A stretch of 46,808 nt of DNA from an uncultured Lentisphaerota bacterium. Its GTDB lineage: Bacteria; Verrucomicrobiota; Kiritimatiellia; RFP12; UBA1067. Where the stretch lies: positions 1-46,808 of the forward strand of contig CAMKJU010000024.1 in NCBI GenBank assembly GCA_946413265.1, read 5' to 3'. Of this stretch, positions 1 to 46,808 are shown in pieces; within the stretch, counting starts at the first letter, position 1, and each line of letters opens with the position of its first letter. The position numbers were made by a program, and so were the translations under genes. The notes beneath the pieces were generated by a model. The model saw only the letters and a list, made by a program, of their open reading frames with translations, searched no databases and had not been told where the DNA came from.

Positions 1-568
1 AGCCGACGACCCTTCCCTTCGCCACGCGCTCGTAACCCTTGTGCGTCCGCCGTTCCAGCCACACGCCCTCGTCTTCCTTCGCGGCGTCCACGGGGATGTC
101 GTAGCCGGCAACGCTCAGGACATGGCCGGTTGCCAGCACGTCAAAGCGCTTTGCCGTCTTGTCAAAGACGTTGTAGATGTGCGCCTGAACCGTTGTGAGA
201 CCATTCACCGCCTCCAGCTTGTCCTTCAGCCCGTTCATCAGCGGACGCCTCGCCTTCACCGCCCCGCGCACGTAAAGCCCCTCTGCTTCAGGCGAGGAAT
301 CGCGGCTGGAAAGCGCGCCGGACAGCCTTGGATAGAACGACACCAGCCCGAAGTCGAGCTTATTGCCTTTGGCCAGCTCATCCAGGATGAAGCCCTTCAG
401 CAGTACCAACGTTGTCTCCGCCTGCGCGGCGTTCAATCGGGAAAAATCCGCCCACCGCTCGATGAGTTTTTTTCCCTCAAGGGTCGCGTTCGGCGTCAGG
501 TTGGTCTGAAACTTCCCGGCGGCATCCTTCTCGCGGGTGACAGCCTTGATCTTTATGTGCTTCTGCAT
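1..568 (-). CDS. IHF/HU-like DNA-binding protein with C-terminal DUF4469-like region (3' end outside window)
   Basis: The reading frame starts at ATG 566-568 behind a strong ribosome site (AAAGGAG, 577-583) and stays open to the left edge, giving at least 189 residues; the C-terminus is missing. The N-terminus (MQKHIKIKAVTREKDAAGKF) is followed by a segment rich in basic and helical residues, including LIERWADFSRLNAAQAETTL and a beta-rich FGLVSFYPRLSGAL stretch. This pattern matches the divergent HU/IHF-like proteins common in Bacteroidetes and PVC gut bacteria (Bvu_2165 type), which carry a DUF4469-like C-terminal domain. The role in such families is thought to be DNA binding or nucleoid organisation; the specific function here is not known. 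It has its own promoter with a palindrome overlapping the -35 region, which suggests regulation. The family call is from memory of sequence pattern and is moderately secure. Confidence 0.65.
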   Translation of the reverse strand, partial: MQKHIKIKAVTREKDAAGKFQTNLTPNATLEGKKLIERWADFSRLNAAQAETTLVLLKGFILDELAKGNKLDFGLVSFYPRLSGALSSRDSSPEAEGLYVRGAVKARRPLMNGLKDKLEAVNGLTTVQAHIYNVFDKTAKRFDVLATGHVLSVAGYDIPVDAAKEDEGVWLERRTHKGYERVAKGRVVG

Positions 569-656
569 GTGTTTTTCTCCTTTGTTCGTCGCGTCAGAGG
601 GACGGACTGCATGTGAAATGCCGTCCTTACCCTGTGTCCAACTGAAACTTGCCGCC

Positions 657-720
657 ATTATACCAAATATTTGCCGCCGAATAAATGTCAATTCGGCGGC
701 AAATCAATGATATTCGGCGA
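657..720 (-). promoter_or_regulatory. Promoter with palindromic operator-like element upstream of the IHF-like gene
   Basis: On the minus strand there is a consensus -10 TATAAT (657-662). A perfect inverted repeat, TTTGCCGCCGAAT (670-682) and ATTCGGCGGCAAA (691-703), has 13-bp arms and an 8-nt gap. A consensus TTGACA (686-691) lies almost exactly in the gap, but it is 23 nt from the -10, too far for an ordinary sigma-70 pair; at 17 nt spacing the -35 would be the weak TTTATT. A further half site, ATTCGGCGA, lies at 712-720. The arrangement suits a repressor site covering the promoter. A transcribed stem-loop or insertion-sequence end remains possible. Confidence 0.5.
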
Positions 721-896
721 CGAAACAACTACTTCCACCGTTGAAGATTCTCACGTACACATCTGGTCTAGGGCTCGTACACCGTAGGAAAATAGCGTTC
801 ACACAGTTGAGAGTAGAGATTTCCGTTCAAGTATTCTACAGTCGCTCTTACCTTCACAGTAAAGGTCGGCACAACTCCAAACACATTCTATTGACA
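721..896. other. Intergenic stretch with no recognisable feature
   Basis: Between the operator-like palindrome and the stop codon of the esterase gene there is lower-GC sequence with no convincing ORF, RNA or terminator hairpin. It lies downstream of the esterase gene and upstream of the IHF-like promoter. Confidence 0.5.
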
Positions 897-2924
897 CTAG
901 TCTGGTAAATTGCCCGAAGTAAGTTCCGTCCAGTCGTAAGACAGAAGCGCACCGTTGACGCAGATGGACATTGGCGTGTCGAGCGCTTTCCTGACCGATT
1001 CCGACCATGACGGCGGCGGGTTGACACATTCGACCTTTCCAAACAGTCCCTTGTTCACGGCGAATGCGTGGGCTGCGGCGACGGCCATGCGCCCACGCGT
1101 AAAGGTATACGGCGACGCCCCGAACCTCCGTTTCAGATCCAGCGCCACTTCCTGAAGTTCAGCGGCCTGACGCCCCACAAGCGACTGGCCAAGCGCATAG
1201 AGCAACACGGAAAGCTCCTCGTCCCGTCCCTTCCGCGAGTAATAACTTCCCCCTTTTTTCCTTCCGTACTGTCCGATTTCCCCTGTCCCCGTCAGGTCGA
1301 TGGACATCACGGGGCGGCCGGCTGCCATGTACTTCGCCACGGCCTCCGCGCTGTTTTTGCGGGAAGCGGCATTCAAGGCGATGACCGGCGCACCCGATAT
1401 CTTGGCCGGGATGAACACAACAGCGGGAAGCTTCAGCCCGTCCGGCCGCACATACGCCTCGCGGACGATTCGCACACCGCCGCGCGTCTCTTCCGAAATC
1501 TCGATGCGCCTGAGCGGCACGGCGCCCGGTTCGGCGATGCCGGCGATGCGCCGCACGTCGGCAGGCGTGACCTTGCCCTTCCGCGCGGAAACCGCCGCCT
1601 TCAGGTCGTCGCGCATGACATCGTACACCGTACGCTCGCCAGGCAGCGACAACACGCCCCCGCCTCCGCACGAGGAACCATCGGACTTGCCCGGCCCGCA
1701 GTCAGACGTCTTTTTGTCGAAGCCTTTGTTGAGCGTGCGATACTCCTCCGTCATCCGCGCAAGCGCCGAGGCGTCCCCGCGAAGCCAGCGCTTCATCCAG
1801 TCGATGGAAGACGCGCGGCTCCCCTCGTACCAGAGGTGGCCACCCTCCATGTCCGTCATGCCGAAGCGCTCTCCCCAGCCGAGACGCTTCATCACGTCTT
1901 CGACAAGTTCGACGGTGTGCCGCGTGCCGTCGAAGGGAAAGACGATGTCGCCGCGATAGGCCTGCACGCGCACGGGCAGCGGCGCGGACATGAGGCAGAA
2001 CGACGCGTGGTTCAAGCCGAACGACAGCTGTCCGAAGATGTTCTGGCATGCGTCCCCGGGACCGATCGACGCCTTCTCGGCCGCCCGGGCAAAGGAACAG
2101 ATGTATCCGGCGGGCGCCGTCGCCGCAAGCCGGGGATCGACCGCCTGCAGAAAGGCCGTGACGTTCCCGCCGCCCGAATTCCCCATGCAGCCGAGCGCCT
2201 TGGCGTCGATGTCGGGACGCGTCTCGAGATAGTCGAGCGCGCGCATCGCGTCCCACACGCGGAAACGCGGGAACCCGCCCCCGAGAAGGACGGCCAGCGA
2301 GCCGATGCGGTTGTGCTCATCCCAGTTGAGCGCAAGGTTCTTCCCGCGCTGCTGGACACGTTCGCCCTGCGCGAACGGATCGACCACCAACGCCGCGATG
2401 CCGGCGCGGGCGGACATCACCCCGCCCCTGCCGTAGTTGGCGGCGGACTTCCCCTCGCCGCTGTGTCCGCAGGAAATCAGCACGCAGGGATATGGCGGCG
2501 GGAAGCGCGTGGCGTCGGGCAGATAGAGGTTGGCGGTAACATGAACGCCGGGCCAGCTCTCGAACAGGACGTTCTCCACCGTGTAGCCGTCGCGCTTCCG
2601 GACGGCAACCGTGCGCGCGTTCAGCGGACACCGCTCGGACGGAAAACCGCCCATGGCGCGAATCATGCGGCTTCGCAGATTCTTTCCGTACTGCTGCAGC
2701 TCCTCGCGCGTCTTCATTCGCCGCCAAGCCGCATCACATGCGGCATCCGCCCGCTCGATCTCCGCCAACACCGTACGCCATGACGACCTTGCCGCGTCAG
2801 CGCCCAGGACGGGTTTCGCCAGTTCAGCGGAAATCCAGTCGACGTCTCCTGCGAAGCAAGAGAGCATTCCCGAAGCGAACGCCGCAACCACTGCGGCGAG
2901 AACATGTCTTTGGATTGTTTTCAT
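897..2924 (-). CDS. Secreted two-domain alpha/beta-hydrolase, acetyl-xylan-esterase-like
   Basis: The start is ATG 2922-2924, preceded by AAGGAT (2932-2937) at good spacing; earlier in-frame starts lack a ribosome site. The 675-residue product begins with a signal peptide (residues 1 to about 26, hydrophobic VLAAVVAAFASGM). The first alpha/beta-hydrolase domain (about 100-390) carries the nucleophile elbow GNSGGG with Ser250 and a plausible catalytic His363 in EGGHLWYEG. This layout is seen in AXE1/CE7-like and related CE15-like esterases that remove acyl groups from plant or mucin polysaccharides. A second hydrolase-like half (about 490-675; SIDLTGTGEIGQ) lacks an obvious Ser nucleophile and is probably non-catalytic. 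Substrate is not determined by sequence. It is divergent from alr, across an intergenic region of about 230 bp. A lipoprotein signal is unlikely because the residues before Cys23 do not form a good lipobox. Confidence 0.75.
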   Translation of the reverse strand: MKTIQRHVLAAVVAAFASGMLSCFAGDVDWISAELAKPVLGADAARSSWRTVLAEIERADAACDAAWRRMKTREELQQYGKNLRSRMIRAMGGFPSERCPLNARTVAVRKRDGYTVENVLFESWPGVHVTANLYLPDATRFPPPYPCVLISCGHSGEGKSAANYGRGGVMSARAGIAALVVDPFAQGERVQQRGKNLALNWDEHNRIGSLAVLLGGGFPRFRVWDAMRALDYLETRPDIDAKALGCMGNSGGGNVTAFLQAVDPRLAATAPAGYICSFARAAEKASIGPGDACQNIFGQLSFGLNHASFCLMSAPLPVRVQAYRGDIVFPFDGTRHTVELVEDVMKRLGWGERFGMTDMEGGHLWYEGSRASSIDWMKRWLRGDASALARMTEEYRTLNKGFDKKTSDCGPGKSDGSSCGGGGVLSLPGERTVYDVMRDDLKAAVSARKGKVTPADVRRIAGIAEPGAVPLRRIEISEETRGGVRIVREAYVRPDGLKLPAVVFIPAKISGAPVIALNAASRKNSAEAVAKYMAAGRPVMSIDLTGTGEIGQYGRKKGGSYYSRKGRDEELSVLLYALGQSLVGRQAAELQEVALDLKRRFGASPYTFTRGRMAVAAAHAFAVNKGLFGKVECVNPPPSWSESVRKALDTPMSICVNGALLSYDWTELTSGNLPD

Positions 2925-3074
2925 TGGACGAATCCTTGTATATGGCATTTCTCGACAATTAGATTTCATCGGCAAATATTATATCATATTCCTTCCGTGC
3001 GAAGCCGCAGAGCCATACGGACTACCCTGTCCAGAGCGCGACCTCCGCCCACTTACTCATGCGCACAGGACCTC

Positions 3075-3101
3075 TTGACCTGCACGGGGGAAAATGATAA
3101 T
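3075..3101 (+). promoter_or_regulatory. Candidate sigma-70 promoter for alr
   Basis: TTGACC (3075-3080) and GATAAT (3096-3101) are separated by 15 nt, slightly short; a weaker TAATCT with 17 nt spacing overlaps it. It lies about 60 nt upstream of the chosen alr start, in the only gap in which alr can have its own promoter. Confidence 0.4.
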
Positions 3102-3119
3102 CTATCGCCCATCGGCGCG

Positions 3120-3139
3120 AGGCCGCGACTGCGCGGCCT
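3120..3139 (+). promoter_or_regulatory. GC-rich stem-loop in the alr 5' leader
   Basis: AGGCCGCG (3120-3127) pairs perfectly with CGCGGCCT (3132-3139) across a 4-nt loop. It ends about 10 nt before the GGAGG ribosome site of alr, so it could affect initiation or protect the mRNA end. There is no T-run long enough to call a terminator. Confidence 0.4.
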
Positions 3140-3158
3140 TTGCCGTATGGAGGCAGAT

Positions 3159-4301
3159 ATGAAAGATGTTGAGATGAAAAGCAATCTGAAAAGGCGCGTG
3201 TGGGTGGAGATCGACGTATCCCGCCTGCGCGCGAACTACGCGAAGATCGCCGCGGCCGTGAAGCCGCTGAAGGTGCTCTGCGTGTTGAAGGCAAACGCCT
3301 ACGGTCTCGGCGTGATGCCCTACGCGGCCGCCCTCGCCGAGACCGACTGCGCCGGGTTCGGCGTGGCAGAACCGTTCGAGGCCCTTCAGCTTGCGGGCGG
3401 GAAGAAACCCGTGCAGATACTCTCCTCCATCCTGCCCGACGAGATTGAGCCGATGGTTGCGGCCGGCGTCACCCTTCCCGTGATCGACCTCCCCACAGCG
3501 AAGCTAATTAGCACCGCCGCGCGGAAGCTCGGACGCACCGCCACCGTCCACTTCAAGCTCGACACAGGCATGGGCCGCCTCGGCATCCTCGCCTCGGACG
3601 CCCCCCGCGTGATCCGCGCCGTGAAGCGCCTCCCCAACCTCGACTGCGCCGGCATCTTCTCCCACTGCCCCATGGCCTACGACCCAGCGAACGAGTTCTC
3701 GAACGACCAGATCGACCTCTTCTGCGCCATACTCAAGGACGTCGCGCGCGACGGCATCCGCTTCAAGACCATCCACATCGCCGCCTCGGACGCAATCAAC
3801 AACTTCCCGCGCGCCGCAAAGCGCCCCTTCACGATGGTGCGCACAGGCATCAACCTGCACGGCTCCTTCGACCCCAACGGACGCCGCGCGCTCAACGTGG
3901 AGTCGGTCCTCACCCTAAAGACCCGCGTCGCGCAGGTCCGCGACCTCCCCGCCGGCACTACGCTCGGCTACGGACGCACATGGTGCCTCGCGAAACGCAC
4001 GCGCGTTGCGACAATCTCAGCCGGCTATGCGGATGGACTTCCCCTCGCCCTCACGAACCGAGGCCACGTACTGATCGACGGCGTACCGTGTCCTGTAATC
4101 GGACGCATCTCAATGGACTACACGACCGTGGATGTCTCGCGCGTCCCCCACGTGAAACCCGGCGACGAGGTGGTATGCCTCGGCGGACGCGGCAAGTACG
4201 CCATCACGCCCGACGACTGGGCCGCCCTCAAGGGCACCCACGCCTACGACATCATCTGCTCCTTCGGCAACCGCGTCGAGCGCGTCTACTGCGGACGCTA
4301 G
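3159..4301 (+). CDS. alr: Alanine racemase
   Basis: PLP-dependent enzyme interconverting L- and D-alanine for peptidoglycan synthesis, in the cytoplasm. The 380-residue length is typical of the family. The PLP lysine is Lys44 in VLKANAYGLG, the second catalytic residue is Tyr271 in LGYGRTW, and conserved GRISMDYTTVD follows at about 315-325. The start ATG 3159-3161 has GGAGG five bases upstream; ATG 3147 overlaps that site and ATG 3174 has none, so 3159 is preferred. The gene stands alone on the plus strand, convergent with the ABC exporter block, whose stop is 20 bp beyond. A promoter and a leader hairpin are visible upstream. No domain fusion is seen. Confidence 0.95.
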   Translation: MKDVEMKSNLKRRVWVEIDVSRLRANYAKIAAAVKPLKVLCVLKANAYGLGVMPYAAALAETDCAGFGVAEPFEALQLAGGKKPVQILSSILPDEIEPMVAAGVTLPVIDLPTAKLISTAARKLGRTATVHFKLDTGMGRLGILASDAPRVIRAVKRLPNLDCAGIFSHCPMAYDPANEFSNDQIDLFCAILKDVARDGIRFKTIHIAASDAINNFPRAAKRPFTMVRTGINLHGSFDPNGRRALNVESVLTLKTRVAQVRDLPAGTTLGYGRTWCLAKRTRVATISAGYADGLPLALTNRGHVLIDGVPCPVIGRISMDYTTVDVSRVPHVKPGDEVVCLGGRGKYAITPDDWAALKGTHAYDIICSFGNRVERVYCGR

Positions 4302-4320
4302 ACGCCTAGCCCGCCTTCCA

Positions 4321-5565
4321 TCAAGAGGCGCGGCGGCGCACGATGTACGCCGCGAGCGAGAGCAGCACGAGCGGAGCAACCACTGCGTCCACAAATGCAG
4401 TACGGGCCAACGTGGACCATTCAACGCACGTACCCGTGGCCAGGTCGGAAATCGGCTGCGGCTCCGCGAGCGCGGAAGTCGCAAAGGCCACGGCATGCGA
4501 GAGCCAGAGTCCCATCCTGTCTGACATCGGCAAATCCAAAGTGTCTGGATACTGCGCCACCACCGCAGGCGCCATTTCGACTACGACGAGCATGACGAGC
4601 GCCGTGAAGATCGCCACCGGACGCGACAGCGACGCAGATAGAAAAAGCCCGAACGCGCAGAGGAACGCGACCACGCACAGCATCTCGCATGTCGCTCGCA
4701 GCGTGTTCATCACGAAGGAGTCCGCCGGCGTAAGTACCTCCACGTCGCGTCGAGGTCTGAGCATCACCGTGGTTTTGCCCGTATTGTGGAAACTCAACTT
4801 TGTATCCCATCCCGCGCCATGGCCTGGCGGACGGACAAGCGGAATTTCAAGGACTGACTGCGTATTGTTGCTCACCACGGCTGACCACGGTCCGAGCGTG
4901 ACGACGCCGGAAAGCTCCGAGCGCATGTTGAACTGGGTGGAGAATCGAATGCGCGCGGTAGCGCCGTCGGATGCCGCCGCCTCGTCCGGGAACGGCCACG
5001 AGGCTGTGCATGTCGGAGGGATGTTCTCGTAGCGGTCGATTTCGCGACCGGTGAGGATGGATAGCAGTCTGTGGCGAGGAGCCGTGCGAATCTCGCGCGG
5101 GGTGTTCGTGTCCGCGAGGATATCCTGCAGCATCTGCTTCGCCACCGTCTCAGGTGGCTCCAGCACGGGCGCGTAGACGTGCCGGCAGTCCGTCCAGCCC
5201 CCGCGCGCGCAGGTCAATCCCGCGTTGAAGGCAAGCACCACTGCGGCAACCGCGACAAGCGCAAGGAAAGGCCCGAAGAGGAGCGCGCCGGCGGAAACCG
5301 GACGCACGGCCGCGAGGGCGAGACGGTGCGATTCGCGCGCACGCGCCACTAAGCCGCAGGCGCAAGCGAGCAACGCCACGCAAAGAACCATGTACACGCC
5401 GCCTGGTACGGCCCTCAGGAATACCTCGCGGGCGCCAGCCGCAGTACCGTCGGACCGCACCAGCGCAGGAAGGAACAGATGCGCAAGCGCCGTCAGCGCA
5501 AGAAGCGCCGTCAGGACATGCCCGCGCACAAGCGCGCGCCATGCAAGCAGGAAGGACTCAGCCAC
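4321..5565 (-). CDS. ABC-2-type transporter permease with large extracytoplasmic loop
   Basis: The probable start is GTG 5563-5565, overlapping the stop of the ATPase gene by 8 nt and preceded by a G-rich ribosome site. The protein has 414 residues. Membrane segments are seen near residues 15-35, 55-75 and 95-115, followed by a long polar region (about 120-285) and further segments near 300-340 and 385-410. Permeases of this kind pair with the adjacent ATPase to export substrates or to act on envelope components. The polar region between the membrane segments resembles extracytoplasmic loops of ABC-2 permeases. The substrate cannot be read from the sequence. It is the last gene of a three-gene exporter operon, convergent with alr. 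Confidence 0.75.
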   Translation of the reverse strand: MAESFLLAWRALVRGHVLTALLALTALAHLFLPALVRSDGTAAGAREVFLRAVPGGVYMVLCVALLACACGLVARARESHRLALAAVRPVSAGALLFGPFLALVAVAAVVLAFNAGLTCARGGWTDCRHVYAPVLEPPETVAKQMLQDILADTNTPREIRTAPRHRLLSILTGREIDRYENIPPTCTASWPFPDEAAASDGATARIRFSTQFNMRSELSGVVTLGPWSAVVSNNTQSVLEIPLVRPPGHGAGWDTKLSFHNTGKTTVMLRPRRDVEVLTPADSFVMNTLRATCEMLCVVAFLCAFGLFLSASLSRPVAIFTALVMLVVVEMAPAVVAQYPDTLDLPMSDRMGLWLSHAVAFATSALAEPQPISDLATGTCVEWSTLARTAFVDAVVAPLVLLSLAAYIVRRRAS

Positions 5566-6409
5566 GCGCAGCCCCCACCGCTTCTGCGAAGAACTTCTCA
5601 AGCGGCACGCTTGGGTGGTCGAACGCGACAGGTTTTCCGTAGCGGCGCGCAAGTTCGTCCGCCAGCGCGCGCGCCTCATCCTCCGCGAGGCCCTCCACCG
5701 TGAAACGGGCGTCCTGCGTGCGCGTGAGGAGGTCGGCAGTGCGTCCGATGGCGGCGACCTGTCCGTGCGAGAGGATCGCGATCTTGGAGCAGACGTCCTC
5801 GGTGTCGGCAAGCAGGTGCGATGTCATCAGCACCGTCACGCCGTCCTTCGCCAGCGTGCGGATGAGTTCCTTCACGTCGCGCGTGCCGATGGGGTCGAGT
5901 CCGGACGTCGGCTCGTCGAGGACGAGCAGTTCCGGATTCGATACGAGCGACGCGGCGAGCGCCACGCGGCGGGCCATGCCCTTAGAAAACCCTCCCACCG
6001 CGCGGTCGGCGACAGACGCTAGGCCAACGCGCTCCAGCAGTTCTTCCGTGCGCTTCTTCGCGGTGCGGCGGTCGAGCGACGAAAGCCCCGCATAGTATCG
6101 GATCGTCTCACGCGCCGTGAGGAACGGATGCAGGTAGGAAAGCTCAGGCAGGTATCCGAGGCGCGCACGCGCCGCACGGGCGCGGGGCGAGAGCCCGAAC
6201 AGACGTATGGTGCCGCCCGACGGCGCAAGAAGGCCAAGGATCATCTTGATGGTCGTGGACTTCCCGGAACCATTTGGCCCCAACAAGCCGAATACGTCTC
6301 CGCGTTCAACGGTCAGGTCTATGCCACGCACGGCCTCGGCCACGGGACGCAGCCAGAAGTCGCGGAACGTCTTTCGCAGTCCTTTGATCTCCACAACGGG
6401 TTCGCTCAT
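5558..6409 (-). CDS. ABC transporter ATP-binding protein (ABC-2 exporter type)
   Basis: ATPase subunit of an exporter, 283 residues, cytoplasmic. Walker A is GPNGSGKS (44-51), the signature is the FSKGM variant (141-145), Walker B with the catalytic Glu is LLVLDEP (161-167), and the switch His is His198. The order and the FSKGM signature fit the family that includes NosF, GldA and CcmA-like exporters. ATG 6407-6409 has GGGAG upstream and overlaps the stop of the preceding permease by ATGA. Both flanking genes encode permeases, so the transporter is probably a heterodimeric membrane part plus this ATPase. The C-terminal 70 residues form the usual accessory tail. Confidence 0.92.
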   Translation of the reverse strand: MSEPVVEIKGLRKTFRDFWLRPVAEAVRGIDLTVERGDVFGLLGPNGSGKSTTIKMILGLLAPSGGTIRLFGLSPRARAARARLGYLPELSYLHPFLTARETIRYYAGLSSLDRRTAKKRTEELLERVGLASVADRAVGGFSKGMARRVALAASLVSNPELLVLDEPTSGLDPIGTRDVKELIRTLAKDGVTVLMTSHLLADTEDVCSKIAILSHGQVAAIGRTADLLTRTQDARFTVEGLAEDEARALADELARRYGKPVAFDHPSVPLEKFFAEAVGAARG

Positions 6410-7311
6410 GGAATCTCCCTTCTCGCAAGCAGCACGGAGCCGACAACTAGCCAGAACGCGACCAGCAACGCGCCAGCCCCTGCGGCAGCGCAAAGTTCCC
6501 GCGCCGGAATCGTCCCGCCTGATGTAAAGGCGTCGACAAGCCAAAAGCGGTTGATGTCCGGCATCACGGCTCGCAGCGGACGGACGAACGACAGCAGTAC
6601 CGCCACGGTCATTAGCGCCGATACGGCCGCCGGCTTGAGGCATACCGCGAGCGCGCCCGCCATGACCACGAACACCGAGCAGCCCATGGCCAGCACGCCC
6701 AGCGCGGGCAACAGTGACCATGGCACAGGCGAATGGTTGAAAAACAGGATGCCGGCGAGCGCCACCGGTTGTGCGAGCGCCATCAGCAAACACGCCCCAA
6801 CGCAGAAGCGCGTCCTCAGGATGCCGTTCCCCAGCGCCGCAAGCGCGAACGCAAGCAACGTTCCACCGGCGCCAGCCGCCACTCCGGGTCCCCACACGAG
6901 CACGTCGCCCTGCGTGACTATTCGTCCCATCTGCGACGTGACGACAGAGAGCAGCGTTGCCCCTGCCACGGAGAGAAGGAACAGCGCGAACGCGGCCAGC
7001 ACACCGGCGACCTTCGCGCAGAAGAACATCGAGCGCGGCACGGGGCGCGCAAGCGCCGCCGCAGCCGTTCCGCTTTCAAGCTCGCGTCCAATCGCATGGA
7101 CGGCCGCCGACGTGGCAAACACGAGTCCGAACACGAGCAGAGCGGAGAAGCCGCATTCGCGCGACAGACGCCCAGCCTCGCCGAACTGGTGCAGGTGGAA
7201 GACGGGCAGAAGATGCACTGCCAGAAGCGCAACGAGGAAAAGAATTGCAGAAAGCGGTTCGGCCAGCGCCTCAAGTGCGGCCGACCGAGCGAGTGCCCAA
7301 AACCGACGCAT
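6406..7311 (-). CDS. ABC-2-type transporter permease (NosY-like)
   Basis: A 301-residue integral membrane protein with about six hydrophobic segments (around residues 20-38, 55-75, 105-130, 145-165, 175-225, 265-295) and the cytoplasmic motif IGRELESGTAAAALARPV, which is typical of ABC-2 permeases of the NosY type. The start ATG 7309-7311 has GGGAAGG upstream. It is 12 bp downstream of the Pro/Ala-rich gene and overlaps the ATPase gene by four bases, so the order is permease, ATPase, permease in one transcript. Substrate unknown. Confidence 0.8.
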   Translation of the reverse strand: MRRFWALARSAALEALAEPLSAILFLVALLAVHLLPVFHLHQFGEAGRLSRECGFSALLVFGLVFATSAAVHAIGRELESGTAAAALARPVPRSMFFCAKVAGVLAAFALFLLSVAGATLLSVVTSQMGRIVTQGDVLVWGPGVAAGAGGTLLAFALAALGNGILRTRFCVGACLLMALAQPVALAGILFFNHSPVPWSLLPALGVLAMGCSVFVVMAGALAVCLKPAAVSALMTVAVLLSFVRPLRAVMPDINRFWLVDAFTSGGTIPARELCAAAGAGALLVAFWLVVGSVLLARREIP

Positions 7312-7323
7312 GGCGCGCCTTCC

Positions 7324-8316
7324 CTAGTCCATCTGAATGAACTGCATCTCGTTCGCGCCGGCAACCGGGCCTACGCCCTCCTGCCACAGATGCCACATCA
7401 GGAATCCAACCGCAGCAAGGGCGGCGATGGACGTAATGAGCGACATCACAGCCACCCAGCTTGGAACGCCTGCGGACTTGCCCGACTCTCCGCCGGCCAT
7501 GCCGACGGGAGAGAGGTTGCCCACAGGGGCCATATCCGCCACGGGCATTTCAGGCACGTCGCCTCCAGCCGGCGCAGCAGACGCAGCAGGCGCTGCAGGC
7601 GTGGAGGAGATTGTCGGGCGCTTGATTCCGATGCCAGGACGGTGGAGCTTCAGCGTCTTCTTCTGCGTAACGGAAGTTTCACCTTCCGTCGGCGCCTCCG
7701 ACTCTGCGGCAGTGGCGGCGGTTGGCGGTTCCGACACTGGCGGTTTCGACGGCACTAACGGCGCGGGGCCATTGTGCTTGAGATCAGTAGGACGACGCAG
7801 GCGAATCGTCTTCATCGGAGCCGGAGCCTCCTTCGTGGCGGGCGCAACGCCGATGGCGGATTCGAGCGAGATACGGGAGGTCTTTGACTTCGCAGCCTGC
7901 TGCTGCGCAGGCGTGAGGATACCCTCGGCGACAATGCCCGTCTTGCGCAGAGTCGCCTGCATGGGAATCGGCCCCGTCACAGCCTTTAGGTTCTGAGTGG
8001 CCTTTTTGGCGGCCGCCGGAGACGCTGCTGCCGTCGTCGCTGGCGCGGGCGGCTTCGCCCCGCCGATGATCGGCTTGCGGATCTGCGGCTTACGAATCAC
8101 GGGTTTGAGCTTTATAGTCGAGACACCGGCCTGCGATGCCGCGGGTGCGGCGGGTGCGGCGGCGGTAGGAGCTGCGGCTGCCGGAGTCGCTGGTGCTGGC
8201 GTCGCTGCCGCAGGTGCAGCAGTCTCCGTAGGGCGCGCGCCAAACGGAGAGACCTTGGGCGGAACGGTTGCGGTATCATCTAACGTAACCGGCGTCATTT
8301 CAACTTCTTCTGCCAT
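7324..8316 (-). CDS. Pro/Ala-rich low-complexity protein with C-terminal membrane anchor
   Basis: No family recognised. Start ATG 8314-8316 follows AAGGAG; an upstream GTG in frame is less likely. Of 330 residues, the N-terminal 270 are Ala/Pro/Thr-rich and likely disordered, with several copies of a basic motif of the form T-I/L-K/R-L-x-R/K-P (STIKLKP, KTIRLRRP, KTLKLHRP) and repeated RKP-x-I. A single hydrophobic segment near residues 285-307 (SWVAVMSLITSIAALAAVGF) precedes a short tail (EMQFIQMD). The topology, with the disordered region before the membrane segment and no signal peptide, suggests a cytoplasmic tail anchored at the membrane. It sits just before the ABC exporter and 51 bp after frr, so it may belong with the exporter. 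Function not assigned. Confidence 0.7.
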   Translation of the reverse strand: MAEEVEMTPVTLDDTATVPPKVSPFGARPTETAAPAAATPAPATPAAAAPTAAAPAAPAASQAGVSTIKLKPVIRKPQIRKPIIGGAKPPAPATTAAASPAAAKKATQNLKAVTGPIPMQATLRKTGIVAEGILTPAQQQAAKSKTSRISLESAIGVAPATKEAPAPMKTIRLRRPTDLKHNGPAPLVPSKPPVSEPPTAATAAESEAPTEGETSVTQKKTLKLHRPGIGIKRPTISSTPAAPAASAAPAGGDVPEMPVADMAPVGNLSPVGMAGGESGKSAGVPSWVAVMSLITSIAALAAVGFLMWHLWQEGVGPVAGANEMQFIQMD

Positions 8317-8367
8317 GTACACTTCTCCTTATTCTCATTACCCGTCAACAGTCGTAACCTTACAGGG

Positions 8368-8931
8368 TCAGACCGCCATCACTTCGGCTTCCTTTGCCTT
8401 CAACTCCGCATCGATCTTCGCGATGCCGTCGTCCGTGGCCTTCTGGACCTTGTCGAGCCCCTGCTTGAGGTCGTCCTCGGAAATCTTCTTGTCCTTCTCC
8501 AGCTTCTTGAGGGCCTCGTTCGCGTCGCGACGGACGTTGCGCATCGCGATCTTCTGGTCCTCGGCCTGCTTCTTGGCGACCTTCACGATCTCCTTGCGGC
8601 GCTCCTCGTTCAACTCGGGCACCGTAATGCGGACCACCTTGCCGTCGCTCTGCGGCGTCACGCCGATGTTCGCCGCGAGAATCGCCTTCATGATGCCATC
8701 GATCGTCGACGGATCGAACGGCGTGATCTTGATCTGGCGCGGTTCCGGCGTAGAGATCGTGGCGATGTTCTTGAGGGGCTGCTTGGACCCCCACGCCTCG
8801 GCCTGAATGCCGTCCACCATCGCAGTGGACGCCTTGCCCGTGCGGAGACCCGCGAACTGCGCCTTGAGCGCGTCGAAGGACTTCTGGATTTTCGACGTCG
8901 CGTCGTTCAGGACTTCACTTACTGTTTCCAT
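8368..8931 (-). CDS. frr: Ribosome recycling factor
   Basis: The 187-residue protein matches RRF length and sequence throughout: LRTGKAS near residue 30, the middle domain from about 31 to 105 with ITPFDPS, and the C-terminal helical part ERRKEIVKVAKKQAED through NEALKKLEKDKKISEDD. It releases ribosomes from mRNA after termination together with EF-G, in the cytoplasm. ATG 8929-8931 has AAAAGGAA directly upstream. pyrH lies 80 bp upstream; pyrH-frr adjacency is widely conserved in bacteria and supports the call. Confidence 0.96.
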   Translation of the reverse strand: METVSEVLNDATSKIQKSFDALKAQFAGLRTGKASTAMVDGIQAEAWGSKQPLKNIATISTPEPRQIKITPFDPSTIDGIMKAILAANIGVTPQSDGKVVRITVPELNEERRKEIVKVAKKQAEDQKIAMRNVRRDANEALKKLEKDKKISEDDLKQGLDKVQKATDDGIAKIDAELKAKEAEVMAV

Positions 8932-9011
8932 TTCCTTTTGCCTTTCTTAAGTTGATTTGGACATCCGACATTGGACAGCCAGCGTCCGCTTTGCTCATTG
9001 ATTTGAAATTC

Positions 9012-9746
9012 TCAGCCTTTCTCGCTCACGAGGGTGCCAACCGCCTCGCCACGCACGACGCCCTGGAGCGCGTTGCCGTCGAAGAAGTCGAACACAACGA
9101 TAGGTATCTCGTTGTCCATGCACAGCGCGAACGCCGCCGCGTCCATCACCTTGAGGCGCTTCTCGAGCGCCGTCTCGTAGCGGAGCGAGCCGTACTTCTT
9201 CGCCTTCGGGTCCTTCTTCGGATCGGCCGTGTAGATGCCGTCCACCTTCGTGGCCTTCAGGAGCACGTCCGCCCCGATCTCGCTCGCGCGCAGGGCGGCC
9301 GCCGAGTCCGTGGAAAAATACGGGTTGCCGGTGCCGCCGGCAAACACCACCACGCGGCCCTTCTCGAGATGGCGGATCGCCTTGCGCTGGATGAACGGCT
9401 CGGCGAGCTTTGGCATCTCTATGGACGTCATCACGCGCGTGGGCACGCCGATTGCCTCAAGCGCGTTCATCATCGCGAGGCCGTTGATGATCGTGGCGAG
9501 CATTCCCATAGAGTCACCCGTCACGCGGTTCACGCCCTGCGTCGAGCCCGTAAGCCCGCGGAAGATGTTGCCGCCGCCGAGGACGATGCCGACCTGGCAG
9601 CCGAGGGCGTGGATTTTCTTCACGCGCTCGGCCATGAACGCGAGTTTCGCCGGGTCGATGCACTCGCCCGTCTCGCGGTTCGCGAGCACCTCTCCCGAAA
9701 GCTTCAGGAGGATGCGCTTGTACTTTAGCCTTTTCTTCACGGCCAC
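9012..9746 (-). CDS. pyrH: Uridylate kinase
   Basis: Phosphorylates UMP to UDP with ATP, in the cytoplasm. At 244 residues it has the usual length. The amino-acid-kinase fold is shown by LLKLSGEV near residue 13, VLGGGNIFRG, ATIINGLAM, the nucleotide site FAGGTGNPYFSTDSAAALRA, and VDGIYTADP. The start chosen is GTG 9744-9746 with AAGGG seven bases upstream; a second GTG two codons later is possible, while a longer frame to 9917 runs into the STAS gene in another frame and has no support. It is followed by frr, and a gap of 73 bp separates it from the STAS gene. Confidence 0.95.
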   Translation of the reverse strand: MAVKKRLKYKRILLKLSGEVLANRETGECIDPAKLAFMAERVKKIHALGCQVGIVLGGGNIFRGLTGSTQGVNRVTGDSMGMLATIINGLAMMNALEAIGVPTRVMTSIEMPKLAEPFIQRKAIRHLEKGRVVVFAGGTGNPYFSTDSAAALRASEIGADVLLKATKVDGIYTADPKKDPKAKKYGSLRYETALEKRLKVMDAAAFALCMDNEIPIVVFDFFDGNALQGVVRGEAVGTLVSEKG

Positions 9747-9819
9747 TATTTTACCCTTTTTCGCGGCGCGGCGCAACAGGGATTTCAAATAAGTTTTTGT
9801 CGTGAAAAGTCGCCGCAGG

Positions 9820-10113
9820 TCAGACAAGGTTGAGGATGCCAGAGAAACCTGTGATGTCCAGCACCTCCCGAACGGCTTCCTGCGCGTTGGCGATCTGCAG
9901 TTCTCCGCCCTTGGCAAGCATCTTTTTATGTGAGGCGAGCAGGAGTCGGAGCCCTGCCGAGCTCATGTACGGGACGCCCGCAAGGTCGATCACCACGCAA
10001 GTCGCATCGCCGAAGTTCAGTGACGCCTCGAGCTCGGGGGCCGTGACCGTGTCAACCCGTCCGCTGACCGCGATGGTCATCCGGGTTCCTTCTGTAGTTG
10101 TTTTAATCTCCAT
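9820..10113 (-). CDS. STAS-domain anti-sigma-factor-antagonist-like protein
   Basis: A 97-residue single STAS domain of SpoIIAA/RsbV type. Visible are the N-terminal strand TIAVSGRVDT, the VVIDLAGVPYMSSAGLR block whose Ser52 (or Ser51) is in the usual phosphorylation position, and the ending ITGFSGILNLV. Members of this family switch partners: the unphosphorylated form binds and titrates a kinase/anti-sigma partner, and phosphorylation releases it. The start overlaps the end of the phosphatase-kinase gene by 11 nt, with GGAAAA as ribosome site, so it is translationally coupled to its likely enzyme. No sigma factor gene is visible in the window. Confidence 0.9.
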   Translation of the reverse strand: MEIKTTTEGTRMTIAVSGRVDTVTAPELEASLNFGDATCVVIDLAGVPYMSSAGLRLLLASHKKMLAKGGELQIANAQEAVREVLDITGFSGILNLV

Positions 10114-12130
10114 AGTCTTTTCCTATTGTAAGTATGTTGTTGCCGTTGCGCCGCCTGTAGGTGACGGGCGACATCGTTTTCTTGACGATCAGGATTCCAA
10201 GTCCGCCGGCTTCGCGCTCCGCAGCGCTGAGCGTCGTGTCGGGGTCGCGGTGGATGAGCGGATCGAATGGCTTTCCGTCGTCGGAGATGACAAGGCGCAC
10301 TCCCTCCGGATTGTGCGTGAGCACGACGGACAGCGACCAGCGCGTGGCGCCGGAATAGCGCACGATGTTGGCGAAGATTTCGTCGGCCGCTACGAGAAGC
10401 TTGTTCTTGGCCTTTGCGGGCACCGGCTTGAGCGCGGCGGCGAGGTCGTCCGTGGCGCGCGCAAGATCCTCCATCGTCGGAGCGTATTCGCGGGTGACGA
10501 CGTCCGGTTCGCCGCGATAGCGTATCAGGAGCTGCGTGCAGTCGTCCGCCTGCTCGACGTCCGCCGCATACCGGCGCACGTCCGCCAACACGGCGTCAAG
10601 GACGTCTTTCCCATGCCGGCTCGTATCCGAAAGGGCCTTGAGCATCCTCTCCTCTCCGTAGAGGTTCCCAGATTCGTCCGGTTGCTCGACTATGCCATCC
10701 GTGTATAGGTAGATTTCGTCGCCCGGCTTAAGCCACATCTCGCCGGTACGGTAACGGATTCCAGACATTGCGCCGAGCGCAAGCGAGGGACGCGACTTAA
10801 GGAGCTCCGCCTTGCCGCCGCGCAGCACGACCGGCGGATTGTGCCCCGCGTTCACGAACGTCACGTGCCCCGTCCGCGTGTTGAGCTCGCCGGCCCAAGC
10901 CGTGACGAACGTGCAGGAGGAATTGCCCTCGCTGAGCGCGTCGTTCACCTCCTCGAACGCCTGCGCGATCGGCTTGCCCGTCTGCTCGGCGCCCTTGAGG
11001 AGCGTCTTCGCGCGCATCATGAACATCGCCGCCGGAACGCCCTTCCCGCTCACGTCGGCGACGAGGAATAGCAGGCGGTCCTTCCCGATGAAGTAGAAGT
11101 CGTAGAAGTCGCCGCCTACCTCCTTCGCCGTCTCCATCGACGCCCAGATGTCGAATCGCGTCTCGTCCGGGAACGGCGGGAACACGTTCGGCAGCGCTGA
11201 GAGCTGGATGTCCGTCGCCATCTTCATCTCCTTTGCCGCCTGCGCGCGCATCTGTTGTCGGACGAACGCGGAGATGACGAAGCCGACGAGCAGCGCCACG
11301 AACACGAGCGCCACGCCGTTCAGCAAGGCCGTCGAGCCTACGAGGACGTCGCGCTGCACCGCGGCAGATCCCTTCGGTATCATCACGTAGACGGGGAAGC
11401 TCTCGATTTCCTTGCACTTCCAGTAGAAGAAATCCCCGTCTGGTTCCTGGAACTGCGTACCCTCGCGGTTCGGCTCCTCGTAGTCGGAGAGGACGAGTCC
11501 GGAAGGAGTGGTGACCACGATGCCGCCCGTTCCGCCGACGTGCCAATTGCGGAAGAGGTCCACGCAGGTGGAGCGCGCAAGCGACTGCAGGGCCTTCGCG
11601 TCGCATCCGATCTCGAAGAATCCGCCGGCGTGCCGCCACACTCCCACGAACTTGCGCCAGTTGCCGTTCGCAGGGTTGCTGCGGAACGGCTGGCAGTACT
11701 CAGTGTACCTGCCGTCTACGAGGCCCATCATTTCGTTTGCGACCTTGTCGTCGGTTGCGGCGAAGTTGAAGGCCGGCCTTCCGGGGCGCGCGAGGTAGTC
11801 GTCCACGGACGAACGCACGATGTCGCCCTTCTCGTCTGCGATGCTGACCTCGGTGACGCGCAGCTCGCGTGCGAGCTTCTGCATTGAGGCCGGATCGTCA
11901 GGGTGTCCGTCCTCAAGCTGCTCCCTGGCCGCCATGCACACGAGCACGAGCCGCTCGTTGACGCAATCGGCGAGCTCGTCCTGCACGTTGTCGAACGTGC
12001 GGTCGATGAGCGCGTACGCGTCGCGCTCGGATAGACGGTCGTGCAGGAACCACGAGAAGGCCAGCGACAGCAGGAACGCCGCAAGCACGCTTAATATGAG
12101 CTTGAGGTTCAGGCTTCGGCGATTGGTCAT
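10103..12130 (-). CDS. Membrane PP2C/SpoIIE-type phosphatase fused to an RsbW-like HATPase kinase domain
   Basis: 675 residues. Transmembrane segments at about 10-29 and 262-290 frame an extracytoplasmic sensor region (30-260, Cache-like by position only). A short coiled linker (291-310) leads to the SpoIIE/RsbU phosphatase domain (about 312-540) with metal ligands in GGDFYD (339-344), ADVSGKG (358-364), YTDGI (476-480) and DDCT (529-532). A C-terminal HATPase_c domain (545-670) shows the N box DEIFANIVRY (583-592), DDGKPFDP (617-624) and GGLGILI (642-648), as in RsbW/SpoIIAB kinases. Thus one protein carries both the phosphatase and the kinase expected to act on the adjacent STAS protein, under control of a periplasmic signal. 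It overlaps the upstream gene by ATGA and the STAS gene by 11 nt. Confidence 0.9.
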   Translation of the reverse strand: MTNRRSLNLKLILSVLAAFLLSLAFSWFLHDRLSERDAYALIDRTFDNVQDELADCVNERLVLVCMAAREQLEDGHPDDPASMQKLARELRVTEVSIADEKGDIVRSSVDDYLARPGRPAFNFAATDDKVANEMMGLVDGRYTEYCQPFRSNPANGNWRKFVGVWRHAGGFFEIGCDAKALQSLARSTCVDLFRNWHVGGTGGIVVTTPSGLVLSDYEEPNREGTQFQEPDGDFFYWKCKEIESFPVYVMIPKGSAAVQRDVLVGSTALLNGVALVFVALLVGFVISAFVRQQMRAQAAKEMKMATDIQLSALPNVFPPFPDETRFDIWASMETAKEVGGDFYDFYFIGKDRLLFLVADVSGKGVPAAMFMMRAKTLLKGAEQTGKPIAQAFEEVNDALSEGNSSCTFVTAWAGELNTRTGHVTFVNAGHNPPVVLRGGKAELLKSRPSLALGAMSGIRYRTGEMWLKPGDEIYLYTDGIVEQPDESGNLYGEERMLKALSDTSRHGKDVLDAVLADVRRYAADVEQADDCTQLLIRYRGEPDVVTREYAPTMEDLARATDDLAAALKPVPAKAKNKLLVAADEIFANIVRYSGATRWSLSVVLTHNPEGVRLVISDDGKPFDPLIHRDPDTTLSAAEREAGGLGILIVKKTMSPVTYRRRNGNNILTIGKDYGD

Positions 12131-12834
12131 TTCGCACCCCCCTCCGCAATCACGGCGTTTGCGGCGGCGAGCACGTCGGGCCTCCGCTTGTCCACGGCAA
12201 CTCCATATCCATCGCGCGTCTCGAACGGCGTAATGGAGAAGCGTCCGCTGGATTTCTCTGCTAATTTCCTGAGCGGGATGTCGTCGAGGAATATGGCGTC
12301 TATCTCGCCGCTCTCAAGCGCGGCCACTGCCTCCACGAGACCCTTGTAGCGCATGGGATCGCCTCCGTGGCAGCTGATGTAGAAATCCTGCACGGTGTCG
12401 GTCTTGACCCCTACGTTCAGCGTGTCGACCTGCGACATGCGCGGCTTCGGATCCCCGCTCCTGTACAGGAAGCACGATCCGCCGAAGGCGTACGGCGCCG
12501 AGAAGTTCACGTCGCGCTGGCGTGCTTCGTTTATGGTGATTGTCGCAATGCCGAAGTCCGCCGTGCCCGCCTTGAGCCGCGGCAGGATGTCAGGGAACAT
12601 GACTTTCTCCACAACGAGCCCGCGGCCCATCTTCGCCGCGATCCGCCGCGCAAGGTCAATGTCCGTACCTACGACCTCACCTGAAGCGTTCGTGTATGAG
12701 GTCGGCGGCTCCGTCGGGTTGGTGATGAACACGAGCGGACGCGACGCGTCGGCGATGCGCGGATCGACGCTTTGCGCGGAACGGTCCGAACAGCCGACGA
12801 TGGCGACAAGCGCCAGAAAAGACAATATTCTCAT
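12127..12834 (-). CDS. Family 3 solute-binding lipoprotein (amino-acid-type)
   Basis: 235 residues with lipobox AIVGC, giving lipid-modified Cys15. The mature part has the SBP_bac_3 order: ITNPTEPPTSYTN, then GTDIDLARRIAAKMGR, DILPRLKAGTADFGIATITIN, R-x-VNFSAPYAF, and the second-lobe LESGEIDAIFLDDIPL. Such proteins bind amino acids or similar small polar solutes, either for an ABC importer or as sensor subunits. No importer permease or ATPase is nearby; instead the gene overlaps, by ATGA at each end, the MATE-fusion gene and the membrane phosphatase gene. A sensing role for the phosphatase or a supply role for the transporter are both possible. Confidence 0.88.
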   Translation of the reverse strand: MRILSFLALVAIVGCSDRSAQSVDPRIADASRPLVFITNPTEPPTSYTNASGEVVGTDIDLARRIAAKMGRGLVVEKVMFPDILPRLKAGTADFGIATITINEARQRDVNFSAPYAFGGSCFLYRSGDPKPRMSQVDTLNVGVKTDTVQDFYISCHGGDPMRYKGLVEAVAALESGEIDAIFLDDIPLRKLAEKSSGRFSITPFETRDGYGVAVDKRRPDVLAAANAVIAEGGAK

Positions 12835-14525
12835 AACTTGAAAACGTTCCTGTTGAATCCAGTAGTTGTGAGGTTGCGGCGGACAGGAATCGCCGTCATC
12901 AGGTTGGAGACGAGATAGCCGCGGAGCGAGGACACGCGCGCGTCGGCGTCAGTGATGTTGAAAATCACGCCGTCGTCGCGGAGGACGATCATAAGCCCGT
13001 CGTTGAGATCTACCGTCACCTCGGCCTTGACCCGCCTCCCCGAATTGCGGTCGTGAACGACCATCAACGCCTCCTCCACGAGGAGCGCGGCCTTCGACGC
13101 GCGACGCCCCATGACGCCATTCGCTCCGAGATGCGCCCCTACGGACGCCGAGACGCCGCAGATGGACACAGGGTCTAGTTCAAGGTCGAATGCGCGCAAT
13201 GCAGCCTCACGGCCCTTTGGCAGGAGGAACGGGAAACCGCTACGTCCCCCTCTCGCCAGCACGTACAGGGCGACAAGACCCAGCGCCAACGCCGGGGCCA
13301 AGCCGAGCGCGCCCCATACGCCATGCGCCCCCCAGCATGAACCGAACAGGGGGAAGAGCGCAACGGGCAGACCGAATACGGCGAGAATCGTCATAATGGA
13401 CGAAAGCCTTTCCCGCCCGATGAACACGTAATATGAATTGAACAGCAGCACGAGCGAAAGACTCGGAAGCGATGCGGATACGATGCGCACCGCCAAGCGG
13501 GCCTCGGGAACCGTCGCCGGACTGCTGATGCCAACCAAGGAGAGCATCAGCCCGGGGAATGCAAGCAACAGCAACATGACGCCGCCGCCTTCAACCAGTG
13601 ACGCCACAAGCGCCGCGTGCATCACGCGCTTCGTCAGAACAGGATTCTTCTCGCCGATGTACACGCTTGCAAGCGGCTGTGCGGCGTTTGCGACGCCGTT
13701 GAACATCTCGGAGATTCCGATCGTCATCACGACTACGGCGAGAACTGGAAGCATTTCCGAACCGAACTTCGCGATCACGTATGCGTTGAGGGCGAACATG
13801 AGGGCCGCCTTGCCGATGTTCTTGCTGGCGTCGCCGAACGACTTGCCGGAAATCTTGAGGATGTCGGCGAATATGAAATGACGCGACCAGCCCAGCATGC
13901 ATCCCTTCCTGCGGAAATGGAACAGCAGCACGACGATGGCGGCGAGCGAGCCCAGCCCCGTGCCGACCGCGCAGCCGGCCGCGCCGTACGCCATGGTCAG
14001 AGGCACGGACATAAGGCAGTTCCCGAGCAGCTGCGCGAGGTAGGAACAGAACGACAGCCGCGCGTCGCCGTCCGCGTAGCACATCGCCCCAAGATAGAAC
14101 GCGAGCGGCTGCAACGCCGCAGCCGGCAGGAACCACAGCCAGTACGAGGCGGCCATGCTCGACACTGCCTGCGACGCCCCGAAGGCGGCGATGACCGGCG
14201 TGCGCACGGCGGCAAGCACCGCAGCGGTAAGCAGACCGAATGCGACCGCCGAGATTGTGCCAAGCGTGAAGTATCCTTGAGCCCGACGCACGTGCAGCGC
14301 GCCAAGTTCCGTCGCGAACAAAACGCTCGTGCCGACTGTCACCATCATGCCGACGAACGTGACTAACTCGAACACGAGCTGCATAAGGTTGACCGCCGAA
14401 AGCCCGGTCTCGCCGAGGATGTGACCGCAGATGATCGAGTCGGACAGCCCCATCAGGAATTCCGCCGCCATAGCGAATGTCGCGGCTGGCAGGAATGAAT
14501 TGAATTTGGATGTGGCAAAAGTCAT
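12831..14525 (-). CDS. MATE-family transporter with C-terminal HATPase-like domain
   Basis: The probable start is ATG 14523-14525, overlapping the stop of a short upstream ORF (ATGA); the frame is open further upstream, but only with a TTG start or a poorly placed ATG. Residues 1 to about 425 give the 12 membrane segments of a MATE antiporter (ATFAMAAEFLMGLSDSIICG near the start; SMAASYWLWFLPAAALQPLA; SEMFNGVANAAQPLASVYIG in the second half). Residues about 440-564 are soluble and resemble a degenerate anti-sigma-type ATPase domain: LLVEEALMVVHDRN (482-494) in N-box position, with the usual Asn absent, and LRDDGVIFNITD (515-526) in G1-box position. MATE proteins export small molecules using sodium or proton gradients. 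The soluble domain plus the phosphatase/STAS neighbours suggest regulated transport or signalling from the transporter. Confidence 0.85.
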   Translation of the reverse strand: MTFATSKFNSFLPAATFAMAAEFLMGLSDSIICGHILGETGLSAVNLMQLVFELVTFVGMMVTVGTSVLFATELGALHVRRAQGYFTLGTISAVAFGLLTAAVLAAVRTPVIAAFGASQAVSSMAASYWLWFLPAAALQPLAFYLGAMCYADGDARLSFCSYLAQLLGNCLMSVPLTMAYGAAGCAVGTGLGSLAAIVVLLFHFRRKGCMLGWSRHFIFADILKISGKSFGDASKNIGKAALMFALNAYVIAKFGSEMLPVLAVVVMTIGISEMFNGVANAAQPLASVYIGEKNPVLTKRVMHAALVASLVEGGGVMLLLLAFPGLMLSLVGISSPATVPEARLAVRIVSASLPSLSLVLLFNSYYVFIGRERLSSIMTILAVFGLPVALFPLFGSCWGAHGVWGALGLAPALALGLVALYVLARGGRSGFPFLLPKGREAALRAFDLELDPVSICGVSASVGAHLGANGVMGRRASKAALLVEEALMVVHDRNSGRRVKAEVTVDLNDGLMIVLRDDGVIFNITDADARVSSLRGYLVSNLMTAIPVRRNLTTTGFNRNVFKL

Positions 14526-14632
14526 GCAAACACGCGCAACTGCCTCAGGAAACATCCCCAGGGCTTCAATGATCTTCCGACCCTGGCCTCGTCCGGCCAA
14601 GACTCGTCATGCAGTTCTTGTTTCGTCATCAT
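14522..14632 (-). CDS. Short leader ORF (36 codons) coupled to the MATE-fusion gene
   Basis: Begins with two ATG codons (14630-14632 first), eight bases after AAGGAATAAG, which overlaps the stop of the methylase gene. The product starts MMTKQELHDESWPDEARV and has three Trp/Cys-containing turns but no recognised domain. Its TGA overlaps the ATG of the MATE gene. The MATE start has no good ribosome site of its own, so translation through this ORF may deliver ribosomes to it. It could instead mark a frameshift at the MATE N-terminus, because the MATE frame is open in parallel. Confidence 0.45.
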   Translation of the reverse strand: MMTKQELHDESWPDEARVGRSLKPWGCFLRQLRVFA

Positions 14633-14643
14633 TATCTTATTCC

Positions 14644-15795
14644 TTATTTTTCCGTGGCAATATTATACCACAGTTTTGCCCCACATGGCGGCAAGGGATG
14701 GCGCTTGACGAGAAACAGGTATTCCGTCACCTTCAGCGGACGATTACGGAGATTGCGGCTGCCCCTGAATGCGTTGTACTCGATCTCCACCGGCGTTACT
14801 GCGCCGAGCGTTTCGAGAAACGCCGTGAAGCTGTCCTTCCCGATGAAACCCTCTGAGTTGTACGACACCATCAGATAGCTGGCCGGCGTGTTCCTCAACA
14901 GTTCGAAAAACGTCTCCTCCGCCTCGTGTTTCCTGTTGTACCTGGAATGGTTCCAGCCGTCGGGGATGCCGCTGACCGCGCTCATCTTCCTAGGAGACCT
15001 GTTCTCGGCTAGCAGATTGAGCATGAAGTAGTTTGAGCCATACGGATGCTGGTTGTACGGCGGGTCGAAATAGGCGAGGTCCACGGGATCGATTGCGGGA
15101 GCGACCGCGTTGGCGTCGCCACGCAGGACGAGGCTTTCGCAGTCGAAGTTGGAGAGCACTGGCTTCTGAAGTCGGATCTCCCCGCAGATGCGCGCGCGGG
15201 CGTTCTTCCCTTCGCCGCCGAATTCGCCTATCCCGCGCCTGTTCTTGTAGAACCCCTTGAAGACGCCGGACGTGTTCGCGTGTATCGACGCCTCAGCAAG
15301 GAGCGGCCCAAGCAGCAGATTGAAATACTTCGGCGGAACGACCGCGTCAAGCGCGTTCCTCGCGGAATCGAGCGTAACGGCATTTGCGTGGGTATAGAAC
15401 ACGCGCTCTCCTTTTTGGATGGCATCGTCATCTTTCGGCGCATAAAGTTTAGTGACGAAACCCTCGACCCTGTGCGCGGACGCATACGCTGTCCATTCCC
15501 TGAAAACCGCATCGAGTTCTGCCTCGTCGATCGCCGACCGGTTCGTCAGATAGCACCTGTTCACGACTTCGCTGTAGCGTTCCAGGTCGTTGGCTACAAT
15601 CAGCGACGCATGCCGCTTCATGAAGCGGGAAACGACGCCACTCCCCGAAAACGCGTCAAAGAATCTGATCCTGTCCTTGCCAAGTTCCCTTTTCACAGTA
15701 TCGACGCAGTCGCCGATGAACCGCAGGAGTGAACGCTTGTTCCCCAGATAGGTTAGGAGCTGGGTAGTAAGATACGCCTCCGACTCCTCGTTCAT
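14644..15795 (-). CDS. Orphan N6-adenine DNA methyltransferase (D12 class)
   Basis: 383 residues from ATG 15793-15795 (AGGGAG just upstream). Motif X is TYLGNKRSLL (15-24), the SAM-binding motif I is FFDAFSGSGVVS (45-56), and catalytic motif IV is YFDPPYNQHPYGSNY with DPPY at 244-247. This alpha-class order is that of Dam, M.DpnII and related enzymes that methylate adenine in short DNA sites. No restriction endonuclease gene is nearby, so it is called an orphan; target sequence unknown. It lies 13 bp downstream of the epimerase-like gene and its stop overlaps the ribosome site of the next ORF, so it appears co-transcribed with the MATE/STAS cluster. Confidence 0.9.
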   Translation of the reverse strand: MNEESEAYLTTQLLTYLGNKRSLLRFIGDCVDTVKRELGKDRIRFFDAFSGSGVVSRFMKRHASLIVANDLERYSEVVNRCYLTNRSAIDEAELDAVFREWTAYASAHRVEGFVTKLYAPKDDDAIQKGERVFYTHANAVTLDSARNALDAVVPPKYFNLLLGPLLAEASIHANTSGVFKGFYKNRRGIGEFGGEGKNARARICGEIRLQKPVLSNFDCESLVLRGDANAVAPAIDPVDLAYFDPPYNQHPYGSNYFMLNLLAENRSPRKMSAVSGIPDGWNHSRYNRKHEAEETFFELLRNTPASYLMVSYNSEGFIGKDSFTAFLETLGAVTPVEIEYNAFRGSRNLRNRPLKVTEYLFLVKRHPLPPCGAKLWYNIATEK

Positions 15796-15808
15796 ATTCT
15801 CCCTGCCG

Positions 15809-16705
15809 CTATGCGCGCGCCTCAAGGTCTTTCATCGTGGCGATGGCCGTATGGATGTTCTTCTCAAGATCCGCCTTGTTGCCCCAGCCGCATTCGCACG
15901 AGACGCCGCCCGTGTAGCCGATGCGCTTGAGCGCGGCGAAGTACGGAAGAAACACCTCCGTGTCATTCGCCCCGGGATAGGAGCGCTTGCCCTTCGTTGC
16001 GATGTGGCAGTGCTTGAGGCATCCGCCGGCCTTGACTATCGAATCGGCGGATTCGCCGCCCTCGATCATGTGGAAGATGTCCGCAAGCAGCTGGATGCGC
16101 GGCGAATTGACCTCGTCCACGATCTTCTTGCCCTGCCAGACGAAGTTGACGACGTTCGACTCCTTCGGGCGCAGCGGCTCGATGACCACCTGAACCGTCT
16201 TGAGGTCCGCAACGCGCTTCGCGAGCTCCGCGCAGAAATCGGAATATTGCTTCACTCCCCTCTCGACGGCTGAGGGGTCTGCCTTCACGAGCTCCTTCGG
16301 CAGGTTCCGCGCGCCGCCGGACCCGAACACGATCGTCTTCACGCCGACCTCTTCCGCGCGACGGAGCACTCTCTCCGCGTAGTCAAGGGCCGGCGCGAAT
16401 TTTGCCTTCGGTCCCGTAAGGCGGAACTTGCCCGGGATGAAGCCGTTGCAGGAACGGAGCGGCAGCGGCGCGGCAAGGATCTCGTCGCGGCGCTTCGCCC
16501 ACTTGTCGGCGTTCGGCTCGTCCGGGATGAACGCGGAGGACGCACCCCACTCCCAGAAATCGTAGCCCGCCTTCTTGAGCAGCGGAACGTCCTTCGGTCC
16601 GCGGCATGCGCCGAACAGGATGCGCCCCTTCTTTCCAGTGCCGGCCAATCCCGTCCAAGCGCACGCACCCGCCGCCAATGACAAAAATTCCCGTCTATTC
16701 ACCAT
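15809..16705 (-). CDS. Tat-exported TIM-barrel sugar isomerase/epimerase-like protein
   Basis: 298 residues with a twin-arginine signal (NRREFLSLAAGACAWTGLAG, residues 3-22). The rest is an AP-endonuclease-2/xylose-isomerase-like TIM barrel: YDFWEWGA near 48, KTIVFGSGGARNLP, VVIEPLRPKESN, QLLADIFHMIEGG and HCHIATKGKRSYPG, where the Glu, Asp and His residues fit the divalent-metal site of the hydroxypyruvate isomerase and sugar epimerase relatives. Tat export indicates that it acts folded in the periplasm. The substrate is unknown. ATG 16703-16705 has GGAG at good spacing. It follows the TolB-like gene across a 53-bp gap with a short tandem repeat. Confidence 0.8.
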   Translation of the reverse strand: MVNRREFLSLAAGACAWTGLAGTGKKGRILFGACRGPKDVPLLKKAGYDFWEWGASSAFIPDEPNADKWAKRRDEILAAPLPLRSCNGFIPGKFRLTGPKAKFAPALDYAERVLRRAEEVGVKTIVFGSGGARNLPKELVKADPSAVERGVKQYSDFCAELAKRVADLKTVQVVIEPLRPKESNVVNFVWQGKKIVDEVNSPRIQLLADIFHMIEGGESADSIVKAGGCLKHCHIATKGKRSYPGANDTEVFLPYFAALKRIGYTGGVSCECGWGNKADLEKNIHTAIATMKDLEARA

Positions 16706-16719
16706 TTCACATTCTCCGC

Positions 16720-16747
16720 TTTACACTTTACACTTTACACTTTACAC
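16720..16747. repeat. Short tandem repeat, TTTACAC x 4
   Basis: Four perfect copies of a 7-bp unit lie in the 53-bp gap between the TolB-like gene and the Tat-exported epimerase-like gene, about 15 nt upstream of the latter's start on the minus strand. Slippage could change the spacing upstream of the ribosome site. Confidence 0.85.
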
Positions 16748-16758
16748 TTCCCTCTCGC

Positions 16759-17919
16759 TCACCGGCTCCACGCAGGATTCATCCAGTTGCCGCCATTGCG
16801 GAAAAGACGGGTCGGACGGTCGCCGTCAGGCGCGGTGTCGATGATGAAGAGCGCCTGGTCGCGCGAGGCGACTATGTGACGGCAGTCGGCCGCCCAGCTG
16901 GGGTGCTCCCAGGAGCCGCCGTCCGTCACGAGACGGGCGGAACCTTCGCCCTGCGCGGGATTCATCACCGCCACGTAGTTCTGCCCGCCGCGCTTCGTGC
17001 ACCAAGTGAGCATGCCGTCCGCGCCCCAGTCGGGATTCGTGTTCTCGCCGCCCATGTTCGTGATGCGGCGGGACTTGCGCGTGGCGACGTCAACGATGTA
17101 GACCTGCGGATGGCGCGTCTCGTCGCTCACGTATGCAATCTTGCTACCGTCGGGGCTCCAGCAGGGCGACGCCTCCGAGGCCTTCACCGTACGCGTCATT
17201 CGCGCGACGCGCTTAGTGGCGAAGTCAAGCACGTACAGCTCGGGATTCCCCTGGTAGGAGAGCACAATCGCGCACGACTTGCCGTCGGGCGACACCGCCG
17301 CGCCGGTCGCAAGGCCCTTGAACTGCGCGAGCAGGGAACGGCGGCCCGTCGCCGCGTCGAGGCGGTAGACGAGCGGCGTGCGCTGCAGGAAGCCAGTGTA
17401 ATAGATGTCGTTCTTGTTCGGCGCCCAGCGCGGGCCGACTACCGCGCGCCGGTCGCTCGTGAGCTCGCGGATGTCGTAGCCGTCGGGGAAGCACATGTAG
17501 AGCTCCGCGTTGTCCGGTCCCTTGCGGTTCACAAACGCGATGCGGTCCATCGCGAAGCCCGGCTTACCCGTGTGCGCCTGAACGATAGCGTTGGACATCT
17601 GGCGCGCGGCCATGCGCGCCGACTTGTCATCGGAAACCGGAGCCGAGAGCGCCACCTGCTTGCCGGCGCCCGTAGCCGTCACCGTGCGGCCCGGCACGCC
17701 AGTTACGCGAATCTGTCCGTTTGGCCCCACCTGGAAATACCCCGTCAGCTCCAGGTTCCTCTGGAGTGACCTGTTGTACGCGGCGGCGGACGCGCCGCCT
17801 GCCGTCTCTATGGACACGACCACGCGGCTCGCGCCCTCCTTGGTGACATGGACCGTGGGCGCCGCCGCGAAGGCGGACGCAACTGCGCAAACAATGAACG
17901 CGCAAGCGAACTGACGCAT
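16759..17919 (-). CDS. TolB-like periplasmic beta-propeller protein
   Basis: 386 residues with signal peptide (1 to about 19). An N-terminal domain (20-125) contains RSLQRNLELTGYF, as in TolB, and a six-bladed WD40-like propeller follows (about 130-386) with repeated blades such as SPDGKSCAIVLSYQGNPELY, ASPCWSPDGSKIAYVS and TNPDWGADG. TolB works with the Tol-Pal complex in outer-membrane constriction at division. tolA, tolQ, tolR and pal are not in this window, so it could also be a stand-alone TolB-like protein. Start ATG 17917-17919 has AAAGGAG upstream, and a good promoter lies 50-78 bp before it. Confidence 0.85.
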   Translation of the reverse strand: MRQFACAFIVCAVASAFAAAPTVHVTKEGASRVVVSIETAGGASAAAYNRSLQRNLELTGYFQVGPNGQIRVTGVPGRTVTATGAGKQVALSAPVSDDKSARMAARQMSNAIVQAHTGKPGFAMDRIAFVNRKGPDNAELYMCFPDGYDIRELTSDRRAVVGPRWAPNKNDIYYTGFLQRTPLVYRLDAATGRRSLLAQFKGLATGAAVSPDGKSCAIVLSYQGNPELYVLDFATKRVARMTRTVKASEASPCWSPDGSKIAYVSDETRHPQVYIVDVATRKSRRITNMGGENTNPDWGADGMLTWCTKRGGQNYVAVMNPAQGEGSARLVTDGGSWEHPSWAADCRHIVASRDQALFIIDTAPDGDRPTRLFRNGGNWMNPAWSR

Positions 17920-17968
17920 TTCTTATACTCCTTTTTCTGTTTCTTTTGTGGACAAATGAATGCCGTGT

Positions 17969-17997
17969 AGTATACCGAACCCCGCCGCCAAAAGCAA
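17969..17997 (-). promoter_or_regulatory. Sigma-70-type promoter for the TolB-like gene and possibly the downstream block
   Basis: On the minus strand TTGCTT (17992-17997) and TATACT (17969-17974) are separated by exactly 17 nt. It lies between the stop of the giant passenger gene and the TolB-like gene. Genes from 17919 to 9820 follow with short gaps or overlaps, so this may be the main promoter of that run. Confidence 0.65.
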
Positions 17998-18022
17998 TGC
18001 GAAATTAAATGGAATCCGCGCC

Positions 18023-21000
18023 CTACCGAATGAGGATGGTGATGCCTGCGGGCTTCGAATTGCCAATCGCGAGGCGGCCCCCCTTCACCGTGAGCGTGAA
18101 GTTCGCGGAATAGTCGTTGTCATCGGCATCCATCACCGTCATGGTCGCGTCGGGGAGGTCGGCGTCGGTCAGGCCGTTGATTACGCCGGTAAGGTAGTAG
18201 GCCTTGCGCGTGGGCTTCGCATCGAACATGACCTTGACGCTCTTCAAGCCCGCAAAAGTGGCTGCCGTGGCATTCGCAAACGTGGCCGCCGGGAGTTCGG
18301 TGGTTCTCGCGCCCGCACCCGTCACTACCCAGCAGTTGTGGTCGCCGGCGAACTCCCACGCACCCGCGAGCGTGCCCGTGCCCTTCAGCGTGCCGTAGAT
18401 CGACATCGGCAGCGTGCCGCTCGAGGTGAGCGTCGCGTCCGCGCCGAGTTCGAGATCATTGTAGATGCCCGAAGGCTCGAGAACGGCGATGTCGCCCAGC
18501 GTCGCCGCGAGCCTCAGGTTCGTCTCGTCGAAGCGCTTCGCCTCCGTCTCGCCGGGCGCGGTAAAGCGCAGCGTGTGGCCGCCGTTGACGGACGAGGCCG
18601 GTCCCCATCCGCCGCCGCCGCTCTCGGCCACGCGCACCTCCCAGCGGTGCCAGCCCGCCGTGAGATTCACGCTGCATGTCGCCGGCACGTTCCACTCCAT
18701 GCTGCGGGCCACCTCCACGCCGTCAATCTTGAAGAGGCTGAAGTCGTCGTAGCAGAGGCTGAACGCCCAGTCGCCCGTCTTGTCGTCCTCGACCCTGAAC
18801 CAACCCTCGAACTTGTTGGCCTTGCCCCAGACGTAGGTCTTCCACGAACCCGCGTCGGAAGACGTGTTGCACTTGTACATCGCCTCCAGCGTATCGACGC
18901 ACTTGATGCTCGCCCAGTCCTCCCGCTCGGACCAGTCGGCGTAGCCCGCACTGCAGTGGCTCCATACGGCGGCTTTGGCGCACGGGCGCACCTGAAGCTT
19001 CGTGCCGTCGCCGAAGTCCTCGCCGTCGGCGAACTTGACGTAGTTCCCGGCCGCGGTCGCCGTGGTCTCGCCCACAAAGACGCCGAGGCCCTTTCCGCCG
19101 CCCCAGCCGTCCGCCGAAGGCCCGCCGGGCTTGCCGCCGTCGTAAACCGCGAGCGTGAACTTGTGCCACCCCTCGGCCAGCACCATGGTACCGCGACCGA
19201 CCTGGCTCCACGAGGTGGTCTTGAACACCTGCGTTCCGTCCACGTCGAGGCGGATGTAGTCGTCGTAGTTCCCGGCGAACGTCCACTTGCCCGCCTTCTC
19301 CGCCGACACGTAGAACTCGCCGCGTCCGGCGACTACGGTGTTTCCGGCGATTGGGCTTGTGGTGAACTTCGTGTAAGCGAACGGGAAGAAATTGGCCGAG
19401 ACGAACGGATAGCTCCACCCGCTGCCGGCAACGTGGTCAAGCAGCCCGATTCCGGCGACGGCGTAGGCGTAGCGCGCATCTCCGTACTTCGCCACCTGGG
19501 CGTTCACGCCGGGCGCCAGCGTGAGGCCGCCGGCGAACGCCGATGCGTTGCGCAGGTCGTTCGCGCCCGTGTTCTCCACAGTGAGCTTGCCGAGCATCGC
19601 GCCCTGCATCCGATCGCTCCTCCTGTCGCCCTGGAAGTTGGCGGAGCCCTTCAGCGTCACATCGCTTGCACCGGAAAGTCCAGTATGCCAGTTCACGAGA
19701 TGCGATCCGAGGTCGAACGCCACCCTGCCGCCAGGCAGGTCGTGGCCGAAGAACATCGGAATGCCGTAGTCGGTGCCCCACGCCGCCACGTTCACCATGT
19801 CGCCGTTCCGGAAGTCGAACCTGGTGACGCCCGGAATGCAGGCGCCCAGCACGCCGGCCGAACCGATCTCGAGGCGCCCGCCCTCCATCATGAACCAGTG
19901 GCGGCCGTCCGCCGCGCCCGTGCCGTTGCCATAGCCGAACGTGTGCGTCGCGTTCGGCGCAGTCGTGCCTCTACCGCTGCGGTTGGCCACGAACCCCTTG
20001 GTCTTCAGCACGCCGCCTTCGCGCAGGTACATCTCGCCACGCGGCGCGTCCATCGTGCAGTACACCGTCCCGGCGGAACAGTCAAGTTCTCCTGCGACAT
20101 CAATCGTATGCGTCTGCGCGCTGGTCGGAGCCGTACTCCAATGTCCAACACGGACGTCGCCGCCGTTTCTGATCGTGACCTTCGCCCCGGAATCGATGAT
20201 GATGCGTCCGCGAGACGCGGCTGCGCCGCCGTCCGCAGTGGCAAGAAACTTGACGGAAACATCGGACCCCTGCTTGAGCTGGAGAGTTCCGGCGCGTCCG
20301 TTGTTGAGGCCCACGCGCAGACTACCAACCGAGCCGGTCATCTTCATCGCCACGCCGAATTCGTTGTTGTTCGTGGTACTGTACACGTAAGTCGTGCCGG
20401 CGTCCGCCTGGTCGATGTTCACCGTTCCCGCGAGATCGACGATCTGCCCCGCGACGCGCGGGAGGATGTAGCTGCTGTTGCCGCCAAGGTTGAGGTTGTA
20501 CGCCTCGAACACGGGCGCGACGGCGCTTTCCAGAAGAAGCCCCGCGTCGCCGCCCGTAACTTTCGCGGTTATCGTCTCCGCCGTCATGCCGTCCTTCACG
20601 TAAAGAGAGCTGGACGTGACTGGAATCGTAAGAGAACTCTCCTGCACCGCGCCTGCAAGGCGCATCTGGCCGCCCGCGACTTCGTAGGAAGAGCCTGCGA
20701 TATCGCCCTTGAGGATATGGGTGCCGGCGGTGGTGCGCACAGTTCCCGCGTTCTGGACGCCGCCCTCGTAGTCCACCGTCGCGGTGCCCACCAGCTCCGC
20801 CGTGGCGCCGGCGGCGACGGCGAGCGGGCTTTTCACCGTGCTGGTGCCGCTCTGCGCGGAGATCTGCGCCGTGCCGGAATCGACGTTGACCACGGCGCCC
20901 GTGGTGACGACGGCCTGGTAGAGGCGGAGGCCCGCGCCGTCCGCCACATGGATGCCGTGCGGCACGTTGTATTCGCCGCCGGTCTGCTCGATCTGCAGCA

Positions 21001-24000
21001 TGCCGCCGAGGACGTTGATACGCCCGATGTTTGCGGCGACGTTGTGGAATACGAGGAATTTGGTCGTGTCGACGTTCAGCACGGCGTTCGTGTCGCCGCT
21101 GATCGTCGAGGTGGCGCGGTCCGGGTCGGCGGCGTTCACGCGCACGTCGAAGCGCTGCGAACCTCCAAGCGTACCGGATCCTTCCACCGTGATTTTCGAG
21201 AAGGAACCCTGGGAGGGTTCGGCGGAACCCGTGTTGACGATCGAGCCGCCGCGCAAAAGCTCGATGTCCTTCCTGTGCGAAATCGCCGACCTCGCAGTGG
21301 TGTTCGCCGGCGTGTTGATGTCGAGCGTGCCGCCGTCCAACTTGATTTTCCCCGCGCTCGTTCCAAGGGCGTAGCCACCGGCATTCGGCCCCAGGCGCAG
21401 CGTACCGTTGGAGACGACGATGTCCTGGTCGCCGAGGTTCGGACCGGAGAGCGAGACGGTTCCCGTCGTGTCGATGACAATCGGATCGCTACCCGCGAGC
21501 GTGCCGGTGCCGGTGAAATTGTAGTCGCCCGTTCCCGTGATCGACATCGGCCCGACGGAATACGTGTCGTTCACGGCGATGTTGCCGGAGACGCTCTCGC
21601 CGCCGTCGAACGACGTCGCGAGGTAGCCGACGAACGGACCCTTCGTCACGCCGTCGGAGTAGAGCCAGTTCGCGGAGTTCCACGCGAGGTCGGAGGCGTC
21701 CTCGGGACGCCACATGAGGCTCGTCGTCGCAGAAGCGGCCTGCGCAACCGTCATCACGAGCTTGCCGTCAACCACGGAGAACGCCGCCTCCGCGCCGGGC
21801 GCGGTCTGCGCCGTCGCCGCGAACTGCGACGCGGACGTAATGCCGTCCGCCGCGTCGATCACGGTGTACGTGCCAAGCGGCAGCGCCCGCGCATCGACGT
21901 CCACCGCGAGCGTCGTGCCGGCGGGGATCGTGACGGAACCGGTGGTGGAAACCATCGCGCCGTCCGCAGGTGGATTGGAAATGGTGATCGACGCTTCCTC
22001 GGAGAACGCGAGGTTCTGCGTGCCGCTGATCGTGCCGTCAACCACAAGTTCGCTCCTGAACGTGTACGTGTTGTCCGCCGCGGCGGCTGTCGCGTCCGCG
22101 CCCATCCACTTCGCGGCGAGGTACGCCTCGATCGCCTGGCGGTCGGCTTCGGACAGCACCTCGTCCAGCACGATCAGTTCCGAAAGGTCGCGCCCGGAGC
22201 TGCGCGCATTGGTCGTGCGGTCGCGCGAGAGCTGGTTGGACTGCGCACCCGCAGACGTGACGATCGTGTAGATGTGGCGGTCGGACGGCGGAACTGTCGT
22301 GCGCGGCGCGGCAACGAGCTCGCCGTCCTTGTAGAACGAGCAGTTCTGCATTCCCCACTGGCTGTCGTACGATCCGTCCGTGTTGCGGTGGAAGTGGCAG
22401 GCGGTGTCATCACCGAGCCACTGGTTGAATCCACCGGAGGTCGACCGGATCGCCATCGCCTGGAAAACCGTCCTGATTCCCGTGATGCGCGTGAAGTTCA
22501 TGTCGATCTGCGCGCCGACCGCGCCCATCAGGTAGGCGGGAACGCCGTCCGCGACGCCGAGCGAACCGTAGTTCGCCATGTAGGATGTCGCCGTGCGTCC
22601 GTAGGAGGAAAGGTCCCTCCACAGCGTGACGTATCCGAAGGTCTTGTCCTTGAACACGAAGTTCACGGCGTCTGAGGCGTCGAGCCAGATGAGCGCCTTC
22701 GCCTTGAGGTACGGCGCAATCCACGCGGCGGCATCGTATGCGGCCACGCCTGTCGTGACAACGGTGCTTGCGCCGTCGAGCGAGGTTGCGGCGGGCGTTC
22801 CAAGCGGCACGCCGTTGTGCATCGCCTGTGCGAAGACCTTCGAGACGTCAAACGACGAATCGACGCCCGTGAGGAGCGTCGCCGCGGTCTCGGCGGTAAG
22901 CCCTTCCACGGCGATTGTCGTGTTGGAAATAACGGACGATCCAGCGGCGAGCGCAACGGGCGCATTTGTTGCAATCGCGAGCGACGCGCCGGCGAACACG
23001 ACCTGGAACGTCGGCGCCGCATCGAAAAACGCGCAAACGCCCTCGCCTACGAGGCGGACGGCGGCGGTTGAATTGGTGATCACGGGAAGCTTCTGCACGA
23101 GCGCGTGGTTGGCGCGGGCGACGTCCGCATCGGCGCGAAACGCGATCTCCGGCGCCGACGTCTCCACCGTGAACGTCTGCGTCGCGCCTTTGAGGGCGAC
23201 CGCCGCCTTCGATACGAATATGAGCTTGCCGTCCATGGACGGGCTTACCCCCACTTCGATGAATGCGTTGGCGCACGTCCCGGCGGCATTGCCGTCGTCC
23301 GCCGTCGCCGCCGTCTGCACCATGTTTCCGTGGCTGCCGGCAAAGCCTCCGGCGAGATTGAATCGCGTGTTCTCGAAGCAGGCGACGATCAGGTTTTCGT
23401 TCTTGTCGCGCGCCCTGAGCGGCGCTTCGCACATCACGTCGCCGTCCACCACGAGGCGGCAGCCGCTGTCGAATAAGTCGAACGCACCGTTCCCGTCGCC
23501 CTTGCCGATCACGCGCGCGCCGTCGTGGAGATAGACCGTGTCCTCCACGCCCACGCTGGTGCGGAAAGTCTGCGCGTTGAAGGTTCCGTAGACGTGGATT
23601 GCAAACGCCGCATGGTAGTAGCAGGAGTCAGAGCGGTTTATGTCGAGCTGTGCGCCTTGGCGGATGATCAGATTGCCCGACATCGTCTTGTTGCCGAACG
23701 AGAAATACGCCGTGCCAGTTTCGATGTCGAGCGTGCCGTTCACGTTCACCGTCGTCGTGCCCGAAACGGTGAGGTTGCCGCGTGTGGTAAGCGTGGCGCC
23801 TTCAAAGACCGTGAGCGCGCCCGACCATGTCGCGCCGAGACCGGCGTCGATGACGGTGTCGCTCGCAACCGTCAGCGCCTTGCCCCATTCGGGGGCGGAC
23901 GGCGTGATCGTCATGCCGCTCGTCGTGAAACAACCTGACAGGTCGTTCGTCAGGAAGGCGTTGTTGACCGTGTCATAGACGCCGATGACATTGTCCGAAA

Positions 24001-24583
24001 GGCGCTTGGCGGGCACGAGGTCGAGGCGGAGCGTGCCGCTCGAATTGCGCAATCTGAACGAATAGAGGCGGTAGGAGCCATAGTTGTTGAGTCCGTCGTC
24101 GATGTTGTTGTTGTGCGAGGCGAAGATCGCGAGTTCCGAGCCGACCGTGTATGAGTCGGTGGTATTCGAGACCGTCGTCTCCTCCGTGTGCGTCACGTCG
24201 TTCGAGATCGTGCTGACGCCTGCGCCGTAGTCGGCGACGATCGAGTAGCGCGTATTGGCGACGAACACGGCTGCGCTCGCCTTCTGCCCGGCCGTGCCTT
24301 CGTTACGGTCGAAGCGGAATGTGGCGCCGATCATGAAGCCCGTGAACTGCTTCGACGTGGCCGTGCGCGCGCACCAGAGGTTCTGGTTGACGCTCACGGT
24401 CGTCGGCATCCACGTCATCTCCACCTTGTCGTTGTAGGCGGGCGTGACGCCGGTCTTGATCCGGCACTGTCCGTTCGCCTGGATGTACTCGAGCTGCTGG
24501 TACTCCGTCGGCAACGCCGCGGCAAGTGGGAGGGCGAGCGTCCCCGCGCCCACAAGAGTCAGTGTGCAGATAAGTTTTCTCAT
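18023..24583 (-). CDS. Giant secreted passenger-type protein with LamG-like and PA14-like domains (2186 aa)
   Basis: ATG 24581-24583 follows AAGGAGG at ideal spacing. A signal peptide (1 to about 24) is followed by an N-terminal LamG-like domain (about 27-235) ending in the recognisable LVPAKRLSDNVIGVYDT block, then beta-rich autotransporter-like repeats (GALTVFEGATLTTRGNLTVSG). A second ConA-like domain lies at about 630-830 with KALIWLDASDAVNF and a closing LAAKWMG. Beta-helix-like repeats at about 900-1700 (GTGTLAGS, NGTLRLGPNAGG) precede two PA14-like modules (about 1750-1855 and 1880-2005), each with a YDD-plus-DG motif. No C-terminal translocator barrel is seen; the chain ends in GITILIR. 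It is probably a surface adhesin or glycan-binding protein; the ligand is unknown. The gene lies just downstream of an IS630 insertion, with only 44 bp between. Confidence 0.8.
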   Translation of the reverse strand: MRKLICTLTLVGAGTLALPLAAALPTEYQQLEYIQANGQCRIKTGVTPAYNDKVEMTWMPTTVSVNQNLWCARTATSKQFTGFMIGATFRFDRNEGTAGQKASAAVFVANTRYSIVADYGAGVSTISNDVTHTEETTVSNTTDSYTVGSELAIFASHNNNIDDGLNNYGSYRLYSFRLRNSSGTLRLDLVPAKRLSDNVIGVYDTVNNAFLTNDLSGCFTTSGMTITPSAPEWGKALTVASDTVIDAGLGATWSGALTVFEGATLTTRGNLTVSGTTTVNVNGTLDIETGTAYFSFGNKTMSGNLIIRQGAQLDINRSDSCYYHAAFAIHVYGTFNAQTFRTSVGVEDTVYLHDGARVIGKGDGNGAFDLFDSGCRLVVDGDVMCEAPLRARDKNENLIVACFENTRFNLAGGFAGSHGNMVQTAATADDGNAAGTCANAFIEVGVSPSMDGKLIFVSKAAVALKGATQTFTVETSAPEIAFRADADVARANHALVQKLPVITNSTAAVRLVGEGVCAFFDAAPTFQVVFAGASLAIATNAPVALAAGSSVISNTTIAVEGLTAETAATLLTGVDSSFDVSKVFAQAMHNGVPLGTPAATSLDGASTVVTTGVAAYDAAAWIAPYLKAKALIWLDASDAVNFVFKDKTFGYVTLWRDLSSYGRTATSYMANYGSLGVADGVPAYLMGAVGAQIDMNFTRITGIRTVFQAMAIRSTSGGFNQWLGDDTACHFHRNTDGSYDSQWGMQNCSFYKDGELVAAPRTTVPPSDRHIYTIVTSAGAQSNQLSRDRTTNARSSGRDLSELIVLDEVLSEADRQAIEAYLAAKWMGADATAAAADNTYTFRSELVVDGTISGTQNLAFSEEASITISNPPADGAMVSTTGSVTIPAGTTLAVDVDARALPLGTYTVIDAADGITSASQFAATAQTAPGAEAAFSVVDGKLVMTVAQAASATTSLMWRPEDASDLAWNSANWLYSDGVTKGPFVGYLATSFDGGESVSGNIAVNDTYSVGPMSITGTGDYNFTGTGTLAGSDPIVIDTTGTVSLSGPNLGDQDIVVSNGTLRLGPNAGGYALGTSAGKIKLDGGTLDINTPANTTARSAISHRKDIELLRGGSIVNTGSAEPSQGSFSKITVEGSGTLGGSQRFDVRVNAADPDRATSTISGDTNAVLNVDTTKFLVFHNVAANIGRINVLGGMLQIEQTGGEYNVPHGIHVADGAGLRLYQAVVTTGAVVNVDSGTAQISAQSGTSTVKSPLAVAAGATAELVGTATVDYEGGVQNAGTVRTTAGTHILKGDIAGSSYEVAGGQMRLAGAVQESSLTIPVTSSSLYVKDGMTAETITAKVTGGDAGLLLESAVAPVFEAYNLNLGGNSSYILPRVAGQIVDLAGTVNIDQADAGTTYVYSTTNNNEFGVAMKMTGSVGSLRVGLNNGRAGTLQLKQGSDVSVKFLATADGGAAASRGRIIIDSGAKVTIRNGGDVRVGHWSTAPTSAQTHTIDVAGELDCSAGTVYCTMDAPRGEMYLREGGVLKTKGFVANRSGRGTTAPNATHTFGYGNGTGAADGRHWFMMEGGRLEIGSAGVLGACIPGVTRFDFRNGDMVNVAAWGTDYGIPMFFGHDLPGGRVAFDLGSHLVNWHTGLSGASDVTLKGSANFQGDRRSDRMQGAMLGKLTVENTGANDLRNASAFAGGLTLAPGVNAQVAKYGDARYAYAVAGIGLLDHVAGSGWSYPFVSANFFPFAYTKFTTSPIAGNTVVAGRGEFYVSAEKAGKWTFAGNYDDYIRLDVDGTQVFKTTSWSQVGRGTMVLAEGWHKFTLAVYDGGKPGGPSADGWGGGKGLGVFVGETTATAAGNYVKFADGEDFGDGTKLQVRPCAKAAVWSHCSAGYADWSEREDWASIKCVDTLEAMYKCNTSSDAGSWKTYVWGKANKFEGWFRVEDDKTGDWAFSLCYDDFSLFKIDGVEVARSMEWNVPATCSVNLTAGWHRWEVRVAESGGGGWGPASSVNGGHTLRFTAPGETEAKRFDETNLRLAATLGDIAVLEPSGIYNDLELGADATLTSSGTLPMSIYGTLKGTGTLAGAWEFAGDHNCWVVTGAGARTTELPAATFANATAATFAGLKSVKVMFDAKPTRKAYYLTGVINGLTDADLPDATMTVMDADDNDYSANFTLTVKGGRLAIGNSKPAGITILIR

Positions 24584-24627
24584 TGCTTTTCCTCCTTGTT
24601 CACTTGGTCGGGCAGTTTCGATAAAAC

Positions 24628-25757
24628 TATAGAGGCGGCAAAGAAATATAGTGATTTTTCTGCGGAGATTTGATATACTATGCGGCATGGAAAATCAGAT
24701 AAAGATGGACGCTCGGAAGTCGCCTGCGGCACTGTTCGAGATTCGCAAGCAAATAGTCCGCCTTCACAAGAAAGGTGCGGGACCAATGGCGATAAAGGAG
24801 CAGACCGGCATAAGCTGGGGCGCAATCCGCAAGGCCATAGACCTGTACGAGTCTGGCGGCATAAAGGCGCTGAAGCCGAAGCGCCGTGGCTGCAAGAAAG
24901 GCGCATCGCGCACGCTCACGAGGGAGCAGGAGAAGCAGGTTCAGAAGGACATCTGCGACAAGCGCCCCGAGCAGCTGAAGATGGATTTCGCCCTATGGAC
25001 ACGGGAGGCGGTCCTCATATACATCCGCGAACACTTCGGAATCGAGATGCCCGTGCGCACGGTCGGCGAGTACCTCAAACGCTGGGGTTTCACGCCACAG
25101 AAGCCGATCAAGGTTGCCTACGAGCAAAAGCCGGAAGCCGTGAAGAAGTGGCTTGCAGAGGAGTACCCTGCGATTTCCGCGCGCGCAAAGACGGAAAAAG
25201 CCGAGATCCACTGGGCGGACGAGACGGCGGTGATGAATACGGACGTGCGCGGGCGGTCGTATTCGCCTCGCGGCACAACGCCGACGACCCGTGCGGTGTG
25301 GGGGTCGCGGCAGAGATTCTCAATGATTTCATCGGTGAACAACCAGGGCAAATGCCATTGGATGATAATAGACGGCGCGTTCAATGCAGACAGGCTAATC
25401 GAGTTTATGAAAAGCCTCGTAAAGGACGTTCCGCGAAAGGTGTTCTTGGTCATGGACAACCTGAAAGTCCATCACTGCAAGCCGGTGAAGGAATGGCTGG
25501 AGAAGAACGCGGCGCGAATCGAGGTGTTTTATCTCCCAAGCTACAGTCCGGAGCTGAACCCGGACGAAAGGCTGAATGCAGACTTGAAACACGCTATCAC
25601 CACGAGCGTTCCGAGACGGACGAAGGATGGTTTGCTGAAGAAAACAACCGAACACATGAACATGGTGAGAGCATCACCAGAGCGAGTGAAGTCCTATTTC
25701 CAGGACAAGCACGTAGCCTATGCCGCAGACTCACAATAATTCATTGCCGGAGCAATA
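24628..25757 (+). mobile_element. IS630-family insertion sequence with imperfect terminal repeats and TA target duplication
   Basis: Left end 24628-24665 (TATAGAGGCGGCAAAG...CTGCGG) and the reverse complement of 25723-25757 (TATTGCTCCGGCAATG...CTGCGG) align over about 35 bp with mismatches. Both begin at a TA dinucleotide (24628-24629 and 25756-25757), the normal IS630 target. The interior of about 1.13 kb holds one DDE transposase whose stop lies in the right repeat, as is usual. It appears intact and may be active. It is inserted 44 bp upstream of the start of the 2186-residue passenger gene, between two similar 24-bp sequences. Confidence 0.85.
24687..25739 (+). CDS. IS630-family transposase
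   Basis: 350 residues, complete. An N-terminal helix-turn-helix region (about 12-75; GPMAIKEQTGISWGAIRKA) is followed by a winged segment and a DDE catalytic domain with Asp178 (HWADETAV), Asp257 (LVMDNLKVHH) and Glu294 (SPELNPDERLN), as in IS630/Tc1-mariner relatives. It would cut and join the element's ends at TA targets. ATG 24687 is the best start in frame; there is no strong ribosome site, and a TATACT lies only about 8 bp before it, so expression is probably weak. No frameshift is seen. Confidence 0.93.
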   Translation: MENQIKMDARKSPAALFEIRKQIVRLHKKGAGPMAIKEQTGISWGAIRKAIDLYESGGIKALKPKRRGCKKGASRTLTREQEKQVQKDICDKRPEQLKMDFALWTREAVLIYIREHFGIEMPVRTVGEYLKRWGFTPQKPIKVAYEQKPEAVKKWLAEEYPAISARAKTEKAEIHWADETAVMNTDVRGRSYSPRGTTPTTRAVWGSRQRFSMISSVNNQGKCHWMIIDGAFNADRLIEFMKSLVKDVPRKVFLVMDNLKVHHCKPVKEWLEKNAARIEVFYLPSYSPELNPDERLNADLKHAITTSVPRRTKDGLLKKTTEHMNMVRASPERVKSYFQDKHVAYAADSQ

Positions 25758-25816
25758 GGTAGGGCGGTTTCGATGAAACCGCAGAAATGCGGCGGCATCG
25801 TCGATGCCGCCCTACC
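25758..25816 (+). terminator. Nested double-hairpin element, possible terminator of the IS630 transposase
   Basis: Outer arms GGTAGGGCGG (25758-25767) and CCGCCCTACC (25807-25816) enclose two perfect hairpins: GCGGTTTC/GAAACCGC (25764-25782) and GCGGCATCG/CGATGCCGC (25792-25810). Outer and inner pairings share bases, so alternative folds compete. GTTTTTT follows at once, which suits a rho-independent terminator for the transposase. A sequence like the left part (GGTCGGGCAGTTTCGATAAA) also lies just left of the insertion sequence, so it may instead be a dispersed palindromic repeat. Confidence 0.55.
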
Positions 25817-25985
25817 GTTTTTTGCAGATTTCTCTTTCAATGACGCGTCCATGGCCAGTTGAATGGCTGTAATGATACCATAATCTCACCGCCAGCCGCA
25901 AGCCAAAAATCCCACTGGGCTTCCTCCTCATCGCCGCAACTACGCCTATTGCCACAATCGCGGCGCGAATCATCTTTGTTTTCAT
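25812..25985 (-). pseudogene. Truncated 5' end of a third large surface-protein gene
   Basis: ATG 25983-25985 begins MKTKMIRAAIVAIGVVAA, nearly identical in protein and DNA to the signal peptide of the intact gene starting at 29088 (MKTKMIRTAIAAICVAAA). The similarity stops after about 19 codons; the frame then runs through unrelated basic sequence to a TAG inside the double-hairpin element. It is preceded by repeat copy A, the same leader that precedes the intact relatives. It is therefore read as a remnant whose body has been lost, probably by deletion or by events linked to the adjacent IS630. Confidence 0.6.
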
Positions 25986-26007
25986 ATCTTTTGCCTTTCC
26001 TTCTCCT

Positions 26008-26082
26008 GTTGAAGATTGGGTGTGAAACTCTTGCTATTGTACGCTCGCGGAAGAACAGCATACGCACAACAGCAAGGTGTGC
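26008..26082 (-). repeat. Leader repeat, copy A (truncated)
   Basis: Contains the downstream third of the 240-bp leader family: GAAGATTGGGTGTGAAACTC and the hairpin region CTTGCTATTGTACG...AACAGCAAG. It lacks the promoter part. The loss point lies 37 bp past the stop codon of the 989-residue gene. It precedes the truncated signal-peptide ORF. Confidence 0.75.
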
Positions 26083-26118
26083 GCGGAAGGTCGAGCGCTG
26101 CCAGCGCGTTGCCGTGGG

Positions 26119-29088
26119 CTACTTGACGATGATCATCATGCCCGTGATGATATAAATGCCGTCGTCCTTCTTGACGATGCGGTACTTCCTTCCGGCGTCC
26201 TCCGCACTGCGAACGAACGTGAGCGTGTCGAGGTTCGTCGGCGCGGTCGTCCACCCGACGATCTTCGAAGGATGTCTGCTCGTGCCGAGCTTCAGCGCGA
26301 TCGTCGCGTTGTCGGCGAAGGAAATCTTGCGCGCATTGGACGTGCCTTCCAGACTGAACGTTCCCGTGTTCTCCGAGAGGTCGAGCGTCGCGCCGTCCGC
26401 GAGCCTGATGTTCGGGAAATTCGGCAGGAGACACTTGAACGTACCGCTGACGTAGAGCGTGTTGGCGCCGTAATGCGTCGCGCCGGGATCGTTGAACGTG
26501 AGATTGCGGATGCCGGTGACATCGGCTGACATGTGGCACGTCTTGAGCGTCAAATCAACGCCGGTCGCGTCGGTGTTGCCGTCGATGAAGCAAACGTAGC
26601 GCACATCTCCCGTTTCCTCGGACACCTTGATTGATCCGTTCGTGATCGTGCAGTTCTCGAAGTAGAAGTAGTTGCCAAACAACTTGATGTCAAGTTCGTG
26701 TCCGCCGAGGTTCATGCGCGACCGTCCAAGGGTTCCGTACTCGTACGCGCGCATTGCATAGGAATTTGTAATCGCGAAAAGCGAGTCCTTCGAGAGCAAC
26801 ACCGTTCCGAGCAGCGAGTCGGCGACATTGTGAGCGGCGCGCCCGCCGGAATTCACGAACGTGCCGCCGTCCATCACAAGCGGATACTTTCCGAACGAGT
26901 ACTGCCCGTTGGCGTCGAACGTCGCGCCTTCGCGAACGATTATCTGCGGCACGCGCCCGAAATAGACGTCGTTGATGTTGCTCGACTTCACAGCCGACGT
27001 CGAATATTGGCGGAACTGGAGCGTCCATTCGCCCGGCTCCATTATCTCGACGACCTTGCCGTAATAGCGGAAACTGCCGTTGTCCGCCGTCACGGACATG
27101 ACGTGGTTCGTTTCGCCGTTGTGTATCAGCAGCACATGGAACGGCTCGCCTCGTCTCTGAGATTCGCCGGCGCATTGCGAACACGTGAACCACAGCGCAT
27201 ACGCGCCGGGATCGTCGATGTGCATCGTCTGCTCGAACCAGGCATCACCGAGGTTGTTATAGGTACGCAGATATGCAGAGTATTTGCCGACAAAAGAACC
27301 CGCATCCGCCCATGTGCCATTGGCGGTCGAAAGCCCCACGTTCACGCCATCGCACGTCCAGTGCGGATTTTCCGTCCAATTCGTTGAACTCGCGTACTGG
27401 TAGCTTCCACTTATGCTTCCCTCGTCGAACGAACCGTTCTTCAGGAGGTTGTTCTCCTCCAGCACGGGCGCGAACACAACGTCGTCGATGCTATTCGCAA
27501 GAACCTTGTTCCCTGCGTCCTGATAGAACTGGAGCGTGTATTCGCCCGCCTCTGTGATTTCAACGCGGCGGCTGAAACTCTGGCGCGCCGCGCTGGTAAC
27601 GGCGCCTAGATTGACGGTCATATTCGTCGCGCCACCATGGATGAGATACGCCCGCAGCGTCGCACCCTTGCGGCTGTTGTTGGGAACGGCCATGTATGCA
27701 AACGAGAACCGGTATTGGCCGGGATCGGCAATGCGGAACGTCTGCTCGGCGTGCGCCGGGCCAATCGTCGCATCAGCTCCATTCGACCGCAGGTACATCG
27801 CATACTTGCCGATGTCGTAGCCAGTATTGACCCAGGTGCCATTTGCCGTCGTAAGCCCCACGTTTTTCCCGTCGCACGTCCATCCGGGATTCTCCGGCCA
27901 TTTCGTTGAAAAGGCGTACATGTAAGTTGACCCGTTCGTGATCGAGCCGGCGTCAAACGATCCATTGAAGAGAAGGTTGTCGTTGCAGAGACCGAACGGC
28001 TGAGAGATGCCGTATGTGCCTGCCTTCAGGACTCCGCCCTCAACGTCCGTGCCGCCGGCGTATGTCTGCTTGTACTGCGACGCGACGAGCGTACCTTCGC
28101 CGGCCTTCACGAGCTTTACGTTCCCTGCGATGCTGACGGCGTCGTTTTCAACAGTCGCGCCTGTCGCGACGTTCATGCGCAGCTCCGAAAGCGTCGTCGA
28201 GGTGTTCACGATCCGTCCGCCCTCGCCCGCATATACGCCGCCGCCCGTGAACGTACCGGTGGCTGGCGGAAGGAATGTGCCGGAGACGAGATTGTACATG
28301 CCGATCACGTCGTCCGATTCGTCCGACGTCCCCTTCGTGTCCTTTGCGGGGACGATGAGGCACTTCAGCGTGCCGTCGTCTCTACTATTCACCTTGAACC
28401 AGTAGAAGTTGCCCTTGCAGCGGTAATTCGAGTTCTCCGTGAACGTAATCCCAGCATCATCATAGGCACCACCCGAAAGGAGCGCGAACGGCCCCGGCGG
28501 CGCGGCGACCGGATCGGCCGTAAAAGATGAGCCCGCGTTGATGCCTTCCGCCGGAACCCTGGCGGCGGCGCTGCTGCCGCCGCCGTTCATGACAATGAGA
28601 TAGTCTTTGCCGGACGTGAGTGAAAGGTTCGCAGACTTCTGATTACCACCATGGTCGATGCGGACGTTTGTCGTGGTACTATTGTTCCTCATCATGGTGA
28701 ACGACTGCTTGCTACCGTCGAGACGCGTGCAGAAGAGGAACTGGAATATCTTGCTGTTGTCGGCAAAGCGGAATTTCATCACCACGCGGTCGGAGGCCAA
28801 CGGCGTGTAGTCCGTCATCACGTACTGCGTCCTGTCGGCCGTGAGGTATCCAAGAATCTGGTACCGGCCGTCGATCAGCGAGTTCCCGCCGCCCGCGAGC
28901 GCGGACACCGTGAGGTTGTGTCCGTTGAGATCGACTGTCACGCCCGGCGCGACGGTGAGCGTGCCGTCAACCGTCTCGTCCGCCGAAAGCGTGTAGTCGG
29001 AGGTGATCACACGGTCCGCCGCCCACGACGGCAACGCCGCCGCCACGCAGATTGCCGCAATCGCGGTACGGATCATCTTTGTTTTCAT
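26119..29088 (-). CDS. Large secreted surface protein with LamG-like domain and duplicated galactose-binding-like module (989 aa)
   Basis: ATG 29086-29088 with AAAGGA upstream; the frame is open further up but only through the leader repeat. Signal peptide of about 23 residues ending ALPSWA. A short beta repeat (SADETVDGTLTVAPGVTVDL) precedes a LamG-like region (about 60-300) with LIVPAKDTKGTSDESDDVIG, like the N-terminus of the 2186-residue protein. Two tandem modules of about 165 residues (about 368-535 and 547-713) share NLLFNGSFD, W-T-CDGKNVGL-TANGTW, KY-x-YLR and GEYTLQF; they resemble galactose-binding-like beta-sandwiches. Beta-helix-like sequence follows to a last stretch ending TGMMIIVK. 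It is likely cell-surface exposed and glycan binding, with no catalytic motif seen. It is preceded by leader copy B. Confidence 0.8.
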   Translation of the reverse strand: MKTKMIRTAIAAICVAAALPSWAADRVITSDYTLSADETVDGTLTVAPGVTVDLNGHNLTVSALAGGGNSLIDGRYQILGYLTADRTQYVMTDYTPLASDRVVMKFRFADNSKIFQFLFCTRLDGSKQSFTMMRNNSTTTNVRIDHGGNQKSANLSLTSGKDYLIVMNGGGSSAAARVPAEGINAGSSFTADPVAAPPGPFALLSGGAYDDAGITFTENSNYRCKGNFYWFKVNSRDDGTLKCLIVPAKDTKGTSDESDDVIGMYNLVSGTFLPPATGTFTGGGVYAGEGGRIVNTSTTLSELRMNVATGATVENDAVSIAGNVKLVKAGEGTLVASQYKQTYAGGTDVEGGVLKAGTYGISQPFGLCNDNLLFNGSFDAGSITNGSTYMYAFSTKWPENPGWTCDGKNVGLTTANGTWVNTGYDIGKYAMYLRSNGADATIGPAHAEQTFRIADPGQYRFSFAYMAVPNNSRKGATLRAYLIHGGATNMTVNLGAVTSAARQSFSRRVEITEAGEYTLQFYQDAGNKVLANSIDDVVFAPVLEENNLLKNGSFDEGSISGSYQYASSTNWTENPHWTCDGVNVGLSTANGTWADAGSFVGKYSAYLRTYNNLGDAWFEQTMHIDDPGAYALWFTCSQCAGESQRRGEPFHVLLIHNGETNHVMSVTADNGSFRYYGKVVEIMEPGEWTLQFRQYSTSAVKSSNINDVYFGRVPQIIVREGATFDANGQYSFGKYPLVMDGGTFVNSGGRAAHNVADSLLGTVLLSKDSLFAITNSYAMRAYEYGTLGRSRMNLGGHELDIKLFGNYFYFENCTITNGSIKVSEETGDVRYVCFIDGNTDATGVDLTLKTCHMSADVTGIRNLTFNDPGATHYGANTLYVSGTFKCLLPNFPNIRLADGATLDLSENTGTFSLEGTSNARKISFADNATIALKLGTSRHPSKIVGWTTAPTNLDTLTFVRSAEDAGRKYRIVKKDDGIYIITGMMIIVK

Positions 29089-29106
29089 GCCTATTTCCTT
29101 TCTTTT

Positions 29107-29350
29107 GTTGAAGATTGGGCGAGTGAAAATCTTGCTGTCGTGCGCGAAACCCACTTGCTGTTGTACGCTTGCTGTCATGCGCTAAAAGACAGCAAGCGTA
29201 CAACAACAAGATGTGCACGGCGTTGTTTCCAATGCCGTTCCAAGCCTCCACACTGGCGTCTTTTGCGATTTGCCATTCAAAGCAGTTGGTCTCCCCATTG
29301 AAGGTTGGTGGTATGTTAGCATACCCTCCCGTGATTCGTCAATCCCCCGG
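29107..29350 (-). repeat. Leader repeat, copy B (complete), upstream of the 989-residue surface protein
   Basis: Full member of the leader family with promoter (29313-29342), a middle segment, and a hairpin whose 23-nt arms 29154-29176 and 29188-29210 match at 22 of 23 positions with an 11-nt loop. It ends about 18 bp before the start codon at 29088, so the hairpin is in the mRNA 5' leader. An additional GCTGTC-containing segment between hairpin and start is not found in the other copies. Confidence 0.85.
29313..29342 (-). promoter_or_regulatory. Promoter in leader copy B
   Basis: TTGACG (29337-29342), 18-nt spacer, TAACAT (29313-29318), with TGC immediately before the -10 (extended -10). 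The same elements with identical spacing occur in copies D and E. It drives minus-strand transcription toward the 989-residue surface-protein gene, with a leader of about 215 nt. Confidence 0.7.
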
Positions 29351-29552
29351 TGGCGGTGCCGCCGCCGGGATAGGTTGCGGACTGGATCGTCGGCTTGTAG
29401 CCAGCGGACATGTCGTCGTCAGTAATTCCAAACGCACTCCCGTTTGAGTTTCCGCCAGTGGGGAACGCGATGTCGAAATCATCGGTTGACGCACTTGCGG
29501 ACGGACACTTCCATCCCTTGAACGTCACGCCGTTGAACTCCGCAAAAGACAT
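29316..29552 (-). CDS. Short hypothetical ORF ending inside leader copy B
   Basis: 78 codons beginning MSFAEFNGVTFKGW, rich in Ser, Gly, Asp and Thr, in the style of the secreted proteins nearby but with no signal peptide or known domain. There is no clear ribosome site. Its last 15 codons read through the promoter of leader copy B and its stop is the TAA of the -10. It may be a fragment of a larger gene cut by the repeat, or not a gene. Confidence 0.25.
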   Translation of the reverse strand: MSFAEFNGVTFKGWKCPSASASTDDFDIAFPTGGNSNGSAFGITDDDMSAGYKPTIQSATYPGGGTATGGLTNHGRVC

Positions 29553-29587
29553 CGGACTTCTGACAACGGACGATTTACATGCATGTT

Positions 29588-29677
29588 TTACAAAGCCTTG
29601 ATTTCGCCGGCGGTGAGACCAGTGAGTTCGGCAATGTCATCGGCGGAAAATCCTTTGGCCTTCACCTTGCGGGCGGG
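29588..29677 (-). pseudogene. C-terminal fragment resembling an Rpn/PD-(D/E)XK nuclease-family protein
   Basis: The last 26 codons before a TAA read KVKAKGFSADDIAELTGL followed by TAGEIKAL. This ending, a small helix-turn-helix-like tail, is characteristic of Rpn-family (PDDEXK_2) proteins and relatives. Nothing of the nuclease domain remains; leader copy C adjoins directly upstream. It is a remnant, supported only by this short tail. Confidence 0.4.
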
Positions 29678-29838
29678 TTGTTTAAGATTGGATGTGGAAC
29701 TCTTGCTGTTGTACGCTTGCTGTCGTACACGAAAAGACAGCAAGCGTACGACAACAAGGTGTTCCCGGCGTCGTTTCCGATGCCGTTCCATGCCTCCACA
29801 ATGGCGTCATTTGCGATTTGCCGTTCAACGTCGTTTCC
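29671..29838 (-). repeat. Leader repeat, copy C (promoter part missing)
   Basis: Shares the hairpin (arms 29702-29724 and 29736-29758, loop 11 nt) and middle part with copies B, D and E, plus the GCGGGYGGGTTGTT segment found in copy D. It begins immediately after the stop codon of the 1103-residue gene and lacks the promoter segment. The sequence after it is the Rpn-like tail. Confidence 0.8.
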
Positions 29839-32800
29839 TTAGGAGAAGAGCGCGGCCACTTCCAGCCCGCGATCCTTCACGTTCTTTATGAACAGCCGCG
29901 CAAACGCATCGGCGCCGGCGGGGATTGGATGAGTGTAGTCGCCGCTCTTGCCCGCAGAAGCCGCGAAGAGCTTGGCGGACTCATCCTTGCCCAGCTCCAC
30001 GAGCAGGTCGTGCGTGAGCGCGTTCATGTCCACGAAGTCCGTGCCCAGCTCCACGCTCAGCTCGCGCATCGCCGTGGCGTATTGAGAAAGGCGCGTGCCG
30101 TTGTCGAGCTGCGCTTCGTACAGATTACCGTCGTCGTCGAACGTGCCGCGCACGATGGGCGAAAGCAGGATCGGCTTGCCGCCCAATGCGCGGACCTCCG
30201 ACACGAACTGCCTCACGTTGTCGCGGAACAAGCCGTCTGGCGCGGCATAGTTTGATCCCGCCTTCTGGTCGTTGTGTCCAAACTGGATGCCGACGAAATC
30301 CCCCGGCCGGATGGCCGCCAAAAGCGAACTCCAGTATCCGTTCGCCCTGAAGCTCTTGGTCGATGCGCCGCTCTTGGCATAGTTGTCCACGCTGCAGCCG
30401 GAGCGCATGAAATCCTCAAGCGTCGTGCCCCAGCTTGCAAACGGATTCACGACGCGACCGTAGTCGTCAAGCGTGGAATCGCCCGCGAATAGGATCTTCG
30501 CCGTGACGGGTGCAGGCGAAGCCGATTTCCCGCCAGCGATAATGATTACCAGGCCCTTGCTCTTTTCAACCATCAACTTGTTGTTGCGCACAACGAGCGT
30601 CGCATTGTCGTATGGCTTTTCCACAAACTCAAACTGGTTGGCCCGGATTCCGGCAGGCAGATTGTCGATAAGCACCACGCTGGCACCTCTGCCCACTCCC
30701 GACGCCTTCACCCGCACCTTGCCCGACGCTGGCATCGTGAGGCTCGCGACCTTCAGCGCAGACGTGGCGGAGTTCTCCGCAAGGTCGAACTCAAGCGTCG
30801 AATTCGCCGCGAGCGTGAGTGCGCCTCCCAGCTCCACGATTCCGTTCGCGCTCGTCTGCTCCACCTTGAGCGTCGTGCCGGCGTTGAACGTCATGGGGCC
30901 TATGCCAGTCGTCGCCATGTCGCGCAGAAGGAGTGTGGCGGTGTCCCGCACAGAGAGTTTTCCTGGGTAGCGGTATGTACCCGTCGCAGAGTTGAACACA
31001 AACGTTCCATTCCCGTCAACATACATATTGGCGTTGGCATCGGACGATTCCCCGCCAATGCCACCCTCGCACGTAACGGTACGCGGCGTCTCGTGGTCGT
31101 TGGCGTCCGTCGTGCCAAAATAAACGGTGGACGAGAGGTTCCTGAATGAATAATTGTTGGCGCTCAACGGGTTGACGCCGATCGAATAGTCTGCGGAGGG
31201 ATCGATGCGCGCTGAGTTTGTCGCATATCTCACGGCGTAGTAGGCAGAGGCTGTACATCCATCTGCAAAAGTGAAGCCGCCAGATCCGATGACATACTTC
31301 ACCCCGTATCCGCTGTTGTTACCGGCAGTTGTCAGATACAAGGTACTTCCTGAAATCGTGAACTTCAGAACCGTGACGCCGAGCGGTGAGGCGAAATAGG
31401 AGGAGGCGCAAATGAATGCCGGTTGTCCTGCTTGCTCGAACTCGTCAGCCTTGACGACCACCGCGCCGCATCCGCCAAAGCATCTCGAATCACCGGTGAA
31501 CTTCAGCTTCCCCGCGACATCAAGCCCGGCGGCTCCGCCGAGGCCGAAAGTGGAGCCGGCGGAATAGGTAAGGTACGCGAGTCGCAACATATTCGTCGCG
31601 GGACCGTCGGCCGAGCGCAGCATGACGTTGCCGTTGTGCAGAAGCGTCTCGAACCTGCAGTCGTCGCCGAAGTTGGGGATATAGACGTTCTTCTGTTTCG
31701 ACGCAATCACCCGGAGGTCCGGCGTGTCGCCGGCCTGCGGCACGTAATCATCGACCCACTTTGTGGAATCGCTCATGTTCCCTTCCACATTGCTCTTCCA
31801 GATAGCCTTCTTGGATACGACGGCCATGAGCCTGTCATCTTCAACATAAAGGGACACAATAGATGCACCATTGCTGTCGTAAACGGCGGTGAACTTGTCT
31901 GCCGTTGTACCGCTTGGCAGGTTCTCCATAAGCAAATACCTGCCAGGAGTAGCATCCGAAAGCTTCACCTTGACCGTCCCCGACGCAGGCAACGTGAGTG
32001 TTGCAACCCTCAACGCCGACGTCGTGGCGTTCGCCGCAAGGACAAACTCCAGCGTCGAATTCGCCGCGAGCGTGAGCGAGTCCTTAAGCGTCACGATTCC
32101 CGTCGGGCTCGTCTGCTCCACCTTGAACGTCGTGCCGCTTTCGAATGTCTTCGTCCCCTTGCCGGGAGCGGCGGTGTCGCGCAGAAGAAGCGTCGCCGCG
32201 TTCTTCACCGTCAAGGCGCCGTTGAACTCGTGAGTGCCGCTCTTGCAGGCGTTGAACACGAGCGTTCCGATTCCATCCACAATCACGTTGCGCCCGGAAA
32301 CCTGGTCCGCGCCGATGCCGCCGGCGAACGTCACGGTACGGGGCTGCGTGTTGTCGTAGTAGTCGGTCGTGCCGAAGTACGTCGTCGATTCGTGGCACAT
32401 GAACGCGAGGTTGTCCCCCATCGCACTTTCACGCGCGGGATTGACCGCGAGCGTATAGTCTGCGGACGGATCTATGCGCACCTTGTTTTTATTGGAATTC
32501 TGGTAAAAGGCACTGCTCGTCGCGCCGTCGCCGAACGACAGCCCGCCAGCCCCGACAACATAATTCACACCATAGCTTGAATTATTGCCTGCCGACGAAA
32601 GCGACAGATATCCTGAATTGGAAACCGTGAACTTGCCCGTCTTGACGACAAGCCCGCCGCTGGACGACGACGAATTACAAAAAGCGGCGTTCGCACTACC
32701 AGCATGCTCGATCTCGCCGGCAATGACGGTCCCATCGCCGCATCCGGCGAAGAAACGCGATCCCGTTGACGTAATCTTGCCAGAAACGTCCAGAACGACG

Positions 32801-33150
32801 GCACTACTCAACCCGAAAACCGAGCCGGAGGAATATGTGAGGTATTGGAGGCGCAACGTTCCCTCCCGCAGAACCAACTGGTTGGACGTCCGCCACAATG
32901 TCATCGTCTCAAACCTGCGCTCGTCCCCGAAGTCGCCCACGTACATACTCGACGGGGATGTCAGGATGCTCATGTCCAGCGTGTCGCCGTCCTGCGGCAA
33001 GGCGTCGCCCGCCCAGTTTGACGCCACGTTCATGTAACCCTGGGCATTGCTCTTCCATGCCACGGTCGCCGCCCACGACGGCAACGCCGTCGCTAAGCAT
33101 ATTGCCGCCGCCGGGACGGCAGCTCTCCATGTCTGTTTCCTCATGTTCAT
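29839..33150 (-). CDS. Secreted fusion: duplicated passenger domain plus C-terminal SGNH/CE12-like esterase (1103 aa)
   Basis: Signal peptide of about 27 residues ending ALPSWA, like the 989-residue protein. Two tandem passenger units of about 400 residues (about 28-440 and 441-850) share W-KSN, FGD-RFET, STFGLG/SVFGLS, RIDPSADY, STVYFGTTD, PRTVT and LTLAANSTLEF. A hydrophobic KGLVIIIAGGK joins them to an SGNH hydrolase (about 870-1103) with FAGDSTL (nucleophile Ser), IQFGHNDQKAG and the DYTHP catalytic Asp-x-x-His region. That order matches rhamnogalacturonan acetylesterases (CE12), which deacetylate pectin. It is probably displayed or secreted, the passenger placing the esterase at the surface. 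Start ATG 33148-33150; a second ATG two codons on is possible. Leader copy D lies upstream. Confidence 0.82.
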   Translation of the reverse strand: MNMRKQTWRAAVPAAAICLATALPSWAATVAWKSNAQGYMNVASNWAGDALPQDGDTLDMSILTSPSSMYVGDFGDERRFETMTLWRTSNQLVLREGTLRLQYLTYSSGSVFGLSSAVVLDVSGKITSTGSRFFAGCGDGTVIAGEIEHAGSANAAFCNSSSSSGGLVVKTGKFTVSNSGYLSLSSAGNNSSYGVNYVVGAGGLSFGDGATSSAFYQNSNKNKVRIDPSADYTLAVNPARESAMGDNLAFMCHESTTYFGTTDYYDNTQPRTVTFAGGIGADQVSGRNVIVDGIGTLVFNACKSGTHEFNGALTVKNAATLLLRDTAAPGKGTKTFESGTTFKVEQTSPTGIVTLKDSLTLAANSTLEFVLAANATTSALRVATLTLPASGTVKVKLSDATPGRYLLMENLPSGTTADKFTAVYDSNGASIVSLYVEDDRLMAVVSKKAIWKSNVEGNMSDSTKWVDDYVPQAGDTPDLRVIASKQKNVYIPNFGDDCRFETLLHNGNVMLRSADGPATNMLRLAYLTYSAGSTFGLGGAAGLDVAGKLKFTGDSRCFGGCGAVVVKADEFEQAGQPAFICASSYFASPLGVTVLKFTISGSTLYLTTAGNNSGYGVKYVIGSGGFTFADGCTASAYYAVRYATNSARIDPSADYSIGVNPLSANNYSFRNLSSTVYFGTTDANDHETPRTVTCEGGIGGESSDANANMYVDGNGTFVFNSATGTYRYPGKLSVRDTATLLLRDMATTGIGPMTFNAGTTLKVEQTSANGIVELGGALTLAANSTLEFDLAENSATSALKVASLTMPASGKVRVKASGVGRGASVVLIDNLPAGIRANQFEFVEKPYDNATLVVRNNKLMVEKSKGLVIIIAGGKSASPAPVTAKILFAGDSTLDDYGRVVNPFASWGTTLEDFMRSGCSVDNYAKSGASTKSFRANGYWSSLLAAIRPGDFVGIQFGHNDQKAGSNYAAPDGLFRDNVRQFVSEVRALGGKPILLSPIVRGTFDDDGNLYEAQLDNGTRLSQYATAMRELSVELGTDFVDMNALTHDLLVELGKDESAKLFAASAGKSGDYTHPIPAGADAFARLFIKNVKDRGLEVAALFS

Positions 33151-33175
33151 TTTCGGGCTTTCTTTGTTGTTACCC

Positions 33176-33410
33176 TAGCGGGTGGGTTGTTGATGATTTG
33201 GTGTGAAACCCTTGCTGTTGTACGCTTGCTGTCGTGCGCGGAAGAACAGCAAGCGAACGACAACAAGACGTGCACGGCGTCGTTTCCGATACCGTTCCAT
33301 GCCTCTTCAATGGCGTCATATGCGATTTACCTTTCAAGGTCGTCGGTCTCCCCATGGAAGTTTGTTGATATGTTAGCACATCCTTCCGTGATTCGTCAAT
33401 TCCCCGGCGG
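33176..33410 (-). repeat. Leader repeat, copy D (complete), upstream of the passenger-esterase fusion
   Basis: Complete member with promoter, middle segment and hairpin (arms about 33211-33233 and 33245-33267, imperfect). It ends about 25 bp before the start codon at 33150. The middle segment reads TTTCCGATACCGTTCCATGCC, close to TTTCCGATGCCGTTCCATGCC in copy C. Confidence 0.85.
33370..33399 (-). promoter_or_regulatory. Promoter in leader copy D
   Basis: TTGACG (33394-33399), 18-nt spacer, TAACAT (33370-33375) with extended -10 TGC. Geometry is the same as in copies B and E. It drives the passenger-esterase gene with a leader of about 210 nt. Confidence 0.7.
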
Positions 33411-33448
33411 GGCTTTTACGGAAATGACCGCGCCCGATTGGTTTAGTG

Positions 33449-33499
33449 GACGTGAGACGCGAGACGAGAGACGCGCCCTCACGTCTCACGTCTCGCGTC
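33449..33499. repeat. Interleaved inverted repeats
   Basis: GACGTGAGAC (33449-33458) can pair with GTCTCACGTC (33483-33492), and GACGCGAGAC (33456-33465) with GTCTCGCGTC (33490-33499). The order a-b-a'-b' means the two stems cannot form as a simple nested hairpin. It lies downstream of the SGNH multi-module gene and upstream of leader copy D. Confidence 0.6.
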
Positions 33500-33535
33500 A
33501 AAAACAATCCACGCCACGCCGCCAAGATGGCGGCG
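33500..33535 (-). terminator. Rho-independent-like terminator of the SGNH multi-module gene
   Basis: On the minus strand, just after the stop of the 1449-residue gene, an 8-bp perfect stem CGCCGCCA/TGGCGGCG (33517-33535, loop 3) is followed 12 nt later by TTTTT (33504-33500). The gap between stem and T-run is longer than usual. Confidence 0.45.
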
Positions 33536-33542
33536 GTCCCAG

Positions 33543-36500
33543 CTAACGCAGGTGCAGGACCGTCCCGTCCCGGATAATCGTGAGCGTCGCCTCGTCGCTG
33601 AACGACGCGCCGTCGGGGCCGATTGCCAGCACCTTGTACGTCCCGGCATTCGGGCCGACGACGTCAGGGATTTCAAGAATCGGGCCGTCGCCGCCCGGTA
33701 CCGGCGCGCCGTTCTTGTACCACCGGTACGAATTCGCCCCGAGTGCGCGCGCCGCGAAGCAGACGCCCTGGTGCGCCTTCACGCGCCTGTTCCGCGGCTG
33801 GGCGATGAAATCCAGCGGCGTGCCGAACGCGTCCGACGGCGGCGGAACCGTGCGGACGAATGCGTAGATCTTGCCGGACGAGAACCACTGCGCCGTATCC
33901 GTCTGCGTCCAGTCCGGCTGTCTGCCGTCCGTGTTCGTGCCGATGCCGAGATCAAGCCAATTCTGCTGGCCACCGCCAAACCGGTTGAATGCAAAGAGCG
34001 TCTCGCCCGCCCTCCAGTTGTGCACCTGCATCGAACCATAACCGGAGTTTGTCGGAATCCCGTCTGGGGTGTCGTTGAAGTCGAAGTGGCCGTCATCTCC
34101 TCCAATTCCGGCGAGGCCCGTTCTGACTCCATAGTTGGAGCTCCAGAATTCAATGTTCCCGTCAAGGTGCTCGCCTGCAGTCACGCTGCCGGACACGGTA
34201 TCCGAACGCGCCACGGTCATGTCGGTCACCTTCCGCTGCCAATAGATGCCGGTTCCAGAGTACGGGATGCCGATCATCATGGGATTGTCCGTAAAAGCAT
34301 CCATGGAAACCCAAACCCACCTCACTTCGCCCTCGTTTTTCGTCACGAGCTCCATCGCGAACGCGATCCTGTCAAACGGATCGTCCAGCATCTTGCGCGC
34401 GTCCAGGTCGTATTTGAATGTGCCGGTGAAGTTCTGGGCGGCAATGGACGCCAAATTGGGCGTCGCCAGTATCGGCGTGTAGCTGGACGCCTCCGTCACG
34501 CTTCCGAGGAAGTCCGGAACACTCTGCGCCGGCACGGCAAACCGCGCGGCAATGGCGGACAGAACACCTTTCGCCGTCTCCACATTGCGGAGAGTGACGG
34601 TATAGGACGAGCCGGCCGAAAGCCCAGAGACATGGAGGCGCAAGGACTTTTCGCCGACAGTCTCAACCTGCGTCACGGCGGCCCCCTCGATTTCGGCCGT
34701 CAACCTGGAAACCGCGCCGAGCGCGAGGTCGCCGTCCAGCTCCACAAAGACCGTCTCGCGGTCGGCCGACACCTGCACGGAGTCGATCGCCGCCACCGCG
34801 TACTTCACGAATATCGCGAGCCGGCGGACTTCGTAGCTGCCGCCGTTCTGAGTAAATGTATAGTCGATGTTGGAACCACCATCGGGATCGTTTCCGATGC
34901 CAATGCCAATTTGGGAACCAGCCCCCTTGTTGAACTTGGTCAGCGACCAGAGGACCTGGCGCTCCTTCCAGTTGTGCACCTGCATCGAGCCATGCCCGCC
35001 GTGGTTGGCACTGTAACCGCCATCGTCCCAGTCAAAGGCATTTCCAGCCCCCCCGACGTCTCCGAAACCCGGGCCGTAGTTGTAGTCTGAGGCCCAGAAC
35101 TCGACGATTCCGCCCTCCGCGTAGTCGCCGGTCGTGACAGCGGGCGAATTGGACCTCACCTCGAGATTGCCGACCTTCTCCTTGAAGTAGTACCCGCCCT
35201 CCGGTATGCCAAGTCTGTAGATGTCCTGCGTGAACGCGTCCATGGCCGTCCAGACCCAAATCGGATCCTCGTTCGGCTTCTTCAGCATCATGTAGTACCC
35301 GATACGCGACACCTTCCTGCCGGATGAACTGAGCGCCGCACGCCTGTCGCCGAGCTGATAGAGGTTCTGGTTCCGCCAGTTCACGTCGCTCACAGACGAG
35401 TTGACCGGGATGTCGGTGGCCGTGACGAACTCCCACCCGTCCAGCTCCGCGCCGATCTTGGACGAAACCTCGTCCACCATCTCGTAGGAAGACTCCCCGC
35501 CCGCGTATTTCGCGTCCCACGCGGACAGTTCGTCAATTGCAATCCCGTTCCTGTTCGGACGACCGGGACGCACAAGGACGTACAGTCTGCGCGCCCCCCA
35601 ACTGCCGGCGTTGCCGGCGTTCGTCCAGTCGGGACACTGGGCATTTCCTCCGTAGTTGCCGATTCCGATGTCGAGCGACCGGCCGTCACTGCCAAACCTG
35701 TTGATGGCCCATACCGTCTGGCCTTCCCTGTAGTTGTGCACCTGCATCGCGCCGTGCCCAGGATTGTTGCCCCAGTCCGCAACGTCATCGAAGTCGAAGG
35801 CCTCGTCGCTTCCGCCAAGTTCCCGCGAGACATCCCTTGCAGGACCGTAGTTGCAGGACCAGAACTCGATGTTGCCGTCGTCGAACGCACCGTTCACGAC
35901 GCCGTTCACGTTCGACTTCACGCGGAGGTTCCCGACCTTTTGCTGGAACGCGTGCCCGCGCCGCGCCACCGGGATCCCTAGCCCACCCGTTTCGAGCGTC
36001 ATGGCGTCGAACGACGTCCAGGCGTAGTTCTTGTTGCCTTGGCCGTCGGTCAGCACAAGACAGTAGGCCACGCGGTCGAACTCGTAGTCCACGCCGAGTT
36101 CCGACATGACGTAACTCCTGTCCGAGGCGTTGAAGTCGCCGTTCACGGGCACAGCGACTTCCGCAAGAAGCAGGTACCCGTCCGCCTCGCTGCCGACGAG
36201 ATCGGCGATGTCCGCAGGCAATCCGACATGTCCGGCGACCGTCACGCTGGTCGGTTCCATGATGTTGCCGGACGTGTCGCACACGCCGCTTACGGCAACC
36301 GTCGAGCCGACCGCGACGGGCTGGGCGAAGGCCACCGACACCGTGCGGTTGCCGTCATGCGCTTCGGCCGACATCGCCACGTTCCCCTCTGCGGCAAACG
36401 CAACACCGGAAAGGCCGAAGACGGCAACCGCTTCGTTGAACACGAAATCCACCTTCTTGCCGTCCAATGACGAACTCCGCGCGGAAACGAGTACTGGTGC

Positions 36501-37892
36501 CGCGGTGTCGGATATGCAGCGGACGTAGATCGTCATGCGCACGAGGTCGCGGCCGTCGGCGACCGTAAACGCGCGCGTCCAGTCGGGAGAGCCCTCGCCC
36601 GACGTGTTGTTGCCGATGCCGGCGCAGGGCCACTGGTCGTGTTTGCAGAGGTTGCTCAGGGCGAAAACCGTCTGGCCCGCGCCGTAGTTGTGTATCTGCA
36701 TGGACGTGTACCGCCCGTTTCGGAAGGAACATCTGTCTCCGAAATCAAGCGTGTTGCCGTCCGCGCCCGGAATGCCCGCCTCATTCACTCCATCGAAGTT
36801 CCAGGGCCAGAACTCGATGTTGCCGGTCTGGATGCCCGTCCCGTTCTGGACGCCGGCGACGTTGGAGAACACGTTCATGTTCACGATCGGCCCCTGGAAG
36901 AAATTCTCGTTGAAGAGCGTGGGGACGCCGATCTTGCGCACGTCGTTCGTGAAGGCATCCATCGAAACCCACGCATAAGATGTCGTGCCGCCCTCGTGCA
37001 GTTCAAGAAGATACGCAATGCGGTCAAAGGGCACGAGGATGTCCTTGCTGCGGTCCATAAAATAGAGGTTGTCGCATGCGTCCTGCGTACTCAGGTTCAT
37101 CGAAGACGTGACGTCGAACGAATAGACGGCCGTATAGCCTTGCGTCTCCGACGCCGGAATGTCGCACGCGGCAAGTCCGAGCGGAGTGAACTCGACATCG
37201 GACGTGAACGTTGAGCCATCCGCGCCGAAGATGTTCGTGATCGCCCCGAACCACGCCTGCGCCATTTTCGCATAGCCCTGTGCGCTCGGGTGGAGTCCGT
37301 CTCCGAGATCCGCCGGATGCGCGCCCTCCGCGTGCGTGTAGTCGAGGAAATGCACCGGCACGCCCTGCTGCGCAAGGCTTTCGACCATCGGCAGCACCCT
37401 CGGATTGAAGTTGTTCCGGATGTGCTCATCGATGCCGGCGTTGTTGGTCGGACGCCCCAGAAGCGTTGTGGCGACGATGTGGGTCTTCGGCGCGAGATTG
37501 TGGATGCGCAGGATGAGATTGCGCAATTTCTCCACAGTCGCATATACGCCGTCGTTCGTGCCGATGTGCAGGAGTACGACGTCGGGCGTCTCGACGTGCG
37601 CGAGCCACTTGCCCACGTTCTGGTAGATGCCGCCGTCGCTGTGCGAGAGCCACCAGCCGCTGTGTCCCTCGTGGTCCCAGTCCGGCAGGTCGGACGCCCC
37701 GTTGCCAGTCTCGGAACCAACGAAGTCGACGCTGTAGTTCGCCTGCGTCAGCAGGTTGTACAGCGGCAGACGGTAACCGCCTGCGGTATTGGCGCCGTAT
37801 GTGATCGAATCGCCGAGCGGCATGATTCGGATGACGCCGGCAGACAACACGCCGCAGCTAAAGGCGGCAAGGGCAAGCACGTGTTTTTTCAT
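33543..37892 (-). CDS. Secreted SGNH esterase with four copies of an accessory beta module and a C-terminal Ig-like domain (1449 aa)
   Basis: ATG 37890-37892 with AAAGGA upstream; signal peptide of about 18 residues. The SGNH domain (about 19-225) has MPLGDSITYG (nucleophile Ser), the block III motif HIGTNDG, and GDGLHPSAQGY with the catalytic Asp-x-x-His, as in CE3/CE2-like acetylxylan esterases. Four modules follow (about 240-454, 590-775, 850-1030, 1165-1347), each with FDRIAY-like, W-x-SMDAFT, NIEFW, SMQVHN, and a final L-GIGN..PDWT block. This module is known to me as a single C-terminal part of sialate-O-acetylesterase-like proteins in Verrucomicrobia and Planctomycetes. An Ig-like domain (about 1364-1444) closes the protein, ending VLHLR. 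It is likely a polysaccharide or sialoglycan deacetylase. It is 42 bp downstream of the GH3 gene. Confidence 0.85.
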   Translation of the reverse strand: MKKHVLALAAFSCGVLSAGVIRIMPLGDSITYGANTAGGYRLPLYNLLTQANYSVDFVGSETGNGASDLPDWDHEGHSGWWLSHSDGGIYQNVGKWLAHVETPDVVLLHIGTNDGVYATVEKLRNLILRIHNLAPKTHIVATTLLGRPTNNAGIDEHIRNNFNPRVLPMVESLAQQGVPVHFLDYTHAEGAHPADLGDGLHPSAQGYAKMAQAWFGAITNIFGADGSTFTSDVEFTPLGLAACDIPASETQGYTAVYSFDVTSSMNLSTQDACDNLYFMDRSKDILVPFDRIAYLLELHEGGTTSYAWVSMDAFTNDVRKIGVPTLFNENFFQGPIVNMNVFSNVAGVQNGTGIQTGNIEFWPWNFDGVNEAGIPGADGNTLDFGDRCSFRNGRYTSMQIHNYGAGQTVFALSNLCKHDQWPCAGIGNNTSGEGSPDWTRAFTVADGRDLVRMTIYVRCISDTAAPVLVSARSSSLDGKKVDFVFNEAVAVFGLSGVAFAAEGNVAMSAEAHDGNRTVSVAFAQPVAVGSTVAVSGVCDTSGNIMEPTSVTVAGHVGLPADIADLVGSEADGYLLLAEVAVPVNGDFNASDRSYVMSELGVDYEFDRVAYCLVLTDGQGNKNYAWTSFDAMTLETGGLGIPVARRGHAFQQKVGNLRVKSNVNGVVNGAFDDGNIEFWSCNYGPARDVSRELGGSDEAFDFDDVADWGNNPGHGAMQVHNYREGQTVWAINRFGSDGRSLDIGIGNYGGNAQCPDWTNAGNAGSWGARRLYVLVRPGRPNRNGIAIDELSAWDAKYAGGESSYEMVDEVSSKIGAELDGWEFVTATDIPVNSSVSDVNWRNQNLYQLGDRRAALSSSGRKVSRIGYYMMLKKPNEDPIWVWTAMDAFTQDIYRLGIPEGGYYFKEKVGNLEVRSNSPAVTTGDYAEGGIVEFWASDYNYGPGFGDVGGAGNAFDWDDGGYSANHGGHGSMQVHNWKERQVLWSLTKFNKGAGSQIGIGIGNDPDGGSNIDYTFTQNGGSYEVRRLAIFVKYAVAAIDSVQVSADRETVFVELDGDLALGAVSRLTAEIEGAAVTQVETVGEKSLRLHVSGLSAGSSYTVTLRNVETAKGVLSAIAARFAVPAQSVPDFLGSVTEASSYTPILATPNLASIAAQNFTGTFKYDLDARKMLDDPFDRIAFAMELVTKNEGEVRWVWVSMDAFTDNPMMIGIPYSGTGIYWQRKVTDMTVARSDTVSGSVTAGEHLDGNIEFWSSNYGVRTGLAGIGGDDGHFDFNDTPDGIPTNSGYGSMQVHNWRAGETLFAFNRFGGGQQNWLDLGIGTNTDGRQPDWTQTDTAQWFSSGKIYAFVRTVPPPSDAFGTPLDFIAQPRNRRVKAHQGVCFAARALGANSYRWYKNGAPVPGGDGPILEIPDVVGPNAGTYKVLAIGPDGASFSDEATLTIIRDGTVLHLR

Positions 37893-37934
37893 GACTTTTC
37901 CTTTCTTAGGTGGTCATTCGGTTTATGCGGCAAA

Positions 37935-40900
37935 TCAGCGGGCCGGGCGGTCGGTAAGGACCTGCACGTTGCGGACGGTCATCTTCACGCCGGTGTCGTT
38001 GTTCCAGGCGATGCCGTCGGACGGCTCGGGCGCGTATTTGCCGGTGTCGTTGAAGAGGTACGCCTCGAAGCGCGCGAGCTTTGCGCCCGGCAGCTTGGAA
38101 ACCGGCACCTCGTGGACGAGCGTCATCCACGTGCCAGGCTTCGCGTAGGCCGCGAGGGCGCTGTCTTTCGCGCAGTTGAGCGGCGCCAGGTCGATCGCCG
38201 TTTCGTTCTTGACAGTCCCCTCGCCCCAGACGCGGGCCTTGCCGTTGACGACGAGCTTGAGCCAACCCGCATCCTTCGGACGTGTCGCGTGCGTCGTCTC
38301 GAACTTCACCTCGTAGCGCACGATCACCCGGTAGTCGGCATACCCCGTGAGATCCAACTCGGCCGGAAGCGACACGCAGAGGTGGTGTGCCTCCACCGAC
38401 CGCTCGCCGTCGAGAAGCGTCGCGAGCGGGCGCGGGGGCACGCGGATGAGCTTCAAGATGTCCTTCGCCCCCGCGAACGAGCGGACCGCCCGGTTCACGT
38501 CGAACTGCTTCGCCTTCTTGTCCAGCCACACGCGCGCGGCAGCCTTCGCGACGGCCTTGTACGCCGCCACGGACTCCGGCGTGTACCGCGCGTAGTCCCG
38601 CACGCGCGCCGCAAGCAGCTCCTGGAGCTTCGACTTGTCGGCCTCGACCTTCCCGCCAAGCGCCTGGCGCACCTCGCGTACGTTCTTGATCGCCGCGCGG
38701 ATGCCGAGCACGCTCTCCGACGCGAGCGCGGTACGGGCGCGCTTGCGCGCGGCCCTGTAGGCGGCCTCCTCGTCAGGACAGCCGCAGCCGCCCGTCACCT
38801 TCTCGTCGAGGACGGCCTGAAGCCTTTCACGCGCCTCCTCGAGTGTACGGTCCACCACGCGCACGCCCTCGAGCTTCGCCGTCACCGAGGCGGAGTTCTT
38901 GAACTTGTCCGTGAAGTTGAGGTTCATGAAGAAGCGGTCGATCCGGGACCAGTCGATCTTTCCGCGCGAAGAACGCGACTTGCCGTCCGCGCGGAAGCCC
39001 TTGTCGATGAACGGCAGACCCATCGTGCCGTCGGGGTTCTTCGTCACGAGCGGGATCGCGATCTCCGTCACGCCCCAGTCTTTCACGAACTCCGCGACGT
39101 CCCACCCGTAGTTGTGCTCGTCGTTCTCGGACATCTTCCCGCCGAACACCTGGAGGTCGGGGTCGTTGTCCTTCTGGGCCACGTTCACGGAGCGGAGCTT
39201 GATGAAGCTTCCGCCGGCGAGCGCCTTGCTGAACGGCGTCTCGTAGTCCGACGGCGTCAGCGTGAGACGGAACCTGAGTTCGAGCTTCGCGGGATCGTGC
39301 GTGGTGAAGTCGGCTTCCGTGTTCTGCATGAGGTCGTTCTTCGCGTTCGCCCAGTTGACCCAGATGCTGCGGCCCGCGTTGAACCCGTAACTTCTGTTGG
39401 CGCCGGGGAAGTTCGCCACCACGTAGCGGAAGTCTCGCAGCTTCGCCTTCACACCGAGGAGCGCGCGACACGCCGCGTCGACGTCCGCCTGCGTGGCGGC
39501 GGCGTCGAAGAACACGGCGCGCGCCTTCTGGAGACCGGCCTCGTAGGCCTTCATCGTCTCGGGATCGTAGTCGTTGCCCGAAACGCGCACGCGGATCGCC
39601 TCCTCCAGCGCGTCGCGGTCGACGGACGGCGCGGGCGCCGTCTTCCGACGCGCCTTGCCGGTGCGCGGACCGCGCGCCGGCAGCGCGACGGAATCGAAAT
39701 GTCCGGCACCGACCACGGCCACGGGGAACGCCGCCGACTTTTTCGAGCCGTTGTACGATGCCGTGACCGTGATCGTGGCCACGCCATCCGCAACGCCCTT
39801 CACCACGCCCTTCGCGTCGACGGACGCGACATCGGGACGCGACGATGCGAAGGCAAGCTGCGCCTTCGCGGGATCGAGGAAGCTGTCGTCCTTCAGCGTC
39901 AGCGTGACCGCCGTGAAAACCTCCCCGCCCGCCTTGACCACGAGGTCGCTCGGGCGCGCGGTCATGACGTTGAGCGCATCCGCAAGGCGTCCGGTGACGC
40001 GGAGCGGGCTCGCGAAGCGCACGTCTTCCGCCGATGCGGCGATTTCGATGCGCCAGTCGCCGTTCGGCACCACGCGGCGCGTGCCGTCCCAGAAGCAGCA
40101 GTCGGACACATCCACCTTCATCGTCGCCGTCTTCGTCTCGCCGGGCGCGAGGTCGACCTTCGCGAACGCCTTGATTTCCTTCGCGGGCAGCCCCTTCCCG
40201 CGCGGGTAGGCCACATAGACCTGCACCACCTCCGAACCCGCGCGGCGGCCCGTGTTCGTCACGTCCACCGAGACGGCCACGGACTCGTTCGCGTCCGCGC
40301 TCGTTTTCTCGAAGCGCGGATTGGAATAGGCAAACGTGGTGTAGCTCAGGCCGTAGCCGAACGGATAGTCAACCTTGCCCCGGAAGTAGCGGTAGGTGTA
40401 GCCGCCGCAGGGGTAGTCACGCTCCTCCGGCAGAAACTTCTCCTTCATCCCGTACTGGCGGATGCCGGGCAGTTCGCTCTCCTTGGCGTACCAGGTGAAC
40501 GTGAGCTTGCCGCACGGGTTCGTTTCGCCAAACAGCTGACGCGCCACGCCCACGCCCTGGGCCTGTCCGTTCTGGGACGACCAGAAGATGGCGGGGACGA
40601 GATCCTTGAACCCGCCGAGCTCCACGACGTTGGACGTCTGGAGGAAGAGAATCGTGTTGCGGTTGAGCGCGGCGACCTGGCGGATCGTCTTATCCTGTCC
40701 GCGCGTGAGCGTCAGCGCCTCGCGGTCCTTGCCCTCGCTGGAGTCGTCGTGGTGATCGCCCGCGACGAAGATCACGACGTCCGCGGCGGAGATGAGCGTC
40801 TTGTCCGCCTTCTTGAGCGCGCCGCCGGGCCCGAAGGACGAGACGAGGCGCACCTCCGCCGCGCGGTTGTTCGCGAACAGGTAGTCGTCGATGCCGGCGA

Positions 40901-42242
40901 AGACGGAGATGCGGTTGCGCAGCTTCGGCTTGCCGTGGTAGTTCCCGAGGAAACATTCGTCGGCCATGTCGCCCACCACGACGACCTTCTTGAGCTTATT
41001 CGCGTCGAGGGGCAGCACGCCGCCCTCGTTCTTGAGCAGCACCACACTGCGGGCGGCGGCCTCTTCGGCGAGCGCCCGGTGCTCGCGCGTCTCGACCGTC
41101 GCGGCGAAACCGTAGTCCGCCGAACGGTACGCCACGGCGTCCGTCGGGTCGAACTCGCCGAGGCGGAAGCGGGAGAGAATGCTGAGATAGACGTTGCGGT
41201 TGATCTGCGCCTCGTCGAGAAGGCCCTGCTCCACCGCCTTGCCCGCGTGCTTCGGGTAGATGTCGCCATTGCAGTCCATGTCGCACCCGGCCATGAGCGC
41301 CATCGCGACGGATCCGGGCTTGGTGACGACGCCGTCCTCGCCCACGTAGTCGCGCACGCCCTTCCCGGCGCGCGTGCGGAAGTTATTTCGCTGCACCGTG
41401 TTGCGCGTCGGCACCCATCTCTGCTGGCGCTCGATGTTGTCGATGGCGCCGCAGTCCGAGACGACGAATCCCGTGAAGCCGAACGTCTCGCGCAGGAGCG
41501 TGGTCAGGAGGAACGGGTTGGCGGAGGACGGCGTGAAGTTGACGGCGTTGTACGCGCTCATGAGCGAGGGCACGTCCGTGCGCGCCACGACGTACCGGTA
41601 CACGCGCGCGTAGTAGTCGCGGATGTCCGCCTCGCTCGCATCGGACGACGTGGAGCCGCGTTGGTTCTCGTGGTTGTTGAGGGCGTAGTGCTTGATGGTC
41701 GGGACGGTCTTGAGGTACTTCGCGTCGTCGCCCTTCATGCCTTCGACGAACGCGCCGGAGAGCATGCCCGCGACGAGCGGGTCCTCGCCCCACGCCTCGT
41801 TCGTGCGGCCCCAGAGCGGGTGTCGGGCGAGGTTGATCGTGGGACACCAGTACGTGAGCCCGCGCCCGCGTCCGCCCTCGTCGAGCGGCTGGTTGTGTCC
41901 GCGGCACTCGTCGGCGATCGCGGAGGCGACGGCGCGGATGAACTTTTCGTCCCACGTCACGGAGAGCGAAAGCGGCATGGGGAAGCTCGTGCCCTCGCCC
42001 GTGCCGTTCTGGATTCCGTGCAGCGCCTCGTTCCAGAAGTCGTAGCGGTCCACGCCGAGGCGCGGCACGGCCTTGGTGTTCCGTCCGAGCTGGTCGATCT
42101 TCTCCTGGAGCGTCATGCGCGAGACGAGGTCCGCCGCGCGCTCCTCGAAGGAGCGAGACGTATCGAGATAAACAGGCTGCGCCGCGCCGGCTCCGACGGA
42201 TGCTGCGGCTATCACCGCCACTGCAAAGATTTTCGCTTTCAT
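37935..42242 (-). CDS. Secreted GH3 beta-glycosidase with Ig-like and helical add-on domains (1435 aa)
   Basis: ATG 42240-42242 is chosen; a GTG four codons earlier is possible. Signal peptide of about 21 residues. GH3 N-terminal domain (about 30-330) with substrate-binding KH (184-185) and catalytic nucleophile Asp263 in GFVVSDCGAID; GH3 C-terminal domain (about 390-620; VVVVGDMADECFLGNYHG, FLQTSNVVELGG, SSQNGQAQG); fibronectin-like domain (about 640-730); Big2-like domain (about 765-820; ASVDAKGVVKGVADGVATITV). After that come FIVAR-like three-helix segments (about 855-915 and 1095-1220), split by a beta-rich region (920-1085) with jelly-roll character, and a last beta domain to 1435. Typical GH3 proteins have 700-850 residues, so the extra half is unusual. 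It hydrolyses beta-linked gluco- or xylo-oligosaccharides by family; exact substrate unknown. It is followed by the SGNH gene, probably in one transcript. Confidence 0.9.
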   Translation of the reverse strand: MKAKIFAVAVIAAASVGAGAAQPVYLDTSRSFEERAADLVSRMTLQEKIDQLGRNTKAVPRLGVDRYDFWNEALHGIQNGTGEGTSFPMPLSLSVTWDEKFIRAVASAIADECRGHNQPLDEGGRGRGLTYWCPTINLARHPLWGRTNEAWGEDPLVAGMLSGAFVEGMKGDDAKYLKTVPTIKHYALNNHENQRGSTSSDASEADIRDYYARVYRYVVARTDVPSLMSAYNAVNFTPSSANPFLLTTLLRETFGFTGFVVSDCGAIDNIERQQRWVPTRNTVQRNNFRTRAGKGVRDYVGEDGVVTKPGSVAMALMAGCDMDCNGDIYPKHAGKAVEQGLLDEAQINRNVYLSILSRFRLGEFDPTDAVAYRSADYGFAATVETREHRALAEEAAARSVVLLKNEGGVLPLDANKLKKVVVVGDMADECFLGNYHGKPKLRNRISVFAGIDDYLFANNRAAEVRLVSSFGPGGALKKADKTLISAADVVIFVAGDHHDDSSEGKDREALTLTRGQDKTIRQVAALNRNTILFLQTSNVVELGGFKDLVPAIFWSSQNGQAQGVGVARQLFGETNPCGKLTFTWYAKESELPGIRQYGMKEKFLPEERDYPCGGYTYRYFRGKVDYPFGYGLSYTTFAYSNPRFEKTSADANESVAVSVDVTNTGRRAGSEVVQVYVAYPRGKGLPAKEIKAFAKVDLAPGETKTATMKVDVSDCCFWDGTRRVVPNGDWRIEIAASAEDVRFASPLRVTGRLADALNVMTARPSDLVVKAGGEVFTAVTLTLKDDSFLDPAKAQLAFASSRPDVASVDAKGVVKGVADGVATITVTASYNGSKKSAAFPVAVVGAGHFDSVALPARGPRTGKARRKTAPAPSVDRDALEEAIRVRVSGNDYDPETMKAYEAGLQKARAVFFDAAATQADVDAACRALLGVKAKLRDFRYVVANFPGANRSYGFNAGRSIWVNWANAKNDLMQNTEADFTTHDPAKLELRFRLTLTPSDYETPFSKALAGGSFIKLRSVNVAQKDNDPDLQVFGGKMSENDEHNYGWDVAEFVKDWGVTEIAIPLVTKNPDGTMGLPFIDKGFRADGKSRSSRGKIDWSRIDRFFMNLNFTDKFKNSASVTAKLEGVRVVDRTLEEARERLQAVLDEKVTGGCGCPDEEAAYRAARKRARTALASESVLGIRAAIKNVREVRQALGGKVEADKSKLQELLAARVRDYARYTPESVAAYKAVAKAAARVWLDKKAKQFDVNRAVRSFAGAKDILKLIRVPPRPLATLLDGERSVEAHHLCVSLPAELDLTGYADYRVIVRYEVKFETTHATRPKDAGWLKLVVNGKARVWGEGTVKNETAIDLAPLNCAKDSALAAYAKPGTWMTLVHEVPVSKLPGAKLARFEAYLFNDTGKYAPEPSDGIAWNNDTGVKMTVRNVQVLTDRPAR

Positions 42243-42285
42243 GATGTTTTCCACTAGTTAGTTTAAACGGCTTTCAGATGCAAAA

Positions 42286-42291
42286 ATTATA
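42286..42291 (-). promoter_or_regulatory. Candidate -10 element of the GH3 gene
   Basis: A consensus TATAAT lies 44 bp before the start codon at 42242, in an AT-rich gap. No good -35 is found at 16-18 nt; TTGGCG (42306-42311) is only 14 nt away. The call rests on the -10 alone. Confidence 0.35.
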
Positions 42292-42355
42292 CACCTTTTC
42301 TGAACCGCCAATCGCGAGATTCACGCAAAAATAATCGTGAAAATGGCGCAGAGCT

Positions 42356-42804
42356 CTATTGTGGGCGAATCGTCGCGTAGCCTTTCGGGCCGCCGCCGGT
42401 CACGCGCACGTCCGTGACGCGTCCGTTGCGCCACGTCAGGTCGACCGTGTAGCCGCCCTGGGCGCGAAGGCCCTTCACGCAGCCAACCGGCCACGCGGAG
42501 GGCAGTGCCGGCAGCAGGCGCAGGAGGACCTTCCCGTCCTTCGTCCGTTCGTGGCTCTGCAGGAGCATCTCGGCAATGCCGGCCGTGCAGCCGAAGTTGC
42601 CGTCGATCTGAAACGGCGGATGCGCGTCGAAGAGGTTCGGATACGTACCGCCGACGTCCTCAGCTGCCCCCACCGGCCGACATGATAAGGCTCGATTTCG
42701 GAAACGAACTTCCGCCACGCGGGAAGCTTGTCCGTATCGCGTCCAAGTATCTTTGCGGCCTCGACGGTCGCCCCGATGATGCAGCGGGCGAGCGCGTCGT
42801 TCGA
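42356..42804 (-). pseudogene. GH95 alpha-fucosidase C-terminal fragment, frameshifted and internally deleted
   Basis: The last part is clear GH95: [18 protein letters not shown], then [28 protein letters not shown] and a C-terminal beta domain to the TAG at 42356. In a different frame, further upstream (about 42680-42804), [20 protein letters not shown] and [19 protein letters not shown] match the part of GH95 that normally lies about 120-150 residues earlier. So the middle (with much of the active-site loop region) is deleted and the frame shifted near 42665-42680, and everything before SNDAL is gone. GH95 enzymes remove alpha-linked fucose or galactose from glycans. At the upstream break a transposase remnant starts on the other strand. 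Confidence 0.7.
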
Positions 42805-42995
42805 CTACTTCTACGACCTCGCCGACGCCGCATACGATGCGGCGGGAACGAGGGCGATGTCGCAGAGCCTGAACCACGTCCCGCTCATCGACGGCAATCC
42901 CAGGCGGGCACGAGAAGGTGTTCCTCCACCTGATGTTCGGCATCCTCGTCATCGCGGCGCAGAAGCTGATCGGCATCGCACAGTCTATCTGCTGA
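42797..42995 (+). pseudogene. DDE transposase C-terminal remnant (IS5/IS1182-like)
   Basis: In one plus-strand frame [17 protein letters not shown] and [16 protein letters not shown] recall the second-Asp region and following DxNPRR of IS5/IS1182-type transposases. After a frame change near 42910 the sequence [19 protein letters not shown] and a TGA at 42993-42995 match their common C-terminal ending. Between these, the section with the catalytic Glu is missing. It abuts the GH95 fragment at about 42800. It is an inactive relic; exact family uncertain. Confidence 0.6.
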
Positions 42996-43161
42996 CGGTT
43001 CCCGTCTTACGCGCAGCGTCGGCCTCCGCGCGGCGACGTTTCTCTTCTTCAATGAATTTCATGTCCATTTCTCTCTCCCTTTCAGGAAAGAGCCTGCGCT
43101 GGATTGTCTGCCAATGGCTTCCAAGTCGATATTTGCCGCCGTTCTCGTTCTTCTCGTCCAT
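42985..43161 (-). CDS. Small charged hypothetical protein (58 aa)
   Basis: ATG 43159-43161 with GAGGTGA at good spacing; TAG at 42985-42987, overlapping the end of the transposase relic on the other strand by 11 bp. The product begins [18 protein letters not shown], has [12 protein letters not shown] and a helical, strongly charged C-terminal half ([15 protein letters not shown]). No family recognised. It lies about 110 bp downstream of leader copy E, whose promoter points toward it, so it may be the gene now expressed from that leader. Confidence 0.4.
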
Positions 43162-43215
43162 GATTTCACCTCGTCACGCCGCGCCGTGTGCCAACTGGAA
43201 CATCTCCGCATCCGA

Positions 43216-43242
43216 ATCTACACGATCTACACGTTCTACACG
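43216..43242. repeat. Short tandem repeat, 9-bp unit x 3
   Basis: Three copies of (A/T)TCTACACG in a row between leader copy E and the 58-residue ORF. It would be in the transcribed leader. Confidence 0.8.
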
Positions 43243-43270
43243 GCCATCAAAGAAGGTTTTGCAACTGCCT

Positions 43271-43490
43271 CTTGGGTGTGTGAAACTCTTGCTGTTGCAC
43301 GCTTCCTGCCGTATGCGAAAAGACGGCAAGCGTACGACAACAAGGTGTGCACGGCGTCGTTTCCGATGCCGTTTCCTGCCTCCACACTTTCGTCATTTGC
43401 GACTTACCGTTCAACGTCGTTGGTCTCTCGATTCAAGATGGCGATATGTTAGCACATCCTTCCGCGATTCGTCAATCCCCCGGCGGCGTT
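43271..43490 (-). repeat. Leader repeat, copy E (complete), not followed by a large surface-protein gene
   Basis: Promoter and middle segment are closely similar to copy D; the hairpin arms (43288-43310 and 43322-43344) have diverged more than in copies B and C. Downstream on the minus strand are a short tandem repeat, a 58-codon ORF and the GH95/transposase relics, so the original gene here seems lost. It starts just after the stop codon of the 165-residue gene at 43502. Confidence 0.82.
43446..43475 (-). promoter_or_regulatory. Promoter in leader copy E
   Basis: TTGACG (43470-43475), 18-nt spacer, TAACAT (43446-43451), extended -10 TGC, the same as in copies B and D. Its retention without the large gene suggests recent loss or use by the small ORF. 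Confidence 0.65.
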
Positions 43491-43501
43491 TTCTGCGCGA
43501 G

Positions 43502-43999
43502 CTACCGTATGCGGATGGTAAACTTCGTGTACTCTCGAGAATACGACAAACCAACCTCAACATCGCCAACGCCGCGCTTGATGATCCTCAGGCGGTTCCA
43601 TTGCGGATTGAAATCGCTACGTTCGATGGTCAACGTACGCGAGACGCGCCCCGTACCCGGTTCCGGCCATTCATCCACATCGCCAGTTGCGGTATCGGAA
43701 CGAAACCACTTCCCGCAGTCGTAGCCCCATTCGAAATCCGCATCATCCAATGCCAACGAATCTCCAGCCGCCGTTCCAACCGCAATCGAAAGACTGTTCG
43801 ACGCGCTTGCGTTCAGTTCAAGCGAGAACGTCAGGTTTTCAAGCCGGGCGTAATCCACGTTGAGCGCGATGTTCGTAGATACCTCGCTGTTCGGCAACTC
43901 CCCGCACGGCAGCGTCGGCAACGGCGTAACTCTCGCACCGAAGAGCGCAAGCGGCGCGCACAACAAGCACAATGCTCTAATCATATACCGCATCCTCAT
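43502..43999 (-). CDS. Secreted hypothetical protein (165 aa)
   Basis: ATG 43997-43999 overlaps the stop of the previous gene (ATGA), with GAGGA upstream. A signal peptide (about 1-22; MIRALCLLCAPLALFG) is followed by a beta-rich mature part, including NIALNVDYARLENLTFSLEL, WGYDCGKWFRSD and FNPQWNRLRIIKRGVGD, which looks like one beta-sandwich; it ends KFTIRIR. No named family recognised. It is the last gene of a three-gene run with the 268-residue protein and the large partial protein upstream, so the three may act together at the envelope. Confidence 0.65.
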   Translation of the reverse strand: MRMRYMIRALCLLCAPLALFGARVTPLPTLPCGELPNSEVSTNIALNVDYARLENLTFSLELNASASNSLSIAVGTAAGDSLALDDADFEWGYDCGKWFRSDTATGDVDEWPEPGTGRVSRTLTIERSDFNPQWNRLRIIKRGVGDVEVGLSYSREYTKFTIRIR

Positions 44000-44802
44000 T
44001 TCTCGTCCTCTTGACGCTTTTTGTGTTCTTGCCGTTTCCGCTTCGCCTCGTCACGTTCCTTTTGCTCTTGGATGTTTTTCATGGTTCTTCGCCGGGAATC
44101 CGTCTCGTATTGTTCAGCAGATCTGACAGACCTCCCGGTAACTTGCTTGAAACGAGCCTTAAACGCCGTAAGGTCTTGAGCATCTGGTGTTGCGTCTGTG
44201 ACCCGCATCGTCTTAAAATAGATAAAATTATACAAGTATTCAACTTGATCTATTGTGTCTTCACAAAGACTCATTGATCCGCGCCGTTCAGTTCGTTCCA
44301 CGTCTTTATATTTTTCGATAAGCTTAAAATAGGGTTCAAACAACTCTGTACAAGGCGCTGGTACTGGCTGGCCTACTAGGTGGCAGTCAAAAATCTGATC
44401 TGCCATCAATCTCAAACGCCCGAGTGCGTCTCCCTTTATGCTCGCAATTTTCTGTTCACGAAACCAACAAGCACGTTGTTGCAATACCCTACGCAGATTT
44501 TCTCTACGAAACTCTTCAACATCGGGCATTGTAATCGGCTGCAAAGGCACCATACCCTCGACGTTCTCAAGTCTCACCTTACATGCACTTTCCATAAGCT
44601 TGCGAAAACAACGGTATCGTAACTGTGCGTCAGGTAGTTTAGCGATCTTTCCGCAAGTTTGTCTTATGTAGGCACCTACGTTATCGGTCTGGGAAAGCAT
44701 CATAGCAGGCATCTGCGCTATGGCTTTGTCAATTTCTTCGCTTCCGCCCGCAAGAAGGATCAGGGGAAGCGCAATAATTATCATCAAGAGTTTTCTCTTC
44801 AT
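43996..44802 (-). CDS. Hypothetical secreted or membrane-anchored helical protein (268 aa)
   Basis: ATG 44800-44802 with AAGGAG upstream. An N-terminal hydrophobic segment (LLMIIIALPLILLAGG) is a signal peptide or anchor. The rest is mostly helical with eight or so Cys-containing or aromatic patches (CGKIAKLPDAQLRYRCFRKL, QQRACWFREQK) and ends in a very basic/acidic coiled tail from about 235 (RRTMKNIQEQKERDEAKRKR). No family recognised. GC content is lower than for most neighbours. It starts 21 bp after the large upstream gene and overlaps the next by four bases. Confidence 0.65.
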   Translation of the reverse strand: MKRKLLMIIIALPLILLAGGSEEIDKAIAQMPAMMLSQTDNVGAYIRQTCGKIAKLPDAQLRYRCFRKLMESACKVRLENVEGMVPLQPITMPDVEEFRRENLRRVLQQRACWFREQKIASIKGDALGRLRLMADQIFDCHLVGQPVPAPCTELFEPYFKLIEKYKDVERTERRGSMSLCEDTIDQVEYLYNFIYFKTMRVTDATPDAQDLTAFKARFKQVTGRSVRSAEQYETDSRRRTMKNIQEQKERDEAKRKRQEHKKRQEDEK

Positions 44803-44823
44803 TTCATCACTCCTTTAGATGAT

Positions 44824-46808
44824 TCAATTATCAAGAATGCCATCATCCTCATTCCCGTCCAACGTGATCACGCCATCTATTTGACGTATTGCCGTAAACC
44901 CCAATTTTTTCACGCTGAAATCTCCATCTGCGGTAATTGACGTGATCTGACGCGTGTCTTCGGCAAAGATGCCAATCGGATCCGACGACGAACTGTCATC
45001 AAACTTTTTCCATCCAAATGGAACTTTCCAAGTCAAACTTCCACCACCTAGCCAACCATACGCGGTATTTGTCGTTGTCGTTCCATCGGGCATCATTCGA
45101 TAAACCTCGCACGCAAATCCAGCGCGATCACGAATGCCCAGATCCATTCCAAGGCGGTTTTGATCATCAACAGCGTACCACATGTTTCCTGCGCCGGCGG
45201 CTCTTGAGTGCGTACGAGGGAACTCATTTGTCGGCGCATAGATAAAGTATCCAGTTGGTGGAATTGCATCGTCGCACGGGACTTCTTCGATTTTAATCCC
45301 CGTGAATCTAACGGTTAAAGGGAGGACTTTATAACGTTGTACGAGCAGAAGACCTCCGGCAACGCCTACGGGCAGACCGTTCGTTTGAGTCTGCGCGTCG
45401 AATCCCTCTATTCCAGTCGGCTTAAAGATTTGTACAAGCGGTACGTACTCGACCCTGTTCAATGAGAGGGAAAGAGTATGTTCAACATTTGAGACCCCCC
45501 AATCAATAATATGCAGCGAAGGGCTGTTGACTGTTGCATCCGTTGCCAAAACAGAAATCCGAGGGGATGACGGATATTGATAAATATACATCCGCTCTCC
45601 TATCCCGTATTCATGTCGATTGAGCCGGTCGTTTTCAGGCGCCGAACGCTGTCGCTGTATCTCCACCCTCACCACAGATGTCTGCGCGTAGGACGAGTCA
45701 GAACCATCAGGGCCGGAGATTATTCCCCACGCCCAAGGTGTACCGCCATTCTCCGCACCCTTGCAGCGGAATGTGGCCGAGTATGACTGGTATGGGCCAA
45801 GGACGACTTGTGACGGAAGAGAGACAGGTCCACCATGATGTTCAAGGCAATCTAGGTCTCCCGCCGTCAGCATCAGCGTACCACCATGCTCTCCACCGTA
45901 GGCCAACACCGTCAGCACGTTCGTGGTCGAACGTTTCTCCACCCAGTTGTCAGGCGACGCCTCGTAGCGATCCTCAAAGATGAGCGCTGGTGCGCTGAAT
46001 GCGATATCCACGGACGGCGTCAGCGGTGGCGGATCGGGATCTCCGCCAGATGGTTCGGTAGAACATCCGCAGAAGAGCGTTGGAAGGTTGAACGTGGCGC
46101 GTTCCATCGTGTAAGTGCCGTTCACCGAACAACCCTCACAACCGCAGTTCCCGCCATAGCACATGAATCCCAGCCAGTTTCCGTTTACGGAGAACTCGCA
46201 CTGTGAGGGTTCAGACGGCATAGACCTCAAGCCGCCGCCGCCCGATCCACCCCATTGGAACGTCCCGCCAGGGTCATACGGGATTACGCTCGTGTAGAAT
46301 CCTCCGTTTCCGTCCGGCGACACGCTGAACTCCAGCGGCCAATGCACTTCGCAGTTTGATACGCCGTTGGCCGTAACCGTAGCAAACCCATCGTCGGGGA
46401 TGGAAACCGTGAACGGCACGGGGGACGTGACGGCGTAGTTGATGCCGATCAGTAGTGGAACGTGGTTTGTCTCGCCGCCACGCGCAACGACAACAGGATT
46501 GCCGAGGCGAGATTCGCGGTCGCCCGTGAAGTAAATCGGTGCGAGGCCGTTCGTTGTAACGACATCCACGAAATAGTAGGCGTTTGTATTGACGCCATCA
46601 AGCCACGACAGGGTAGGGCGAGGCGTCACCGCCGAGCCGTCACCTTCTACCGCCTCCAAAACATTTGAACAAACGACATTGTACCATTCCGCGTTCGTAC
46701 CGTGCGCGTCCGCACCCGCGACGAGCGGATCGGGATCGACCGTGTTTTCAAGGCCGTCGCCGTCCCAGTCAAACGGCTCAACCCTGCGGTATATTCGTTC
46801 AAGCGCGT
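44824..46808 (-). CDS. C-terminal part of a large secreted protein with TSP3-like acidic repeat (5' end outside window)
   Basis: The frame is open from the right edge to TGA 44824-44826 (over 660 residues), with no start in view; an internal TTG at 46659 is not believed. Near the edge, FDWDGDGLENTVDPDPLV is a thrombospondin-type-3-like Ca-binding repeat followed by HGTNAEWYNVVCSNV, a pattern I associate with large secreted proteins of this bacterial group. Then come beta-rich segments, including a Cys-rich stretch (MCYGGNCGCEGCSVNG) and FRCKGAENGGTPWAWG, and a C-terminal region with FIYAPTNEFPRTH. It is probably extracellular; function unknown. The two genes after it appear to belong to the same transcript. 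Confidence 0.7.
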   Translation of the reverse strand, partial: ALERIYRRVEPFDWDGDGLENTVDPDPLVAGADAHGTNAEWYNVVCSNVLEAVEGDGSAVTPRPTLSWLDGVNTNAYYFVDVVTTNGLAPIYFTGDRESRLGNPVVVARGGETNHVPLLIGINYAVTSPVPFTVSIPDDGFATVTANGVSNCEVHWPLEFSVSPDGNGGFYTSVIPYDPGGTFQWGGSGGGGLRSMPSEPSQCEFSVNGNWLGFMCYGGNCGCEGCSVNGTYTMERATFNLPTLFCGCSTEPSGGDPDPPPLTPSVDIAFSAPALIFEDRYEASPDNWVEKRSTTNVLTVLAYGGEHGGTLMLTAGDLDCLEHHGGPVSLPSQVVLGPYQSYSATFRCKGAENGGTPWAWGIISGPDGSDSSYAQTSVVRVEIQRQRSAPENDRLNRHEYGIGERMYIYQYPSSPRISVLATDATVNSPSLHIIDWGVSNVEHTLSLSLNRVEYVPLVQIFKPTGIEGFDAQTQTNGLPVGVAGGLLLVQRYKVLPLTVRFTGIKIEEVPCDDAIPPTGYFIYAPTNEFPRTHSRAAGAGNMWYAVDDQNRLGMDLGIRDRAGFACEVYRMMPDGTTTTNTAYGWLGGGSLTWKVPFGWKKFDDSSSSDPIGIFAEDTRQITSITADGDFSVKKLGFTAIRQIDGVITLDGNEDDGILDN

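Follow-up and report, generated by a model that had tools for sequence, protein, structure and literature searches.

Partner switching has been described mainly as a means of freeing sigma factors, although a few other outputs are on record. The RsbU/RsbV/RsbW and SpoIIE/SpoIIAA/SpoIIAB systems share with the locus described here a PP2C phosphatase, a phosphosite serine in the STAS protein and an intact GHKL kinase within the module, and the fold of the transporter tail considered below is alike; here, however, no sigma factor is linked, and the second RsbW-like domain resides on a transporter and lacks the ATP-site motifs. The signalling parts are of the partner-switching kind, minus the linked sigma factor. 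Partner switches with non-sigma outputs include, in Pseudomonas aeruginosa, SiaABCD (PMC7647112, PMC8457831) and, in Vibrio fischeri, SypE/SypA (PMC8256260). Their output is a diguanylate cyclase or an unknown target in biofilm formation, whereas here it would be a transporter with a GHKL tail. Post-translational control of a transporter by a free STAS protein is exemplified by MlaFB, in which MlaB is bound to the ABC ATPase MlaF (PMC7367683). MlaFB is an ABC transporter without a GHKL tail, whereas the present system is built around a MATE transporter that has one. In SulP/SLC26 proteins, STAS is coupled to a transporter as it is here, but the domain is fused there and free here; unlike SulP/SLC26, which bear the STAS domain, our transporter bears a domain of the STAS-partner type. 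The MlaFB cluster is not known to include a PP2C phosphatase or a kinase. In the open-access literature searched, we found neither a GHKL receiver described on any secondary transporter, MATE or otherwise, nor a MATE-linked partner switch, which is weak evidence of absence.

The window, that is, the whole stretch of 46,808 nucleotides analysed here, carries on its minus strand (9820-14525) four genes that overlap successively by 4, 4 and 11 bases, just as the first-pass annotation had described:

12831..14525, minus strand: MATE transporter with a C-terminal RsbW-like probable pseudokinase tail; 564 aa from ATG 14525, the ORF opening at TTG 14600
12831..13235, minus strand: degenerate GHKL tail of the MATE (alignment of 33 tails, hhalign, AF2 and structure comparison)
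12127..12834, minus strand: SBP_bac_3 lipoprotein (Pfam 5.8e-24; lipobox ...AIVGC read from sequence)
10103..12130, minus strand: membrane sensor of 675 aa consisting of TM, extracytoplasmic region, TM, PP2C and HATPase (Pfam SpoIIE and HATPase_c_2; TMs read from sequence)
10517..11083, minus strand: SpoIIE/RsbU-type PP2C phosphatase domain of the sensor (Pfam SpoIIE, about 167-170 bits)
10124..10477, minus strand: RsbW-type kinase domain of the sensor (intact N-box, DEIFANIV, and GGLG lid in the alignment)
9820..10113, minus strand: single-domain STAS protein (Pfam STAS 1.8e-17; TIGR00377 above cut-off)

Each named domain of the block, the MATE tail excepted, was confirmed by Pfam or NCBIfam, so that the SBP_bac_3 protein, the combination of PP2C and HATPase in one sensor and the single-domain STAS protein of the earlier description all stand, as does the lack of a sigma factor among the block and the neighbouring ORFs scanned (part of the ORFs of the window). 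One coordinate had to be changed, the end of the block, previously set at 14632. The MATE most likely starts at ATG 14525 because the ATG at 14632 is in a different frame and the stretch of 25 codons preceding 14525 overlaps the vestige of a small upstream gene, an intact copy of which occurs in a further locus (L064:1230-1538); moreover, the MATEs of relatives begin at a Met equivalent to 14525. The decayed remnant of this small stand-alone gene lies at about 14632-14525, 5' of the MATE. The next gene upstream of the block encodes a D12 methyltransferase. Downstream, 31 bases separate the end of the STAS gene from the probable start of pyrH (9788, placed by the 258-aa length of the homologue in L035), which has the same orientation and is followed by frr. 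Elsewhere in the window, an IS630-type transposase (DDE_3; 24651-25739) lies between two large secreted repeat-rich proteins (18023-24688 and 26119-29178), the second of which has a weak PATR match.

In the transporter, two MatE stretches are detected by Pfam (1.8e-20), the AF2 model of the full-length protein shows a clear MATE fold (pLDDT 87, pTM 0.83), and the best Foldseek matches of this model are solved MATE structures. The DinF-type transporters 5c6n and 4lz6 share this membrane fold (TM-score 0.83 by target), but their chains, of about 446 residues, have no cytoplasmic GHKL tail. The window MATE shares 99% identity with one encoded on contig CADCOC010000104 (RUG14821); the closest relatives after that come from Kiritimatiellae MAGs of ruminant guts.

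The tail, of about 130 aa, comprises the residues beyond about 455 and had been annotated as an anti-sigma-type ATPase-like domain. Because Pfam detected no HATPase domain on it and a phmmer search of the PDB with the tail alone gave nothing useful, profile and fold comparison was needed. Alignment by hhalign of a profile of 33 tails with a profile of the linked kinase HATPases gave a probability of 90 (E 1.5e-6). The AF2 model of the tail, built with the 33 sequences (pTM 0.67; pLDDT 71 overall, falling to about 50 around the lid), has the topology b-a-a-b-b-a-b, and every one of the top 17 Foldseek matches to it is an entry for RsbW, SpoIIAB or a mycobacterial anti-SigF protein. VIA-align superimposed the model on RsbW 6m37 (Z 11.7, 2.3 A, 106 residues) and SpoIIAB 1th8 (Z 11.6, 3.0 A, 117 residues); its top ten matches are anti-sigma-type kinases or entries containing one, and the next match has a Z of 8.2. 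The tail is thus predicted to have the GHKL/Bergerat fold of the anti-sigma (RsbW/SpoIIAB) type, an assignment that rests on profile-profile comparison, the structure model and the tails of distant relatives, several of which, along with that of locus L051, score HATPase_c_2 above the Pfam cut-off. The N-box acidic residue and the RDDG box are kept in all 33 aligned tails, and the motifs SLR..LV..M and NRN are conserved as well. In every one of these tails, another residue stands in place of the N-box Asn and the GxGxG glycine lid is gone; because of these losses, the tail is probably a pseudokinase and not a normal ATPase. Hence, the anti-sigma-type, GHKL-like fold postulated in the first-pass annotation is found in the model, and normal ATPase function is improbable.

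The sensor, a single protein with strong matches to both SpoIIE (5.6e-49) and HATPase_c_2 (1.8e-16), presents the opposite picture. In the alignment, its HATPase and the stand-alone HATPases of relatives keep both the N-box Asn and the glycine lid. Since these motifs are intact in the sensor and lost in the tail, the sensor HATPase is the likely kinase of the module. The predicted substrate, the STAS protein, has Ser51/Ser52 at the usual phosphosite, invariant in an alignment of 19 sequences. The lipoprotein, which matches NCBIfam TIGR01096 at 5.4e-27, below the cut-off of that model, could plausibly sense a ligand. No cognate ABC permease or ATPase is present in the block or the adjoining genes, and amino-acid ABC uptake was rejected as the function of the block on this ground. 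The genome encodes only two STAS proteins. The other STAS gene (L126:5884-8261, contig 31) has its own sensor-PP2C-HATPase gene, and the pair is flanked by genes for FlhB/SctU-like and FliR/SctT-like export proteins (named from the sequence), an arrangement that recalls partner switches tied to type III secretion.

A motif scan of the genomes of about 85,000 species yielded 37 loci with a tailed MATE, mostly from Kiritimatiellae, with others from Clostridia/Bacillota (L092, L098) and Synergistales-labelled MAGs (L096, L097). Confinement of the four-gene neighbourhood to the window genome would have sunk the original proposal; in fact, the same order recurs in 12 further loci, in one of which (L067) the sensor reading frame is broken, four more (L062, L063, L072, L075) are consistent with it but truncated, and the linkage persists in at least six other gene orders. 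The latter include MATE-STAS-HATPase (L081, L083, L087), MATE-STAS-sensor (L093), STAS-HATPase-MATE (L094), MATE-STAS-SBP-sensor (L095), SBP-sensor-STAS-three genes-MATE (L089), MATE-three genes-sensor-STAS (L092) and plain MATE-STAS (L077, L079, L084), where no kinase or phosphatase is nearby. With linkage defined as a STAS, PP2C or HATPase gene within 8 kb of the MATE, and the loci found through a MATE sequence motif or profile and not through the neighbourhood, 28 of the 37 tailed MATEs are linked, as are 13 of 14 distant MATE-GHKL fusions, compared with 0 of 20 MATEs without a tail in related genomes. Fisher tests against these control MATEs gave P values of about 1e-8 each, which are indicative only, because related loci are not independent and the counts overstate their independence. 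At six tailed MATEs with usable flanks (L080, L082, L085, L090, L091, L096), a linked STAS, PP2C or HATPase gene is absent. In a partial Mantel test, co-divergence with STAS was 0.36 for the tail versus 0.29 for the membrane part; it is significant by permutation and not specific to the tail.

Because the order recurs, the linkage persists through rearrangement and the tail resembles RsbW/SpoIIAB, control of the MATE by STAS via the tail appears well motivated, and we consider it probable that the block is a partner-switching module with a MATE transporter as its output in place of a sigma factor. Under such a scheme, the sensor, probably aided by the orphan SBP_bac_3 lipoprotein, would read an extracytoplasmic ligand, and binding of the ligand to the lipoprotein, the sensor ectodomain or both would shift the balance between phosphatase and kinase acting on STAS serine 51/52. 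The kinase and PP2C domains of the sensor itself would set the phosphorylation state of STAS, and the unphosphorylated form would dock on the RsbW-like MATE tail and gate the transporter. The tail may be descended from a true STAS kinase that was fused to the transporter and then decayed into a docking domain. The domains, the tail fold, the loss of motifs in the tail, their integrity in the sensor and the linkage across gene orders are observed or predicted here; the STAS-tail binding, the direction of control, the ligand and the cargo are what we infer.

RsbW-like domains normally bind STAS, which permits control in either direction, and the tail might act as a STAS sink or reporter, such that the conformation of the transporter, and hence flux, sets the sequestration of STAS and the MATE feeds back on the sensor kinase and STAS, while the real output of this pair lies elsewhere in the cell. 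The second STAS-sensor pair of the genome, beside the FlhB- and FliR-like genes, leaves room for such other outputs. Nevertheless, we regard this arrangement as unlikely, given that the modules of L094 and L081 consist only of the MATE, STAS and a small HATPase, with no other output linked, and that conservation of the tail holds through different gene orders.

The genomic context of many relatives brings in nucleobase salvage. In 13 of the 37 loci and in no control locus, the block lies among genes for uracil phosphoribosyltransferase (upp), a xanthine/uracil permease or an apt-like second phosphoribosyltransferase, all three identities being confirmed by Pfam; in L070, these genes are tightly arranged on a single strand as upp-MATE-SBP-sensor-STAS-permease-apt. 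This suggests that the cargo or cue in these relatives is probably nucleobase-related. However, the window genome (93% complete assembly) yielded no Xan_ur permease, so the link is a lead on the cargo or cue, not a conclusion, and the notion that the window itself encodes nucleobase uptake is weakened. NCS2 permeases, to which Xan_ur belongs, are related in fold to the STAS-bearing SulP transporters, and one could envisage a regulator of the salvage operon in which STAS acts mainly on the permease, with the MATE tail as a shared docking site. The flanking genes just described speak for it, but we find this version rather improbable because the window genome keeps the module without a detectable permease and the Bacillota relatives have other neighbours. 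Separately, the Xan_ur permeases of L041, L042, L068, L080 and L089 carry an extra N-terminal region of ~100 aa with TerB-like character, as read from sequence, the sole Pfam hint being a weak TerB match in the neighbouring phosphoribosyltransferase of L089. The small stand-alone gene 5' of the MATE in L064 resembles this region.

Least probable of all is that the tail is a structural relic stabilising the MATE while the switch genes merely co-travel in a signalling operon that controls expression: some tailed MATEs do stand alone, but the tail is about as conserved as the whole protein (mean column identity 61% versus 62%) and no tail-less MATE shows the linkage.

The preferred reading, a transporter as the output of the switch, gains breadth from more distant proteins. 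Searches for the tail in Bacillota retrieved further MATE-GHKL fusions of about 570-610 aa. L152, a Bacillota locus, has genes for STAS, for a 436-aa protein, for a MATE whose tail is an intact kinase (N-box VNII, GGLG lid) and for PP2C; no further kinase occurs within 11 kb. Judged by its motifs, L152 has all three RsbU/V/W components, RsbW being carried by the transporter, and offers a hint at the origin of the tail of the window MATE. A second, distant MATE-GHKL operon (L051:4250-10328, on G034 contig 267) comprises HATPase, MATE-HATPase, a formyltransferase-like gene (read from sequence), PP2C and an SBP_bac_3-ABC permease fusion.

In five of the distant loci, the MATE-GHKL gene has next to it or close by a gene for STAS joined to an NRPS-type condensation domain (L149:5252-8562, L150:7808-11145, L151:5102-8421, L173:1355-8352, L180:4787-8247); scans covered the condensation part in L149, L173 and L180, and in L150 and L151 it was deduced from equal length. 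The fusion is directly upstream of the MATE-GHKL gene in L149-L151 and L180, and in L173 an adenylation-carrier-condensation protein intervenes. A link of these loci to gut pathways of the fatty-acid-amide type is possible (PMC13142362). Further neighbours of MATE-GHKL genes, GNAT (L175) and MBOAT (L179), are enzymes of the acyltransferase type, and in L134:5612-7912 and L135:6568-8853 the MATE is followed by a still more decayed tail and then a ~230-aa GNAT-like domain, read from sequence and without a Pfam match. With neighbours that differ among loci, the MATE-GHKL chassis appears to be the fixed part and the cargo perhaps the variable one. We tentatively propose, as a conjecture short of even odds, that MATE-GHKL fusions form a general class of phospho-switched exporters in which the L152-like active kinase is ancestral, pseudokinase forms such as that of the window receive STAS, and, in some lineages, STAS fused to the cargo-making enzyme (condensation domain) docks biosynthesis onto the exporter through the same STAS-GHKL contact. 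The original interpretation of the block anticipated the type of the tail domain and missed the pseudokinase state, the nucleobase-salvage neighbours and this wider family.

If the proposed scheme is correct, a secondary transporter that uses a kinase or its decayed form as a receiver would be under direct, rapid post-translational control, and the MATE tail would offer a testable case of a kinase turned docking domain. The distant STAS-condensation fusions would, in addition, make the system relevant to small-molecule export by gut bacteria.
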